From Desulfovibrionaceae bacterium (GTDB lineage Bacteria; Desulfobacterota; Desulfovibrionia; Desulfovibrionales; Desulfovibrionaceae): a stretch of 64,000 bases of DNA. Below, piece after piece: positions 1 through 64,000 of this stretch (position 1 is its first letter; each line of letters starts with the position of its first letter). The DNA is taken from positions 62,001-126,000 of the forward strand of contig JAQXJC010000031.1 of the NCBI GenBank assembly GCA_029008115.1, read 5' to 3'. The notes beneath the pieces are model-generated. The model ran no database searches. It had not been told where the DNA came from and saw nothing but the letters and a program-made list of their open reading frames with translations. Both the position numbers and the translations under genes were made by a program.

Positions 1-1012
1 ATTCCCGCAGCACCAGACTGTCCTGCGGGGCGGCCTGCTCCGCCGCGGCAAAAGCCGTGCCGGCAGCGGAAATGTCATGCCGGCGCGCCAGCAATATGCC
101 CTTGCCCATAAGCGCCAGACCCGTATTCCCGGCCCTGCTGAAGCGCTGCATGGCGGCCTGCGTGTCGCCGTAGCGGGCCCAGAGCAGGGTCTGCACCCGC
201 TGGAAGCGCCGCTCGTCTCTTTGCCTGTATTTTTTTGCCTCAGGCAGAGTGCGGATGCGCGCCTCAATCCCGCTGATGCGCGACCCCAGCTCCGGGTGCG
301 TGGAAAGATAGGCGGGCACTTCCGTGCCGCTCATCCAGCTCTTCTGGCGGATTTTCGAAAATCCTTCCACCATGCCCTGCGGGGGATAGCCCGCGGCCAG
401 GAGATACTGGAATCCCTGATGATCAGCCTCGTTTTCATCAATGCGGCTGTAGTTGAGCATGGCGGACTGCCCGGCGCCCAGCGCGCCTGCCACCGCCCCC
501 GCGCCGCCGCCCAGGACGGCACCGGCCACGGCCACCAGCAGGGAGCCCAGCGTGACATACTGGGCTTTTTCAATGCGCGAGGCAATATGCCGCTGGGTGA
601 CATGCGCCATTTCATGCGCCATGATGCCGGCAAGCCCTGCTTCGGAATCCAGCTCCATGAGCAGGCCGGTAAATACGAAGACATTCCCGCCGGGCACGGC
701 AAAGGCGTTCAGGGCATTGTGCCGGACGACCCCGGCACGGAAGGGAAAGGGCTGCGGCGGCATGCCGCCGGCCAGCCTGTCCACCACGCTCTGCACATAG
801 TGCGTCACTTCGGGGTCTTCCACCAGAGGGAGACGGGAGCGCACCATCACTTCAAACTTGCGCCCCATCTCCTTCTCGTCCTTGATGCCGACACCGCCAA
901 ACAGGGCGGCCTGTGCCGCCCCTGTCCAGCAGAGCATACACAGCAGCAGCGCGATGCAGCAGCGCGCGAGCGCACGCATGCCGGACAGGGGGAAAAGGAT
1001 GTTCTTCCTCAT
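1..1012 (-). CDS. M48 family zinc metalloprotease with C-terminal repeat region (BepA/YfgC-like), partial
   Basis: This is a periplasmic zinc protease of the M48 family. BepA-type members degrade or help assemble outer-membrane proteins. The gene is cut by the window edge, so its C-terminus is missing. The protein starts MRKNILFP and has a signal peptide of about 35 residues ending AQA. The zinc motif HEMAH lies near residue 131, and the third-ligand region NEADHQGF lies near residue 190. A hydrophobic glycine/alanine-rich segment sits between them, as is common in the family. The visible C-terminal part has TPR-like helices (RFQRVQTLLWARYGDTQAA). The gene follows cysS by 24 bases on the same strand and probably belongs to the long operon led by the sigma factor at 6.5 kb. 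The family call is firm; the exact BepA role is inference. Confidence 0.9.
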   Translation of the reverse strand, partial: MRKNILFPLSGMRALARCCIALLLCMLCWTGAAQAALFGGVGIKDEKEMGRKFEVMVRSRLPLVEDPEVTHYVQSVVDRLAGGMPPQPFPFRAGVVRHNALNAFAVPGGNVFVFTGLLMELDSEAGLAGIMAHEMAHVTQRHIASRIEKAQYVTLGSLLVAVAGAVLGGGAGAVAGALGAGQSAMLNYSRIDENEADHQGFQYLLAAGYPPQGMVEGFSKIRQKSWMSGTEVPAYLSTHPELGSRISGIEARIRTLPEAKKYRQRDERRFQRVQTLLWARYGDTQAAMQRFSRAGNTGLALMGKGILLARRHDISAAGTAFAAAEQAAPQDSLVLRE

Positions 1013-1035
1013 GCTCCCTCTAGGGATAGGAATGC

Positions 1036-2487
1036 TCAGGCAATATCCCAGACAGCGCCTGCGGGGGTGTCGCGCACGGCGACGCCCAGCCGCTGGAGTT
1101 CGTCGCGGATGGCGTCGGAGCGGGCGAAGTCCCTGGCATTGCGTGCTTCCAGACGCTGGTGCATCAGCGCCTCCACATGGCTGACGTCAATGCCCTTGCG
1201 CGTGGCCTGTTGCACGCGCAGGTCATGCAGGAAGGCTTCCGGCTCCCGGGCGAAGAGCCCCAGCACGTCCGCCCAGTGCGCGGCGGCCGCGCGGAAGCCG
1301 GCCAGCAGGTCGCGCGTTCCTTCGGCGGCGCGCAGGCCCTTGTCTTCCAGCAGGCGGTTGACAAGCCGCACCATGCCGAAGATGTGCCCCAGGGCGGAGG
1401 CCGTGTTCACATCATCGGCCAGGGCTTCGTCAACAGCCTTTTCCAGAGCGGCAAATTCTTCCAGAACCTGCTGCGGCAGGGCGGTTTTTTTCCACTTGCC
1501 GCGCTGTCCGGCTTTTTCCGCTTCCAGCAGGCATTCATAGACCCGCTTCTGCGCCTTTTCCGCTTCGTCCATGCTGCCGTCCGTAAAGTCGATGGGACTG
1601 CGGTAGTGCTTGCCCAGCAGGAAGAAGCGCAGCGTTTCCGGCAGATAGTTTTGCAGGATGTCGCGAATCGTTTTGAAGTTGCCCAGAGACTTGGACATTT
1701 TTTCCGAGTTTACCTGCACGAAGCCATTGTGCACCCAGAAGCGGGCCAGTTCCCTGCCCGTGGCGGCCTCGGTCTGGGCGATCTCGTTTTCATGGTGGGG
1801 GAAGGTCAGGTCAAGCCCGCCGCCGTGAATATCCAGCGGCAGGAAAGGCTCGCTCATGGCCGAGCATTCGATGTGCCAGCCGGGACGACCCTGTCCCCAG
1901 GGGCTTTCCCAGAATGGTTCGCCGGGTTTGGCGGCCTTCCACAGGGCAAAGTCCAGCGGGTCCCGCTTTTCCTCGCCGGGGGCCACGCGCGCGCCGGCCT
2001 GAAGCTCGTCCAGCGTGCGGCCGGAGAGCTTGCCATACGGCGGATAGGAGCGGACGCTGAAATAGACGTCGCCCGAAGGCGTGGCATAGGCCTTGCCCTG
2101 CGCGATAAGCGTCTGGCAAAGCTCCTGCATCTGGGCGATATGTTCCGTGGCACGCGGCTCGCGCGTGGCGCGGAGCACGCCAAGACGATCCATGTCCTCA
2201 TGGAAGGCTTCCATGTAGGTTTCCGCCACCTCGCGCCAGTCGCGGTTTTCCTTGTTGGCGCGGTTGATGATCTTGTCGTCCACATCCGTGAAGTTGCGGA
2301 TGAAGTTCACCTCCACTCCCTGCGCGCGCAGGTAACGAACCAGGACGTCAAAGACCAGCGCCGAGCGGGCATGGCCGATGTGGCAGTAGTCATAGGCGGT
2401 GATGCCGCAGACATACATGTTGACCTTGCCGGGCGTGGCCGGCACGAATTCTTCCTTCTTGCGGGAAAGCGAGTTGTACAGCTGCAT
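1036..2487 (-). CDS. cysS: Cysteinyl-tRNA synthetase
   Basis: This cytoplasmic class I aminoacyl-tRNA synthetase charges tRNA-Cys with cysteine using ATP. The 483-residue length is normal. The HIGH signature appears as CHIGHARS near residue 35, and the KMSKS loop as [10 protein letters not shown] near residue 265. The zinc-binding Cys and His positions are present: CGITAY near residue 27, HIECSAMS, and FPHHENE. The start [10 protein letters not shown] is the usual N-terminus of the family. rpiB lies 10 bases upstream on the same strand, so the two are probably co-transcribed. Confidence 0.97.
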
Positions 2488-2496
2488 GATGTTCCT

Positions 2497-2946
2497 TTAT
2501 GCGTGCTTGGCGGCGGAAAGCTCGATGAGGTCGATGCGGCGCTGATGCCGTCCGCCTTCATATTCAGTGCCCAGAAAGACGTCAGTGATGGAGGCGGCCA
2601 GACCGGCGCCCACCACGCGCTCGCCAAGGCAGAGCACATTGGCATTATTGTGCATGCGGGTGGCGCGGGCAAGAAATTCATTGGTGCAGAGCGCCGCGCG
2701 GATGCCCTCGTGGCGGTTGGCGGCAATGCTCATGCCTATGCCCGTGCCGCAGATGAGAATGCCGCGTCCGTCCGGTTCCGCCAGCACGGCTTCACAGAGG
2801 CTGTGGGCAAAGTGGGGATAGTCGCAGCTGGCAGGCGCGTCGCAGCCGTGGTCGGTAACGTCGTGCCCCTGGGCCGTCAGATGCTGCTTGAGTTCCTGTT
2901 TCAGGGCATATCCGGCATGGTCAGAGGCAATATGGATACGGGCCAT
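2497..2946 (-). CDS. rpiB: Ribose 5-phosphate isomerase B
   Basis: This enzyme interconverts ribose 5-phosphate and ribulose 5-phosphate in the non-oxidative pentose phosphate pathway, in the cytoplasm. The 149-residue protein shows the RpiB/LacAB fold markers. These are the N-terminal SDHAGYALK phosphate-binding segment and the active-site CGTGIGMSIAANR loop, in which the cysteine is the catalytic base in the family. The histidine in the segment TRMHNNANVLCLG is also in place. The gene lies between a lipoprotein gene and cysS, with short gaps on both sides. Confidence 0.95.
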   Translation of the reverse strand: MARIHIASDHAGYALKQELKQHLTAQGHDVTDHGCDAPASCDYPHFAHSLCEAVLAEPDGRGILICGTGIGMSIAANRHEGIRAALCTNEFLARATRMHNNANVLCLGERVVGAGLAASITDVFLGTEYEGGRHQRRIDLIELSAAKHA

Positions 2947-2970
2947 TGTGGGTTCCTTTATGGGAGAAGG

Positions 2971-3759
2971 TTAGCGGGAACGAATGTCCCGGTATTGGGA
3001 AAGGGGAAGCACCGGAGTCCCTTCCGGCAGCGGGAGGCGCAGTCTCTCCTCGGAGAAGGGAACGTCCGGATGCTCTCGGCTTTTGACCAGCAGGACAGCA
3101 TCATGCCCGTCGGCATGATGCAGCTCCATGCGGCGGGGAAGAGGGCGCGCATCATCCGTGTACAGGATGCGCATCGTCCATCCCCTGCCGCCATCCTGCT
3201 TCCAGAGAGAGGGCAGGCCGTCGTTCCGCAGGCTCAGGCTGCCCGTGAGCGGCCCGTCCAGAAGCTGGAAGGAGGGCACGCCTTCGCCATCCAGCGCGGC
3301 TTTGCCGTGACGTTCCCCGAACAGGGCCGCGTACTCGCCGTCCAGCAGGGAAAAAACATGGGAAAGCTGAAGCGGAATGGGCAGGCCGACCTTCAGCAGC
3401 GGCTTCTGCGGCCCTTCATGGGAATAGGCCCTTCCCTCATGCGGGGCGTATATCAGAAAGTCTGTTTCCGTTTCCATGATTTTTGCCACGCTGACGCCTA
3501 CCCCGGCCATGATGTCCAGGCGCAGGGGGCCGTTACCATTGCCCCACATCAGCGCTGTGACGCGGTGGCTGTCCCCCTCCCGGCCGAAGCGCAGGCTGAG
3601 CTGGTAGCGCGACGCGGCCGGAAGCGCGGGCGAGGCGGCGGCAAGATAGCGCTGCCATACGGCATCGGCCTGTTCCGGAGGCAGGGTGGCGGGCTGACGG
3701 GCGCAGGCGCAGGCCAGCAGAACGCAGAGTGCAAGGCAGCAAAGACGAAGATGGTTCAT
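2971..3759 (-). CDS. Outer-membrane-type lipoprotein, LolA/LolB-like
   Basis: This is a predicted lipoprotein of 262 residues. It has a short signal sequence and a lipobox (VLLACAC) that places the lipidated cysteine near residue 17 to 19. The rest is rich in beta-strand-like segments such as LMWGNGNGPLRLDIMAG, TDFLIYAPHEGRAY and GWTMRILYTDD. This resembles the half-barrel fold of LolA/LolB-type carriers of lipoproteins, but no decisive motif confirms it. The gene overlaps the upstream TPR lipoprotein gene by four bases (ATGA), so the two are translationally coupled and may act together at the outer membrane. LolB function is an inference from fold style and context. Confidence 0.7.
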   Translation of the reverse strand: MNHLRLCCLALCVLLACACARQPATLPPEQADAVWQRYLAAASPALPAASRYQLSLRFGREGDSHRVTALMWGNGNGPLRLDIMAGVGVSVAKIMETETDFLIYAPHEGRAYSHEGPQKPLLKVGLPIPLQLSHVFSLLDGEYAALFGERHGKAALDGEGVPSFQLLDGPLTGSLSLRNDGLPSLWKQDGGRGWTMRILYTDDARPLPRRMELHHADGHDAVLLVKSREHPDVPFSEERLRLPLPEGTPVLPLSQYRDIRSR

Positions 3760-5462
3760 AGATCAGACAGCTTCCGTTGCAGGGTTACGGCATTTTCCGG
3801 CTTTCCATCCAGCGCATTGCCGTAGCCCTTTCTGGCCTCGGCCTTGTGGCCCAGCGCGGCGGCAATGTCACCGTAGTGCTCCCAGACGGCCGGCTCGGCA
3901 TCCTTGTCCAGGTCCACGGCCCTGCGTATGCTCTTCCATGCACCGGCAACGTCGCCCGCGCGGAACTGCGCCCAGGCCAGAGAGTCCCAGATATAGGCGC
4001 TGTCGGGAGAAAGTTCCACAGCCTTGCCGAGCAGGCGCAGGGCACGCGGCAGATCGCGGTTCTGCTCCGCCAGCGTGTAGCCGACATAGTTCAGGGCCTG
4101 ATAGTGTTCCGGGGCCTTTTGCAGAATGCGCTCCATGCCCTGCATGGCGCGGGCCTTGTCGCCAAGCTGATCATCCAGCGAGGCGAGCAGAAACAGCAGC
4201 TCCGTATTGTCCGGCCACTGGGCAGAGGATGCCTCCGCAACATGGCGTGCCTCCTGAAAGGCCCTGCTGCCGGCAAGAATGCGAATTTCCGCCAGGGCAA
4301 ACTCCGCCATGTCCGGATATTCCCCTCTGGCCGTGCGCGCCAGCATCAGCGCATCCTCCTTCCTGCCCTGATCATGGAGAATTTGCAGCCGCAGGAGCGT
4401 GGCATGAGGACGGCAGGCCGCTGTGGCGGGAATGTTATCCAGCCAGTGCAGGGCGGCTGCCGCATCACGGTGCTGCCGGTAGACAAGCTCGGCCAGCAGC
4501 AGGGGGATTTCTTCGGGGGCATCCTGCTGGTCTTTCAGCGTGGTAAGCACGGCTTCGGCAGCGCCATAGCGGCGCGCCTCCATAAAGACGCCGGCGGCGG
4601 TCAGCGCGAACTCCGCAGTGGCCGGCCCCTGCCTTGCCATGCGCAGGGCGGCGGATTCGCGGTTGAGCTTCAGTTCCGCCCGCATGATGCGCAGCAGGAG
4701 CTCCGGGCTTTCTCCGCGCAGGGTGCGGGCCTGTTCATACAGGTCGCGGGCGGCGGCCCATTCCTGGCGCTGTTCGTGCAGATAGGCCAGGTCCGTAACC
4801 GCCTCCACGAAATCGGGCGTGAGTTGCAGCGCCCGCCGCAGATGCCGCATGGCCTGCTCCTCCTGTCCCAGAGCGGCCAGCGCCCGGGCGTGGCAGCGTT
4901 CCACCACGGCGGTGCGCTCGGAGGCGGGAATGCCGCGCAGCAGCGTTTCGGCCTCCTGCGCCTTTCTGTTTCTGAGCAGCAGCAGGGCAAGGCTCAGCCG
5001 GGCATCCGTGCTGGCGGGGTGCTTTTCCAGATAGCGGCGCATGTGCGCCATGCCTTCACTGGTATCTCCCGCCTCCAGGAGCTGCTCGGCGCGCAGCAGG
5101 TTCAGTGCCGCGTCGTCCGGATAGTGGCTGAGACCGGCGGCGATGAGGCCGGCTGTCTTTTCAGACTTGCGGGAGGCAAGAAAGGCGGCCGCCTCCGCAT
5201 AGGTTGCCGCAGGCAGCGTCTGCGTTTTCAGGTTCTCCAGAGCATCTTCCATCTGGGCGGTGTCTTCGCGGCAGAGCGCGTCCTCCAGGGCCAGCACGGC
5301 ATATATGCGTTCTGCTCCGGGCGTCAGCGTCCATTCCCCCGCGGCTGTTCCCGTGCTGTCTCTGGAAGACAGCTGCGAACAGCCGCCACAGCCAAGCAGC
5401 AGCAGGGAAGGGGAGGCAATCAGGGCGGCGACGCCCAGGGCGAGCAAGGTCTTTCTGTTCAT
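3756..5462 (-). CDS. TPR-repeat lipoprotein
   Basis: This is a large tetratricopeptide-repeat lipoprotein of about 568 residues. The start MNRKTLLALG at 5462 is preferred over the ATG five codons upstream, because only then does a typical signal peptide and lipobox (SLLLLGCGG) sit at the very N-terminus. Helical repeats of about 34 residues run through almost the whole chain; examples are ALAALGQEEQAMRHLRRALQ, ALNYVGYTLAEQNRD and IWDSLAWAQFRAGDV. Such proteins are scaffolds, often in outer-membrane assembly or secretion. The gene overlaps the sigma factor stop upstream and the LolB-like lipoprotein gene downstream by a few bases. The partner proteins are unknown. Confidence 0.85.
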   Translation of the reverse strand: MNRKTLLALGVAALIASPSLLLLGCGGCSQLSSRDSTGTAAGEWTLTPGAERIYAVLALEDALCREDTAQMEDALENLKTQTLPAATYAEAAAFLASRKSEKTAGLIAAGLSHYPDDAALNLLRAEQLLEAGDTSEGMAHMRRYLEKHPASTDARLSLALLLLRNRKAQEAETLLRGIPASERTAVVERCHARALAALGQEEQAMRHLRRALQLTPDFVEAVTDLAYLHEQRQEWAAARDLYEQARTLRGESPELLLRIMRAELKLNRESAALRMARQGPATAEFALTAAGVFMEARRYGAAEAVLTTLKDQQDAPEEIPLLLAELVYRQHRDAAAALHWLDNIPATAACRPHATLLRLQILHDQGRKEDALMLARTARGEYPDMAEFALAEIRILAGSRAFQEARHVAEASSAQWPDNTELLFLLASLDDQLGDKARAMQGMERILQKAPEHYQALNYVGYTLAEQNRDLPRALRLLGKAVELSPDSAYIWDSLAWAQFRAGDVAGAWKSIRRAVDLDKDAEPAVWEHYGDIAAALGHKAEARKGYGNALDGKPENAVTLQRKLSDL

Positions 5463-6547
5463 GAGGAGGCAATCCATTCGTCGGAAAAATCCTTGATGTT
5501 TCCGGCGAGATGCTGGCGCAGCTTCTCCAGCAGACGGGCTTCCAGCTGGCGCACACGTTCACGTGTAACATTATACCGTTCGCCGATTTCCCGCAAGGTG
5601 GCGGGCTCGTCCGTCAGCAGGCGGTTTTTCAGGATGTACAGCTCCTTCTCATTGAGCTTTGGCAGGATTGTCTCCAGCTTTTCCCGCAGCAGGCGGCTGA
5701 TCTCATCGCTGGCAAGGCTTTCTTCTATGCCGGGCCCCAGCGCGGGAAGAAAGTCCATGCGCGAGGCGTTGCCGCTCTCGTCGCCCACGGTGACGTTGAG
5801 CGACATGTCCGTGGAGGCAAGGCGCTGCTCCATCTCCGTAATCTGATCCGGACTCACGCCCAGCTTTTCCGACAGCATGGCGGCATCGGGGTCAAAGCCC
5901 TGCGCGATGAGCTTCTGCCGCTCCTTGTTCAGATTGAAGAACAGCTTGCGCTGCACCTGTGTGGTGCCGATCTTCACCATGCGCCAGTTGTCCATGATGA
6001 ATTTCAGGATGTATGCCTTGATCCAGAATGCGGCATAGTAGGAAAACTTGATGCCCTTGTCCGGATCGAACTTGTTGACGGCACGCATCAGTCCCACGTT
6101 GCCTTCCTGAATAAGGTCCAGCACGTTCTGCATCCAGCGGCGTTGAAAATCCATGGCAATGCGGACCACCAGCCGGAGATGCGACGAGACGAGGCGGAAG
6201 GCCGCGTCGGGATCGTTCTCATCCCGTACACGCCGTGCCAGCTCGAATTCTTCCTGAGGCTGGAGCATGGGAAAGCGGCTGACCTCACGCAGATACAGAT
6301 GCAGATTATCCTTGCCGCTGGCCAGCGAAGGAAGACGCGCGGCCTGCTCCTCTTCGTTCAGGTCCGGCCCGGCCTCCACATCCAGAGGCTCTGCCTCCAG
6401 ATCAAGCGGCCCGTCCTCAAGCAGGACCTCCGGTTCGGCGCAGTCGTCGCCGGAAAGAACCTCTGCATCCAGTGCTCCGGGATTGTCGTGCGCGCCGGCG
6501 GCGCTGTCCGAAGTGGCTTTGGGGGACAACTCTCTGGTTTTGTTCAT
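5459..6547 (-). CDS. rpoH: RNA polymerase sigma factor, RpoH-like (sigma-70 family group 3)
   Basis: This is an alternative sigma factor of 362 residues. Region 2 begins near residue 82 (NLHLYLREVSRFPML), and the core-binding and -10 recognition segments follow (DLIQEGNVGLMRAVNKFDP, then FSYYAAFWIKAYI). Residues 199-207 read QRKLFFNLN, which matches the RpoH box typical of sigma-32 proteins. Region 4 ends with the helix-turn-helix TLREIGERYNVTRERVRQLE. A strongly acidic, alanine/proline-rich extension of about 75 residues precedes region 2 and is longer than in classical RpoH. The gene heads a minus-strand run of two lipoproteins, rpiB, cysS and an M48 protease, which fits a heat-shock or envelope-stress regulon. 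That link is inference. Confidence 0.85.
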   Translation of the reverse strand: MNKTRELSPKATSDSAAGAHDNPGALDAEVLSGDDCAEPEVLLEDGPLDLEAEPLDVEAGPDLNEEEQAARLPSLASGKDNLHLYLREVSRFPMLQPQEEFELARRVRDENDPDAAFRLVSSHLRLVVRIAMDFQRRWMQNVLDLIQEGNVGLMRAVNKFDPDKGIKFSYYAAFWIKAYILKFIMDNWRMVKIGTTQVQRKLFFNLNKERQKLIAQGFDPDAAMLSEKLGVSPDQITEMEQRLASTDMSLNVTVGDESGNASRMDFLPALGPGIEESLASDEISRLLREKLETILPKLNEKELYILKNRLLTDEPATLREIGERYNVTRERVRQLEARLLEKLRQHLAGNIKDFSDEWIASS

Positions 6548-6567
6548 ATAAAATAATCCATATACTG

Positions 6568-6595
6568 TTTATAGAATTATTGTGCGTGGTTACAA
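6568..6595 (-). promoter_or_regulatory. Candidate sigma-70 promoter of the rpoH-like gene
   Basis: Reading on the minus strand, TTGTAA (6595-6590) and TATAAA (6573-6568) are separated by 16 bases. The predicted start site lies only about 14 bases before the ATG, and the leader has a weak ribosome binding site. This comes from pattern matching only. Confidence 0.4.
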
Positions 6596-6827
6596 GACAT
6601 CAGGCATAACGGGTTCAGGAATCCTTCCGCACGTCATGCACGCCAGAGGGTGCACGCCCATATCTAATGTCACATGCAAAGAAAATCAATGGCGCGGAAG
6701 AGAACAGGAGATTTTTACGGCGTTGCGTGGGGAGAGGGCCTGCCGATGAAGGCCGCATCCAGCCCCGGAGCAGGCGGGCCGTGGCGCCGTGGCTTCCCCG
6801 CCTGCGTGCGACGGGACGATTTTTAAA

Positions 6828-6856
6828 TTGTGATTTTCAGGAATGTTCGCTAGAAA
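6828..6856 (+). promoter_or_regulatory. Candidate sigma-70 promoter of metH operon
   Basis: TTGTGA (6828-6833) and TAGAAA (6851-6856) are spaced by 17 bases. The implied message begins near 6863, directly at a stem-loop formed by GCGTCCG and CGGACGC. It reaches the GTG start codon after about 55 bases. Confidence 0.45.
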
Positions 6857-6918
6857 GAAAACGGCGTCCGGCAGGGTATCGGACGCGCGTATCAATGTGC
6901 AACCGGAGTGAGGAGCCA

Positions 6919-9345
6919 GTGTCCGCATTTCGTCAGGCGCTCGCAGACGATTCTTTTCTGTTCTTTGATGGGGGCATGGGCACCATGCTTCAGGGGGCGG
7001 GCTTGCCTGCCGGGGCCAGCCCCGAAGAATTCTGCATGCGCAATCCTTCCGTGCTGGCCGGCATCCATGCGCAATATGTGCAGGCGGGCGCGGACGTCTT
7101 GACCACGTGCACCTTCGGGGGCAGTCCGTTCAAACTGCCGCCGGGGCTGGACGTATTTGCATTCAACAAGCGCATGGCCGAAGTGGCCAGAGCCGCCGCG
7201 GAAGGCTGCGGCCGGCGTGTCCATATTGCCGGGGATATAGGCCCGTCAGGGCACTTTGCCCGCCCACTGGGTGATGTGGAGCCTGTGGACATGGTGGCAG
7301 GCTTCAGGGAGCAGGTACGCGGCCTGCTGGCCGGCGGCGTGGATACGTTCATCGTGGAAACGCAGTTCGATCTGGCCGAGGCGCGGGCCGCCGTGGCGGC
7401 CATACGGCAGGAGTGCGACCTGCCGGTCATGGTCTCCATGACATTTGAGCAGGGTGTCAGCCTTACGGGCAGTACGCCGGAAATTTTTGCGGAGACCATG
7501 CAGAACATGGGCGTAGCCGCCCTTGGCACCAACTGTAGCGCCGGCCCGGAGCAGATGGCCCCCGTGGTGGAGGCGCTGCTGGCGCACAGCCGCGTACCCG
7601 TGCTGGCCGAACCCAATGCCGGCCTGCCGGAGCTGCGTGACGGCAGTACGGTGTTCCGGCTGGGAGCCGAGGACTTTGCCGTCAGAACGGCGGCCTTCGG
7701 CGCCGCCGGCGTGAAGCTGCTGGGCGGCTGCTGCGGCACTACGCCCGCGCATATTGCGGCCCTGCGCCGCCTGCTGGAGGGCAGGCGCTGGGTACGTCCC
7801 GTCTGTCCTGTGCGGGGAGGCGTGACGCTGACCACACGCTCTGCACTGGTGCGCATCCAGCAGGATGAACCGCTGGCCATTATCGGCGAGCGCATCAACC
7901 CTACGGGCAAGAAGCAGCTCACGGCTGAATTGCAGGCAGGGGAGTTTGCGCAGGCGCTGCGCTTTGCCGATGAGCAGGTGGCGGCCGGAGCGGCTCTGCT
8001 GGACGTGAATGTGGGCGCGCCGCTGGTGGATGAGACAGTCCTGCTGCCCGAGCTGACCATGCGCCTGACCGGACGCATGCAGACGCCGCTTTCTCTGGAC
8101 TCCTCAAATATTGACGCCATCCGCCGCGCTCTGCCGTACTGTCCCGGCTCGCCGCTGGTCAATTCCGTGAGCGGCGAGGCCGGACGCATGGAGGCGCTGG
8201 GGCCGCTGTGCCGGGACTGGGGCGCGCCCTTCATCCTGCTGCCGCTGCGCGGGAAGAAGCTGCCTGTCATGGCCTCGGAACGCATCGCCATTCTGGAATC
8301 TCTGCTGGAGCAGGCCGCCGCGCTGGGCATACCCCGCCGCCTGATGATGGTCGATGTGCTGGCGCTGGCCGTGTCTTCCCGGGGAGAGGCGGGCAGACAG
8401 TGTCTGGAGACCATTCGCTGGTGCGTGCGGGAAGGGCTTGCCACAACGCTGGGGCTGTCCAATGTGTCCTTCGGGCTGCCCGCGCGCGAGCTTCTGAATG
8501 CCACCTATCTGGGGCTGTGCATGGGGGCGGGGCTGACCTCCTGCATTGCCAATCCATCCAACAGGCGCCTGCGGGAAGCGCGGGATGCCGCATGCGCCCT
8601 GCTGAACAAGGATGCGGACGCGGCATCGTTCATTGCCGGATATGCGGACTGGACTGCCGGTTCCGGAGCGGAAGGCGGGACAGGGGGCGTTGTGACGCGG
8701 CAGGAAAGGCGTGCGGCGGCCACGCTGTACGACGCCGTCCTGCATGGTGACCGCGAGAACGTGGTGCGTCTGGTGGAGCAGGAGCTGGATGCCGGAGCCG
8801 CACCGTTCGCGCTGGTGCAGGAGAAGCTCATTCCCGCCATCACAGAGGTGGGGCGGAAGTATGAGAAGCGGGAGTATTTCCTGCCGCAGCTGATCCGCGC
8901 TGCGGAGACCATGCAGACCGCCTTCTCCAGACTGAAACCATTACTTGAAGAAAATGCCGGGGACACGGCGTCACGCCCGGTTATCGTCATGGCAACTGTG
9001 GAAGGTGATATTCACGACATCGGCAAGAATATCGTTTCCCTGCTGCTGATGAACCACGGCTTTGAGGTGGTGGATGCCGGCAAGGATGTGCCTGCGGCGC
9101 GGATTGTGCGCTGTGCCGAGGAGCATAGGGCAAGCATCATAGGGCTTTCCGCCCTGATGACCACTACCATGGTGCGCATGACGGATACGGTGAAGCTTGT
9201 GCGGGAACGTGGCCTGCCCATCCGTGTGATGGTGGGCGGTGCGGTGGTCACGCAGGACTTTGCGGACAGCATTGGTGCGGACGGATACGCCGCGGACGCG
9301 GTGGCTGCCGTGCGCACGGCGCAGTGGCTTTTGGGAGTGTCATGA
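6919..9345 (+). CDS. metH: Cobalamin-dependent methionine synthase lacking the activation domain
   Basis: This enzyme transfers a methyl group from methyltetrahydrofolate to homocysteine through cobalamin, the last step of methionine synthesis. The order is a homocysteine-binding barrel with zinc cysteines (TNCSAG near residue 203, GGCCGT near residue 270), a pterin-binding domain (IIGERINPTGKK onward), a helical cap and a B12 domain with DIHDIG near residue 697. The chain ends after the B12 domain at 808 residues, so the S-adenosylmethionine reactivation domain of E. coli MetH is absent. I chose GTG at 6919 because GGAGTGAGGAG lies just upstream; ATG at 6895 is an alternative. The stop overlaps the next start (ATGA). 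Confidence 0.9.
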   Translation: MSAFRQALADDSFLFFDGGMGTMLQGAGLPAGASPEEFCMRNPSVLAGIHAQYVQAGADVLTTCTFGGSPFKLPPGLDVFAFNKRMAEVARAAAEGCGRRVHIAGDIGPSGHFARPLGDVEPVDMVAGFREQVRGLLAGGVDTFIVETQFDLAEARAAVAAIRQECDLPVMVSMTFEQGVSLTGSTPEIFAETMQNMGVAALGTNCSAGPEQMAPVVEALLAHSRVPVLAEPNAGLPELRDGSTVFRLGAEDFAVRTAAFGAAGVKLLGGCCGTTPAHIAALRRLLEGRRWVRPVCPVRGGVTLTTRSALVRIQQDEPLAIIGERINPTGKKQLTAELQAGEFAQALRFADEQVAAGAALLDVNVGAPLVDETVLLPELTMRLTGRMQTPLSLDSSNIDAIRRALPYCPGSPLVNSVSGEAGRMEALGPLCRDWGAPFILLPLRGKKLPVMASERIAILESLLEQAAALGIPRRLMMVDVLALAVSSRGEAGRQCLETIRWCVREGLATTLGLSNVSFGLPARELLNATYLGLCMGAGLTSCIANPSNRRLREARDAACALLNKDADAASFIAGYADWTAGSGAEGGTGGVVTRQERRAAATLYDAVLHGDRENVVRLVEQELDAGAAPFALVQEKLIPAITEVGRKYEKREYFLPQLIRAAETMQTAFSRLKPLLEENAGDTASRPVIVMATVEGDIHDIGKNIVSLLLMNHGFEVVDAGKDVPAARIVRCAEEHRASIIGLSALMTTTMVRMTDTVKLVRERGLPIRVMVGGAVVTQDFADSIGADGYAADAVAAVRTAQWLLGVS

Positions 9346-9812
9346 AAACGAGAATAACGGCATGTGCGTTGCTATGGCTGTTCCTGCTGGTTCCGGCCTT
9401 GGGTCTGGCCGGGGATGTGCCTGCCAGGATGGACATGGCTGGACTGTCCCGTTTTGTTTCCGGGCATGTGGGGCAGGTGGTGGTGGTGAATTTCTTCGCC
9501 ACATGGTGTCCTCCCTGCCGGGAGGAAATCCCCCACCTGATACGGATAGCGCAGACCTGCGGCGGCAAGGCTGCCGTTGTCGGCGTGAGTGTGGACGAGG
9601 ATGCGGCCGCGGTGCCGCCCTTTGTGGCAAAGATGGGGATTCCCTATGCTGTGCGGATGGCGTCTCCCGAACTGGCCGCCAGCTTTGGCGTGCGCAGCAT
9701 TCCTCATAATGTGGTGTACGGGCCGGACGGCGTCATGCGGGCCAACCAGCCCGGCTATGTGGACGGAGCAAGCCTCAAGGCTTTTATTGACGATTTGCTG
9801 GAACGGAAGTGA
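9342..9812 (+). CDS. TlpA-like periplasmic thioredoxin-fold protein
   Basis: This is an exported thiol-disulfide oxidoreductase of the TlpA/ResA group, 156 residues long. A signal peptide of about 23 residues ends at LGLAG. The active site is WCPPC (cysteines at residues 56 and 59), and the cis-proline loop is SIPHNVVYG. A reducing role in cytochrome maturation is usual for the family, but no cytochrome genes are nearby. The start codon overlaps the metH stop codon, so it is translated with metH. The reason for that pairing is not clear from the sequence. Confidence 0.88.
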   Translation: MKTRITACALLWLFLLVPALGLAGDVPARMDMAGLSRFVSGHVGQVVVVNFFATWCPPCREEIPHLIRIAQTCGGKAAVVGVSVDEDAAAVPPFVAKMGIPYAVRMASPELAASFGVRSIPHNVVYGPDGVMRANQPGYVDGASLKAFIDDLLERK

Positions 9813-9815
9813 GAT

Positions 9816-10295
9816 ATGGTGGAAGTGACAATCCGCAAGGCGCACATGGATGATGTGAAAAATGTGCATGCGCTGTTGATGGACTGCGCGCGCAAGGGGC
9901 AGCTGCTGCCGCGGGCGCTGATTTTTCTGTACGGGCATATCCGCAATTTTCATGTGGCGGAGACGGCGGACGGGCGGCTGGTGGCCTGCTGCGCGCTGGC
10001 TCCCGTGTGGGAGGACCTGGCGGAAATCTGCTCGCTGGTGGTGGACGAGAATATCCGCCGGCAGGGGCTGGGCCGTCGTGTGGTGGAATCCTGTCTGGCG
10101 GAATGCCGGGAACTGCATATCCGCAAGGTCTTTTCCCTCACCTATCAGGGCGAGTTCTTCCAGCGTCTGGGCTTCCATATTGTGGACAAGGATGTGCTGC
10201 CGCAGAAAATCTGGGCGGATTGCGTGCACTGTCCCAAATATCCCGACTGCGACGAAACAGCCGTCTATCTGGAAATGAACGAAGGGGAAGCCTGA
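9816..10295 (+). CDS. GNAT acetyltransferase, probable short-type N-acetylglutamate synthase
   Basis: This 159-residue single-domain acetyltransferase carries the acetyl-CoA binding segment NIRRQGLGRRVVESCL near residues 78-93. The tail has the clustered cysteines CVHCPKYPDCDETAV. That tail resembles short N-acetylglutamate synthases that replace classical ArgA in several anaerobes and actinobacteria; they catalyse the first step of arginine synthesis. The GNAT fold is clear, while the substrate is inferred from the tail motif. The gene begins three bases after the thioredoxin gene and overlaps hpt, so it sits in the metH operon. Confidence 0.8.
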   Translation: MVEVTIRKAHMDDVKNVHALLMDCARKGQLLPRALIFLYGHIRNFHVAETADGRLVACCALAPVWEDLAEICSLVVDENIRRQGLGRRVVESCLAECRELHIRKVFSLTYQGEFFQRLGFHIVDKDVLPQKIWADCVHCPKYPDCDETAVYLEMNEGEA

Positions 10296-10825
10296 TGAAG
10301 GCCGGGGAATTGCGGCCGCTCTTCACGCCCGAGGAAATACAGCGGCGCGTGCGCGAGATTGCCGCCGATGTGGACGCCCTCTACGGGGATGAGCCGCTGG
10401 TGGTTGTCTGCGTGCTCAAGGGCGGCTTCATGTTCTTCTCGGATTTGGTGCGCCATCTGCGCGGCAGACAGGTGGAGGTCGATTTCGTGCGCCTTTCCAG
10501 CTATGGGCAGGGCACGTCCTCTTCCGGGCACATCGCCTTCACCAAGGATGTGGAGATTTCTCTTCAGGACAAGCACGTGCTTGTGGTGGAAGACCTTGTG
10601 GACAGCGGACTGTCCATGCAGTTCCTGCTGTCCACGCTGGCCCAGCGCGGTGCCAAATCCCTGCGGCTGGCCATTCTGCTGGACAAGCATGAGCGGCGCA
10701 GGGTGGAGGTGCGGGCGGATTTCATCGGCTTTCATCTCCAGGGCGGATTCATAGTCGGCTATGGCATTGACTGTGCGGAGCGGTACCGTAATCTGCCCGG
10801 CATTTATGAACTTGTGGCGGAGTAG
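10295..10825 (+). CDS. hpt: Hypoxanthine phosphoribosyltransferase
   Basis: This cytoplasmic purine-salvage enzyme joins hypoxanthine (and usually guanine) to PRPP to give the nucleotide. It has 176 residues. The PRPP loop is HVLVVEDLVDSGLSMQ, and the early CVLKGGFMFFSDL segment and the C-terminal FIVGYGIDCAERYRNLPGI are typical of bacterial HPRT. The ATG at 10295 overlaps the stop of the upstream acetyltransferase gene. A longer reading frame extends upstream but only shadows that gene. Confidence 0.94.
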   Translation: MKAGELRPLFTPEEIQRRVREIAADVDALYGDEPLVVVCVLKGGFMFFSDLVRHLRGRQVEVDFVRLSSYGQGTSSSGHIAFTKDVEISLQDKHVLVVEDLVDSGLSMQFLLSTLAQRGAKSLRLAILLDKHERRRVEVRADFIGFHLQGGFIVGYGIDCAERYRNLPGIYELVAE

Positions 10826-10853
10826 CCGGCGGCGCTGCCGGCAGGAGGTGCGC

Positions 10854-11759
10854 ATGGAAATCAGTTGTCCCAGGTGTTCCAGTCGCTTCAAGCTTCCGGC
10901 TGGCGTCCATGCCGGCGCACGGCTGCGCTGTTCCGTCTGCCAGCATGTGTTCCGTCTGGACATGGAGGCGGACGCGGCTGCTCCGGCGGCGCCTTCGCCC
11001 GCAGGCGCACCGGACATCTCCCCCTCGGGAGGCGGCAGCGCAGGCATGCCTCCGCTGGAAATGCCGGCAAGGAAGCGCAGCTGCCTGCGGCGGCTGTGCG
11101 GGGGTGTGCTGGTGCTGGCCCTGCTTGGCGGGGCCGGGGCTGTCGGCTGGCAGTACATGCGCCCTCTGCTTGCAAAGCCTCCCATGACTGCCGGTGAGCA
11201 GGCGGATCAGATTTCCAGTCTGGCGCTCACGGACGTGCGGCAGTATTATGTGGACAATGACAGAAGCGGCCGGCTGCTCGTCATTGAAGGCAGGGTTGTC
11301 AACGGCTTTGCGGCGCCGCGGGAGATGATCGAGCTGGAGGCATCCATCTACGGCCCGGACAAGCGCACTCTGAAGAGCCGGCGCTTTTTTGCCGGCGTCT
11401 CCCTGTCCTTTTCCCTGCTCAAGAGCATGGGAATGCAGGAACTGGAGACCCTGCTGAGCAACAAGGATGAAATTCTCACCAACAATATGAACGTAGCCAG
11501 CGGCGGCTCCGTTCCCTTCATGACGGTATTTGCGGCGCCGTCCTCCCCTGTGGCGGAGTTTGCCGTGCGCGTGGTGGGAGCCCGCGAGGGCGGGCAGGCG
11601 GCCGCGTCCGGAACGGCGCTGGGAACGTCAGCCGTGCCGGGGGGCGCCTTGCCTGCCGGAAAGGCGGCGGCACCTGACACTTCAGCCGCGCCGGCCGCAC
11701 CGGATCAGCCGGAGCCGCGGACGAGTACGCCACAGCCCGCCGCTCCTGTGCGGCCCTGA
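10854..11759 (+). CDS. MJ0042-type zinc-ribbon membrane protein (DUF3426-like)
   Basis: This is a 301-residue protein of unknown function. It opens with an MJ0042/FYVE-like zinc ribbon (ISCPRCSSRFKLP, then RCSVCQHVFRL). An acidic, proline/alanine-rich linker and one membrane helix (GVLVLALLGGAGAVGWQYM) follow near residue 85-105. The outer domain resembles the DUF3426 region (YVDNDRSGRLLVIEGRVVNGF), a common layout in deltaproteobacteria. A low-complexity alanine/proline tail ends the chain. AGGAGGTG precedes the ATG. The zinc ribbon would be cytoplasmic and the C-terminal domain periplasmic. Partners are unknown. Confidence 0.8.
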   Translation: MEISCPRCSSRFKLPAGVHAGARLRCSVCQHVFRLDMEADAAAPAAPSPAGAPDISPSGGGSAGMPPLEMPARKRSCLRRLCGGVLVLALLGGAGAVGWQYMRPLLAKPPMTAGEQADQISSLALTDVRQYYVDNDRSGRLLVIEGRVVNGFAAPREMIELEASIYGPDKRTLKSRRFFAGVSLSFSLLKSMGMQELETLLSNKDEILTNNMNVASGGSVPFMTVFAAPSSPVAEFAVRVVGAREGGQAAASGTALGTSAVPGGALPAGKAAAPDTSAAPAAPDQPEPRTSTPQPAAPVRP

Positions 11760-11852
11760 ACGCTTTGGGATCATGCGACGGATGGGGAAAGGGCGCTGGC
11801 CTCTTCCTCCGTCCGTCGCGCTGCTTTTGACAAGGCGAAAAAGGAAGCGGAG

Positions 11853-13193
11853 ATGGCAAAACCTCGCGATGTCTATGTGTGTTCCTCCTGCGGCGCACAG
11901 ACCTTCCAGTGGCGCGGGCAGTGCCCCTCCTGTCAGGAATGGAATACGCTTGAGCAGCGTGCGGCGCCCCGCACGCCGGCCGGGCGTCGTGCATCCTCTG
12001 TTCCGACGGGTGGGAGCAGTCGGCCCGTCCCCCTGTCCTCCGTATCGGAGGAGGGATGCAGGGCCTTTGGCACGGGGCTGGCGGCACTGGATCGCGTGTT
12101 GGGCAGGGGGCTGGTGCCCGGCGCGTCTCTGCTGGTGGGCGGCGAGCCCGGCATAGGAAAATCGACGCTGCTACTGCAGGTGGCGGGCATGGTGGCCGCT
12201 GCCGGCCGCCGCGTGATCTATGCCAGCGGGGAGGAATCGCTGCCGCAGATACGGGATCGCGCCGCCCGTCTGGGCATGCTGCACGGAAATCTGCTGGCCA
12301 TGGCCACATCGCAGGTGGAAGAGGTGCTGGAGGCCGTGCGAAGCGGGCCGCCGGCCCTGCTGGTGCTGGATTCTGTACAGACGCTGACCTCGCTGGAGGC
12401 GGAGGGACTGCCCGGCAACGTATCGCAGGTCAGGGCTGTGGCCACAGCCCTTCAGGATGCCTGCCGCCGATCCGGGACGACGCTGGTGCTGGTGGGACAT
12501 GTGACCAAGGAAGGCACGCTGGCCGGGCCGCGCCTGCTGGAGCATATGGTGGACACTGTGATCTCCCTGGAGGGAGACAGAAGGCAGATGTTCCGCCTGC
12601 TGCGCGTGTTCAAGAATCGCTTTGGCCCCAACGAGGAGCTGCTGGTCTTCCAGATGGCGCAGGAAGGAATGCGGATTGTCGAGGACCCGGCCACATTCTT
12701 TCTTGGCGCGCGCGACGCATCCCTGAGCGGTACGTCCGTGCTCATGGCGCTGGACGGGCACAGGCCGCTGGCCGTGGAGGTGCAGGCGCTGGTGACCCGC
12801 TCTTACCTGAGCATTCCCCGGCGCACGGGGCTGGGCTTTGACGTGAATCGCCTCCATTTGCTGCTTGCAGTGCTGGAAAAAAGGCTCAGGCTGAATTTCG
12901 GACAGGTAGACATCTATGCCAAGATAGGCGGCGGCATGAAACTTCAGGAGCCGGGCATGGATGCCGCGCTGGTGGCCGCAGTACTGTCATCCTTCTATGA
13001 TGTTCCCCTGCCGGAGCGTGCGGTGCTGTGGGGTGAAATAGATCTGAACGGGCAGGTGCGTCCCGTTTCCGGGCATGATGCGCGCCTTGCGCAGGCCCGT
13101 CGTCTGGGCTACGATCCCATCTTTCATCCCGACGTGCGTCAGGGGGGCGTGGGCACGGTGGCGGCCCTGCAGCAGAGGCTGTTCCGGCACTGA
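11853..13193 (+). CDS. radA: DNA repair protein RadA
   Basis: RadA is a RecA-related ATPase that helps process recombination intermediates and branch migration. The 446-residue protein has the N-terminal C4 zinc finger (CSSCG, CPSC at residues 10-27) and Walker A GEPGIGKST at residues 97-105. The RadA-specific KNRFG motif lies near residue 252. The C-terminal Lon-protease-like domain includes GGGMKLQEPGMDAALVAA. All diagnostic features are intact. A gap of about 90 bases separates it from the zinc-ribbon gene. Confidence 0.97.
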   Translation: MAKPRDVYVCSSCGAQTFQWRGQCPSCQEWNTLEQRAAPRTPAGRRASSVPTGGSSRPVPLSSVSEEGCRAFGTGLAALDRVLGRGLVPGASLLVGGEPGIGKSTLLLQVAGMVAAAGRRVIYASGEESLPQIRDRAARLGMLHGNLLAMATSQVEEVLEAVRSGPPALLVLDSVQTLTSLEAEGLPGNVSQVRAVATALQDACRRSGTTLVLVGHVTKEGTLAGPRLLEHMVDTVISLEGDRRQMFRLLRVFKNRFGPNEELLVFQMAQEGMRIVEDPATFFLGARDASLSGTSVLMALDGHRPLAVEVQALVTRSYLSIPRRTGLGFDVNRLHLLLAVLEKRLRLNFGQVDIYAKIGGGMKLQEPGMDAALVAAVLSSFYDVPLPERAVLWGEIDLNGQVRPVSGHDARLAQARRLGYDPIFHPDVRQGGVGTVAALQQRLFRH

Positions 13194-13229
13194 ACATGAT
13201 GAAGTTCCTGATACAGGGAGGAGCAGTCC

Positions 13230-13838
13230 ATGAGCATGGAATGCGAGCGCAAATATTGCAACGAGGATTTCGCGCAGCTGCGCAGCCGCCTGCGGGAAGC
13301 CGGGGCGACGTGTCTGGGCGCGCATTTTGAATCCAACAGCATCTGGGATGAAGGTGACGGCGACCTGCGGCGCACAGGCCGTCTGCTGCGCCTGCGGACG
13401 CAGACGTGGCCCGATCACGAACGGCATCTGATAACGCTGAAGCTCAAGGCCGCCAATGTCGGCGGCTGCAAGATGCGCGAGGAGCGCGAGCTGGCCGTGG
13501 CTGATGCCAGCGTCATGGCGCAGGTGCTGCTCGGTCTGGGATACACTATCCGCCTGCGTTATGAAAAAGTGCGGGAGGTCTGGCGTTTTCCCGAACTGGA
13601 AGTGGTGCTGGACAGGGTTCCCTTTGCTGAGGTGGTGGAGCTGGAAGGGGATATGGAGGCCATTGACCGCCGCGCGGCCCAGCTGGGGCTGGATGCCTCC
13701 GGCGCCACCACGGACAGCTATCATACGCTGCATCGTGCCTGGCGCGAGGCGCGGGGCCTGCCGCCCGGGCTGGATTTTGTCTTCACGCCGCGGCAGCGGG
13801 AGGAAATTCTGCGCAGCCTGCGGGAGGATGCGTCATGA
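13230..13838 (+). CDS. CYTH-domain (triphosphate tunnel) protein
   Basis: This 202-residue protein is a member of the CYTH superfamily, which includes class IV adenylate cyclases, thiamine triphosphatases and inorganic triphosphatases. The N-terminal signature ECERKYCNEDF fits the ExExK metal/triphosphate motif. Later charged strands (HLITLKLKAA, KMREERELAV, RLRYEKVREVW, VVLDRVPFAEVVELEG) fit the eight-stranded tunnel. GGAGGAGC precedes the ATG. The stop overlaps the clpS start as ATGA. The fold is well supported; cyclase versus triphosphatase activity cannot be decided from sequence. Confidence 0.85.
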   Translation: MSMECERKYCNEDFAQLRSRLREAGATCLGAHFESNSIWDEGDGDLRRTGRLLRLRTQTWPDHERHLITLKLKAANVGGCKMREERELAVADASVMAQVLLGLGYTIRLRYEKVREVWRFPELEVVLDRVPFAEVVELEGDMEAIDRRAAQLGLDASGATTDSYHTLHRAWREARGLPPGLDFVFTPRQREEILRSLREDAS

Positions 13839-14143
13839 CGCAGGCTCCATGCGGCGAATGCGGCGTGCGGGAGGATATTGCGGTAAGGACGCCCAGGATG
13901 TACCGCGTTCTGCTGCATAATGATGACTACACCACCATGGACTTTGTGGTGGACGTTCTGCGCTCGGTGTTTCGCAAGACGCCGGAGCAGGCCACGGCCA
14001 TCATGCTGGCCGTGCACGAGCGCGGCGTGGGGGAATGCGGCAGATATACGCGCGAGATTGCCGAGACAAAGGCCGCGCTGGTGCACCGTCGTGCCCGTGC
14101 CGCCGGTTTTCCGCTGAAATGCACGTTTGAACCTGTGGAGTAG
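13835..14143 (+). CDS. clpS: ATP-dependent Clp protease adaptor ClpS
   Basis: ClpS binds proteins with N-terminal Leu, Phe, Tyr or Trp and delivers them to ClpAP. The 102-residue protein carries the conserved YRVLLHNDDYTTMDFVVDVL segment, with the NDD residues that contact the substrate amino terminus. It also has the ClpA-binding region HERGVGECGRYTREIAETK. It is coupled to the CYTH gene upstream by a four-base overlap and lies seven bases before clpA. Confidence 0.96.
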   Translation: MTQAPCGECGVREDIAVRTPRMYRVLLHNDDYTTMDFVVDVLRSVFRKTPEQATAIMLAVHERGVGECGRYTREIAETKAALVHRRARAAGFPLKCTFEPVE

Positions 14144-14150
14144 TGGGGGC

Positions 14151-16382
14151 ATGCTGGGAGAGTCTGTGCAGGAAGTTCTGGGGCTGGCTGTGCAGGAGGT
14201 GCGCCGCCGCCGGCATGACATGCTGACGCTGGAGCATGTGCTGTTCGCCATGACCATGACGGGCCGGGGGCGTGCGCTGCTGGAAGGATGCGGCGCGGGC
14301 GATATGGCGCTGCTGCGCGGGCAGCTGGAAGAATTTTTCCAGAGTCATCTGGATGCTGGCCAGGATGCCGTGGATGCGGAGGAGATTATCCAGACGGAAA
14401 GCGTGCGGCGCGTCATTGTCTCCGCCCTGCGGCATATCCGTTCCGCCGGACGGGAACAGGTGGAGGCGGGGGATGTGCTGGCGGCCATGATGGAGGAAGA
14501 AGAGTCCTTTGCCGTGCATTTCCTTTCGGCGCAGGGCGTCAGCCGCCTGTCCGTGCTGGAATACGTGGCGCACGGCGGGGACGACGCGCGCGGCTCCACC
14601 GGTGCCGGCGGGGAGCGGGATGGAGACGGGGGGAATCCGCTGGAAAAATATGCCGAGGACCTCACGGAGAGGGCCCAAAGGGGCGGTATCGATCCGGTGA
14701 TCGGCCGGGATGCCGAACTGGATCGCGCCATTGAGGTGCTGAGCCGCCGGCGGAAAAACAATCCTCTGTTCGTGGGCGAGCCGGGCGTGGGCAAGACAGC
14801 TCTGGCCGAAGGGCTGGCGCTGCGCATTGCACAGGGAAAGGTGCCGGAGGCCTTTCGCGAAGCCAGAATGTTTGCGCTTGATCTGGGGGCATTGCTGGCC
14901 GGAGCGCGCTACCGGGGGGACTTTGAAGCCCGCCTGAAGGCGCTGCTCAAGGCGCTGGAGACGATTCCCGGGGCCTTGCTGTTCATTGACGAGATTCACA
15001 CCGTGGTGGGGGCCGGAGCCACAGCCGGCGGGAATATGGACGCATCCAACCTGCTCAAGCCCCTGCTGGCCTCCGGCAGGCTGCGCTGCATTGGCTCCAC
15101 CACCTATGAGGAGTGCCGCAACCATCTGGAGAAAGACAGGGCGCTGGCCCGCCGTTTTCAGCGCATAGACATTCACGAGCCGGACACGGCCGCCTGCCTG
15201 GCCATGTTGCAGGGAATCCAGAAGCAGTATGCGGCATTCCACAGAGTCAGCTACTCTCCGGCGGCGCTGCGGGCTGTGGTAGAGCTGTCCGCACGGCATA
15301 TCAGCGAGCGACTTCTGCCTGACAAGGCCATAGACGTGCTGGATGAGGCCGGCGCGGCCGTCCGTCTTAAGGCCGGCGGCAAGGATGGAGTGTGCGTCTC
15401 TGTGCGGGATGTGGAACGTGTGGTGGCCCGCATGACGGGCATTCCCGAACGCACGGTATCCAGGCGGGAACAGGCGCGGCTGGAACGTCTGGAGGAAAAC
15501 ATGAAGGCCCGCGTCTTCGGGCAGGATGCCGCCATTGAGCTCATCGTGCGCGCCATTCTCCGCGCCCGCGCCGGCCTGGCCAGCGAGGATCGCCCCGCCG
15601 GCGCCTTTCTGTTCTACGGCCCCACGGGCGTGGGAAAGACAGAAGTCGCCCGTCGGCTGGCGGAAGAGCTTTCCGTGACCTTCCTGCGCTATGACATGAG
15701 CGAGTACATGGAAAAGCACGCCGTGGCGCGCCTTATCGGCGCCCCTCCAGGCTATGTCGGCTTTGATCAGGGCGGATTACTGACCGATGCCGTGCGCAGG
15801 AATCCCTATGCGCTGGTACTGCTGGACGAGATGGAAAAGGCCCATCCCGATGTGTTCCACATCCTGCTTCAGGTCATGGACTATGCCACGCTTACGGACA
15901 ATACGGGACGCAAGGCCGACTTCAGGAATGTCATTCTGGTCATGACCTCCAACGCGGGCGCGCGGGAAATGGGTGCGCCGGCCATCGGCTTTGGCTCATC
16001 CCGCGCCGATGATGCCGCCCGCAGGGGGCTGAAAGCCGTGGAGGAAATATTTCCCCCGGAATTTCGCAACCGCCTTGACGCGCTGGTGCCGTTCAACAGT
16101 CTGGACGAGAGCCTCATGGGGGCCATTGTGGATAAATTCGTGGCGGAGATCGCCCGGACGCTGCGCGGTCGCAGAGTGGAACTGCTGCTGACGGATGGGG
16201 CGCGGCAGTGGCTGGCACGCAGAGGCTATGACGCGCTCATGGGAGCGCGTCCCCTGCGCCGCCTGCTGCGCACTGAGCTGGAAGACCGCCTTGCGCATGA
16301 GCTGCTCTTTGGATGGCTTCGGCATGGCGGCAGGGTGCGCGTGGAAGCCGGCGACGGAGCGCTGGTTCTGACTCCGGCCTAG
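14151..16382 (+). CDS. clpA: ATP-dependent Clp protease ATPase subunit ClpA
   Basis: ClpA is the unfoldase that feeds substrates into ClpP. The 743-residue protein has the N-terminal repeat domain that docks ClpS (SVQEVLGLAVQEVRRRRHDMLTL). The first AAA+ domain has Walker A GEPGVGKT near residue 209. The second has GPTGVGKT near residue 489 and the PGYVGFDQGG pore region. No ClpB-type middle coiled coil is present, which separates ClpA from ClpB. The start at 14151 fits the ClpA N-terminus; an in-frame ATG at 14127 lies inside clpS. ClpP is not in this window. Confidence 0.95.
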   Translation: MLGESVQEVLGLAVQEVRRRRHDMLTLEHVLFAMTMTGRGRALLEGCGAGDMALLRGQLEEFFQSHLDAGQDAVDAEEIIQTESVRRVIVSALRHIRSAGREQVEAGDVLAAMMEEEESFAVHFLSAQGVSRLSVLEYVAHGGDDARGSTGAGGERDGDGGNPLEKYAEDLTERAQRGGIDPVIGRDAELDRAIEVLSRRRKNNPLFVGEPGVGKTALAEGLALRIAQGKVPEAFREARMFALDLGALLAGARYRGDFEARLKALLKALETIPGALLFIDEIHTVVGAGATAGGNMDASNLLKPLLASGRLRCIGSTTYEECRNHLEKDRALARRFQRIDIHEPDTAACLAMLQGIQKQYAAFHRVSYSPAALRAVVELSARHISERLLPDKAIDVLDEAGAAVRLKAGGKDGVCVSVRDVERVVARMTGIPERTVSRREQARLERLEENMKARVFGQDAAIELIVRAILRARAGLASEDRPAGAFLFYGPTGVGKTEVARRLAEELSVTFLRYDMSEYMEKHAVARLIGAPPGYVGFDQGGLLTDAVRRNPYALVLLDEMEKAHPDVFHILLQVMDYATLTDNTGRKADFRNVILVMTSNAGAREMGAPAIGFGSSRADDAARRGLKAVEEIFPPEFRNRLDALVPFNSLDESLMGAIVDKFVAEIARTLRGRRVELLLTDGARQWLARRGYDALMGARPLRRLLRTELEDRLAHELLFGWLRHGGRVRVEAGDGALVLTPA

Positions 16383-16384
16383 CC

Positions 16385-17131
16385 ATGTTCCGTCTGACAC
16401 AGCAGCTTTCCTTTCCTCCGGTGGAGCAGGCCGACGCGCAGGGGCTCCTCTGCATGGGCGGCGATCTCTCCCCCCAGCGTCTTCTGCGGGCCTATGTGCG
16501 CGGAATATTCCCCTGGTATTCGGCAAACTGTCCCATCCTGTGGTGGGCGCCCGATCCCCGTGCCGTGCTGCCGCTGGATGCCGTGCATGTGCCGCGCCGT
16601 CTTGCCCGCAAGCTCAGGCTGCATCCCTTTGCCATTACCCTGAACCGCGCCTTTCCTGACGTCATCCGCCAGTGTGCCAGTGCGCATCAGGAAGAGGGGG
16701 AGAGCGGCTGGCTGCTGCCGGAGATGGTGGCGGCCTATACCATGCTGCACCGTCTGGGCTACGCGCATTCCTTCGAGGCATGGACGGAGGACGGCAGTCT
16801 GGCCGGCGGCCTGTACGGCGTGGGCATAGGGCGGGCGTTCTTCGGGGAGTCCATGTTTCATGCGGTGAGCGACGCCTCCCGTGCCGCGCTGCTGGGGCTG
16901 GTGGCCTTTCTGCGGCAGCGGGGCGCAATTCTGCTGGATTGTCAGCAGAAGACGCGGAATATGGCGCGCATGGGCTGTGTGGAAATTTCCCGGGAACTCT
17001 TCATGTGTCGCTTGAAGGATGCGCTGACACCCGTTGCCGGAGAGGATGTTTTTGCTCCGTGGGATACGCGCTTTGTATTCGATTCGTCCAGCGGTGCGTG
17101 GGCGCGCCCCGCGTCTGATGCCGGGGCATGA
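16385..17131 (+). CDS. aat: Leucyl/phenylalanyl-tRNA-protein transferase
   Basis: Aat adds Leu or Phe from charged tRNA to proteins with N-terminal Arg or Lys, which creates the degradation signal read by ClpS. The 248-residue protein has the typical [50 protein letters not shown] and LLDCQQKT segments. It begins two bases after the clpA stop, so the N-degron writer and reader-protease genes form one operon. Confidence 0.96.
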
Positions 17132-17135
17132 GGTG

Positions 17136-21340
<4,205 letters not shown>

Positions 21341-21408
21341 GGGGGCGCGGCGTCTTTCTTATCTTACATACGCCCCGGCGAGGGGCGGCAAGCCTCACGG
21401 GGGAAAGC

Positions 21409-22188
21409 ATGAAAACGCAGATCATCGTCACGGGCGCGTGCGGACGCATGGGCAGAACCATAGCCGGACTTGTGCGGGACAGCGGTACCTGCGAGCTGGC
21501 CGGTCTGGTGGAGCGCACGGAGTGCGTGGCCGCCCTGCATGGGCAGGACTGCCCGGTTTCCGATAATCTGGAAGAGCTGCTGCCCGGGCTGCCCGGTGCC
21601 GTGATTGTGGACTTCACCGCGCCGGAGGCCAGCATGGCTCATGCCCGCGCTGCCGCCAGGCATGGAAACGCTCTGGTCATAGGCACGACGGGCCTGACCG
21701 ATGCACAGAAGGCCGAGCTTCAGGAGCTTGCCAGACAGACCCGCATCTTCTGGGCGCCGAACATGAGCATCGGTGTCAATGTCCTGCTGAAGATTCTGCC
21801 GGAACTGACCCGTGCGCTGGGCGAGGACTATGATATTGAAATGGTGGAGCTGCACCATAACAAGAAAAAGGATTCTCCCAGCGGTACGGCGCTGCGTCTG
21901 GGCGAATGCCTGGCCGAGGCCAGAGGCTGGAACCTGTCCGAAGTGGCCAATTCGCACCGTGAAGGCATCATCGGTGCGCGTCCGCACAAGGAGATTGGCA
22001 TTCAGGCCGTGCGTGGCGGCGATGTGGTGGGGGTGCATACCATCTACTTCATGGGCGCCGGGGAACGCATCGAGGTGACACATCAGGCGCATTCCCGCGA
22101 GAACTTCGCACGTGGCGCCCTGCGGGCCGCAGAATGGCTTGGTGCGCAGCAGGCGGGCAGGCTGTATTCCATGCAGGATATTTTCTAG
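21409..22188 (+). CDS. dapB: 4-hydroxy-tetrahydrodipicolinate reductase
   Basis: DapB catalyses the NAD(P)H-dependent reduction step of the diaminopimelate/lysine pathway. The 259-residue protein begins MKTQIIVTGACGRMG, the dinucleotide-binding loop. It contains the active-site segment ELHHNKKKDSPSGTAL with the catalytic histidine and lysine. A GGGAAAG site lies just before the ATG. The 68 bases between ligA and dapB contain a small GC-rich hairpin region. Confidence 0.95.
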   Translation: MKTQIIVTGACGRMGRTIAGLVRDSGTCELAGLVERTECVAALHGQDCPVSDNLEELLPGLPGAVIVDFTAPEASMAHARAAARHGNALVIGTTGLTDAQKAELQELARQTRIFWAPNMSIGVNVLLKILPELTRALGEDYDIEMVELHHNKKKDSPSGTALRLGECLAEARGWNLSEVANSHREGIIGARPHKEIGIQAVRGGDVVGVHTIYFMGAGERIEVTHQAHSRENFARGALRAAEWLGAQQAGRLYSMQDIF

Positions 22189-22222
22189 GCATCATGCGGG
22201 GGGAGGGCGCTTCCTCCCCTCT

Positions 22223-22340
22223 GCGGCGGGGCTGGCGCACCTGTGCGCAGGCTGATCCGCCGCGGGGCATCTTCCGGCATGGACATTGCCTGCCGGGGGC
22301 ACTGCGGTGAAGGGACGGAACGCGCCGGGAATGTTCCCGG
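22223..22340 (+). promoter_or_regulatory. Structured upp leader: nested stem-loop and 16-bp palindrome
   Basis: GCGGCGG (22223-22229) pairs with CCGCCGC (22257-22263), and an inner GCGCA (22235-22239) pairs with TGCGC (22244-22248). Downstream, CCGGGAATGTTCCCGG (22325-22340) is a near-perfect palindrome followed by AAATTTTCTTT, 36 bases before the upp start. The second element could be an operator or a weak terminator. Its role is unproven. Confidence 0.4.
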
Positions 22341-22376
22341 AAATTTTCTTTCACAGTTTGCAGAGGAGTGCTGACG

Positions 22377-23003
22377 ATGGCGTTGCATGTAGTGGATCAT
22401 CCTCTTGTCCGGCACAAGCTGGGCATCCTGCGTGCCGAATCCACATCCACCAGCGAGTTTCGCATGGTGGCCAAGGAGCTGGCCCGCCTGCTGGTCTATG
22501 AGGCTGCCAAAAGCATGAAGACGGAAAAATGCACCGTGCAGGGCTGGGCAGGCCCCGTGGAGGTGGATGTCATTTCCGGAAAGATGGTCACTGTCGTTCC
22601 CATTCTGCGCGCCGGCCTAGGCCTGATGGACGGGGTGCTGGACATGATTCCCGGCGCCAAGATCAGCGTTGTGGGCCTGTATCGCAATGAGGAGACGCTG
22701 GAACCTGTGGAATATTACGTGAAGCTGGCCAAAGGCATTGAACATCGGCAGGCGCTGCTGCTGGACCCCATGCTGGCTACCGGCGGCTCGCTGCTCGCCG
22801 CCATCGATCTGCTGAAGCGACATGGCTGCCGAAATATTTGCAGCCTGAATCTGGTGTGCGCGCCTGAAGGTGTCAGAAAGGTGCTGGAGGCCCACCCGGA
22901 TGTGGAAATCTATGCGGCGGCACTGGACGAAAAGCTCAATGAGCACGGCTATATTCTGCCGGGGCTGGGCGATGCGGGAGATCGCCTGTTCGGCACCAGA
23001 TAG
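22377..23003 (+). CDS. upp: Uracil phosphoribosyltransferase
   Basis: Upp converts uracil and PRPP to UMP in pyrimidine salvage. The 208-residue protein starts [16 protein letters not shown] after an AGAGGAGTG ribosome site. It carries the PRPP-binding loop [17 protein letters not shown] and the uracil-binding C-terminal [13 protein letters not shown]. The downstream gene is a uracil-type permease, which is the common salvage pairing, but a strong terminator lies between the two. Confidence 0.96.
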
Positions 23004-23009
23004 CCCGCG

Positions 23010-23045
23010 GGCCCTGCGTTTACGGACGCGGGGCCTTCTTTTTTT
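23010..23045 (+). terminator. Rho-independent terminator after upp
   Basis: GGCCCTGCGT (23010-23019) pairs with ACGCGGGGCC (23026-23035) in a 10-bp stem with one G-U pair. The stem is followed by TTCTTTTTTT. It would separate upp from the permease gene, or give reduced read-through into it. Confidence 0.85.
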
Positions 23046-23087
23046 CTGCGGCGTGGCCTGCTGGCCGGACGCCGTGCGGAGGATGAT

Positions 23088-24359
23088 ATGCAAACCGCCT
23101 ATGAATTTCGTCTGCGTGACGCTGTTATCGGCATGCAGATGCTGTGCGTGGCCTTCGGCGCACTGGTCCTGGTGCCGATTCTGACCGGCATGGACAGCAA
23201 TGTGGCCCTGTTTACCGCGGGCATCGGTACGCTGCTGTTCCAGGTGTGCACGCGGGGCAAGGTGCCCATCTTTCTTGCCTCGTCCTTTGCCTTCATCGCG
23301 CCCATCATTTATGGCGTCCAGACCTGGGGACTGCCTGCTACGCTGGGCGGCATGGTCATGGCCGGCGCGCTCTACGTGCTGATCAGCGTTGTCATTCGCT
23401 TCCGTGGCACGGAGTGCATTCTGCGTCTGCTGCCTCCCATTGTGACGGGGCCGGTCATTGTGGTCATCGGGCTGGTGCTGGCGCCCGTGGGAGTGAACAT
23501 GGCGCTGGGGAAGGCCGGAGACGGTACCGTGCTGGTTCCCGAGCGGCTTGCGCTGATAATTTCCATGACGTCCCTTTCCGTCACGGTGCTGGTCTCGCTG
23601 CTCGGGCGCGGCTGGCTGCGGCTGATTCCCATCTTGTGCGGCATTGCCGCCGGCTGCATCTGCTCCATATGCCTGGGCGTGCACGACTTCAGCAGGATTT
23701 CCGCCGCGCCCTGGTTTGCCGTGCCCGCCTTTGTGATGCCGGAATTTCGCTGGGAAGCCGTGCTGTTCATCATTCCCGTCACGCTGGCGCCGGCCATTGA
23801 GCATTTTGGCGACATTATTGCCATCAGCTCCGTCACCGGGAAGGATTTTCTGAAGGACCCGGGCATCAAGAGCACCATGCTGGGCGACGGCGTGGCCACA
23901 ATTGCGGCCTCCTGCCTGGGCGGGCCGCCCAATACCACCTATTCCGAAGTGACCGGCGCCGTGGCCCTGACCCGGGCGTTCAATCCGGCCATCATGACAT
24001 GGGCGGCTATATGTGCTATTCTGCTCTCCTTCGTCGCCAAGATTGGCGCGTTTCTCAGCGCCATTCCCATGCCAGTCATGGGCGGCATCATGATTCTGCT
24101 CTTTGGAGCCATCATGGTGGTGGGACTGAATACGCTGGTGCGCGCGCAGGAAGATTTGATGGAGGCGCGCAATCTGGCCATTGTGGCCCTGATTGTCATC
24201 TTCGGCGTGGGCGGCATGACCTTCAGCATCGGTTCGTTCCGGCTGGGCGGCATAGGTTTGGCCGCCGTGACTGGTGTCGTGCTCAATCTGATCCTGCCGC
24301 GTGCCCGCAGCCGCAGGAAGAGCGCTCCGCCGGAGATCACGCGGTCGGAAGAACGTTGA
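23088..24359 (+). CDS. Uracil/xanthine permease (NCS2 family, UraA-like)
   Basis: This is an inner-membrane nucleobase:cation symporter of 423 residues with about 14 hydrophobic segments. Family signatures are FGALVLVPILTGMD near the N-terminus, PPIVTGPVIVVIGLVL, and the substrate/cation region VTLAPAIEHFGDI followed by LGGPPNTTYSEV. The neighbour upp suggests uracil as the substrate. NCS2 members for xanthine or uric acid look alike, so the substrate is inferred from context. Confidence 0.9.
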   Translation: MQTAYEFRLRDAVIGMQMLCVAFGALVLVPILTGMDSNVALFTAGIGTLLFQVCTRGKVPIFLASSFAFIAPIIYGVQTWGLPATLGGMVMAGALYVLISVVIRFRGTECILRLLPPIVTGPVIVVIGLVLAPVGVNMALGKAGDGTVLVPERLALIISMTSLSVTVLVSLLGRGWLRLIPILCGIAAGCICSICLGVHDFSRISAAPWFAVPAFVMPEFRWEAVLFIIPVTLAPAIEHFGDIIAISSVTGKDFLKDPGIKSTMLGDGVATIAASCLGGPPNTTYSEVTGAVALTRAFNPAIMTWAAICAILLSFVAKIGAFLSAIPMPVMGGIMILLFGAIMVVGLNTLVRAQEDLMEARNLAIVALIVIFGVGGMTFSIGSFRLGGIGLAAVTGVVLNLILPRARSRRKSAPPEITRSEER

Positions 24360-24379
24360 ACGCCGGAGTACGCGGAACA

Positions 24380-24421
24380 GGCCCGTCTTCACAGCCGGCA
24401 TGCGCGCCATGAAGACGGGCC
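24380..24421. terminator. Stem-loop between convergent genes
   Basis: GGCCCGTCTTC (24380-24390) and GAAGACGGGCC (24411-24421) form an 11-bp perfect stem between the permease and the convergent cysteine-cluster gene. Neither side has a T-run, so termination efficiency is uncertain. Confidence 0.45.
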
Positions 24422-24441
24422 CCCACAGGGAACGGAAGAGG

Positions 24442-24888
24442 CTAGGGCAGGATCAGCGCATTGGCTTCGCAGGAAGGATCGCTGGCCAGCAGGCCGTTTT
24501 CGCGCAGATAGCGCCGACCCTCCCGGGCAAAGACGGCATGGCTTGCCGCGGCATTGATGCCGGGGCAGTATTCTCTGGCCAGGGCGAGGCTTTCCGGGTC
24601 TTCGATATTGCCCCGGAAAAAGGGCCAGGCGCGGCAGATGTCCGGCTTGCCCTCATGTACGGTGCAGCCTCTGCCCGCCGCGAAAAAGACGCAGAAGCCG
24701 TCTTCGCCGGAGCGTATCTTCAGCTTGCCGTTGTGCCGCATGCCATAGCGCTCGACAAATGCCTCAGGCGTCATGTGCAGAAAGGCGCTGATGCGGGCGA
24801 GGTCCTTGGGGCTGACGATGATGCCGCCCCTGCCCTCGCAGCAATGACCGCACATGCGGCAGTCAAAAACAGATTCAGCTTCAGCCAT
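24442..24888 (-). CDS. YkgJ-family cysteine-cluster protein
   Basis: This is a 148-residue member of the YkgJ/UPF0153 family, which probably binds zinc or an iron-sulfur cluster. The cysteine pattern FDCRMCGHCCEGRGG opens the protein, and GCTVHEGKPDICRAWPFF and EYCPG follow. The start MAEAES at 24888 is preferred; an in-frame ATG lies three codons upstream at 24897. The first bases overlap the end of the CoA-binding gene, so the two are co-translated. The function is unknown. Confidence 0.85.
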   Translation of the reverse strand: MAEAESVFDCRMCGHCCEGRGGIIVSPKDLARISAFLHMTPEAFVERYGMRHNGKLKIRSGEDGFCVFFAAGRGCTVHEGKPDICRAWPFFRGNIEDPESLALAREYCPGINAAASHAVFAREGRRYLRENGLLASDPSCEANALILP

Positions 24889-25306
24889 GATGCGCATTGC
24901 CTCCCAGAAGTCGGATGTGTTCAGTCTTGATGCAGAGGTCTTCCATGACGCGGATGCCCTGTGCCGCCAGCATGCGGCCCGCCTCCGGAGAGCGTATGCC
25001 CTCCTGCATCCAGAAGGCGTGCGGACGCCACGGCAGAGACAGTACTTCCGCCGCATGGCCGGGGCAGTACTGCGGCGCGCGGAAAACATTGATGATGTCT
25101 GCCGGCTGCGGCAGCGATGCACAGTCGGGGAAGGCGGGCAGCCCCCAGACGGAACGCCGTACAGGATGCACGGGAAGGACGGTATAGCCGGCCGCAAGCA
25201 GATAGCGCCCCACCCGATCCACGGGCTGGCCCGGCTTGTCCTTGGCGCCGATGATGGCTATGACGCGCGTTGCTTGCAGCAGGTCGCGCAGGGATTCGTC
25301 GAACAT
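24881..25306 (-). CDS. CoA-binding domain protein (YccU-like)
   Basis: This 141-residue single CoA-binding Rossmann domain is like the N-terminal part of succinyl-CoA ligase alpha subunits. Features are TRVIAIIGAKDKPGQPVDRV near the start and GYTVLPVHPVRRSVWGLPAF. The later PADIINVFRAP and WMQEGIRSPEAG segments are also typical. GGAGGAAAC lies directly before the ATG. Proteins of this family bind CoA, but their reaction is not established. It overlaps the cysteine-cluster gene by eight bases. Confidence 0.88.
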   Translation of the reverse strand: MFDESLRDLLQATRVIAIIGAKDKPGQPVDRVGRYLLAAGYTVLPVHPVRRSVWGLPAFPDCASLPQPADIINVFRAPQYCPGHAAEVLSLPWRPHAFWMQEGIRSPEAGRMLAAQGIRVMEDLCIKTEHIRLLGGNAHHG

Positions 25307-25428
25307 GTTTCCTCCAGTGTGTCTGCTCAATATATGCTGCGGAAATGAAAAGCGCAAGGCGGCGGGGCAAGGGACGCACTTGCGTCTCTGTCTCCTTCCA
25401 GATACAGAAATAGAGGTAAGGAGGAAGC

Positions 25429-26661
25429 ATGTTTCGTGCCTGTGCAAGTTTGCCTCATGAGGAGCTGGCCCTGCGTCTGGAGGCGTGCCGCGGATGGTGC
25501 GCGCGTCTGGCGCCGGAGGCCGGAGGAATGCTGGTCTTCTCCCGGCTGAACATATATTATCTGACGGGGACGCTGGCCGAAGGCGCCCTGTGGCTGCCCC
25601 TGTCTGGCGCACCGCTGCTGCTGGCGCGACGCGGCGCGGCACGCTGCCGGCTGGAGAGTCCGTCCATACAGTGCCGCGTCGTGCGCAATATGCGGGACAT
25701 ACCGGCGGCATGCGCGGAGGCGGGAATGCCGCTGGCTTCTGTGCTGGCGGTAGACATGGCGGCCCTGAGCTGGGCAGCCGGCGAGCGCCTGCATGCGGCG
25801 ATGCGGGCTGCCTCCTGCCGCATGGTGCCCGGAGACGGCATATTTGCCCAGTGCCGAGCGCGGAAGACGCCGTGGGAGCTGGAGAAGATGCGTCTTGCCG
25901 GCGCGCGTCATCATCATGCCGTGCATGACCTGTTGCCGCGGCGCATTCATGCGGGCATGAGTGAATACGAGATTGGACGGGAGATATTTCGCATTCTGTT
26001 TTCTCTGGGACACTGCGGACTGAACCGCATGGGCGCGCACGGGGAAGAGGTGTTCCTCGGCCACGTGGCCGCAGGCGCCAATGGGAATTACCCCAGCCAT
26101 TTCAACGGACCTCTGGGCCTGAAGGGCATACATCCCGCCACGCCCTTCATGGGTGATCCGGACACCGTCTGGCAGCTGGGAACGCCGCTGGCGGTGGATG
26201 TGGGCTTTACGCTGGAAGGCTACCATACTGACAAGATGCAATGCTACTGGGCGGGGCCGTCTCATTCCATCCCCGATGCGGTGCGGCGCGCCCATGATGA
26301 CTGCGTGGACATTCAGCGCCGCGCTGCGGAGGCGCTGCGGGACGGCGCCATTCCCTCCGCCATCTGGCGGGAGGCGGAGGCGCTGGCCGCGGCCCGCGGC
26401 TGGGAAGCGGGCTTTATGGGGCTGGGGGGAAACAAGGTGCCCTTCCTCGGGCATGGCATAGGGCTTGTCATTGATGAATGGCCCGTGCTGGCGCGGCGGT
26501 TCGATGCTCCGCTGGAAAGCGGCATGGTATTGGCCATTGAGCCGAAGATTGGCATTCCCGGCGTGGGCATGGTGGGTGTGGAGAATACCTTTGTGGTGAC
26601 GCCGCATGGCGGGGAGAGCCTCACGGGCATGGAGGATGAACTGATTTGTGTGGAGCAGTGA
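25429..26661 (+). CDS. M24 family metallopeptidase (Xaa-Pro aminopeptidase-like), first copy
   Basis: This is a pita-bread metallopeptidase of 410 residues. An N-terminal creatinase-like domain (MLVFSRLNIYYLTGTLAEGALW) precedes the catalytic domain. All five metal ligands can be placed: the two aspartates in AVDVGFTLEGYHTDKMQCYW, the histidine in GHGIGLVIDEWP, and the glutamates in AIEPKIG and GVENTFVV. A strong TAAGGAGGAAGC site precedes the ATG. Cytosolic peptidases of this group cleave before proline, although some members are lyases or hydrolases. The stop overlaps the start of a paralogue. Confidence 0.87.
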   Translation: MFRACASLPHEELALRLEACRGWCARLAPEAGGMLVFSRLNIYYLTGTLAEGALWLPLSGAPLLLARRGAARCRLESPSIQCRVVRNMRDIPAACAEAGMPLASVLAVDMAALSWAAGERLHAAMRAASCRMVPGDGIFAQCRARKTPWELEKMRLAGARHHHAVHDLLPRRIHAGMSEYEIGREIFRILFSLGHCGLNRMGAHGEEVFLGHVAAGANGNYPSHFNGPLGLKGIHPATPFMGDPDTVWQLGTPLAVDVGFTLEGYHTDKMQCYWAGPSHSIPDAVRRAHDDCVDIQRRAAEALRDGAIPSAIWREAEALAAARGWEAGFMGLGGNKVPFLGHGIGLVIDEWPVLARRFDAPLESGMVLAIEPKIGIPGVGMVGVENTFVVTPHGGESLTGMEDELICVEQ

Positions 26662-27914
26662 TGACGGACGGGCATGAAGGGCCTGCGTGCGGCGGGGATC
26701 GACGGCTGGTGCCGCTGTCGGAACTCCAGATGAGAGTTGAGCGCTGCCGGCGCATTATGGATGCCATGCTGCCCGATGAGGCCGGAGGGCTGCTGTGTAC
26801 CGCACGGGCAGACATCTATTATCTCACGGGGACGCTGGCCAACGGCCTGTGCTGGTTGCCCCGCGAGGGAGAGCCGGTGCTGCTGGTGCGCAAGGGCGCG
26901 GAACGCTGCCGCCTGGAAAGCCCCTGGACACATGTGGGCTCGTATGCCTCCTTTGGAGAAGTGGAGGCGCTGTGCGCCGACGCGGGCAGTCCGCTGACCT
27001 CCTGCGTGGCCGTGGACAAAAGGGCCATGCCCTGGAATACGGCACTGCTGTTGCAGGCCAGACTGCCCGGAGTTTGTTTTCTGGAGGGCGGCGGCGTGAC
27101 TACGCGGATGCGGGCCGTGAAGACTGGCTATGAGCTTGAGCGCATGCGCCGTGCGGCATCCCTGCACAGGCATGTGCTGACAGAAGCCGCGCTCCGCTGG
27201 CTGCACCCCGGCATGACGGAGCGCGGTATTGCCCATGCCCTGTGGGATGACAGCCTGGCCTGCGGACATGGCGGCCAGACGCGCGTGACGCATGGAGAAG
27301 CACCTTTTCTTGGTTCCGTAAGCGCCGGTGTCAGCGGCAACTATCCTGTCTCGTCCATTAGCCCCACAGGCGCGCAGGGCGAGCATCCGGCCATGCCCGT
27401 GATGGGCTATGCCGGGCAGGTCTGGCTGTCCGGACAGCCGCTGCTGGTGGACACGGCATTTGTGACTGAAGGCTATCATTCCGACATGACAGTTACATTC
27501 TGGGCCGGTTCGCCGGCGTCCGTGCCGGACAGCGTGCGCCGCTGTCATGACGCCTGTGTCTGCATATTGCGTCGTTGCGCGGCAATGCTGCGGCCGGGTG
27601 TCGCCGCTGTGGAAGTCTGGCGGGAGGCGGCGCGGATGGCTGCGGCGCTGCATGTGACAGAAGGTTTTATGGGACTTGGCGGCAACTATATACCCTTCAT
27701 CGGACATGGCATAGGACTGGCAATGGAGGAATGGCCGGCGCTGGCGTCGGCATCGGACATGCTGCTGGAGCTGGATATGACCATTGCTCTGGAGCCGAAG
27801 ATTGGCATTCCCGGCATGGGCATGGTGGGATGCGAAGGCGTATTCCGTGTTTCGGAGCAGGGCGGGGAAGCACTGTATGGCGACTGGACGCCGGAGCTGC
27901 TCTGCTGTTCATGA
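26661..27914 (+). CDS. M24 family metallopeptidase, second tandem copy
   Basis: This 417-residue paralogue follows the first M24 gene directly and starts at the last base of its stop codon. It keeps the same layout, from LLCTARADIYYLTGTLANGLCW to the catalytic domain. All metal ligands are in place: LVDTAFVTEGYHSDMTVTFW, GHGIGLAMEEWP, ALEPKIG and GCEGVF. Divergence between the copies is large outside the motifs, so the duplication is old. The last 71 bases belong to the inverted repeat that recurs at 34.5 kb. Confidence 0.87.
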   Translation: MTDGHEGPACGGDRRLVPLSELQMRVERCRRIMDAMLPDEAGGLLCTARADIYYLTGTLANGLCWLPREGEPVLLVRKGAERCRLESPWTHVGSYASFGEVEALCADAGSPLTSCVAVDKRAMPWNTALLLQARLPGVCFLEGGGVTTRMRAVKTGYELERMRRAASLHRHVLTEAALRWLHPGMTERGIAHALWDDSLACGHGGQTRVTHGEAPFLGSVSAGVSGNYPVSSISPTGAQGEHPAMPVMGYAGQVWLSGQPLLVDTAFVTEGYHSDMTVTFWAGSPASVPDSVRRCHDACVCILRRCAAMLRPGVAAVEVWREAARMAAALHVTEGFMGLGGNYIPFIGHGIGLAMEEWPALASASDMLLELDMTIALEPKIGIPGMGMVGCEGVFRVSEQGGEALYGDWTPELLCCS

Positions 27915-27934
27915 TGCTCCGTGAAGCGGCGGCA
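27844..27934 (+). repeat. 91-bp inverted repeat, copy A (in 3' end of second M24 gene)
   Basis: This segment runs from within the M24 coding end to 20 bases past its stop codon. It matches the reverse complement of 34450-34540 with three mismatches in 91 bases. One mismatch changes an Asp codon (GAC here, GGC in the other copy); the stop codon is kept in both copies. Confidence 0.93.
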
Positions 27935-28150
27935 GGCAGCCGCAGACCATGAGAGAAGAATCTTTTAAGGTCGCCTGCGGCATGGACGCGAGCTTCTGCG
28001 CATCCTGACAGACGGCCGTGGCGGCAGCTGTTCCAGATGCGGCGCAAGACATGCGGAAGGACATGTATCCCGGATGTGCATGGGCCGGAACCGGGAGAGA
28101 CGCGGGATGGCCTTGTCAGAAAGACTCCATGCGCATGATGCCTTTTACGG

Positions 28151-28197
28151 ACGGAGGCGGCTCCTGCGGACAATCCGGGAGCTGCCTCCGTTTTTTT
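28151..28197 (+). terminator. Rho-independent terminator downstream of M24 pair
   Basis: ACGGAGGCGGCTCC (28151-28164) pairs with GGAGCTGCCTCCGT (28178-28191), including one G-U pair, and is followed by seven T residues. It lies about 240 bases after the M24 stop. Bases 28162-28193 recur in inverted form at 34540-34571. Confidence 0.9.
28162..28193 (+). repeat. 32-bp repeat, copy B (right half of terminator)
   Basis: The loop and right arm of the terminator, up to the first T residues, are identical to the reverse complement of 34540-34571. There the segment is fused to the M24-end repeat. Confidence 0.92.
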
Positions 28198-28216
28198 CAG
28201 CTGGAAGTTCAGATTG

Positions 28217-30205
28217 TCAGACTGTTGTCTTCTGCGGGGCGATGAATGGTTCGGCGGCAGTGTGCAGTCTGGCGATATCGGCAAAAACATAGGCGATGTC
28301 TCCCGGCAGAAGGCGGACATCGGCATCCGGTGAGGCCAGCGTTTCCCCGGCGCGGCTGATGGCGATGACGGTCAGCCCCCAGGTCCTGCGCAGGGCGCTT
28401 TCCGCCAGGGTCTTGCCCGCTACGGGCGAGCCTTCTTCCACCAGCATGGCCTGCACTGCCACCTGCGGCATGAGATGCACCAGCGATTCAAGATGCTCTT
28501 CCTTCTGAGCCAGACTGCAGAAGTGCTTGTACTGCTCCTGTCTGATGCGCGCGGTGAAGGCATCAATCTTCTGCCGGGGCACAAGATATTCGTTCAGCAC
28601 ATGAGAGAAGACTTCCAGCGAGGATTCGAACTCTTCGGAAACGACCTCGTTGGCGCCCAGCTGCTGGAGTGGGCCTATCTCCCCGAAGAAACGGGTACGC
28701 GCTATGATGCACAGAGAGGGATTCAGAGAGCGCGCCGTGGCTGTAATGGCCCGCACGGCGGCGGGATCGGAAATAACAATGGCAAGGACCTTGGCCGTAT
28801 GTACGCCCAGATGCTCCAGAACCACTGCCTGCGCGGCATCGCCATGCGATATGGGTTCCACATCCTTGTAGCGCTGCACCGTTTCAGGATTCATTTCCAG
28901 AATCTGGTAGTCAATGCCGGATTCCCGGGCAACGCGGGCGAGATGCTGCCCGCTGACGCCGAATCCGATAATGATGAGATGGTTGTTGAGACTGGTGGCC
29001 GGCGGCGCCTCTTCCTCATCGCGCAGTGCCAGATGCGGCGTGAGCTTGCGCTGGACATAGCCGGACAGCGGCCCGGCAATGCTGATGAGCAGGGGCGTCA
29101 GCATCATGGTCAGGATGCTCATGGCCAGAAAGCTCTGGTAGGAATGCGCGTTGATGAGCTTGGCATCCAGGCCACTGGCCGCCAGCACAAAGGCAAATTC
29201 CCCCACCTGCGCCAGCGAAAGCGAGGTGATGATGGCCGTGCGCAGGGGATAGCCCTGAATGAGCACGGCAGGCATGGTGAGCAGGGCCTTGACCACGATG
29301 AACATGACCGTGCTGCATACTACCAGCCAGAGGTTGTTCATCAGAAAGTTCACGTCCAGCAGCATCCCCACGGAGATGAAGAAGATGCTCATGAAGACAT
29401 CTTTATAGGGCAGTACTCCTGAAATGACGCTCATGCTGTATTCGGAACGCGCCAGAAGCAGCCCGGCCAGAAAGGCCCCCAGAGACAGGGAGAGCCCCAG
29501 CCACTGCGTCAGGAGCGCCAGCCCCATGCAGATGCCCAGCGTGGTGAGCAGCAGGACTTCGGGCATGCGGGTGCGCACCACCATGACCATGAGCCGCGGC
29601 AGCAGAAAATGCCCGAAGATCATGACGCCGCCGAGAATCAGCACCATGCGGCCCACGGTATACAGCATATTAAGGGGGGACAGTTCCAGCGTTCCGGCCA
29701 GCAGGGGCACGGCCAGCAGCATGGGCGCGACCATGATGTCCTGAAATACGAGAATGGCCAGTGAAAGCCGGCCGGAGGGCGTGTTGGTGGCGCCGCGCTC
29801 CTGAAGAATGCGCAGCACGATGGCGGACGAGGAAAGCGCCACCAGGCAGCCCATGAACAGGCCGGTATTCAGTGCCCAGCCATGCACCAGCCAGACCAGC
29901 ACGCCCACAGCGGCGACGGTCAGGCCGATTTGCAGCGTGCCGCCGAGAAAGACCGGTTTTTTCAGACGGCTCAGGGCATCGCCTGAAAGTTCCATACCAA
30001 TGGTGAAGAGCAGCAGGGCCACGCCAAATTCCGCCACCATGTCGATGGATTCCCTGTCGGAAACAATGCCGAGCATCGACGGGCCGCAGAGGATGCCCGT
30101 AATGAGAAAGCCCACGGTGGAGGGGAGCTTCAGCTTTGCGCATGCCAGGCTGACGGCAATGGAAAGCAGGAAGAGGATGACAATTTCCGTGATCATTGTG
30201 TCCAT
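28217..30205 (-). CDS. Monovalent cation:proton antiporter, CPA2/Kef type with TrkA domains
   Basis: This is an inner-membrane K+ or Na+/H+ antiporter of about 662 residues. The N-terminal half has some 12 membrane segments with the CPA2 motifs (STVGFLITGILCGPSMLG, LLFTIGMELSGDALSRL). An RCK/TrkA-N domain starts near residue 400 with the nucleotide loop IIGFGVSGQHLARVA. A TrkA-C domain ends the chain (TLAESALRRTWGLTVIAIS). The second ATG (30205) is chosen because AGGA lies six bases before it. The ion and the ligand of the RCK domain cannot be told from sequence. Confidence 0.9.
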   Translation of the reverse strand: MDTMITEIVILFLLSIAVSLACAKLKLPSTVGFLITGILCGPSMLGIVSDRESIDMVAEFGVALLLFTIGMELSGDALSRLKKPVFLGGTLQIGLTVAAVGVLVWLVHGWALNTGLFMGCLVALSSSAIVLRILQERGATNTPSGRLSLAILVFQDIMVAPMLLAVPLLAGTLELSPLNMLYTVGRMVLILGGVMIFGHFLLPRLMVMVVRTRMPEVLLLTTLGICMGLALLTQWLGLSLSLGAFLAGLLLARSEYSMSVISGVLPYKDVFMSIFFISVGMLLDVNFLMNNLWLVVCSTVMFIVVKALLTMPAVLIQGYPLRTAIITSLSLAQVGEFAFVLAASGLDAKLINAHSYQSFLAMSILTMMLTPLLISIAGPLSGYVQRKLTPHLALRDEEEAPPATSLNNHLIIIGFGVSGQHLARVARESGIDYQILEMNPETVQRYKDVEPISHGDAAQAVVLEHLGVHTAKVLAIVISDPAAVRAITATARSLNPSLCIIARTRFFGEIGPLQQLGANEVVSEEFESSLEVFSHVLNEYLVPRQKIDAFTARIRQEQYKHFCSLAQKEEHLESLVHLMPQVAVQAMLVEEGSPVAGKTLAESALRRTWGLTVIAISRAGETLASPDADVRLLPGDIAYVFADIARLHTAAEPFIAPQKTTV

Positions 30206-30689
30206 ATACATTCCTGAAAAAGCTGTGTCCGCCGGGGGCGGACGGATAGGGACGCAGAATGCCTGTGTCGCAGTCCCCTATAGCATTGGCGTACAGGCTC
30301 GGCAAGCAGGGAATGGGGAGCGCGTCCGGCTGGTGCGGGGAGGGACTGGGCTCTGATGCGCGGATGCGTACAGTTCGTCTCCGGTCGGGATTCCGCTTGC
30401 CCGAAAGTCGCTTTTGTCGTATTCCTGTTGAGGATGCTCTGCACTGGCGGAGTACGGTTCTTTCCCCTTTTATCTTTTTCACAGAGGGCAGGCATGTTTC
30501 TGTTCGGCTTCTGACATGGCGCGGCGCGGCTTCACGGTGTGAAGTGTGGCGGTCTGCGCGCGGAGGCCGGCGGAACAGGCGGAGCCCTGCACAGCCTCTC
30601 CTCCCATCCCTCCTGAACGCACCCGTATCCGCCTTCTGCCAGGCGCTGTGCGCACGGCTGTTTGGAAGACATGCCGGCAAGGAGGATTC
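30206..30689. other. Divergent intergenic region, Kef antiporter / YedE transporter
   Basis: These 484 bases hold no convincing gene. A perfect 7-bp hairpin (GTCCGCC 30227-30233 with GGCGGAC 30237-30243) sits in the predicted leader of the antiporter gene. I saw no clear sigma-70 promoter for either side. Both the length and the position suggest regulatory content. Confidence 0.5.
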
Positions 30690-31784
30690 ATGAAGTCTGT
30701 AGGGAATTTTTTTGCATCCACCACGGGCATCATCGTCGTGGGGCTTGCGCTGGGCGTGCTGGCCGTCCTGCTGCAATATGCGGGGAACCCGGGCAATATG
30801 GGCATTTGCGTGGTGTGCTTCAACCGCGACATCGCCGGGGGCATTGGCCTGCATCGTGCGGAAGTAGTGCAGTACGTGCGTCCTGAAATCATGGGCATGG
30901 TGCTGGGTGCGCTGGCGGCGTCACTGTGCTTTGGTGAATTTCGTGCGCGTGGAGGCTCTTCCCCCATTACCCGCTTTGTGCTGGGTATGGTGGCGTCCAT
31001 GGGCGCGCTGGTCTTTCTGGGCTGCCCGTGGCGCGTGCTTCTGCGCCTTGCCGGCGGCGACGCCAACGCGCTGTTCGGCTTTGCCGGGCTGGTGGTCGGC
31101 ATAGGCATAGGAACGCTCTTCTTCCGCCAGGGCTTTTCTCTGGGGCGCAGCATGCCGCAGAGCAGAGCATCCGGCTTTGTCCTGCCCCTGATCATGCTGG
31201 CTCTGGTGGCGCTGTGTCTCATATATCCTCCTGTGGCGGAGCAGGGCAAGAGCGGCGTGCTCTTCTATTCGCTGAAGGGGCCCGGTTCCAAGCATGCTCC
31301 CTTCCTGATTTCCCTTGGCGGCGGCCTGCTGGTGGGCCTGCTGGCGCAGCGCAGCCGTTTTTGCACCATGGGCGCGGTGCGCGATGTGCTTCTTTTCAAT
31401 CAGTGGCATCTGGCTCTGGGCTTTCTGGCCATGCTGGCGGCTGCGCTTGTCATGAATATGACGCTCGGCAGCTTCCATGCCGGCTTTGAAGGCCAGCCCA
31501 TCGCCCATACCCAGAGCATCTGGAACTTTGCGGGCATGGTGACGGCCGGCCTGGCCTTTGCGCTGGCGGGTGGCTGTCCCGGGCGTCAGCTGTTCATGGC
31601 CGGCGAAGGGGACAATGATGCCGCCGTGTTCGTGGTCGGTCTCATTGTGGGCGCGGCGCTGGCGCATAATTTTGGCATGGCCAGCAGTGGTGCGGGCATC
31701 GGCCCCAACGGCGCCGTCGCTGCCATTGGCGGCCTGATTGTCTGTCTGGCCATTGGATTCTTCAACTGCAAGCGGAGCGCATAG
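30690..31784 (+). CDS. YedE/YeeE-type sulfur or selenium transporter
   Basis: This is an inner-membrane protein of 364 residues with about ten hydrophobic segments. It carries the YeeE/YedE repeat motifs (MGICVVCFNRDIAGG near residue 31; LAQRSRFCTMGAVRDVLLF; LAFALAGGCPGRQLFMAGEG). The paired cysteine-containing repeats are family features of transporters for thiosulfate or selenium-related compounds. The version next to a TusA gene is usually called the putative selenium transporter YedE. AAGGAGG precedes the ATG. The tusA start follows after two bases, so the pair is coupled. Substrate assignment is inference. Confidence 0.85.
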   Translation: MKSVGNFFASTTGIIVVGLALGVLAVLLQYAGNPGNMGICVVCFNRDIAGGIGLHRAEVVQYVRPEIMGMVLGALAASLCFGEFRARGGSSPITRFVLGMVASMGALVFLGCPWRVLLRLAGGDANALFGFAGLVVGIGIGTLFFRQGFSLGRSMPQSRASGFVLPLIMLALVALCLIYPPVAEQGKSGVLFYSLKGPGSKHAPFLISLGGGLLVGLLAQRSRFCTMGAVRDVLLFNQWHLALGFLAMLAAALVMNMTLGSFHAGFEGQPIAHTQSIWNFAGMVTAGLAFALAGGCPGRQLFMAGEGDNDAAVFVVGLIVGAALAHNFGMASSGAGIGPNGAVAAIGGLIVCLAIGFFNCKRSA

Positions 31785-31786
31785 CC

Positions 31787-32002
31787 ATGAAAGTGATAGA
31801 TACCTGCGGGCTTTCCTGCCCCCAGCCGGTGCTGATGTTTCTGACGGCCATACGTGAAGGTGGCGAAAGCTGCTTTGAAGTACTGGTGGACAACGATGCC
31901 AGCCGGGAGAATGTAAGCCGGGCGGCTGCCAATAACGGATTCGGCGTGACCTGCGAGGATGCCGGACAGGGTGTAGTAAAAATCATTGCCAGCAGGCAAT
32001 AG
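31787..32002 (+). CDS. TusA-family sulfur carrier protein
   Basis: This is a small 71-residue carrier of the TusA/SirA family. The active-site motif is DTCGLSCPQPVLM (cysteines near residues 7 and 11), and the second cysteine position is the family persulfide site. It lacks the DsrE-like second domain of long YedF proteins. TusA proteins accept persulfide sulfur, or possibly selenium, from desulfurases and pass it on. Coupling to the YedE transporter suggests it receives or loads the transported chalcogen. Confidence 0.92.
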   Translation: MKVIDTCGLSCPQPVLMFLTAIREGGESCFEVLVDNDASRENVSRAAANNGFGVTCEDAGQGVVKIIASRQ

Positions 32003-32013
32003 ACGGACTGAAC

Positions 32014-32043
32014 GCAGGGGGAGGGCAGTGTCCATCCCCCTGC
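32014..32043 (+). promoter_or_regulatory. Intercistronic hairpin between tusA-like and DUF3343 genes
   Basis: GCAGGGGGA (32014-32022) pairs perfectly with TCCCCCTGC (32035-32043), seven bases before the next start codon. It has no T-run, so it is more likely an RNA stability or translation element than a terminator. Confidence 0.45.
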
Positions 32044-32049
32044 CGCAGT

Positions 32050-32613
32050 ATGAAGAGCAGTATGTGGAGCAGACTGAAAACATTGCTGGGGCGTCGGCAG
32101 GAGCCTGCGCGCGGCCTTTCCGACCGGGGCATGCTGACATTTTCCCATACAGGGGATGTCATTCGTGCGGAAGAGAGTCTGCGTGCGGCAGGATTTTCTG
32201 TGGAGGTGAAGGGCCCGCCCCCGGCGCTGCGGACAGGGTGCGACATGGTGGTCGTCTTTCCCCTCATGGAGCAGAGCGGTGTGCTGCGTCTCCTTCAGGA
32301 AAAGGACATTGCCTGTGAACGTGTCGTGCCTGTACAGGATGTGCTGCTGGAGCCGGTTTCCCTCTTTCATGTGCGGGATTTTGGCCGCTGGCTTATGGTG
32401 CGGGCGGCAAATATGAAAATCACAGTGGACAGGGAAACCATGCGCATTGTGAATATCTCCGGCGGCGGCTGTCCGGATGTTCCCTATCTGGCAGTCCGCC
32501 TCACAGGAATGGAACTGCACAGCGCGCCGGAACCGCGTACTCTGGGACGAACACTGTGCTGCTACAGTCTGCAACTGGCCTTTGAGGAACTGCGGAGGCG
32601 CACATGTGGCTGA
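32050..32613 (+). CDS. DUF3343 domain protein
   Basis: This is a 187-residue protein. Residues about 28-100 match the DUF3343 style, a putative Se/S-carrier-like domain (MLTFSHTGDVIRAEESLRAA, then CDMVVVFPLMEQSGVLRLL). A C-terminal half of unknown fold contains VNISGGGCPDVPY and ends in clustered cysteines (TLCCYSLQ). Either of two ATGs (32050 or 32062) could be the start. It overlaps the following kinase gene by ten bases. The function is not established; the position in the YedE/TusA operon argues for chalcogen handling. Confidence 0.72.
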   Translation: MKSSMWSRLKTLLGRRQEPARGLSDRGMLTFSHTGDVIRAEESLRAAGFSVEVKGPPPALRTGCDMVVVFPLMEQSGVLRLLQEKDIACERVVPVQDVLLEPVSLFHVRDFGRWLMVRAANMKITVDRETMRIVNISGGGCPDVPYLAVRLTGMELHSAPEPRTLGRTLCCYSLQLAFEELRRRTCG

Positions 32614-33467
32614 TTGTGGGGACGATGCCGGAAGAACATGCCGGACTGGAGACGGGAGAATGCCATGTGCGGGACGGCGGGCTGGAGCTTCCTTCCGGCA
32701 GGATGCTGCCCGTGGCCCGTGGAACGGCGGCTTTGCTGGGCACTGCCGTGCTGACCTGCGCGCATTACGGCCTGCCCGCGCCGCATGCCGTGCTGGCAGG
32801 AGACATCGGAACAGGAGCGGGCAGCCGTACCGCATATCGGTATTTGACGGAGCATCTGGCTTCCCTGCGCCCCCAAGGCATTACGTTCCACTATCTGTTT
32901 CCGGATGTGGACTGGCATAATCGCGTACTGATGGCGGCGCAGTCCCTGGAGCCGCAGCCCCTGCTGGTGGCGGACGCCGGATTCATGTACGTGGCAAAGA
33001 TGAGCGGCTATGCGGATGCCTACACGCTGTTCACGCCGGATGCGGGAGAAATGGCCTTTCTGGCGGATGAATGTGCGCCGCATCCGTTTTATACGCGGGG
33101 ATTTCTGCTGGATGAGGCCGCGGATGTGGCGGAACTGCTGGAGCGGGCGCGGCGTCATGGCAATTGCCCTCCCTACCTGATTGTGAAGGGGGCGGTGGAC
33201 AGTATTGCGGGGCCGGCGGGAATCATGGAAACTGTGGCTGAACCATGCGTGCCTGCCATGGAAGCCATTGGCGGTACGGGCGATATTATCACGGCACTGG
33301 TCACAGTATTTCTCATGCGTGGCGATGCCGTGGCGGAAGCATGCCTGCGGGCTGCGCGGTGCGGACGCCGCCTTGCCGCTCTTGCCAATCCCACGCCTGC
33401 CACCCAGATTGGTGAACTGCTGGCCTTTTTGCCTGAAGCGCTGCGCAGGGAAGGGGAGGGCGTGTAG
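32604..33467 (+). CDS. Ribokinase-fold protein, ADP-dependent NAD(P)HX dehydratase-like
   Basis: This is a 287-residue protein of the ribokinase superfamily. The phosphoryl-transfer motif IGGTGDIITAL near residue 218 keeps the GTGD anion hole. An upstream DAGFMYVAKMSGYADAYTLFTPDAGEMAFL segment resembles NAD(P)HX dehydratase and hydroxyethylthiazole-kinase relatives. The substrate is unknown. It is the last gene of the YedE-TusA-DUF3343 run, whose reading frames nearly touch, so it is likely part of the same pathway. A terminator follows about 100 bases downstream. Confidence 0.72.
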   Translation: MWLIVGTMPEEHAGLETGECHVRDGGLELPSGRMLPVARGTAALLGTAVLTCAHYGLPAPHAVLAGDIGTGAGSRTAYRYLTEHLASLRPQGITFHYLFPDVDWHNRVLMAAQSLEPQPLLVADAGFMYVAKMSGYADAYTLFTPDAGEMAFLADECAPHPFYTRGFLLDEAADVAELLERARRHGNCPPYLIVKGAVDSIAGPAGIMETVAEPCVPAMEAIGGTGDIITALVTVFLMRGDAVAEACLRAARCGRRLAALANPTPATQIGELLAFLPEALRREGEGV

Positions 33468-33568
33468 CGGCGCGGCACAGAACCCCGTGACCGGCGGAAA
33501 TCCGGTGATTTTTGCCCGCCGGCCCCGGGTGTTGCGGTATGCGGACATCTGCCACGGCAGATATGGTT

Positions 33569-33597
33569 ACGTCGCTCGATTTCGGGCGACGTTTTTT
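33569..33597 (+). terminator. Rho-independent terminator after YedE-TusA-DUF3343-kinase operon
   Basis: ACGTCGC (33569-33575) pairs with GCGACGT (33586-33592) and is followed by TTTTTT. The preceding 80 bases hold two further inverted repeats (around 33488-33530 and 33547-33562), which gives a very structured 3' end. Confidence 0.85.
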
Positions 33598-33871
33598 ATG
33601 CCAGCGGGAAGGGACTGCTCTGTTTGCCGTCCAGAGCCTGCCGCAGGGCCCTGCTGAGCTGATCCGGGCAGGAGGTGGGTTTTTTGCCGCAGGTGATGCC
33701 GCTGAGTTTGGCAATCACCTCTTCAGCCGGCAAGCCTTCCACAAGGCGGGAAATAGCTTCCAGATTTCCGGGACAGCCGCCGCTGAAGCGCACCTGCGTT
33801 ACCCTGTTGTCGGGTGTGAGTTCAAAACCGAGGCAGGAAGGGCATACGCCCATAAGAGGAAAGACGGGCAT
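33596..33871 (-). CDS. TSCPD-domain small protein (TIGR03905-like)
   Basis: This is a 91-residue protein with the domain seen at the C-terminus of B12-dependent ribonucleotide reductases. Key motifs are GVCPSCLGFEL, VRFSGGCPGNLEAI and TSCPDQLSRAL. Four conserved cysteines suggest metal binding. The start MPVFPLM at 33871 gives the usual length for the family. It is convergent with the chalcogen operon and shares its terminator area. The stand-alone function is unknown. Confidence 0.85.
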   Translation of the reverse strand: MPVFPLMGVCPSCLGFELTPDNRVTQVRFSGGCPGNLEAISRLVEGLPAEEVIAKLSGITCGKKPTSCPDQLSRALRQALDGKQSSPFPLA

Positions 33872-34449
33872 GGAAAAATCCTTGTATAGAGGGAAGATAC
33901 GTATAGAAACAGCACATACTATACGACATGCGTCGGGAAATGGCAAGAGAGCAGGGGAATATCAGAAACTGTTGTGCGAGGAGCCTTACTATAGATGCGC
34001 CGCAAGAGGGCGCCACGGCCGACGCATGCACCCTGTTTGAGCTTTTCGAGGCCAAGCTGGAAGCCATGCGCGGCAATCTGTGCAGGCCGCCGTGCATGGT
34101 CAAGGAATGGCACAAGGACACATATCTCCGCAAACTGGAGGTCATGCTCCTGCCGGCGGACAGGGGAGCATATTCTGCTGCTTTCCGGCACGGGGGGGCG
34201 CTCTCTGTGTACAGGCAATCATGTTGCGACTTGCCCGCAGCGCCGGGAGCTGGTCATTTATCCCTTGAATTTATTTATTTTTTAGAAAATAACAAAGTTT
34301 ACATAAATATTTTTAATAAAAATTTTTTCCAAAACACCAAAAAAATTACATACAAACAATATCAACACTCATATATAATCCAAACCAACAACATGCGACA
34401 AAAAATTTCTGACCGACAGCGCCATGCGTATGGCAGCAACACGAGGACA

Positions 34450-34571
34450 TGCCGCCGCTTCATGGATCATCATGAACAGCAGAGCAGCTCCGGCGTCCAG
34501 CCGCCATACAGTGCTTCCCCGCCCTGCTCCGAAACACGGAAACGGAGGCAGCTCCCGGATTGTCCGCAGGA
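34450..34571 (-). repeat. Chimeric inverted copy of M24 3' end joined to half terminator
   Basis: Read on the minus strand, 34571-34540 equals the terminator segment 28162-28193. It is followed without a gap by 34540-34450, which equals 27844-27934 with three mismatches. At the original site the order is the opposite, with about 227 bases between the two parts. The join lies at shared T residues. Confidence 0.92.
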
Positions 34572-34589
34572 ATAGAATGTTTACGACAG

Positions 34590-34599
34590 CCCCCCCCCC
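34590..34599 (+). repeat. Homopolymer tract of ten C residues
   Basis: Ten consecutive C residues lie in an AT-rich gap, about 20 bases from the chimeric repeat. Such tracts slip during replication, but no gene here would be switched by it. Confidence 0.8.
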
Positions 34600-35127
34600 G
34601 GAAGCGGCTGTTAAACGTAAAGATATTATCAAATCAAGTAACTACAGCAGGATAAATATATGTAATGTCAAGTGAGCATACTTCTGCCGAGTATGAGATA
34701 TGCCCGCAGGGGAAGGGAAGCCGTTTGTATTGGAATGTATTGCAGGAACAGGCATCCACCCCCTAGTTCACGGAAACCAGCGTGTTCACCGCGTCATTCA
34801 AGCAACAGGAAGGAAGGAAAACATCATTATCTGTGGCATATCTGGCGGTATTTTCCTGTGTATGTAAATGCTCATGGTATGGGAGGAGTTCTGAGAGGAC
34901 GAATTATCGTCTGTCATGAAAAGCGGAAGGGCTGTTCCTTCTCACTGACAAGGAACAGTAGTGCGATTCCCCATGAGGGGCATTGCAAGCAGGCATGTCC
35001 ATCTGTTCCTGCATCTTGCATAAACAAATACAGGGATGTCAATTATATATGAAAGTATATTGTATATTAAATACTTCAGTAAGTCATGGCAACTATGACG
35101 GCTGAAGGCTGCGAACTATTCCCAGGA

Positions 35128-36735
35128 TCAGGAAAAAGACTGCTGCGCAAGGGCGGCGGCAAGCGCTTTGCCTTTTGCGCCGCCGCCAGCCATGCGTTCC
35201 AATTCCAGAATGCGGGCCTGCACATCCAGCAGCGAACACTGTGTAAACGTCTCATGTGCAACGACACGCTTCTGGATACGAAAATGCCGTTTAGCGCGTG
35301 CGGCAAGCTGCGGCCAATGTGTGATAAGCAATACCTGCCGATGACCAGCCAGCTTTTCCAGCTTATCTGCTACGCTGTTCAAGGTCATGCCGCCCAGTCC
35401 GGCATCAATTTCATCAAAAATGAGCGTTGCTTCCTCATTCAGAGAGCGGATACTCACCAGTGCCAGAAGAAAACGGGAAAGTTCCCCGCCAGAGGCAATG
35501 CGATCCAGCGGCTGGGCTGGCTGGCCGGGATTGGGGGCCCACAGAATATGCGCCCGTTCATCCGTGATGCCCGGCCATACCTCATATGGCAGGTATTCAA
35601 TGCTCACGCGAATGTCTGCGGAAAAGCCCAGCTCCCGCAGTTCCTGCTCCAGCAGGGAGCTGAAACTGTCTCCTGCCATGCGTCGGGCGGGAATGAGCTG
35701 GGCGATAACGTCTTTCAGCGCGGTGGACAGTTCTGCCTCCTGTGCTTTCAGACTGGCAATATCCAGTGCGCAGCTGTCCAGAAAAGAAAGATTTTCTTCC
35801 ACGGCAGCGCGCAAGGCAAAGATTTCCTCCATGGAGCGGTGCAGTTTGCGCTTCAACTGCGCCAGAGCAAACAGGCGCGCCTCCACCTGTTCCATATCCA
35901 CATCCGGCAGAAGGGCAGGGGGGCGGCGCAGCCGGACGGCAAGATGGGAAAGCTGCTGCCGCCATGTGCTGACGGATTCGGCATCCTCTTCCAGCTCGCT
36001 GTCCAGACGGGCCAGGCCGTCCAGAACATGCGCAAATTCCTGCATCATATCCAGCAGGCCGGGGCCATCCTCGCCGTGCAGCAGGAGCAGCGCCTTTTCA
36101 TGGCTCTTCCTGCGCTCTTCTCCTGCGCGCGCCTCCGCGCGCAAGGCTTCCAGACGCTCTTCCTCACCTTCTTCAGGAGCTATCCTGTCAATCTCCTGCT
36201 GCTGCATTTCCAGCAGATCGCGCCGGTCCGCCAGTGCGGAAAATTTTTCCTCCAGCGCGCCGCGCCGGGCGGCGATACCGCGCAGTTCCCTGAGCAGGGC
36301 ATCCTTTTTTTCCAGCAGCTCCGGGTGCGGACAGCTCTGCTCGATGAGGGCTGCCTGATAGCCCGCGTTGAGCAGTCTCTGCTGCGCATGCTGGCTGGTA
36401 TGGAGAATGAGCTGCTCCCTGATGCCGCGCACACGTTCCTGCGAGCTGAGCACGTCGTTGACATACAGCCGACTGCGTCCGGAGGCTGCCAGCAGCTCTC
36501 TGCGGAGAATGAGCTCCTGGCCGCCAATGACGAACAGGCCGGTGATCTCCGCCCGTTCAGCGCCGGGGCGGATGAGCTGGGCGGAAAGTTTTTCTCCCAG
36601 CAGGAAGGAAAGCGCTTTCAGAATAAAACTCTTGCCCGCGCCCGTTTCTCCGGTCAGCGCATTCATGCCGTCAGAAAATTCAAGCTCCATGTCCTCTATC
36701 AGGGCAAGATTGCGGATACGCAGCAATTCCAGCAT
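35128..36735 (-). CDS. recN: DNA repair protein RecN
   Basis: RecN is an SMC-like ATPase that acts early in double-strand break repair. The 535-residue protein starts MLELLRIRNLALIEDMELEF, has Walker A GETGAGKS near residue 33 and a long coiled-coil middle. The ABC signature ASGGELSRFLLAL and Walker B TLIFDEIDAGLGG follow. The post-Walker segment reads THWPQLAAR, where many RecN proteins have THLPQ. The start is taken at 36735, since upstream codons are not family-like. Two ABC permease genes lie directly upstream on the same strand. Confidence 0.95.
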   Translation of the reverse strand: MLELLRIRNLALIEDMELEFSDGMNALTGETGAGKSFILKALSFLLGEKLSAQLIRPGAERAEITGLFVIGGQELILRRELLAASGRSRLYVNDVLSSQERVRGIREQLILHTSQHAQQRLLNAGYQAALIEQSCPHPELLEKKDALLRELRGIAARRGALEEKFSALADRRDLLEMQQQEIDRIAPEEGEEERLEALRAEARAGEERRKSHEKALLLLHGEDGPGLLDMMQEFAHVLDGLARLDSELEEDAESVSTWRQQLSHLAVRLRRPPALLPDVDMEQVEARLFALAQLKRKLHRSMEEIFALRAAVEENLSFLDSCALDIASLKAQEAELSTALKDVIAQLIPARRMAGDSFSSLLEQELRELGFSADIRVSIEYLPYEVWPGITDERAHILWAPNPGQPAQPLDRIASGGELSRFLLALVSIRSLNEEATLIFDEIDAGLGGMTLNSVADKLEKLAGHRQVLLITHWPQLAARAKRHFRIQKRVVAHETFTQCSLLDVQARILELERMAGGGAKGKALAAALAQQSFS

Positions 36736-36781
36736 GCAAGTGCTCCTGAATGCGATGTTGTCTGGCGGCAGGGGAGGGCGG

Positions 36782-37630
36782 CTACCCGCGCAGGCGCGGA
36801 TCGAGCAGGTCCCGCAGGCTTTCGCCCAGCAAGTTATAGCCAAGGACTGTCACGAGAATAGCCAGACCGGGATAGAGCGAGAGCCAGGGTGCGATTTCCA
36901 GCACGTTTTTGCCGTCCATAAGCATGTTGCCCCAGCTTGCATCGGGAGGCTGTACTCCCAGCCCAAGAAAACTCAGCGAAGATTCCACGAGAATGGCTCC
37001 GGCCACACCCAGGGTGGCGGAAACAAGCACCGGAGCCATGGCATTGGGCAGAATATGGCGGAAGAGCACGGAACATGTGCCCGTGCCTGCCAGCTGCGCG
37101 GCGGCAACAAAATCGCGCTCCCTGAGGGTCAGCGTTTCCGCGCGCACAAGGCGGGCGATACCCATCCATGAGGTCAAACCGATGACAATCATGATATTGG
37201 AGAGGCTGGGCTCCAGAAAGGCAATGACAGCGAGAATGAGGAAAAAGGAGGGGAAGCAGAGCATGACATCCACGGCACGCATGACGCATTCGTCCACCCA
37301 GCCGCCAAAATATCCGGCCGCCAGTCCCAGCGTGAGGCCAATCAGCAGGGCTATCCCTACCGCCACAAAGCCAACCCACAGGGATACCTGCCCTCCATGC
37401 AGCAGGCGTGAAAACACATCCCTGCCCAGAGCATCCGTGCCCAGCCAGAACTGGGCCGAAGGAGCCTCCAGAATATGATCCAGATGCAAGGCGGCAGGAT
37501 CATAGGGAGCCAGCCACGGCGCGGCCAGAGCTGCCAGCGACATGACGGCAACAATGGCGCCACCCAGCAGGGCCATGCCTCTGGCCCCGGACAGCAGCGA
37601 TAACAGAGATGCGGGAACAGGCGCGCTCAT
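36782..37630 (-). CDS. ABC transporter permease, DppC/OppC type
   Basis: This is an inner-membrane permease of 282 residues from the peptide/nickel uptake class. It has about six membrane helices, with the N-terminal OppC-type segment ending APYDPAALHLDHILEAP and LGTDALGRDVFSRLLHG. The EAA loop that meets the ATPase is FVAAAQLAGTGTCSVLFRHILPN (counting from near residue 175). It overlaps the other permease gene by four bases. No ATPase or substrate-binding protein gene is in the window, so the substrate is unknown. Confidence 0.9.
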   Translation of the reverse strand: MSAPVPASLLSLLSGARGMALLGGAIVAVMSLAALAAPWLAPYDPAALHLDHILEAPSAQFWLGTDALGRDVFSRLLHGGQVSLWVGFVAVGIALLIGLTLGLAAGYFGGWVDECVMRAVDVMLCFPSFFLILAVIAFLEPSLSNIMIVIGLTSWMGIARLVRAETLTLRERDFVAAAQLAGTGTCSVLFRHILPNAMAPVLVSATLGVAGAILVESSLSFLGLGVQPPDASWGNMLMDGKNVLEIAPWLSLYPGLAILVTVLGYNLLGESLRDLLDPRLRG

Positions 37631-38637
37631 GATTTCTGTGTGCGGATGCGGGGGTCCGCCAGCCCGTAGCAAAAGTCTGCAAGAATATTGCCGGACAGGG
37701 TCAGCACGGCGCTCAGGACAAGATTGCCCATGATCATGGTGTAGTCCCGTGCCATGACAGCCGCATAGAAGAGCTGCCCCAGGCCGGGCAGGGCAAAGAT
37801 GGATTCAATAATCACGCTGCCGCCAATAAGGCCCGGGATGGACAGCCCCAGCAGCGTGATGAGCGGCAGCAGTGCGTTGCGCAGGGCATGACGGCAAACG
37901 ACCGTCCAGGTGGACAGCCCCTTTGCCTGCGCGGTCAGGATGTAGTCCTGCCGGCAGACTTCCAGCATGCAGGCCCGCATGAAGCGGGACATGCCCGCCA
38001 GATTGCCCACAGTGTACACAATGAGCGGCAGCACCAGATGCCGCGCCACGTCGCAGACCTGCTCCCAGGGACCCATGCTGGAAAATTCCAGCGAGGTGAT
38101 TCCGGAAAGGGGCAGCCAGTCGTGATCAATGCCGCAATACAGCATCAGCAGCAGCGCCAGCCAGAACGAGGGCATGGCAAAGCCGAGAAATACCAGTACG
38201 GTGACACTGCGGTCAAACAACGAATGCTGCTTCCATGCGGAAACGACGCCCAGCGGCACGGCAATCAGCAGAGTCAGCAGCAGCGAGGCAAGATTCATGC
38301 CGGCCGTCAGCGGCAGACGTTCCCATATCTTTTCCAGCACGGGACGACTGTCTGCCGACATGGAGTTGCCGAAATCCAGATGCGCCAGACGGACGAGCCA
38401 GTCCCAGTACTGCACATGCAGGGGACGATCCAGACCGTACAGACTTTCCAGACGGGCGCGGGCCGCCTCCCCGGCGAGAGGATTCAGCGTGACTTCCATG
38501 TCTGTGGGAGAACCGGGAGCCAGATGTATCACCCAGAAGGAGACAATGGTGATTCCCCACAGCACCAGCGCCGCCCACAGCAGCTTTCTGCACATACGCA
38601 GGAAGAGCGGCGGAAGGAAAAGCGGACTTTTCAGCAT
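37627..38637 (-). CDS. ABC transporter permease, DppB/OppB type
   Basis: This is the partner permease of the peptide/nickel class, with 336 residues and six predicted helices. The N-terminal segment SFWVIHLAPGSPTDM and the later LDFGNSM are typical of OppB-like proteins. The EAA loop lies at DYILTAQAKGLSTWTVVCRHALRN (from near residue 229). GLIGGSVIIESIFALPGLG follows, the usual signature. It pairs with the downstream OppC-type permease to form the channel. An unknown gene lies 25 bases upstream. Confidence 0.9.
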   Translation of the reverse strand: MLKSPLFLPPLFLRMCRKLLWAALVLWGITIVSFWVIHLAPGSPTDMEVTLNPLAGEAARARLESLYGLDRPLHVQYWDWLVRLAHLDFGNSMSADSRPVLEKIWERLPLTAGMNLASLLLTLLIAVPLGVVSAWKQHSLFDRSVTVLVFLGFAMPSFWLALLLMLYCGIDHDWLPLSGITSLEFSSMGPWEQVCDVARHLVLPLIVYTVGNLAGMSRFMRACMLEVCRQDYILTAQAKGLSTWTVVCRHALRNALLPLITLLGLSIPGLIGGSVIIESIFALPGLGQLFYAAVMARDYTMIMGNLVLSAVLTLSGNILADFCYGLADPRIRTQKS

Positions 38638-38661
38638 GCGTCGCGCCTCATGTGCACGGTC

Positions 38662-39189
38662 CTATTCCGCACGGGAAATCCAGCCGCGAATATCCCGGGC
38701 TTCTTCCTCCCAGCGGGGGGACAGGCGCCGTTTCAGAAAATCCATGTACAGCGTATCCAGAAGTTGCAGACAGCTTTCCATCAGGTACACCTTTTCAAGA
38801 AAAAGCGCATCCGGCTCGTCATCGCCGTCCTGCCGGTCAATTTTGGGCGTCTTCAGGCTGTTCAGCGAAAAATCCTCTGCCTTGAGGGTCAGCTGCCACG
38901 TCATGTCCTCCTTCTGAAGGAGGAGCAGGGCGCGTGTCACCTTCTTTCCCGTGGCAAGACCGATGCGTGCCTCCCGGAGCGGCGAGAGATTGCCGGACAC
39001 GGACGTGGTCTCGCGCGAGTCCCCTTCGCCCCCCTGCACCACAATGCGCTGTTCCATGGATACGGAAAAGGACGCTCCCTCTCTGGTCAGGAAGGCGCCG
39101 GGCGCCGTGTCGCTGCGATACCACAGCCATGTCAGAAATTCCTGGCCAAGAATTATGTCCGTTGTTTCACCAAGATATGCGTTGCCCAT
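38662..39189 (-). CDS. Conserved-looking protein of unknown function next to RdgC
   Basis: This is a 175-residue soluble protein with no motif that I recognise. It starts MGNAYLGETTDIILGQEFLTW and is rich in charged residues. The ending LQLLDTLYMDFLKRRLSPRW looks helical. Its ATG shares one base with the rdgC stop codon, so it is translated with rdgC and may act with it. Codon use is like that of the neighbours. Confidence 0.75.
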   Translation of the reverse strand: MGNAYLGETTDIILGQEFLTWLWYRSDTAPGAFLTREGASFSVSMEQRIVVQGGEGDSRETTSVSGNLSPLREARIGLATGKKVTRALLLLQKEDMTWQLTLKAEDFSLNSLKTPKIDRQDGDDEPDALFLEKVYLMESCLQLLDTLYMDFLKRRLSPRWEEEARDIRGWISRAE

Positions 39190-39815
39190 CAGTGTTGCTC
39201 CACGGCGAAGATGGTGGGTTCCAGATGATCAAGCGCGCTGGCGGCCTCTTCGCCCAGCAGAGAGACTGCCAGATTGTACGGCGTCAGCGGTTCCAGATGC
39301 AGGTCAAAGGTTCGGATGAAATATTCCGAGAACAGGTCAATCATCTTTCCCTGCGTGGACGCGAACCAGATTTCTCCCGTGTCTGTGGCCCACAGTACGT
39401 TAAATTCCGCCGGCACAGGCAGGAAGCGCATGCGCAGCTTGAGCAGCACCTGCTCCTTCAGTTCCTTTTTCCTTTCCCTGCTGATGAATTTTTTCCCCTG
39501 TTCGGCAAGTCTGGCCTTCTCGTCCTTCATGGCCAGTGCCACGTGCTTCCTGATCACGCCGGCCGGGATGCGCCGCGTGTCCAGACGCAGGGAGAAGACA
39601 AGATAGCTGCCCTTTTCCGGCGGTGCGCCTGTCCATTCCATATCCAGCATATCTTCAAAGCTGGTCCAGCCATAGGCCTGCTCTTCAGGGATGTCGTCAA
39701 TGTCACGGAATGCGAACTGCCGCAGCTTATCGGGGATTTTTGCCCATAATTCCTGCGGCACAGGTTCAATGAGCCTGAAGCGGGTAAAGGAAGCGCTGCT
39801 GTTGAGAAAGCCCAT
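39189..39815 (-). CDS. rdgC: RdgC-like recombination-associated protein
   Basis: This 208-residue protein resembles RdgC, a DNA-binding ring protein that modulates RecA-dependent recombination. It is shorter than the E. coli protein, which has about 300 residues. Supporting features are the N-terminal MGFLNSSASFTRFRL and the AYGWTSFEDMLDMEW segment. The basic stretch KKFISRERKKELKEQVLLKL and FNVLWATDTGEIWFAS also fit. The start at 39815 is chosen because residues before it are not family-like. The assignment rests on overall resemblance, so moderate caution applies. Confidence 0.75.
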   Translation of the reverse strand: MGFLNSSASFTRFRLIEPVPQELWAKIPDKLRQFAFRDIDDIPEEQAYGWTSFEDMLDMEWTGAPPEKGSYLVFSLRLDTRRIPAGVIRKHVALAMKDEKARLAEQGKKFISRERKKELKEQVLLKLRMRFLPVPAEFNVLWATDTGEIWFASTQGKMIDLFSEYFIRTFDLHLEPLTPYNLAVSLLGEEAASALDHLEPTIFAVEQH

Positions 39816-39892
39816 GCGCAAATACTCCTTGGCGGTGAAGATGTTGCCTCTTGTACGCCGGAGCCGGCGCAAAGGCAAGGTCAGCTGAACGG

Positions 39893-39956
39893 CGGAAAAG
39901 CAGAACCCCCTGTGCGGTGCGGCACGCGGAATGCCGCATGCCTGGCGCACAGGGGG
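39893..39956 (-). terminator. Probable terminator after ftsZ
   Basis: CCCCCTGTGC (39906-39915) pairs with GCACAGGGGG (39947-39956) around an inner stem (TGCGGCA with TGCCGCA). On the minus strand a T-rich stretch follows. It lies just past the ftsZ stop codon. Confidence 0.6.
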
Positions 39957-39970
39957 CCGTGACTGATCGA

Positions 39971-41179
39971 TTATTCGTGGAAACCGCGCCGCACGAGGAA
40001 GGGGGGCATGTCATGTTCCGCCTCGCCATCCCCTGCCATTTTGCCGATCCATTCGCCGATGCGGGCACGGCGATCCCGCCGAACCGGTTCAGGCTGGCGA
40101 AGAGGCTGTGCCGGCGGCAGTTCTTCCTCCTCCTGCGCGGGCAGGGGAGCCGGGTGGGCGGACGGCATGCGGGAGAAGGATGGCTGCTCGACGGCCACCG
40201 ATTCCGGCACGTCGTCAATCCCCGTGGCAACAACAGTCACCCGCAGCTCGTCACCCAGGCCGGGATCATTGACCACACCAAAAATGATATTGGCTTCAGG
40301 ATGGACGGCATCCGCAATGATGGTGCCGATTTCCATAATCTCGTCGCCAGAAATGTCGTCAGAGGCAGAAATATTGTACAGAACGGCTCTGGCGCCTTCC
40401 AGTGTGTCATTTTCTAGCAGCGGGCTGTGGATGGCGCGCTCCGCGGCTTCCCGTGCACGCTGTTCGCCCGAAGCGGAACCGATCCCCATGAGTGCCCGTC
40501 CCGACTCTGACATGCAGGTGCGCACGTCCGCGAAATCCAGATTGATGAGGCCCTCGCCCACGATAACGTCCGCAATGCCCTTCACGGCATTCAGCAACAC
40601 GTCATTGGCCATTTTCAGCAGGGCGTTGAAAGGCGTCTTCTTGGGAGCGATGGACATGAGCCTGTCATTGGGAATGGTAATCAGGCAGTCCACATGCTCC
40701 TTGAAATTTTCCAGGCCGCCTTCCGCCGCCTTCTTGCGCTTGACGCCTTCGAAGCTGAATGGCTTGGTAACCACGCCTACGGTGAGCGCGCCCTGTTCCT
40801 GAGCAATCTGCGCAACGATGGGAGAGGCTCCCGTACCCGTGCCGCCGCCCATGCCGGCAGTGACAAAGACCATGTCCGCGCTGCCAATGGCCTTCCGCAG
40901 GGCTTCCTGGCTTTCCATGGCCGCTCTTGCGCCCACTTCCGGGTTGGCGCCGGCGCCCAGTCCCCTGGTCAGCTTTTCGCCAAGCTGCACCTTGGTAGGA
41001 GCCTGATTGCGGCTCAGGGCCTGCACATCCGTGTTGGCACAGATGAACTGAACTCCCTGCAATCCGTAGTCGATCATGTTCTGTACGGCGTTGCCTCCAC
41101 CTCCGCCCACGCCGACAACCTTGATCTTGGCGTTACCGATGGACGCTTCTTCAATTGCAATATCTTCGAGAAGGGGCAT
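39971..41179 (-). CDS. ftsZ: Cell division protein FtsZ
   Basis: FtsZ is the tubulin-like GTPase that forms the division ring at midcell. The 402-residue protein has the tubulin signature [18 protein letters not shown] and the early nucleotide loop [16 protein letters not shown]. The T7-side segment [20 protein letters not shown] is also present. A variable linker of about 70 residues follows the GTPase core. The start [11 protein letters not shown] is used because AAAGG sits six bases before it; an in-frame ATG lies 15 codons upstream. The usual ftsA/ftsQ neighbours would be upstream but are not here. Confidence 0.96.
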
Positions 41180-41370
41180 AGCTGCCTTTCCTTTTTTTTC
41201 CTGCCATACCGTTTTGCCTGCCATTCTGCTGTCAGGAAGTCATGACGCTCACTCCCTGAACATCGGAAAATATAATATGCTATTTGTATGCTACCTGTGC
41301 TGAAAGCGCAAGTACAAAAAATAGTACTGTTTCCTGTGGCAAAGCCTGCGTCAGGGCCTTTCCCGGCAGC

Positions 41371-41421
41371 AAAAAATGCCCCCCTGCGGCTGGCTGCGAG
41401 AGAGTAGGCCGCAGAGGGGGG
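41371..41421 (-). terminator. Rho-independent terminator after the HD-domain gene
   Basis: Reading on the minus strand, CCCCCC then TCTGCGGC pair with GCCGCAGGGGGG across a 17-base loop, with a small bulge, and TTTTTT follows at 41376-41371. It lies about 20 bases after the HD gene stop. Confidence 0.85.
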
Positions 41422-41443
41422 AAAGACGTGTGATCCTCTGATG

Positions 41444-42283
41444 CTAGGCGTGCCGCCAGGACAGGTCTTTCTTAAAGCAATACATGAACAAGTCACCTTT
41501 TCGCAGGGCACGGGCCGCTTCTTCAGCGCAGGAGCTTTCGCTCGTGCCTACCAGCAGGACGCGCCGTTTCTTGCAAATGACCTCCAGCTTTTGCACTGCC
41601 CGGGCATGCGTATAGTCCAGCCCGTCCGCCACGCGCAGCAGGGCGGCGCAGCGGCGCACAGCCTCCCTGTCCTCAGGGGACAGGGCCGCAAAGGGCGCAT
41701 GCTTTGTCGCTGGCCATGCCTTGCGATGATAGCGGGCCAGCAGCGCGACGAAGGGGCGGTCTTCCTTGCGGATGTCCAGCTTCTGATCAGCAAGAATCAT
41801 GCGCATGGAAGTCTTGTGATGTCCCTTCCGTCCTTCAATCCAGCCCAGATCATGATAGCGGGCGGCGAGCAGCAGGCGTTCGCGCCACAGGGGGGCAAGT
41901 CCGTGCAGCTCCTGCAGGCTGTCAAAAAGCACGGCGGCCATGGCGGCCACATGTTCTCCATGCTCCCGCATGTCCTTCAGCAGCGCATCATCAGCCGCGG
42001 TGCCGGGCAGGGGAAGAGAGTCGCCGGCAGCGGCAGGCTTCGCCGTCTTTTTTCTGACTGTCTTCCGCGCTGGCGCGGGCTGAGGCAGGCTGTTCTCCGC
42101 CACCACGGGCTCCGCTGCCGCCTTTTCCTCAGCCGGGGAAGTCTCCTCGACGACAGGCGAGGATGGCTTCTCTTCGTTTCCGGCGACGGGAGCAGGATGT
42201 TCCGCGGGGCTGACGTCCGCCGCCGGCGTACGGGGACGAGCCGGTACATTTCGCCGGCGCAGGCTTTGCGCAGGATTTTTCAT
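41444..42283 (-). CDS. HD-domain protein resembling the C-terminal part of Ppx/GppA
   Basis: This is a 279-residue protein. The first 95 residues are a low-complexity alanine, proline and glutamate tail, probably disordered. The rest resembles the HD domain that ends exopolyphosphatase/GppA proteins (EHGEHVAAMAAVLFDSLQ, LLLAARYHDLGWIEGRKGHHKTS, VALLARYHRKAWP, LRVADGLDYTHA). The actin-like catalytic half of Ppx is absent. It overlaps ppk1 by four bases, so a role in polyphosphate metabolism is likely but unproven. Confidence 0.8.
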   Translation of the reverse strand: MKNPAQSLRRRNVPARPRTPAADVSPAEHPAPVAGNEEKPSSPVVEETSPAEEKAAAEPVVAENSLPQPAPARKTVRKKTAKPAAAGDSLPLPGTAADDALLKDMREHGEHVAAMAAVLFDSLQELHGLAPLWRERLLLAARYHDLGWIEGRKGHHKTSMRMILADQKLDIRKEDRPFVALLARYHRKAWPATKHAPFAALSPEDREAVRRCAALLRVADGLDYTHARAVQKLEVICKKRRVLLVGTSESSCAEEAARALRKGDLFMYCFKKDLSWRHA

Positions 42284-44448
42284 ATATCATTCTCCTTGCC
42301 GTCGATATTCTCGACGGGCGTTTCTTCAAGCAGCATGAGCTGTGCGTTGATGGCAGGCTCACCTTCCGCAGGCTTTGTGCGGACATAGGAGCCGTCCGGC
42401 TCCATCTTCCAGGATTGCATATTGTCCCGCATTTGCAGCTCCAGCACCCGATTCCTGATAAAGCGGCGGATTTCCGGGTCCAGAACAGGCATGAGCACCT
42501 CTACGCGGCGATCCAGATTGCGCGGCATGAGGTCGGCGCTGCCAATATACATGCGCCCCTCGCCACCGGAACGGAACCAGTAGACACGGGCGTGCTCCAA
42601 AAAGCGCCCGACGATGGAGGTGACTGTAATATTGTCGCTGATGCCGCTGATGCCTGGCCGCAGGCAGCAGATGCCCCTGACCAGCAGATGCACGCGCACG
42701 CCGGCTCTGGAAGCCTCGTACAGCTCGCGGATAATGCCTTTGTCCACAAGCTGATTGCACTTCAGCACGATGGCGCCGTCTCCATGTTCCTGATGCAGTG
42801 CGATTTCCTGCCGGATCAGATCCAGCAGACCTGAACGCATGCTGTCAGGGGAGACCAGCAGACGCCTGAACTGCCTGCGGCAGGCATATCCCGTCATCAC
42901 GTTGAACAGGTCGGTCACATCGGCGCAAATATCCGCATCAGCGGTGAGCATGCCCATGTCCGTATAGATTTTTGCCGTGGACGCATTATAGTTTCCGGTG
43001 CCTATGTGGGCATAGCAGTGCACGCCGCCTTCCTCGCGGCGCACCACAAGGCAGAGCTTCGCGTGTATCTTCATGCCCACCAGACCGTAGACCACATTGA
43101 CGCCGGCTTTTTCCAGCTCTTCGGCCCAGGTGATGTTGCGTTCCTCATCAAAGCGTGCCTTGAGCTCCACTACGGCCGTGACCTGCTTGCCCCGCCGCCG
43201 GGCCTCGATAAGCGAGCGCACGATGGGAGAGTTGTTGCCCACGCGGTAAAGCGTCTGCTTAATGGCGACTACTCTGGGGTCCTCCGCGGATTTCTGGATG
43301 AAGTCCAGCACGGGGACGAAGCTGTCATAGGGGTGGTGCAGCAGGCAGTCCCCGCGGCGCAGACGGGCGTAGATGTTCCCTTCCAGGAAGGGCGCCGGCA
43401 TACGGCCGGGACGAGGCGTGATTTTCAGTTTCGGCCTGTCCGCCGCATAGAGCGCCATCAGGTTGGCAAAGGCCAGCGGCCCCTTGACGCGGTATATCTG
43501 GAAAGGCTTCAGGCCCAGCTTCTTGATAAGAAACTCGCTGAGCTCCACAGGCATGCCGTGGGCCGTTTCCAGACGCACCACATCCCCGAAGCGGCGCTGA
43601 TCCACAAGGTCCTTGACGGCTTCCAGCAGGTCGTCCGCCTCGTCTTCCTCGATTTCCACATCCGTATTGCGGGTGATGCGGAACAGACCGGCGCTGACTA
43701 CCGTAAAGCCCGGGAAGAGCTCGGGAAGATGCTCCTCAATCAAATCCTCCATCAGCAGGATGTCCGTATCCCGCATGTGGGCGGAGAGCCCCAGGGTGAT
43801 GAAGGCCTTTTCCTCCTTGCCGCGCGGCACGAAGATGAGCCTGGGCACGTTGCCGGGGCAGCGCAGGCGGGCGAAGTGCACTTCCCCGTCCTGCCCGCGC
43901 AGCTGCACAATGAAGTTCAGGCTGACGTTGGAAATGGTGGGAAAGGGGTGCCCGGGATCGATAGCCTGCGGCGTCAGCACGGGATAGATTTCGTTGGTAA
44001 AATATTCCGCCAGAAACTGCCGCTGCTTTTCCGACAGCTCTTCATAGCGGCGGATGGTCAGCCCCTTTTCCTGCAATTTCGGCAAAACCTTCTTGCGCCA
44101 GTGCTCCTGCGCCAGAGCGGTCAGCCCTATGACGCGGCGGCGGATTTCCGCCAGCTGGCGCGCCGGGCTCATGCGATCCGGACCGCTGGCAGGCGTGCCG
44201 GCACGGTACTGGCGGTACACGTTGGCCACGCGCACCATGAAGAATTCGTCCAGATTGGTGTAGAAAATAGTAAGGAATTTCAGCTGTTCCAGCAGGGGAA
44301 CCTTTTTCTGCATGGCGCATGCCAGGACTCTGGCATTGAATTCCAGCCAGTTGATTTCCCGGTTCAGATAAAGCTCCGGGCTAGAGAGATCAGGATCAAC
44401 CTCAATCGCAGGAACAGGAGCGCTGTCTCCAGCCTTGCGCTGTTTCAT
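42280..44448 (-). CDS. ppk1: Polyphosphate kinase 1
   Basis: Ppk1 makes long-chain polyphosphate from ATP. The 722-residue protein has the N-terminal region (LYLNREINWLEFNARVL, TNLDEFFMVRVANVY). The phospholipase-D-like catalytic half carries the phosphorylated histidine in MKIHAKLCLVV. A second conserved region, RMYIGSADLMPRNLDRRVE, is present too. AAGGA lies six bases before the ATG at 44448; the longer in-frame start is not family-like. A very good sigma-70 promoter lies upstream at 44504-44531. Confidence 0.95.
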   Translation of the reverse strand: MKQRKAGDSAPVPAIEVDPDLSSPELYLNREINWLEFNARVLACAMQKKVPLLEQLKFLTIFYTNLDEFFMVRVANVYRQYRAGTPASGPDRMSPARQLAEIRRRVIGLTALAQEHWRKKVLPKLQEKGLTIRRYEELSEKQRQFLAEYFTNEIYPVLTPQAIDPGHPFPTISNVSLNFIVQLRGQDGEVHFARLRCPGNVPRLIFVPRGKEEKAFITLGLSAHMRDTDILLMEDLIEEHLPELFPGFTVVSAGLFRITRNTDVEIEEDEADDLLEAVKDLVDQRRFGDVVRLETAHGMPVELSEFLIKKLGLKPFQIYRVKGPLAFANLMALYAADRPKLKITPRPGRMPAPFLEGNIYARLRRGDCLLHHPYDSFVPVLDFIQKSAEDPRVVAIKQTLYRVGNNSPIVRSLIEARRRGKQVTAVVELKARFDEERNITWAEELEKAGVNVVYGLVGMKIHAKLCLVVRREEGGVHCYAHIGTGNYNASTAKIYTDMGMLTADADICADVTDLFNVMTGYACRRQFRRLLVSPDSMRSGLLDLIRQEIALHQEHGDGAIVLKCNQLVDKGIIRELYEASRAGVRVHLLVRGICCLRPGISGISDNITVTSIVGRFLEHARVYWFRSGGEGRMYIGSADLMPRNLDRRVEVLMPVLDPEIRRFIRNRVLELQMRDNMQSWKMEPDGSYVRTKPAEGEPAINAQLMLLEETPVENIDGKENDI

Positions 44449-44503
44449 GTTGTGTCCTTCCGCCGCATCGCGGCGAGTTAGCTCTTGCAATTCATGCTCT
44501 TAT

Positions 44504-44531
44504 GTTATAGCAGCGCTGTCTCAGTTGTCAA
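44504..44531 (-). promoter_or_regulatory. Sigma-70 promoter of ppk1
   Basis: On the minus strand, a perfect TTGACA (44531-44526) and TATAAC (44509-44504) are spaced by 16 bases, about 50 bases before the ppk1 start. No PhoB-like box was recognised next to it. Confidence 0.65.
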
Positions 44532-44690
44532 ATTCGCATGCAGTGTTCCAAAAAGGCGGACAAGTGAAGCCGGCACATGCGCACGGCGGCGGACTGGCTT
44601 GCCTTTTCAGCAAATTGCGTATTTACTCTCTCCCTGTGGACAGGTCGGCAGGATGCTGCCACAGACGCGATGACAAGGTGAGAATCATCC

Positions 44691-45476
44691 ATGAAAATCG
44701 GCATATTCGATTCCGGCATGGGGGGGCTTTCCGTGCTGCATTGTGCAAAAAAAATGCTGCCGGAAACACATTTTATTTTTTATGCTGACGAAGATCACGT
44801 CCCCTACGGGGAAAAAAGCCGGGAGGAGCTGCGGGGGTACATCACCCGCGCGCTGAACTACCTCGTCGAGCGCAGGGTCGACGCCATTGTCATTGCCTGC
44901 AATACGGCTACCAGCATCGCCACGCCCGAATTCCGCCAAAAATTCCCCGTGCCCATTGTCGGCATGGAGCCGGCCGTGAAGAAGGCTGTGGAACTGTACG
45001 GCACCGAACGGAGGCGCATCCTTGTGGCGGCAACGCCCGTGACGGTCAATGGGCCCAAGCTGCAAGCCCTGCTGGAACGGGTGGATGCGGAGCATGATGC
45101 CGATACGGTGGCGCTGCCCGGCCTGGTGCGTCTTGCCGAACGCGGCGACTTCTCTTCCGCGGCGGTGTCCTCCTATCTGCGGGATGCCCTGTCATCCTAT
45201 GACCTCGCCGCCTATGGTACGCTGGTGCTTGGCTGTACGCACTTCAATTACTTCAAGGAAAGCTTTAAAAAAATTTTCCCTTGCCCCATTCATTTTGTGG
45301 ATGGCAATCTGGGAACGGTGCAGCAGCTTAAACGAGTACTTCAGGTTGAAGATGCCACGCCTGCGCCAGACAGGCATTGCTGCGACTATGTATTTTCCGG
45401 CAGACCTGTCAGCAGGACCGCGCGGGAGCGCATCGCCGCATGCCTGCGGCAGCTTGATGCCGTGTTTCACCTGTAG
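44691..45476 (+). CDS. murI: Glutamate racemase
   Basis: MurI supplies D-glutamate for peptidoglycan. The 261-residue protein begins KIGIFDSGMGGLSVL. It keeps the two catalytic cysteines in IACNTAT near residue 68 and LGCTHFNY near residue 184, and the DEDHVPYGEKS loop. It is divergent from ppk1 and is followed by an M23 peptidase gene, so a cell-wall pair is present here. Confidence 0.95.
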   Translation: MKIGIFDSGMGGLSVLHCAKKMLPETHFIFYADEDHVPYGEKSREELRGYITRALNYLVERRVDAIVIACNTATSIATPEFRQKFPVPIVGMEPAVKKAVELYGTERRRILVAATPVTVNGPKLQALLERVDAEHDADTVALPGLVRLAERGDFSSAAVSSYLRDALSSYDLAAYGTLVLGCTHFNYFKESFKKIFPCPIHFVDGNLGTVQQLKRVLQVEDATPAPDRHCCDYVFSGRPVSRTARERIAACLRQLDAVFHL

Positions 45477-45556
45477 CTGTAGAACATAAGTGTAATACAT
45501 ACACAGTAACTATTTCAGCAATATTACGAACCGGTACACTTCAAAGGAAATCCGCC

Positions 45557-46948
45557 ATGCGCTCTACGCAGAACCGCAATACAAGGCGGCCGTCATCTGC
45601 GCCGCCCCCACGGCGCCTGCTGCCGCTGTTTACTGAAAAGACATTCTCCCGCATCAGCATCGGCGTTATTGCCCTGATCACGGCCTATGTACTGTTCGAA
45701 TTTTTCCATGATCTCATGGGGCCGGACATCCTGGTTTCACAGGCGGAGCATATTGCCGTGGATCGTCCGCCCCATCTGGAGCTGAAGGACAGGTCCGGCA
45801 TACGCGCATACGAAATTTCCGTCATCCAGAAGGGCAAGGAAACCTTCCGTGCAAAGAAACTCTACCGCAATCCGGAAGAACGGGTGGTGGTACAGCTGCC
45901 CTCAGCAGCCATTTCACACGGCAAGGCCACAGTGCTGGTCAGGGCCTCGGACGGTTCCGCCGGCAATTTTGGGGCGGGCAATACCCGTTCTGTGGAACTT
46001 CCTATCGATATTGATCAGGAGGCTCCCGGCATCCAGCTACTCAGCAGGTCTGCGCTGCGTATTCGGCAGGGGGGGACCGGGATGTTGCAGTATCGCGTGT
46101 CGGAGCCATGCCGGAAAACGGGCGTCATTGCCGGTGATCGCTGGCATCCTGCCACACAGCTGCATGACGGATCGTGGATTTGTTTCTTTGCCTTTCCCTA
46201 TGCCGCGGAGGTAAAAGCCTTTACTGTTGCCGTCTCCGCCACGGACATGGCCGGGAATACGGGAGAGCGCAGGGTAGCGGCCCTGCGCTATGCACGCACC
46301 TTCAAAGCCGATACTATTCCCCTCAGTGAAAAGTTTCTCCAGCAGGCAGAGGCAAAACTGCTGGAGCTGGCCCCGGATTGCAAGGGAAGCCTGCTGGAAC
46401 GCTATCTTTTCGTCAACAGAACGGTGCGTGCCGCCAATGTGCGTCAGCTGGAAGCCATCGGCAGGCGTTCCGACAGTGTGAAGTACTGGGAAGGCCCGTT
46501 TCTGCGCATGCCACGTTCGGCCGCGCGGGCCGGCTTTGGAGAACGCCGCACCTATCTGTTCTCTGGCAAGGCTGTGGATGAGCAGCGTCATCTGGGGCAG
46601 GACCTGGCATCGACCAGGCAGGCGGCTGTTCCCGCCGCCAATGCCGGCAGAGTGGCCTTTGTCGGTGAACTTGGCATTTATGGCCGGACTGCCGTCATTG
46701 ACCACGGTCTGGGAATCATGACACTGTATGCCCATCTTTCTTCCTGCACTGTCCGGGAAGGGGACATGGTGAAGAGGGGAGAGGCCATAGGCAAGACAGG
46801 AACGTCTGGTCTCGTCTTTGGCGACCATTTGCATTTCGGCGTGCTGGTGCATGGCGTCGAGGTTGCTCCCCAGGAATGGCTGGACCCCGCATGGATACGT
46901 GACAATGTGGAGACACGGATTGTAGTGCCAGAGCAGCGGGAGATGTGA
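45557..46948 (+). CDS. M23 family metallopeptidase (LytM domain), membrane-anchored
   Basis: This is a probable peptidoglycan endopeptidase, or an activator of one, with 463 residues. One N-terminal membrane helix (SIGVIALITAYVLFEFF) anchors it, and the rest should be periplasmic. The LytM domain near the C-terminus keeps the zinc residues: HLGQDL, then TLYAHLSS and GDHLHFGV. The middle 250 residues form beta-strand-rich domains without a recognised name. The intact zinc motif suggests real hydrolase activity rather than an inactive regulator. It follows murI by 80 bases. Confidence 0.88.
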   Translation: MRSTQNRNTRRPSSAPPPRRLLPLFTEKTFSRISIGVIALITAYVLFEFFHDLMGPDILVSQAEHIAVDRPPHLELKDRSGIRAYEISVIQKGKETFRAKKLYRNPEERVVVQLPSAAISHGKATVLVRASDGSAGNFGAGNTRSVELPIDIDQEAPGIQLLSRSALRIRQGGTGMLQYRVSEPCRKTGVIAGDRWHPATQLHDGSWICFFAFPYAAEVKAFTVAVSATDMAGNTGERRVAALRYARTFKADTIPLSEKFLQQAEAKLLELAPDCKGSLLERYLFVNRTVRAANVRQLEAIGRRSDSVKYWEGPFLRMPRSAARAGFGERRTYLFSGKAVDEQRHLGQDLASTRQAAVPAANAGRVAFVGELGIYGRTAVIDHGLGIMTLYAHLSSCTVREGDMVKRGEAIGKTGTSGLVFGDHLHFGVLVHGVEVAPQEWLDPAWIRDNVETRIVVPEQREM

Positions 46949-47006
46949 GGCCTCTGTTTTTAGGATGGTTATAAAAGTTAACATAATTATCATTATGGGC
47001 TATTTT

Positions 47007-47056
47007 AATAAAAAACCGACAGGCCACGGGAGTACTTGAATTCCCGTGGCCTGTCG
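47007..47056 (-). terminator. Strong terminator after the PPK2-type gene
   Basis: A perfect 15-bp stem (47017-47031 with 47042-47056; arms contain ACAGGCCACGGG) is followed on the minus strand by a run of T residues. It lies about 70 bases past the PPK2-type stop, between convergent genes. Confidence 0.92.
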
Positions 47057-47124
47057 CCGTATACGCAGTCTCCTGCCTGTGTCACCTGTCATGCTGACAT
47101 CGGAACAGGCACCTGAAGAACCGT

Positions 47125-48639
47125 TTACTTTTTCTTGTTTGCCAGCGCTGTCCGCAAGGCCTCGCGCACGGCGCGCAGAACTGCCAGCCGGGCAAACTTC
47201 TTGTCTTCGCCGGCAATCACATGCCAGGGCGCATATTCGGTGCTGGTGCGCAGGAACATCTCATCCGCCGCCTGCACATAGGCGTCCCATTTTTCCCGGT
47301 TCCGCCAGTCTTCCGGCGTAATCTTGTAACGCTTCCAGGGCGTTGCCTCCCGCTCCCTGAATCGTCTCAGCTGTTCCTCGGGAGAAATATGCAGCCAGAA
47401 TTTCAGCAGGATGTTGTTGTTTGCCGTAAGCTGCTCTTCAAAAAGATTGATTTCCGAATAGGCGCGGCTCCAGTCCTCACGCGGCGTCAGATTTTCCACC
47501 CGTTCCACCAGAACCCGCCCGTACCATGAGCGGTCATATACCGTCATGAAGCCGGCACGGGGCAAATGCCGCCAGAAACGCCACAGATAATGATGGGCCA
47601 GCTCTTCATCCGAAGGTGCGCTGACAGGAATGACGCGGCTGATGCGTGAATCCACGCCGGCAAGGACGCGCCGGATCGCCCCACCCTTGCCCGAGGCATC
47701 CCAGCCTTCAAAGACCAGCGTTGTGGAAATTCCCCGCTTGAAGGCCTTGAAGGAAAGAGTGCGGATGTCATGCTGCAAGGATGCCAGTTCCCGCTTGTAT
47801 GTGGCGGGATCGGCCTTGCTGCTCAGGTCAATGCCGTTCAGCGAAGGAATAATGCCCGCCGTTCCCAGGCCGGCCGACGTTTCTTCCGGCAAGGCGGCAT
47901 TGGAGGCTTCCGCGCATTGCCGCTTTGCCGCGCGCGCCGCCACGGCACGGTTCACGGCGCTGATGATGGCTTCTGCCACCATCAGATCGCGCTGACGTGC
48001 ATCCGTCGCATCAATAATCGTCCAAGGGGCAAAGGGCCTGTCCGTCAGGGTAATGGCCTTGGATGCCGCACTCAACATGCCAGAATAATTTACAGAAACC
48101 TTCTTGTCATAGGGAGTGAAATGGAGCAGCTCCTTGTGCTTCAGCCGCTTTTTCAGCCGTTCATCATGTGTTTTTTCATCAAGATGCAGCCAGAATTTGA
48201 CCAGAACCATTCCGGAATCCGCAAGGCACATTTCCAGTTCGCGGCACTGGTGCATGCGGGAATTGAATTCGTGTCCGGATACTTCATCGCAGCAGTAGGC
48301 GCGAAGCGGTTCAGCGTACCAGCCGCCGAAAAAGACGGCGGTCTCCCCTGCCGCCGGCAGGCAGCGCCAGAAACGCCAGTCCCGGGGGCGCGCCTTTTCC
48401 TCATCGCTTTCCCGCCAGAACACATGGTTCTGCAAATGCTTGCTGTCCATCCATTCGGAAAGACGATTGACAACACTGCCCCGCCCTGCGCCATTCACAC
48501 CGGCAACAGTAATCAGCAGAGGGATGCGGTGCTCAATGCACAGCCGCTGCGCTTCGAACAGCTTCACCCGCAGCCGCGGTGCTTCCTCCGCATATTTCTT
48601 TTCAGAGCAGCGTTCATTCATGGTCACGGTTTCAAACAT
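47125..48639 (-). CDS. Two-domain PPK2-type enzyme (polyphosphate:AMP phosphotransferase-like)
   Basis: This enzyme class moves phosphate from polyphosphate to AMP or other nucleotides. The 504-residue protein consists of two PPK2 domains in tandem, as in polyphosphate:AMP phosphotransferase. The C-terminal domain keeps Walker A EGWDASGKGGAIRR and the lid segments (WRFWRHLPRAG, YDRSWYGRVLVERVE). The N-terminal copy has a changed loop (GVNGAGRGSVVNR), which suggests it is structural. The nucleotide specificity is inferred from the two-domain layout. ppk1 lies 2.7 kb away. Confidence 0.87.
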   Translation of the reverse strand: MFETVTMNERCSEKKYAEEAPRLRVKLFEAQRLCIEHRIPLLITVAGVNGAGRGSVVNRLSEWMDSKHLQNHVFWRESDEEKARPRDWRFWRCLPAAGETAVFFGGWYAEPLRAYCCDEVSGHEFNSRMHQCRELEMCLADSGMVLVKFWLHLDEKTHDERLKKRLKHKELLHFTPYDKKVSVNYSGMLSAASKAITLTDRPFAPWTIIDATDARQRDLMVAEAIISAVNRAVAARAAKRQCAEASNAALPEETSAGLGTAGIIPSLNGIDLSSKADPATYKRELASLQHDIRTLSFKAFKRGISTTLVFEGWDASGKGGAIRRVLAGVDSRISRVIPVSAPSDEELAHHYLWRFWRHLPRAGFMTVYDRSWYGRVLVERVENLTPREDWSRAYSEINLFEEQLTANNNILLKFWLHISPEEQLRRFREREATPWKRYKITPEDWRNREKWDAYVQAADEMFLRTSTEYAPWHVIAGEDKKFARLAVLRAVREALRTALANKKK

Positions 48640-48808
48640 GGAAAGGCTCCCTTGTCATGTGCGCATGCCGGCAGGCATTTATGTACGGTTCCTGAGCAAT
48701 GCAGGCGAAAACAGGAGTGCGCGCCCCCTGCCCTTCCTGTATTGCGGCTGAATGCCTGATGGTACTGCATCCCCGCTCAAAAGTGAAGCGGCATCTCTCA
48801 GGCTCGTG

Positions 48809-49192
48809 TCACGGCAAAGGCTGCATGGAGCAGTTGACGGTATGACCGCGCTGCCGCAGCAGGCCGCTGCCCCAGGCATACATGGATTCCAGCACGGGGC
48901 GGATGCTCCGGCCCAGGGGAGTCAGCGCATATTCCACCCGCGGAGGAACCACGGGAAAGACCGTCCGCGCCACCATGCCGTCACGTTCCAGTTCCCGCAG
49001 CTGCTGTGTCAGCATCTTGGGCGTTGCTGCCGGCACTGCCCGGCGCAGCTGAGAAAAACGCAGCGTTCCTCCCAGCAGCTTCCAGACGATAAGCGCCTTG
49101 TATTTGCCGCCAATAAGCCCGAGCGTGGCGGCCACAGGACAATGTTCCTCCTCCGGGCGACGTTCCGGAGAGGCTGCATGTGTTGCGGTCAT
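48809..49192 (-). CDS. HxlR-family transcriptional regulator
   Basis: This is a winged-helix regulator of 127 residues. The HxlR signature is clear: HCPVAATLGLIGGKYKALIVWKLLGG, RFSQLRRAV, KMLTQQLRELERDGMV and VEYALTPLGRSI. The N-terminal cysteine in HCPVA is the position used as a redox or electrophile sensor in some relatives. The gene is divergent from the copper ATPase gene across 126 bases, so it may control copA, its own gene, or both. Copper control by HxlR proteins is not a classical pairing. Confidence 0.9.
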   Translation of the reverse strand: MTATHAASPERRPEEEHCPVAATLGLIGGKYKALIVWKLLGGTLRFSQLRRAVPAATPKMLTQQLRELERDGMVARTVFPVVPPRVEYALTPLGRSIRPVLESMYAWGSGLLRQRGHTVNCSMQPLP

Positions 49193-49197
49193 ATCAT

Positions 49198-49238
49198 AGT
49201 ACCCCTGAAGATACTGGGTGAGAAAAAAGTACGTACTT
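49198..49238. promoter_or_regulatory. Candidate HxlR operators in the copA intergenic region
   Basis: AGTA (49198-49201) and TACT (49212-49215) are separated by ten bases. AAGTACGTACTT (49227-49238) is a perfect 12-bp palindrome. The palindrome overlaps the first two bases of the copA -35 element, so a bound regulator would block the promoter. The similarity to AGTA/TACT-type sites of HxlR relatives is an inference. Confidence 0.4.
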
Positions 49239-49264
49239 GCCGAATACAATGTGGTAGCTATACA
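49237..49264 (+). promoter_or_regulatory. Candidate sigma-70 promoter of copA
   Basis: TTGCCG (49237-49242) and TATACA (49259-49264) are spaced by 16 bases, about 55 bases before the copA start codon. Confidence 0.5.
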
Positions 49265-49318
49265 AGGCAAATGGAACCTGTGCAAACAAATATGCCGCAT
49301 CCGCGCGGAAGGACTCTT

Positions 49319-51844
49319 ATGAAACAGGAACTCTTTACACTTACCGGCATGAGCTGCTCTGCCTGCGCGGCGCGCGTGCACAAGGCTGTCTCTGAAGTTG
49401 CCGGCGTGCAGGATGTCAGCGTCAACCTGCTGAAAAACAGCATGATCGTCCATTTTGAAGAAAGGGCAATTTCCGCGGAAGCCATTGTGCAGGCCGTGGC
49501 ACGCGCCGGCTATGGCGCGACCCGGTGCGCTGCTGCGGCATCCGGAAAGCCTCCCCTGCCCTCCTCCGGCGACGGAGAAGCCGGCATGCTGCTCCGCCGG
49601 TTCATTTCTTCTCTGGGATTCACCCTCTGCCTGTGCTATGTCGCTTCGGGGAATATGCTTGGTCTTCCCCTGCCCGCCTGCTTGTCGGGCAGGGAGCATC
49701 TGCTGCCACTGGCCCTCACGCAGCTTCTGCTGACCCTGCCGGTCATGATTATTAACGGTCGCCTGTATCGCAACGGTGTGCACGCGCTGCGCACCGGCGC
49801 CCCGAACATGGACTCCCTCATCGCCCTCGGCTCGGGCGCGGCGCTTTTTTCCGGAATCTACGCCCTGTATGGCATGGCCTTCGCCCTGGGGGCCCACGAT
49901 GCTGTCTCCGCAGCACAATTGGGACAGCATCTCTATTTCGAATCCGCGGCTATGATTCCCACCCTCATCACGCTGGGCAAGTTTTTTGAAGCCAGGGCCA
50001 AGGGAAAAACTTCCGATGCCCTCGCCCGTCTGGCAGCGCTGGCGCCACAAACAGCGACCGTTCGTCGTGATGGCAAGGAAGACATCATCCCGAGAGAGGA
50101 TGTCCGCACGGGCGATCTGGTGGTCGTCAGGGCTGGTGAATCCCTGCCTGTAGACGGCGTTGTGCTGGAAGGACGTGGCCTGCTGGATGAATCGTCACTG
50201 ACGGGCGAAAGCATGCCGCAGGAAAAAACAGCGGGCAGCCATGTTACCGGGGCCACCATCAATACTGCCGGATATTTCGTCATGCGGGCCACGCGGGTGG
50301 GCAAGGACACGACGCTGGCGCAGATTATCGCACTGGTGGATGAGGCCACTTCGACAAAAGCGCCCATTGCCCGTCTGGCAGACACCATCAGCGGCATCTT
50401 CGTACCAACGGTTATTCTCATTGCCGTGGGTACTGCGGCCTGCTGGCTGCTGCTGGGCAGGACGCCGGCATTCGCCCTTGAAATGGCCATTTCCGTGCTT
50501 GTCATCTCCTGTCCGTGCGCCCTGGGGCTGGCGACACCTACGGCTATCATGGTGGGCGCGGGACGCGGCGCAGCTTTCGGCATTCTGTTCAAATCAGCCT
50601 CGGCCATGGAGAACGCCGGCCGCATCGAGACCGTAGTGCTGGACAAGACAGGCACAGTGACCGCCGGACAGCCTGTAGTGACAGACATACTGCCCGCCGC
50701 CGGCATATCGCCGGAGGCGCTGCTGCGCGTGGCGGCCTCGCTGGAACAGCGTTCGGAACATCCGCTGGCAGCCGCCATCATGAAAGCGGCCGCCCTGCAC
50801 GACATATCGTCAGAACATGTGGAGCAGTTCTTTCAGATTCCCGGCGCCGGCATAGGCGGCATGCTGCATGGCGAGCGTATCATTGCGGGCAATGCCGCCC
50901 TGCTGCACGCGGAAGGGGTGGAAAATACGCTGGAACAAACGGGAATCCAGCTGGCGGAAGCGGGAAAAACCGCTCTTTACTGCGCGCGCAACGGTATTCT
51001 GCTCGGTGTGCTGGCTGTGTCCGATCCTGTGCGGGAGGACAGTGCGCAGGCTGTGGCCACATTGCAGAGCATGGGGCTGGATGTTCTTATGCTTACCGGC
51101 GATACGGCACGTACTGCGGAGGCGGTACGGCGGCAGACAGGGATTGATCGTGTGATTGCCGACGTGCTGCCGCAGGACAAGGAACGCGAAATCCGGAAGT
51201 TGCAGGAGGCAGGACAGCACGTGGCCATGATTGGCGACGGCATCAACGATGCCCCCGCCCTCGCCCGTGCCGACGCAGGCATTGCCATCGGCACGGGGAC
51301 GGATATTGCCGTGGAATCCGCCGATCTTGTCCTCATGAAAAGCAGCCTGCTGGATGCCGCAACCGCCATGCAGCTCAGCCGGGCGGTCCTGCGCACCATC
51401 CGTCAGAATCTGTTCTGGGCATTCTTTTATAACAGTGTCGGTATTCCCGTGGCTGCGGGTATGTTTTCCTCCTGGGGAATACAGTTGAGTCCCGCCATTG
51501 CAGCGGCGGCCATGAGCTTCAGCTCATTCAGTGTCGTCTCCAACGCCCTTCGGCTGCGGTTGTTTGTGCCGCGGCACACGGGCGACACTGTCCGGCACAG
51601 GCAACACGATGAAATCGCAACAAGGAGCCAACCCATGAAGAAAATTATCTCTATTCAGGGCATGAACTGCGGACACTGCACAAGCTCTGTGGAAAAAGCC
51701 TTGCGCGCCCTGGACGGCGTCAGGAATGCCACTGCTGATCTGCTGAAAAAACAAGCTGTTGTGGAGCTGGAACACGACATGGACAACTCCATACTGGAAA
51801 AAGCCGTTGTTGATGCCGGCTTTACCGTCACAGGCATCCGCTAG
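49319..51844 (+). CDS. copA: Copper-exporting P1B-type ATPase fused to C-terminal CopZ-like domain
   Basis: CopA pumps Cu(I) out of the cytoplasm. The 841-residue protein has an N-terminal heavy-metal domain (GMSCSACAARV), eight expected membrane helices and the copper-type motif SCPCALGLATP near residue 398. The phosphorylated aspartate is in DKTGTVTAGQP near residue 440, and the hinge is GDGINDAPALA. After the last helix pair a linker of about 30 residues leads to a second heavy-metal domain at residues 773-841 (ISIQGMNCGHCTSSVEKAL). That end is the size of a free CopZ chaperone and has its own ribosome site. AAGGA lies before the ATG at 49319. Confidence 0.93.
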   Translation: MKQELFTLTGMSCSACAARVHKAVSEVAGVQDVSVNLLKNSMIVHFEERAISAEAIVQAVARAGYGATRCAAAASGKPPLPSSGDGEAGMLLRRFISSLGFTLCLCYVASGNMLGLPLPACLSGREHLLPLALTQLLLTLPVMIINGRLYRNGVHALRTGAPNMDSLIALGSGAALFSGIYALYGMAFALGAHDAVSAAQLGQHLYFESAAMIPTLITLGKFFEARAKGKTSDALARLAALAPQTATVRRDGKEDIIPREDVRTGDLVVVRAGESLPVDGVVLEGRGLLDESSLTGESMPQEKTAGSHVTGATINTAGYFVMRATRVGKDTTLAQIIALVDEATSTKAPIARLADTISGIFVPTVILIAVGTAACWLLLGRTPAFALEMAISVLVISCPCALGLATPTAIMVGAGRGAAFGILFKSASAMENAGRIETVVLDKTGTVTAGQPVVTDILPAAGISPEALLRVAASLEQRSEHPLAAAIMKAAALHDISSEHVEQFFQIPGAGIGGMLHGERIIAGNAALLHAEGVENTLEQTGIQLAEAGKTALYCARNGILLGVLAVSDPVREDSAQAVATLQSMGLDVLMLTGDTARTAEAVRRQTGIDRVIADVLPQDKEREIRKLQEAGQHVAMIGDGINDAPALARADAGIAIGTGTDIAVESADLVLMKSSLLDAATAMQLSRAVLRTIRQNLFWAFFYNSVGIPVAAGMFSSWGIQLSPAIAAAAMSFSSFSVVSNALRLRLFVPRHTGDTVRHRQHDEIATRSQPMKKIISIQGMNCGHCTSSVEKALRALDGVRNATADLLKKQAVVELEHDMDNSILEKAVVDAGFTVTGIR
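51622..51844 (+). other. Internal ribosome binding site and start for a free CopZ-like chaperone
   Basis: Inside copA, AAGGAG (51622-51627) lies seven bases before an in-frame ATG at 51635. Translation from there would give a 69-residue protein starting MKKIISIQGMNCGHC, the normal size and sequence style of the copper chaperone CopZ. The same codons also end the ATPase. Production of the short form is inference. Confidence 0.55.
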
Positions 51845-52097
51845 CGTCACGGCCGCGTCGGAATACCTGGCGCGGCCCCACATCCATGCCCCTGTGCAGA
51901 ATCCGCTGCCAGAGAGAAGGACCGCACGGAATACCCTGTGTTCATTGGTATATCCCCCCAGATTACGTGAGCGCATGATCGCACATTCACGGTACAGTAT
52001 TACCTTGCCCGCGCCACGCGGCAGAGATACCGCCGTTCTGAAGCGTGCGCAGGCAATAGTGTCTGTGTACGCGCGAGAATACAGAGCAGGCACTTCG

Positions 52098-52124
52098 CTC
52101 CTCCTCCTCCTCCTCCTCCTCCTC
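52098..52124 (+). repeat. Trinucleotide microsatellite, (CTC)9
   Basis: Nine perfect CTC units end directly at the left arm of the terminator stem at 52125. The tract is not in a recognised gene. Confidence 0.9.
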
Positions 52125-52167
52125 GGGGAAAAGCTATAAATACGGATAGCTTTCCCCCTATATTTTT
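52125..52167 (+). terminator. Probable terminator downstream of copA
   Basis: GGGGAAAAGCTAT (52125-52137) pairs with ATAGCTTTCCCC (52146-52157), with a one-base bulge, and TATATTTTTGG follows. It lies about 280 bases past the copA stop. Confidence 0.65.
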
Positions 52168-52466
52168 GGGCATGGCATACGGCGTATTCACAGCACAAAT
52201 TTTATAATAATATCAATAGGTTTTACTGCGAAGAGCAAAAATTGGACCTACTTTCTGTAGGGATGTGAAAGTGTTAGTTTTTGAAAAGTTTTGTGTAGTT
52301 ATATGTTTGCTGTATAGGAAAAGTATAACTACAAAATATTTATGTAAACTTTATTATCAAAAACAGGCCAGAACGCCTTCCCCAGAGACTTCATGTCCAC
52401 GTCGAAAAAATTTGCAATTCCCCTAGCATAAGAATACCGTGGTCAAAATATTTCTCCGGAGCACGT

Positions 52467-53393
52467 GTGAACAGTCCATCCTCTCCTGCTCGCCAGGATT
52501 CTGGCCATGCCCTTCAAAAAACACTCTCCCCTGCTGCCGATACCAGCATTCGCCTGAACAAGGCGCTGGCCAATGCCGGTATCTGTTCACGTCGCAAGGC
52601 TGATGAACTTATTTTGCAGGGGCGTGTCACCATCAATGGCGAAGTCGCTGCCGATCTCGGCATCAGGATACGGCCCGGACGCGATATCATCGCCGTAGAT
52701 GGGAAGCCCGTCGCCGGAGCGGAAGAACGCATCTATCTCATGATGCACAAGCCAGTGCGCACAGTCTGCACAGTCCGCGACCCCGAAGGGCGCACCACGG
52801 TCATGGATATGCTGCCGGAACAGTGGCAAAAGTTCCGGCTCTACCCTGTGGGCCGGCTGGACTTCTTTTCTGAAGGGCTGCTGCTGCTGACTAATGATGG
52901 CGAGTTCGCGCAACGGCTGGCACATCCCAGGCATCATTTGCCCAAGGTCTACCACGTGCGCCTGCGGGAAAAAGCCAGTCAGGCACAGCTGGATAGTATG
53001 CGGCGCGGCATGACGCTACAGGAAGGCGACGTTCTTGCGCCCGTGGAGGTGGAGTTTCTCCCATGGCAGGGGGAAGGCTGCCTGCTGCAAATGACGCTGC
53101 ATCAGGGGCTGAACAGGCAGATTCGCCGCATGTGCCGTGACCTGCGGCTTACGGTGCTGCGGCTCATGCGCGTGGCGCAGGGCCCCTTGCGGCTGGGAGA
53201 TCTGCGGCGAGGTGCGGTGCGGGAGCTGAGCCCGCAGGAAGTGAGGATGCTGCGTGAGGCCGCCTGCCCTGACCTTGTTCCCCCTGTCCGCGCAGATGTA
53301 AAAAAACGCGCGACAACGGTCGGAAAGATGCCGCCGCGTCAAAAAAAGGAATACAGAGCCAGGGCAGCCAATACGGCGCCCAAGGTCAGATAG
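52467..53393 (+). CDS. rluB: 23S rRNA pseudouridine synthase, RluB/RsuA family
   Basis: This enzyme converts a uridine of ribosomal RNA to pseudouridine. The 308-residue protein has an S4 RNA-binding domain (RLNKALANAGICSRRKADELI). The catalytic core has its aspartate in YPVGRLDFFSEGLLLLTND near residue 131, and HQGLNRQIRRM follows. A basic tail of about 45 residues ends the chain. GTG at 52467 is taken as the start, since it gives the usual family N-terminus after CGGAG. The last 55 bases overlap the convergent PTS IIC gene. RluB versus RluE or RsuA specificity is inferred. Confidence 0.9.
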   Translation: MNSPSSPARQDSGHALQKTLSPAADTSIRLNKALANAGICSRRKADELILQGRVTINGEVAADLGIRIRPGRDIIAVDGKPVAGAEERIYLMMHKPVRTVCTVRDPEGRTTVMDMLPEQWQKFRLYPVGRLDFFSEGLLLLTNDGEFAQRLAHPRHHLPKVYHVRLREKASQAQLDSMRRGMTLQEGDVLAPVEVEFLPWQGEGCLLQMTLHQGLNRQIRRMCRDLRLTVLRLMRVAQGPLRLGDLRRGAVRELSPQEVRMLREAACPDLVPPVRADVKKRATTVGKMPPRQKKEYRARAANTAPKVR

Positions 53394-53977
53394 GCCTGCC
53401 GTGCGCGCAGGGAGAGTACGGCGCCCAATGCCGCCACGGCATAGACCGTCGGCCATGTGAGCGCGTCAGCCTGAATCAGAAGCTGGCGCGCCTGCAACGA
53501 GACCGTCATCTCCACTACCGTGACATAGCTGAGGATAAAGAAAAACAGCTGAAGCAGCAGGCGCTGCCGGATGGCACAGAATACCGCCCTGCCCGGCGGA
53601 CAGGCCACACCCGGCACATGCCCGGCCCAGTGATGTACCTGCCCCAGCACGGTATTGCGGTACAGACGCATCCAGCGTTCCAGCCAGGCGCCGCCATAGG
53701 CGCACAGAACGGCAAACAGCAGCGGCAACAGCAATGGCGCCGGTGTCTTCCATTGAAAATGCAGACACAAGGGCGCCATCAGCCAGAATGCAAATCCATG
53801 CAGCGGCGGCACAATGCTCCCCAGGGGGAGCACATCCAGCCAAAACAGCTCAAGAACAATCCCCAGGGGAAGAATATGCTCCCATTCCCCCGTCACCGCC
53901 CCCACCAGCAGGGCCAGCAGCAGAGGCCGATCCAGCAGCCCAAGACAGCATGACTGCCGGAATGCCGCGCTCAGCAC
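53339..53977 (-). CDS. PTS mannose-family IIC component
   Basis: This is an inner-membrane sugar permease subunit of the mannose/sorbose PTS class, 212 residues long with about six hydrophobic segments. Family-like stretches are LLALLVGAVTGEW, LGIVLELFWLDVLPLGSIVPP and the repeated leucine-rich helices near the C-terminus (VYAVAALGAVLSLRARQAYL). Classical members work with a IID subunit, which is not present downstream in the window. The gene is convergent with rluB and shares 55 bases with it. It follows the IIB gene by 36 bases. Confidence 0.82.
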   Translation of the reverse strand: MLSAAFRQSCCLGLLDRPLLLALLVGAVTGEWEHILPLGIVLELFWLDVLPLGSIVPPLHGFAFWLMAPLCLHFQWKTPAPLLLPLLFAVLCAYGGAWLERWMRLYRNTVLGQVHHWAGHVPGVACPPGRAVFCAIRQRLLLQLFFFILSYVTVVEMTVSLQARQLLIQADALTWPTVYAVAALGAVLSLRARQAYLTLGAVLAALALYSFF

Positions 53978-54013
53978 AAAAAAAAAGCGCTGAATAAACC
54001 AGAAAGCATCAAA

Positions 54014-54484
54014 TCAGGCAAGCTGAACATCAAGGCCTCGTGTATTTTCAGTAGGAACGCAACGGAAGTCGAGCGAGACGCCGGCATCACGCATGGAACG
54101 CAGCTGCCCTTCCTCCTGCGGGGAGACAGCGACGTGGGGCAGCAGCTGACGCTTTCCTTCACTGTAATGCAGGTTGCCAATATTCAGTGAAGACATGGGC
54201 ATGCCCGTGGAAAATGCGGCAAAGGCATCCCCGCAGTCCATAAAAAGGACAAATGCAGTGTCTTCACAGGCAGCCAGCGTCGCTTCCAGGGCATTCAGGG
54301 GGATGAAGTGGACGGCAACCCGCTGGGGAACGGCCAGGGAAATGATCTGCTGGCGCAGCATGTCTTCAGCCAGGGCATCATTGGCGACAACAAGATCACG
54401 CGCCCCGGTATAGGGCAGCCATGCCTCAATCACCTGGCCATGCACCAGACGGTTGTCTATACGGAAATAAACCGTGCGCGGCAT
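54014..54484 (-). CDS. PTS mannose-family IIB component
   Basis: This is a cytoplasmic phosphocarrier subunit of 156 residues. The phosphorylated histidine is residue 15 in DNRLVHGQVIEAWLP. PYTGARDLVVANDALAEDM and MSSLNIGNLHYSEGKRQL are typical of the mannose, sorbose and fructose IIB family. It receives phosphate from the IIA protein encoded immediately upstream, two bases away. The transported sugar is not known. Confidence 0.92.
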   Translation of the reverse strand: MPRTVYFRIDNRLVHGQVIEAWLPYTGARDLVVANDALAEDMLRQQIISLAVPQRVAVHFIPLNALEATLAACEDTAFVLFMDCGDAFAAFSTGMPMSSLNIGNLHYSEGKRQLLPHVAVSPQEEGQLRSMRDAGVSLDFRCVPTENTRGLDVQLA

Positions 54485-54486
54485 AG

Positions 54487-54915
54487 CTATCTTGCCCTGT
54501 TTTTCAGCATGGAGCCGGCCACGACAATGCCGCTCTTTCCGGCCTCACCAGCCAGTTCCGCCAGTTCCGCCAGCGGCTTTCTGCGGGAAGAAGCCACCTT
54601 CAGCACCATGGGCAGATTCACGCCGGTGACAACCTCCACATGATGCGTCGCCAGCAGGGAAAGCGCAAGATTGGTGGGCGTGCCGCCGAACATATCTGTC
54701 AGCACAATGACGCCGGCCCCCTTGTCCAGACGTTCAGCGGCATCGGTCAGACGGGCCACCGTTTCACTCACATCAAGAGCCACATCCACGCTGATGGAGC
54801 TGCAATCACCTATGGGGCCGAGAATGAACTCCGCCATGCGCAATATGGCGGAACCGTAATCCGCGTGGGCAACGATAATGATGCCGACTTCCGTACCTGT
54901 CTGTGCTTCGCCCAT
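54487..54915 (-). CDS. PTS mannose-family IIA component
   Basis: This is a cytoplasmic phosphocarrier of 142 residues. The acceptor histidine is residue 17 in IIIVAHADYGSAI. The conserved VIVLTDMFGGTPTNLAL and VEVVTGVNLPMVLK segments confirm the family. It is followed by IIB with a two-base gap, and rapZ lies 14 bases upstream. The location beside rpoN, hpf and rapZ suggests it takes the place of the PtsN found in enterobacterial operons, as a signalling phosphocarrier. That reading is inference. Confidence 0.93.
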   Translation of the reverse strand: MGEAQTGTEVGIIIVAHADYGSAILRMAEFILGPIGDCSSISVDVALDVSETVARLTDAAERLDKGAGVIVLTDMFGGTPTNLALSLLATHHVEVVTGVNLPMVLKVASSRRKPLAELAELAGEAGKSGIVVAGSMLKNRAR

Positions 54916-54929
54916 GTCCGCAGCCTCCT

Positions 54930-55841
54930 TTATCCCAGTTCCCAGTGCCGGTGCTCGATGGCGACGGGAAAATCCGCCTGCTTCAGCTTCCGGTATATGT
55001 CTTCAGCCATGGCCACCGAACGGTGCCTCCCGCCCGTGCAGCCCACGCCTATGGTCACGCGGAAGCGCCCTTCCGCCTCCATGAGCGGCAGCGTGAACAG
55101 CAGCAGCTCCAGAACCTTCTGCCGGTACTGCCGTGCAAAATCCTCCGCGAATACGTAGTCCGCCACAGCTCTGTCCTTTCCGGACATGGGCCGGAGCGCG
55201 TCCACAAAGTAGGGATTCGGCAGGAAGCGCAGGTCAAAAACCATATCCGCATCACGGGGAATCCCGTACTTGAAGCCAAAGGACACAATATTCACCCGAA
55301 TATTGCGCAGACGCTCCTTGCGGCGCGCATGCCAGCGCCTTTGAATGGCCCGGCGCAGGTCGTGAATGGAAAAATTCGACGTATCCAGCACCAGATCGGC
55401 ACGCTCGCGCAGGGGAGCAAGGCGGGTCATCTCCTCCTGTATGGCGGCTTCCAGACTGATGCCCTCCCGTTCCAGCGGATGGGGACGCCGTGTCGCCGCA
55501 TATCTTCTGGTCAGAATCTGGGGCGAGGATTCCAGAAAAAGCACGACAGTCCTGTGTCCCTGCGCTTCCAGCTGTGCCAGTGCGGCCTGGATTTCCCGCA
55601 TGAAATCCTCCTGCCGCATATCCAGCCCCAGCGCCATGCCCGTGAAATGCTGCATGGAGGGACGCGCCATCATGGCAGCCATGTCCGCAGCCAGGCTGGC
55701 CGGCAGGCCATCCACGGTAAAGCAGCGCAAATCCTCAAAAACCCGCAGCGCCGTACTCTTGCCTGCCCCGGAAAGCCCCGTGACTATGCAGACTTCGCGC
55801 AAATCCGCTCCGGCATGTGTGACAGATGCTTCTTGGCTCAT
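54930..55841 (-). CDS. rapZ: RNase adapter protein RapZ
   Basis: RapZ (YvcJ/YhbJ family) binds nucleotides and, in E. coli, guides RNase E to a small RNA that controls amino sugar synthesis. The 303-residue protein has Walker A GLSGAGKST at residues 22-30, a Walker B-like VVLFLESS, and LVLDTSNFSIHDLR. The C-terminal GCTGGRHRSVAMAE lies in the conserved domain that binds RNA or nucleotide sugar. It lies between hpf and the PTS genes, as in many proteobacteria. Whether a GlmZ-like RNA exists here is unknown. Confidence 0.95.
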   Translation of the reverse strand: MSQEASVTHAGADLREVCIVTGLSGAGKSTALRVFEDLRCFTVDGLPASLAADMAAMMARPSMQHFTGMALGLDMRQEDFMREIQAALAQLEAQGHRTVVLFLESSPQILTRRYAATRRPHPLEREGISLEAAIQEEMTRLAPLRERADLVLDTSNFSIHDLRRAIQRRWHARRKERLRNIRVNIVSFGFKYGIPRDADMVFDLRFLPNPYFVDALRPMSGKDRAVADYVFAEDFARQYRQKVLELLLFTLPLMEAEGRFRVTIGVGCTGGRHRSVAMAEDIYRKLKQADFPVAIEHRHWELG

Positions 55842-55890
55842 GGATATTGGAACAGGCGCGCGCCCCGCGAAAGGAGCGCGCGCGTCAATG

Positions 55891-56430
55891 CTAGATGACA
55901 GGGTCTATGAGGCCATACTTGCCATTGCGGCGTCTGTAGACCACGTTGACCCGGGAGGAATCCGCATTCACAAATACCAGAAAATCATTGCTGCTGGCAT
56001 CCAGCTGCATGATGGCCTCATCCAGCAGCAAGGGCTTCTGCGCAAAACGATCCGTGCCAATCACGGGCAGTTCGTCTTCTTCCTCGCCGCCCACGGCCGC
56101 GCGGAACACATCCACGTCCACATCCCTTGCCGTGCGGCGCTGCTCCTTGCTACGGGACACATGCTTCTTGATCTGCGCTTCCAGCTTGTCCGTCACCAGA
56201 TCAATGGACGCATACATTTCCTGCGAGCTCTCCGAGGCGGCGAGGTGCAGGCCCTCCCCTGCCACGGCGACTTCACACGTATGGCGGAACTTGTCGACAG
56301 CCAGCACCACCTGAACTTCCAGCCCGGCGGACTTGCCGAAGAACCTGCCGAGCTTTTCCATACGCCGGCGGGCATACTTCTTCAAATGATCGGAAGGTTC
56401 AAAATTCTTGAATGTGAAGGTGATATTCAT
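55891..56430 (-). CDS. hpf: Ribosome hibernation promoting factor, long form
   Basis: HPF binds the small subunit decoding centre in slow growth, and the long form dimerises ribosomes to 100S particles. The 179-residue protein starts MNITFTFKNFEPSDHLKKYA. The N-terminal domain ends near residue 105. The C-terminal dimerisation domain follows (KPLLLDEAIMQLDASSNDFLVFVNADSSRVNVVYRRR, from near residue 135). The start at 56430 is set by homology; upstream codons look untranslated. It lies 22 bases after rpoN. Confidence 0.94.
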   Translation of the reverse strand: MNITFTFKNFEPSDHLKKYARRRMEKLGRFFGKSAGLEVQVVLAVDKFRHTCEVAVAGEGLHLAASESSQEMYASIDLVTDKLEAQIKKHVSRSKEQRRTARDVDVDVFRAAVGGEEEDELPVIGTDRFAQKPLLLDEAIMQLDASSNDFLVFVNADSSRVNVVYRRRNGKYGLIDPVI

Positions 56431-56452
56431 AGAAGCCCTCCCTGTACGGGTG

Positions 56453-57880
56453 TTAGAAGTGCTCCCTGCGCCGGGATGAGGACGGAATATCCAAAGCCGT
56501 CCTGTATTTGGCGACAGTCCTTCTTGCAATGTTGACCTTCAGATGCTCCTTGAGAAGCTCTCCGATGCGCTCATCGCTGAGGGGATTTCTGGGGTCCTCC
56601 TCGCTGATGAACTTCTTCAGCAGCGCCTTCACGCTCTCCGAACCGACCTGACTGCCGTCATCAAGGGCCAGGGCGCTATTGAAGAAGAACTTCAGCTCGA
56701 AAATGCCATGCGGCGTGGCCACGTACTTGTTCATGGTGATGCGACTCACCGTGGATTCGTGCATGCCGATGTCATCCGCAATTTCCTTCAGAATCAGGGG
56801 CGCCAGCCTGGTCACGCCTTCCTCAAAGAAGGGACGCTGATGCCGCACAATGCTCTCCACCACCTTATACAAGGTACGCTGCCGCTGGTACAGACTTTTT
56901 ATCAGCCAGGATGCGGCGCGGGACTTCTCGTTGCAGTATTCACGCTCCTTTTCGGAAATGCCGGAAAGCTGCTGGGCCGGCACGCTGGCCAGCTGGAGCT
57001 GCGGCAGTCCCTCCTCGTTGAGCATGATGACAAAGTCATCGGCAACCTTGTAGACAAAGACGTCCGGGCTGACATAGGCAGGCTCCCCTCCGCCGAAGCT
57101 GGCGCCGGGCATGGGGTCCAGCCCCTGAATAATATCCAGGTATTCACGGAAGTCCTCCATGTCCAGACGGAACTTCCGCAACAGCGGCTTGTAGCGTCTG
57201 GCCTCCAGATCGCCCAAATGCTTTGTGACCAGCTCCACCAGGACGGGATCACGATCATAGCGCAGGTTCTTCAGCTGCGCCAGCAGGCATTCCTCCGCAT
57301 CACGCGCCGCCACGCCCACAGGATCGAAAAGCTGGATTCTTTCCAGAACGGGAATCACCTCTTCCGGCTCTGTTTCCGTAAATTCAGCGATTTCTTCAAC
57401 CGTTGCCTGAAGATATCCGGCAGAGGAAAGATTGCCGATAATCGCCTCGCCGATGACCATCTGGCGTTCTGTCAGATCGGAAAGGCGCAACTGCCACAGC
57501 AAATGCCCCGCCAGTGTCGGCCTGACAGAGCAGCGTGTTTCAAGGGGATTCGTATCTTCCGGTACATCCTGACCCGAAGGCTGCGCCGCCTTGGGCGTAC
57601 TGGCAAATTCACCAAGATAGTCCTCCCAGTCAGCGGCCCGGGACGACTCCCTGTCATACACCTCTTCAGCATCAGGCTTGCGTTCCGGCTCATGCGTCGG
57701 AGCTTCCTGCTCCGCAGCCGCAGGCGCCTCCTCAAGAAAGGGATTCTCCATCAGCGCCTGCTGCACCGTCTCCACCAGCTCGACGCGGGAGAGCTGCAAC
57801 AGCTTGATCGCCTGCTGGAGTTGAGGGGTCATGACCAGCTGCTGCGCCAGTTTCAGTTGCTGCCGTAATTCCAGTCCCAT
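56453..57880 (-). CDS. rpoN: RNA polymerase sigma-54 factor
   Basis: Sigma-54 directs transcription that needs an enhancer-binding ATPase, often for nitrogen, flagella or metabolism genes. The 475-residue protein starts MGLELRQQLKLAQQLVMTPQLQQAIKLLQ, the activator-contact region I. An acidic linker and the core-binding region follow. The DNA-binding C-terminus has the RpoN box ARRTVAKYR. All parts are intact. It heads the block with hpf, rapZ and mannose-type PTS genes. Upstream pyrG ends in its own terminator. Confidence 0.97.
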   Translation of the reverse strand: MGLELRQQLKLAQQLVMTPQLQQAIKLLQLSRVELVETVQQALMENPFLEEAPAAAEQEAPTHEPERKPDAEEVYDRESSRAADWEDYLGEFASTPKAAQPSGQDVPEDTNPLETRCSVRPTLAGHLLWQLRLSDLTERQMVIGEAIIGNLSSAGYLQATVEEIAEFTETEPEEVIPVLERIQLFDPVGVAARDAEECLLAQLKNLRYDRDPVLVELVTKHLGDLEARRYKPLLRKFRLDMEDFREYLDIIQGLDPMPGASFGGGEPAYVSPDVFVYKVADDFVIMLNEEGLPQLQLASVPAQQLSGISEKEREYCNEKSRAASWLIKSLYQRQRTLYKVVESIVRHQRPFFEEGVTRLAPLILKEIADDIGMHESTVSRITMNKYVATPHGIFELKFFFNSALALDDGSQVGSESVKALLKKFISEEDPRNPLSDERIGELLKEHLKVNIARRTVAKYRTALDIPSSSRRREHF

Positions 57881-57996
57881 GCTAGACTCTTTTCTCTGAC
57901 TCGATTGATGACTTCCGGTTTTGTTCCAGCCTTGCATAAAAATCTTGCCACAAGCAAGGGCAACATGCAAGCCGCCAGCCCTGAAAACAGCCAAAA

Positions 57997-58024
57997 CAGA
58001 AAAAGGCCCCGGACTGCGGGGCCT
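57997..58024 (-). terminator. Rho-independent terminator after pyrG
   Basis: AGGCCCCG (58004-58011) pairs with CGGGGCCT (58017-58024) around a five-base loop. On the minus strand TTTTTCTGTTTTGG follows. It is 13 bases after the pyrG stop. Confidence 0.88.
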
Positions 58025-58036
58025 CCTTCTGGCTAC

Positions 58037-59784
<1,748 letters not shown>

Positions 59785-59792
<8 letters not shown>

Positions 59793-59812
59793 ACTTTCCC
59801 TAGCAACGTCAA
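59785..59812 (-). promoter_or_regulatory. Candidate pyrG promoter overlapping the purQ promoter
   Basis: On the minus strand TTGACG (59812-59807) and TGTAAA (59790-59785) are spaced by 16 bases. Its -10 overlaps the -10 of the purQ promoter, so the two promoters would compete. Confidence 0.4.
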
Positions 59813-59909
59813 AAGCTAAGATGCCTGCGTCCCGCCTGGTGAAGGTGCACGCAGACAACATGCTGGTTTACTTCATAATTTCCAAAGGATTCAGGAGGCC
59901 TCTGCCGCT

Positions 59910-60719
59910 ATGGCTACAGTCAACACGCTGGTGATCACGGGCTACGGCACCAATTCTCATCTGGAAACAGCCCATACCGCCCGCCTGGCCGGCTCGGATC
60001 GTGCCGACGTGGTGCATTTTTCCGACATCGTTTCCGGCAAGGTGAAGCTGCACGACTACCACTTCCTCATCTTCCCCGGCGGCTTCCTGGACGGGGACGA
60101 CCTCGGCGCCGGGCACGCCGCCAGCATGCGCTGGCGCTATCTGGCCGATGCCGCAGGCACGCCGCTGCTGGACAGTCTGCGCGCCTTTTTGGACGAAGGC
60201 AAGCTGGTGCTGGGCATCTGCAACGGCTTTCAGCTGCTGGTCAAACTGGGCGTGCTGCCCGCGCTGGACGGGAAACGCTTCGAGCGCCAGGTCTCCCTTG
60301 GCCACAACGATTCCGCCCGCTATGAAGACCGCTGGGTTCACCTCAAGCCCAATGAAAAAAGCCCCTGCATCTTCACCCGCGGCCTGAGCGAGCTGAACAT
60401 CCCCGTGCGCCATGGCGAAGGCAAGCTCATTCCCATGAATGACGAATGCCTGCGCCGCATTCAGGAGGAAAACCTCATTGCCCTGCAATACGTGCACCCC
60501 GAAACGCACGAGCCTACGCAGGAATATCCCTACAATCCCAACGGCTCTCCGCTGGCCATCGCCGGCCTGACCGATCCCACCGGTCACGTGCTGGGTCTCA
60601 TGCCGCACCCCGAAGCCTTCCACCACGTCACCAATCATCCCGCGTGGACTCGCGGCGAGCTGGACGCACCGGGCACCATGCTCTTCCTGAACGCAGTGAA
60701 GTACCTGCGCGGCCTGTAG
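59910..60719 (+). CDS. purQ: Phosphoribosylformylglycinamidine synthase glutaminase subunit
   Basis: PurQ releases ammonia from glutamine for the fourth step of purine synthesis. The 269-residue protein has the nucleophile in LGICNGFQLLVKLG near residue 100 and the GGFLDGDDLGAG segment. The closing catalytic pair is in LMPHPEAFHH. CAGGAGG lies 11 bases before the ATG. The gene has no purL or purS beside it here; the next gene lies beyond a terminator. Confidence 0.92.
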   Translation: MATVNTLVITGYGTNSHLETAHTARLAGSDRADVVHFSDIVSGKVKLHDYHFLIFPGGFLDGDDLGAGHAASMRWRYLADAAGTPLLDSLRAFLDEGKLVLGICNGFQLLVKLGVLPALDGKRFERQVSLGHNDSARYEDRWVHLKPNEKSPCIFTRGLSELNIPVRHGEGKLIPMNDECLRRIQEENLIALQYVHPETHEPTQEYPYNPNGSPLAIAGLTDPTGHVLGLMPHPEAFHHVTNHPAWTRGELDAPGTMLFLNAVKYLRGL

Positions 60720-60819
60720 GCAAAGGACTTGACATCGCAGGGCAGATCAATCACAAATGCAGACTTGCCTGCCCGCAAGGCCGGCCTGCCGCACGCCGCG
60801 GACGCCGCAGACCAGTAAG

Positions 60820-60854
60820 GGCGCTTTTTCCGCCGCCGGGAAAAGCGCCTTTTT
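60820..60854 (+). terminator. Terminator between purQ and the Nif3-like gene
   Basis: GGCGCTTTT (60820-60828) pairs with AAAAGCGCC (60841-60849) and TTTTT follows. The T-run is directly followed by the ribosome site AAGGAG of the next gene. Confidence 0.85.
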
Positions 60855-60866
60855 AAGGAGACAGCC

Positions 60867-61646
60867 ATGCGCATAGCCGATATTATCGCTGCCATCGAGA
60901 CGACAGCGCCGCTTTTTGCCGCCGCTCCGTGGGATGTTTCCGGAATGCAGGTGGCCGCGCGGCGCACAGAGATCACGCGGCTGGCAGTCTGTCTCGATCC
61001 CCTGCCCGGACAGATACGGGCCGCCGCGGCCCTGGGCGCGGACATGGTGCTTTCCCACCATCCCCTGCTCCTGAAGGCGCGGCTGCCCTCGCGGCTGGAC
61101 GGCTATCATGAAACGCTGTCGCTGCTGTTCCGGCACGACATGCCTCTGTATGCCGCCCATACCTCGCTGGATGCCAATCCGCATGGTCCGGCAGGCTGGG
61201 TGGCGCGGCTGCTGAAACTTTCCGGCACAGAAATTTTGGAGCAAACAGCAGAAAAGGAAGGCCGCGTATATGGCTTCGGCTTCTGCGGAGAGATCGCCCC
61301 GCGCACGCTGGACCAGATTCTGGACATGCTGCGGCCGCATATTTCGCTGGACAATGCCATGCTCTGTGGCCGCCCCGCACCGGACAGCATCCGCCGCATT
61401 GCATGCTGTCCCGGCTCCGGCGCCTCCCTGCTGGGGGAGGCCGCACGGCTTGGCGCGGATTTGTACATCACCGGCGATGTCAAATACCATACCGCCCTGG
61501 ACGCGGAACTCTGCGTGCTGGACGTGGGACATCACAGCCTGGAGGAAGAAATGATGCGCCGGTTTGCGCGGGAGCTGTCCCGGAACCTTTCCGGCACGGA
61601 AGTTGTCTTTCTCCCGTCCGGCTCTCCCTTTCACCGTGTGCACTAA
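60867..61646 (+). CDS. Nif3-like dinuclear metal centre protein (YbgI/DUF34)
   Basis: This 259-residue protein belongs to the Nif3/DUF34 family. Members form hexameric rings with a two-metal site and have an unsettled function. Metal-binding segments are VLSHHPLLLKARLP, YAAHTSLDANPHG and the C-terminal VLDVGHHSLEEEMM. The metal ligands all look intact. AAGGAGACAGCC precedes the ATG. The following zinc-ribbon coiled-coil gene, 18 bases away, is a known frequent neighbour of Nif3-like genes. Confidence 0.9.
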   Translation: MRIADIIAAIETTAPLFAAAPWDVSGMQVAARRTEITRLAVCLDPLPGQIRAAAALGADMVLSHHPLLLKARLPSRLDGYHETLSLLFRHDMPLYAAHTSLDANPHGPAGWVARLLKLSGTEILEQTAEKEGRVYGFGFCGEIAPRTLDQILDMLRPHISLDNAMLCGRPAPDSIRRIACCPGSGASLLGEAARLGADLYITGDVKYHTALDAELCVLDVGHHSLEEEMMRRFARELSRNLSGTEVVFLPSGSPFHRVH

Positions 61647-61664
61647 TGTTTTTTAGGAGGGTAC

Positions 61665-62438
61665 ATGAGCGTCTACCTTAAGCAGATCAAGCAGCTCGTC
61701 GAGCTGCAGAAAGTTGATGATGTCATCTATTCCGTCAGAAAAGAGCTTCAGGAAGCCCCGCAGGAGCTGAAGGCTCTGGAAGAACGCTTTGCCGAAATCG
61801 AGGGGAACCGCGCCAGGATCGTTGAAAAGCTCGACCATCTTCAGGATCAGCAGAAGCGCCTCTCCAGCGAAATTGATGATGACTCTGCCCGCCTGAAAAA
61901 GAGCAAGAGCAAGCTCATGCAGGTGGAGAACACGCGCGAATATCACGCCATGATGCGCGAAATGGACAGCATGGAGAAGATCAACCGCTCGCGTGAGGAA
62001 GAAAAGTTCGCCCTGCTGGAAGAGCTCCAGCTCCAGAGCGACAGGCTGGCGGAAATCGACCTGACCTATACGGGCGTGAAGGCCGAGCTGGAAGTGAAGC
62101 GAGACGGCCTTCAGGGCAAGCTGGACGCCGCCGAGGCCAGACTTGCCGATCTGGAAGAACAGCGCGCGGCCTCCAGCAGCCAGGTACCCCAGCCTGTGTT
62201 CCAGCGCTATGAATTCATCCGCAGCCGCCTGGAACATCCGGTCATTGTTCCGGTAAAGGAAGGCATCTGCTCAGGCTGCAACATCGCCATTCCGCCGCAG
62301 ACCTTCATTGAACTGCAACGCGGCCAGCAGATTCTGAGCTGCCCCAACTGCCAGCGCCTCATCTACTGGTGCGAGCACTTCTCCGCCCCCGAAGCGGAGG
62401 CGCCCAAGAAGCCCATGCAGTTCTTCGTCAACGATTAG
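61665..62438 (+). CDS. Coiled-coil zinc-ribbon protein (C4-type, CT398-like)
   Basis: This 257-residue protein has about 180 residues of helical coiled coil (LKALEERFAEIEGNRARIVE; QLQSDRLAEIDLTY) and a C4 zinc ribbon near the C-terminus. The four cysteines are in GICSGCNIAIPP and LSCPNCQRLIYW. The family is often called the YbgI-partner zinc-ribbon or CT398-like protein. Its biochemical role is not settled, although DNA or RNA binding has been proposed. It follows the Nif3-like gene and precedes rnpB. Confidence 0.88.
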   Translation: MSVYLKQIKQLVELQKVDDVIYSVRKELQEAPQELKALEERFAEIEGNRARIVEKLDHLQDQQKRLSSEIDDDSARLKKSKSKLMQVENTREYHAMMREMDSMEKINRSREEEKFALLEELQLQSDRLAEIDLTYTGVKAELEVKRDGLQGKLDAAEARLADLEEQRAASSSQVPQPVFQRYEFIRSRLEHPVIVPVKEGICSGCNIAIPPQTFIELQRGQQILSCPNCQRLIYWCEHFSAPEAEAPKKPMQFFVND

Positions 62439-62496
62439 CCCCTGCCTGGCTGAAGGAAAAATCTCCTTTGGACTAGCCATGCACGCCTTTTTGCGA

Positions 62497-62502
62497 TAGA
62501 AT
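62497..62502 (+). promoter_or_regulatory. Probable -10 element of rnpB
   Basis: TAGAAT lies six bases before the predicted 5' end of the RNase P RNA, which is the expected spacing. No good -35 hexamer could be assigned. Confidence 0.4.
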
Positions 62503-62507
62503 TTTTC

Positions 62508-62870
62508 AGCACAAGAGCCGGACAGGCCACCGCTGCGGGATATTTCCCGGAGAGGAAAGTCCGGGCTCCACAGGGCAGGACGCCGGATAACATCCGGGAG
62601 GGGCGACCCTCAGCAAGCGCAACAGAAAGCAGACCGCCGCATCTATTGCGGTAAGGGTGAAACGGTGGGGTAAGAGCCCACCAGATGCTCTGGTAACAGA
62701 GCATGCTGGGCATGCCTCGTCTGGAGCAAGACCAAATAGGGAAGGCGGCTGGCCCGGCCGAGCCTTCCGGGTAGGTTGCTTGAGGGTGCGGGTAACCGCA
62801 CTCCTAGAGGAATGGTGGCCCCCGCCTTCGGGCGGCGACAGAACCCGGCTTATCGTCCGGCTCTTGTGCT
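62508..62870 (+). ncRNA. rnpB: RNase P RNA (bacterial type A)
   Basis: This is the catalytic RNA that removes 5' leaders from tRNA precursors. The universal core is present: GAGGAAAGTCCGGGCTCC near 62552, GCAACAGAAAG near 62617, AGAGGAATGG near 62805 and ACAGAACCCGGCTTATCG near 62838. The ends form a 16-bp P1 helix (62508-62523 with 62855-62870), which fixes the boundaries. No T-run terminator follows; ispDF starts 24 bases further on. Confidence 0.95.
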
Positions 62871-62893
62871 GAAATCAATCATGGTGAAAAGCT

Positions 62894-64000
62894 ATGGCTC
62901 CAGCGTTCAGGCCCTGGGCTGTCCTGCTTGCCGCAGGCAGCGGCAGCCGCATGGCGGCGGCCACGGGCAACATTCCCAAGCAGTTTCTTCAGCATCATGA
63001 CGCGCCGCTGTACTGGCGCTCCGCACTGGCCCTCGCCGCCTGTCCTCCTCTGGCAGGCATGATTTTTGTCTTTCCCCGGAACTGCCTTGCCGCCGAAGAA
63101 GCGCGCGTTGCGCAGCTTGCCGCAAAGCACGGGCTCGGCCTGCCCTGGAAGGCCGTTGCCGGCGGCGAGCGGCGACAGGATTCCGTCCGGCATGGGCTTG
63201 GCGCCCTGCCCCCCACATGCAGTCATGTTCTTGTGCACGATGCGGCCCGCCCCTTTGTGGATGCCGCTCTCCTGCAACGGCTGTGCACGACCCTGCAACA
63301 GGGCGCCCGTGGCGTCATCCCCGTCATCCCCGTTACCGATACTGTCAAGCACATCGCCGATGGATACGTCTTGAAAACACTGCCGCGCGATGAGCTTGCC
63401 GCCGTGCAGACTCCTCAGGGCTTTCTCCTTGCGGACCTTCATGCGGCACATGAACGTTGCCTTGTGGAAGACTGGCAGGTCACCGATGACGCATCCCTGC
63501 TGGAAGCCTGTGGCATTCCTGTCTCCGTGGTGCCCGGTGCTCTTGGCAACTGTAAAATCACAACTCCGGAAGACCTGACCATGCTCGCACCTGCCTCCGC
63601 GCCTCCCCTCCCCTGCTCCGGCCTTGGCTATGATGTTCACAGATTCGGCGCCGGCCGCCCACTCCGGCTGGGAGGCGTCCTCATTCCCAATGCGCCGGAA
63701 GTCATCGCGCATTCCGACGGCGACGTGCTGCTGCACGCCCTGATGGATGCCCTGCTGGGCGCGGCCGCGCTGGGCGATATTGGCCAGCATTTTCCCGACG
63801 TCGCGGCGGAATTTGAAAATATCTCTTCCGCCACTCTGCTGGCCCGTGTACTGGACATGCTGGCCGCGGCGCATGTCCGCGTGGTGCACGTGGATGTGAC
63901 CATCATTGCGCAGATACCGAAAATTTCCCCGCACAGAGACAGCATCCGCCGCAACCTGGCCCGCCTCCTCGGACTGGACCTCGCCTGCGTCAACGTCAAG
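62894..64000 (+). CDS. ispDF: Bifunctional IspD/IspF enzyme, partial
   Basis: This fused enzyme of the MEP isoprenoid pathway combines MEP cytidylyltransferase (IspD) and MECDP synthase (IspF). The visible 369 residues start MAPAFRPWAVLLAAGSGSRM. The IspD part has the CTP loop AAGSGSRM and VHDAARPFV and runs to about residue 230. The IspF part then begins with GLGYDVHRFGAGRPL, and the metal site DVH plus HSDGDVLLHALMDALLG are intact. The gene runs past the window end. The start lies 24 bases after rnpB and has only a weak GGTG-type ribosome site. Confidence 0.93.
   Translation, partial: MAPAFRPWAVLLAAGSGSRMAAATGNIPKQFLQHHDAPLYWRSALALAACPPLAGMIFVFPRNCLAAEEARVAQLAAKHGLGLPWKAVAGGERRQDSVRHGLGALPPTCSHVLVHDAARPFVDAALLQRLCTTLQQGARGVIPVIPVTDTVKHIADGYVLKTLPRDELAAVQTPQGFLLADLHAAHERCLVEDWQVTDDASLLEACGIPVSVVPGALGNCKITTPEDLTMLAPASAPPLPCSGLGYDVHRFGAGRPLRLGGVLIPNAPEVIAHSDGDVLLHALMDALLGAAALGDIGQHFPDVAAEFENISSATLLARVLDMLAAAHVRVVHVDVTIIAQIPKISPHRDSIRRNLARLLGLDLACVNVK

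Follow-up and report, generated by a model that had tools for sequence, protein, structure and literature searches.

What do four closely packed genes for a YedE transporter, a TusA carrier, a long DUF3343 protein and a ribokinase-fold protein do together in a member of the Desulfovibrionaceae? The genes lie in the window, the whole stretch of 64,000 nucleotides that was analysed, and the original prediction suggested that they might be a little-described unit for taking up and activating chalcogens. Gene order and the neighbourhood of selenium (sel) genes support that view. We conclude that the four genes very probably form one operon that acquires selenium and hands it over to selenophosphate synthetase (SelD). 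The evidence for the operon's role is entirely comparative.

Lin et al. 2015 described yedE, yedF/SirA-like genes, DUF3343 and LysR_Se near selD as predicted selenium genes, and proposed that YedE is a Se transporter, DUF3343 a Se chaperone and LysR_Se a regulator (PMC5322559). The unit has in common with this set YedE (TIGR04112), a TusA/SirA-like carrier, DUF3343, selD and a LysR neighbour. Two parts of it differ. The DUF3343 proteins of Lin et al. 2015 are typically 80-100 aa long, whereas the protein encoded here, which we call SeSc, adds a conserved C-terminal domain. The ribokinase-fold protein, which we call KIN, is absent from that study, where the sole "kinase" is PSTK (PMC5322559), and it is not named in two reviews (PMC9312934, PMC13188914). 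Searching the literature outside subscription papers, we found no account of KIN or of the SeSc C-terminal domain. Thus, what is new here is one enzyme (KIN) and one undescribed domain (the C-half of SeSc) beside selenium genes that had already been proposed.

Layout and conservation of the locus

The features of the locus are collected in Table 1. The expected run of four genes with gaps or overlaps of -10 to +47 bases was found at window positions 30690-33467 on the plus strand: the predicted TusA carrier starts 2 bases past the YedE stop (+2), SeSc follows tusA at +47, and the ORFs of SeSc and KIN overlap (-10). Downstream, the TSCPD gene converges on the operon as predicted. The claim that both share a terminator is only partly right: the strong intrinsic terminator there serves the operon, its hairpin (33569-33592) being followed by a T-run on the plus strand and having none on the minus strand. 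We also considered the TSCPD gene as a fifth member of the unit and rejected it. None of the other loci that were searched with TSCPD had such a gene next to the cluster, so its placement here is local.

Table 1. Features of the yedE-tusA-SeSc-KIN locus, in window coordinates
Feature	Coordinates	Strand	Details
YedE family putative selenium transporter	30690..31784	+	364 aa; TIGR04112
TusA-family carrier	31787..32002	+	71 aa; PF01206; CPQP motif, Cys11
SeSc, long DUF3343/Se_S_carrier protein	32050..32613	+	187 aa; PF11823 N-half only
KIN, ribokinase-fold protein, NnrD/ThiM-like	32604..33467	+	287 aa; PF01256
Intrinsic terminator of operon	33569..33598	+	10-pair stem, 4-base loop, T-run
TSCPD gene	33596..33871	-	TIGR03905, 99.6 bits

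Checking other genomes, we found KIN in 99 of 395 Desulfobacterota genomes, distributed over 67 genera, and in 73 of the 199 genomes of the window's own family (Desulfovibrionaceae). SeSc adjoined KIN in every one of the 80 Desulfobacterota loci examined, and YedE was nearby in 76 of them, two of the four loci without YedE being contig ends. Within the family, a YedE over the cut-off starts no more than 3.5 kb from KIN in 69 of the 73 genomes with KIN, and the remaining four loci are truncated at contig ends. Bacterial loci from named genomes in which KIN is full-length have YedE, TusA and SeSc next to it. Variant loci (L096, L099, L101) have YedE as two half-genes and TusA downstream.

The same four-gene order, together with selD, is seen on a replicon of Peptoclostridium acidaminophilum. 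KIN is also present in 3 of 300 Thermoproteota genomes, and in two of these three the locus reads split YedE, (TusA), SeSc, KIN, DsrE, HGD-D, a BadF-type ATPase and selD, with a divergent LysR gene. SeSc and KIN are thus distributed over Desulfobacterota, at least one member of the Clostridia and some archaea, and the predicted conservation of the YedE, TusA, DUF3343 and kinase order is strongly borne out across them. The four-gene order is not accidental; it marks a unit that is conserved widely among bacteria and archaea. Because loci of related genomes are not independent, the counts are higher than the number of evolutionary events behind them, and the best safeguard against such inflation by kinship is that the unit recurs in Clostridia and archaea. 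Twelve Desulfovibrionaceae genomes carry YedE without SeSc and KIN (in one more, G003, the contig ends within SeSc). Therefore, SeSc-KIN is a separable module and KIN is not obligatory for the use of YedE.

The SeSc-KIN pair

SeSc matches PF11823 with 52 bits (cut-off 25) over residues 27-93 of its 187 residues, and the remaining residues 94-187 belong to no Pfam or NCBIfam family. The DUF3343 protein thus has the extra C-terminal half that was predicted, while its description as cysteine-rich was overstated: there are four Cys only, of which C141, in an invariant SGGGCPDVP motif, and C170 are invariant. In the N-half, C64 is invariant. The predicted structure of SeSc (m690e58f2527e; pLDDT 89.8) is confident and has no clear fold match. 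Its C-half weakly resembles two interface domains, one from dihydrolipoamide dehydrogenase (6cmz, Z 7.6) and one from a persulfide reductase (6pfz, Z 5.8), both at a level that the structure-search tool rates as common, and it has no sequence match in the PDB. Comparing the C-half with TSCPD (PF12637/TIGR03905) by hhalign gave a possible match, with a probability of 26%, aligned via a shared GGC motif.

KIN matches PF01256 (Carb_kinase superfamily) in its C-terminal part only, with 30.7 bits against a cut-off of 27. The GTGD motif is intact, as predicted, within GGTGD at residues 223-227 (G223 to D227). The substrate-side stretch (ADAGFMY, FTPD, GE.AFLADE, HP.Y) is largely invariant and is not shared by NAD(P)H-hydrate dehydratase (NnrD). 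The reading frames of SeSc and KIN overlap in most Desulfovibrionaceae. This usual start-stop overlap, along with the obligate pairing, suggests that the two proteins form a complex, and it raises the question of whether KIN is catalytically dead and acts as a nucleotide-dependent regulator or scaffold for SeSc. However, the catalytic Asp227, K195 and the GGTGD motif are invariant in 35 homologous sequences including one from an archaeon, which would be unusual for a dead enzyme. We regard a non-catalytic KIN as unlikely, and as the best placed of the alternatives that we weighed.

Links to selenium genes

Of 112 KIN loci (109 of them distinct), 33 had selD, selB or selA in the stretch retrieved, which came to about 11 kb out of a genome of about 3 Mb. 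By our estimate, chance alone would give fewer than one such locus in 112. Many of the selD genes share the strand of KIN and follow it at a distance of 60-215 bases. In Desulfovibrio sp. RGIG1974 (L009), yedE-tusA-SeSc-KIN-selD-selB-selA runs on one strand, with the sel genes over the NCBIfam cut-offs, and at another locus (L106) the neighbouring LysR gene belongs to NF040786, the selenium metabolism-associated family. The predicted link to selD and selA thus passed the test of neighbourhood, while presence and absence among Desulfobacterota had little power. SelA was found in 95 of the 99 genomes with KIN versus 260 of the 296 others, a comparison that is weak as a test because SelA occurs in 355 of all 395 genomes (about 90%). 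A strict dependence of KIN on SelA was rejected, since four genomes have KIN without SelA, yet all four have SelD over the cut-off.

The window's own genome (G000, 1.88 Mb) encodes SelA (589 bits) and SelD (322 bits) on other contigs, not adjacent to the operon. Its SelD is read through an in-frame TGA (...KAAG-TGA-AAKV...), so SelD is itself probably a selenoprotein. Among the proteins of the unit, we found no case of Sec in place of Cys.

The transporter points the same way. Against TIGR04112 (seleno_YedE; cut-off 200), YedE reaches 461.6 bits, compared with only 31.2 bits for the TsuA thiosulfate transporter model NF052577 (cut-off 400). The assignment to YedE holds, but "YedE-type" was too generic, the family being the selenium-specific TIGR04112. 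When aligned to the TsuA (YeeE) structure 6leo, YedE C225, C296 and C112 fall onto the relay cysteines C22, C91 and C293, and these three cysteines are kept in 96 of 96 YedE copies. Three of the four TsuA residues that contact YeeD are kept as well (R28, E101 and E261, corresponding to YedE R231, E306 and E83), whereas the fourth, R98, is M303 in YedE. The partner protein TusA matches PF01206 with 50 bits (cut-off 28.6) and bears its CPQP motif at residue 11; by analogy, its Cys11 would stand in for TsuB Cys17. The unit therefore resembles TsuA-TsuB (YeeE-YeeD) in pairing a transporter with a TusA-like partner. Unlike TsuA-TsuB, it has swapped the order of the transporter halves, falls in a different curated family, carries SeSc and KIN in addition and has a sel-gene neighbourhood.

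Such likeness invites the view that the unit handles sulfur, as thiosulfate or persulfide, and that its association with sel genes comes from chemistry common to both elements. YedE, TusA and DUF3343 all have sulfur relatives, the sampled hosts are mostly Desulfobacterota with many sulfate reducers among them, and one archaeon (G577) carries SeSc-KIN with no SelD over the cut-off. Against this stand the placement of YedE within TIGR04112 and outside the TsuA model, the recurrent operons with selD, selB and selA, and the presence of SelD in all four of the KIN genomes found to lack SelA. We consider a sulfur unit to be quite improbable; the selenium role of the operon is strongly supported by its context.

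Work in Methanococcus maripaludis bears on the transporter. A split archaeal YedE had been noted by Lin et al. 2015 (PMC5322559). The yedE transcript of M. maripaludis rises by 5.3 log2 units on Se depletion, and a strain deleted for the split yedE retained the use of every Se species tested, a result that counts against the selenium reading but is not decisive (PMC11097638).

Family and proposed role of KIN

The above observations left the identity of the enzyme. The predicted structure of KIN (m6937ecd9d150; pLDDT 92.1) has as its best match the NnrD structure 3rss (Z 19.8 over 228 residues, rmsd 3.0), and the fold is also like those of ThiD and pyridoxal kinase. RefSeq names the P. acidaminophilum copy NAD(P)H-hydrate dehydratase. 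KIN could on these grounds be an ordinary NnrD, present at the locus by chance or for redox repair. KIN and NnrD (the YjeF C-terminal domain) do have in common the ribokinase-like fold and the KG and G-x-G-D elements. However, KIN of the window scores 22.8 bits against the NnrD model TIGR00196, far under its curated cut-off of 129.85, and three other KINs reach 42.6, 33.3 and 39.3 bits. A true NnrE-NnrD fusion (167 bits) is encoded on a different contig of the window's genome, and a profile alignment of KIN with this NnrD is limited to the C-terminal 150 residues, the substrate-side half being unalignable. The gene context also differs, with SeSc next to KIN throughout the 80 loci. An ordinary NnrD is thus highly improbable, and we flag the NAD(P)H-hydrate dehydratase or nnrD labels on KIN copies as misleading public annotation, because these copies score far under the curated model.

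Equally hard to sustain is the idea that KIN is a kinase of the vitamin B6 type, providing the PLP enzyme SelA with its PLP and not acting on selenium: KIN resembles pyridoxal kinases in structure (Z 18-19) almost as closely as NnrD, and SelA neighbours KIN in one operon, but KIN scores only 12.1 bits against the pyridoxamine kinase model (cut-off 231), occurs in genomes without SelA, and would have its inseparable pairing with SeSc left unexplained.

The original prediction had spoken of a kinase or dehydratase-like enzyme, suggesting a nucleotide- or metabolite-linked step that it could not name. The fold and the active-site motif point to ATP-dependent phosphoryl transfer: KIN would phosphorylate a substrate that is not NADHX and would work closely with SeSc. 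From the comparisons, we infer that Se is the cargo, the direction of its transfer, and that KIN is catalytic.

In the route that we propose, YedE would bring in Se in a reduced or sulfane-like form, using a relay of cysteines as TsuA (YeeE) does, and Cys11 of TusA would take the Se from YedE, as TsuB (YeeD) does with sulfur. The two-domain SeSc may accept it on C64, C141 or C170 and pass it on. KIN, translationally coupled to SeSc, would spend ATP on phosphorylating a small metabolite or a Se-carrier intermediate that the hand-over requires. SelD, whose gene lies elsewhere in the window's genome and next door in many relatives, would then make selenophosphate for SelA. Only tentatively, we suggest that SeSc and KIN may constitute an undescribed ATP-dependent selenium step between Se import and selenophosphate synthesis, with KIN as a kinase acting on a Se-handling metabolite or carrier. 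The unit comprises few genes, one of them for an unassigned enzyme, and its occurrence in the culturable hosts Desulfovibrio piger and P. acidaminophilum makes the route accessible to experiment.

SelD and the genes around the operon

The selenophosphate synthetase (SelD) gene of the window's own genome holds an in-frame TGA inside its reading frame, and SelD is therefore probably a selenoprotein itself. The GGCPGN motif of the TSCPD protein resembles SGGGCPDVP in the C-terminal half of SeSc, the long DUF3343 protein; a profile-profile comparison by hhalign gave a probability of 26%. At 25 loci of KIN, the ribokinase-fold protein, we find a small DUF1858-like protein with a CxCC motif near KIN, mostly a few bases downstream. 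It is possibly an extra member of the yedE-tusA-SeSc-KIN unit.

Positions of the features discussed
Feature	Location	Strand	Remarks
SelD, own genome (G000, L003)	C1:22099-23031		in-frame TGA near N-terminus, read through
TSCPD protein, TIGR03905-type	window 33596-33871	-	converges on operon
RNase P RNA, bacterial class A	window 62514-62868	+	320 bits
DUF1858-like CxCC protein, example copy	L140:6598-6831		close to KIN
Operon copy, L117 (G435)	4000-6500		in-frame stops in SeSc and KIN; YedE frame broken

An apparent remnant and a possibly decayed copy

On plasmid3 of Nostoc carneum (L195), KIN is annotated nnrD, only a truncated SeSc C-terminal half stands upstream, and YedE was not found near KIN. 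This locus is apparently a transferred remnant. The operon copy of G435 is either decayed or badly assembled.

Archaeal loci

In a Nitrososphaeria archaeon (L034), a split YedE and an aldehyde ferredoxin oxidoreductase-like gene precede SeSc-KIN; SelD over the cut-off was not found in its genome. At two Thermoproteota loci (L199 and L200), the genes that separate KIN from selD include those for an HGD-D protein and for a BadF-type ATPase. Such pairs are of a type able to drive ATP-dependent low-potential reduction. We infer that this pair may reduce Se(0) to selenide.
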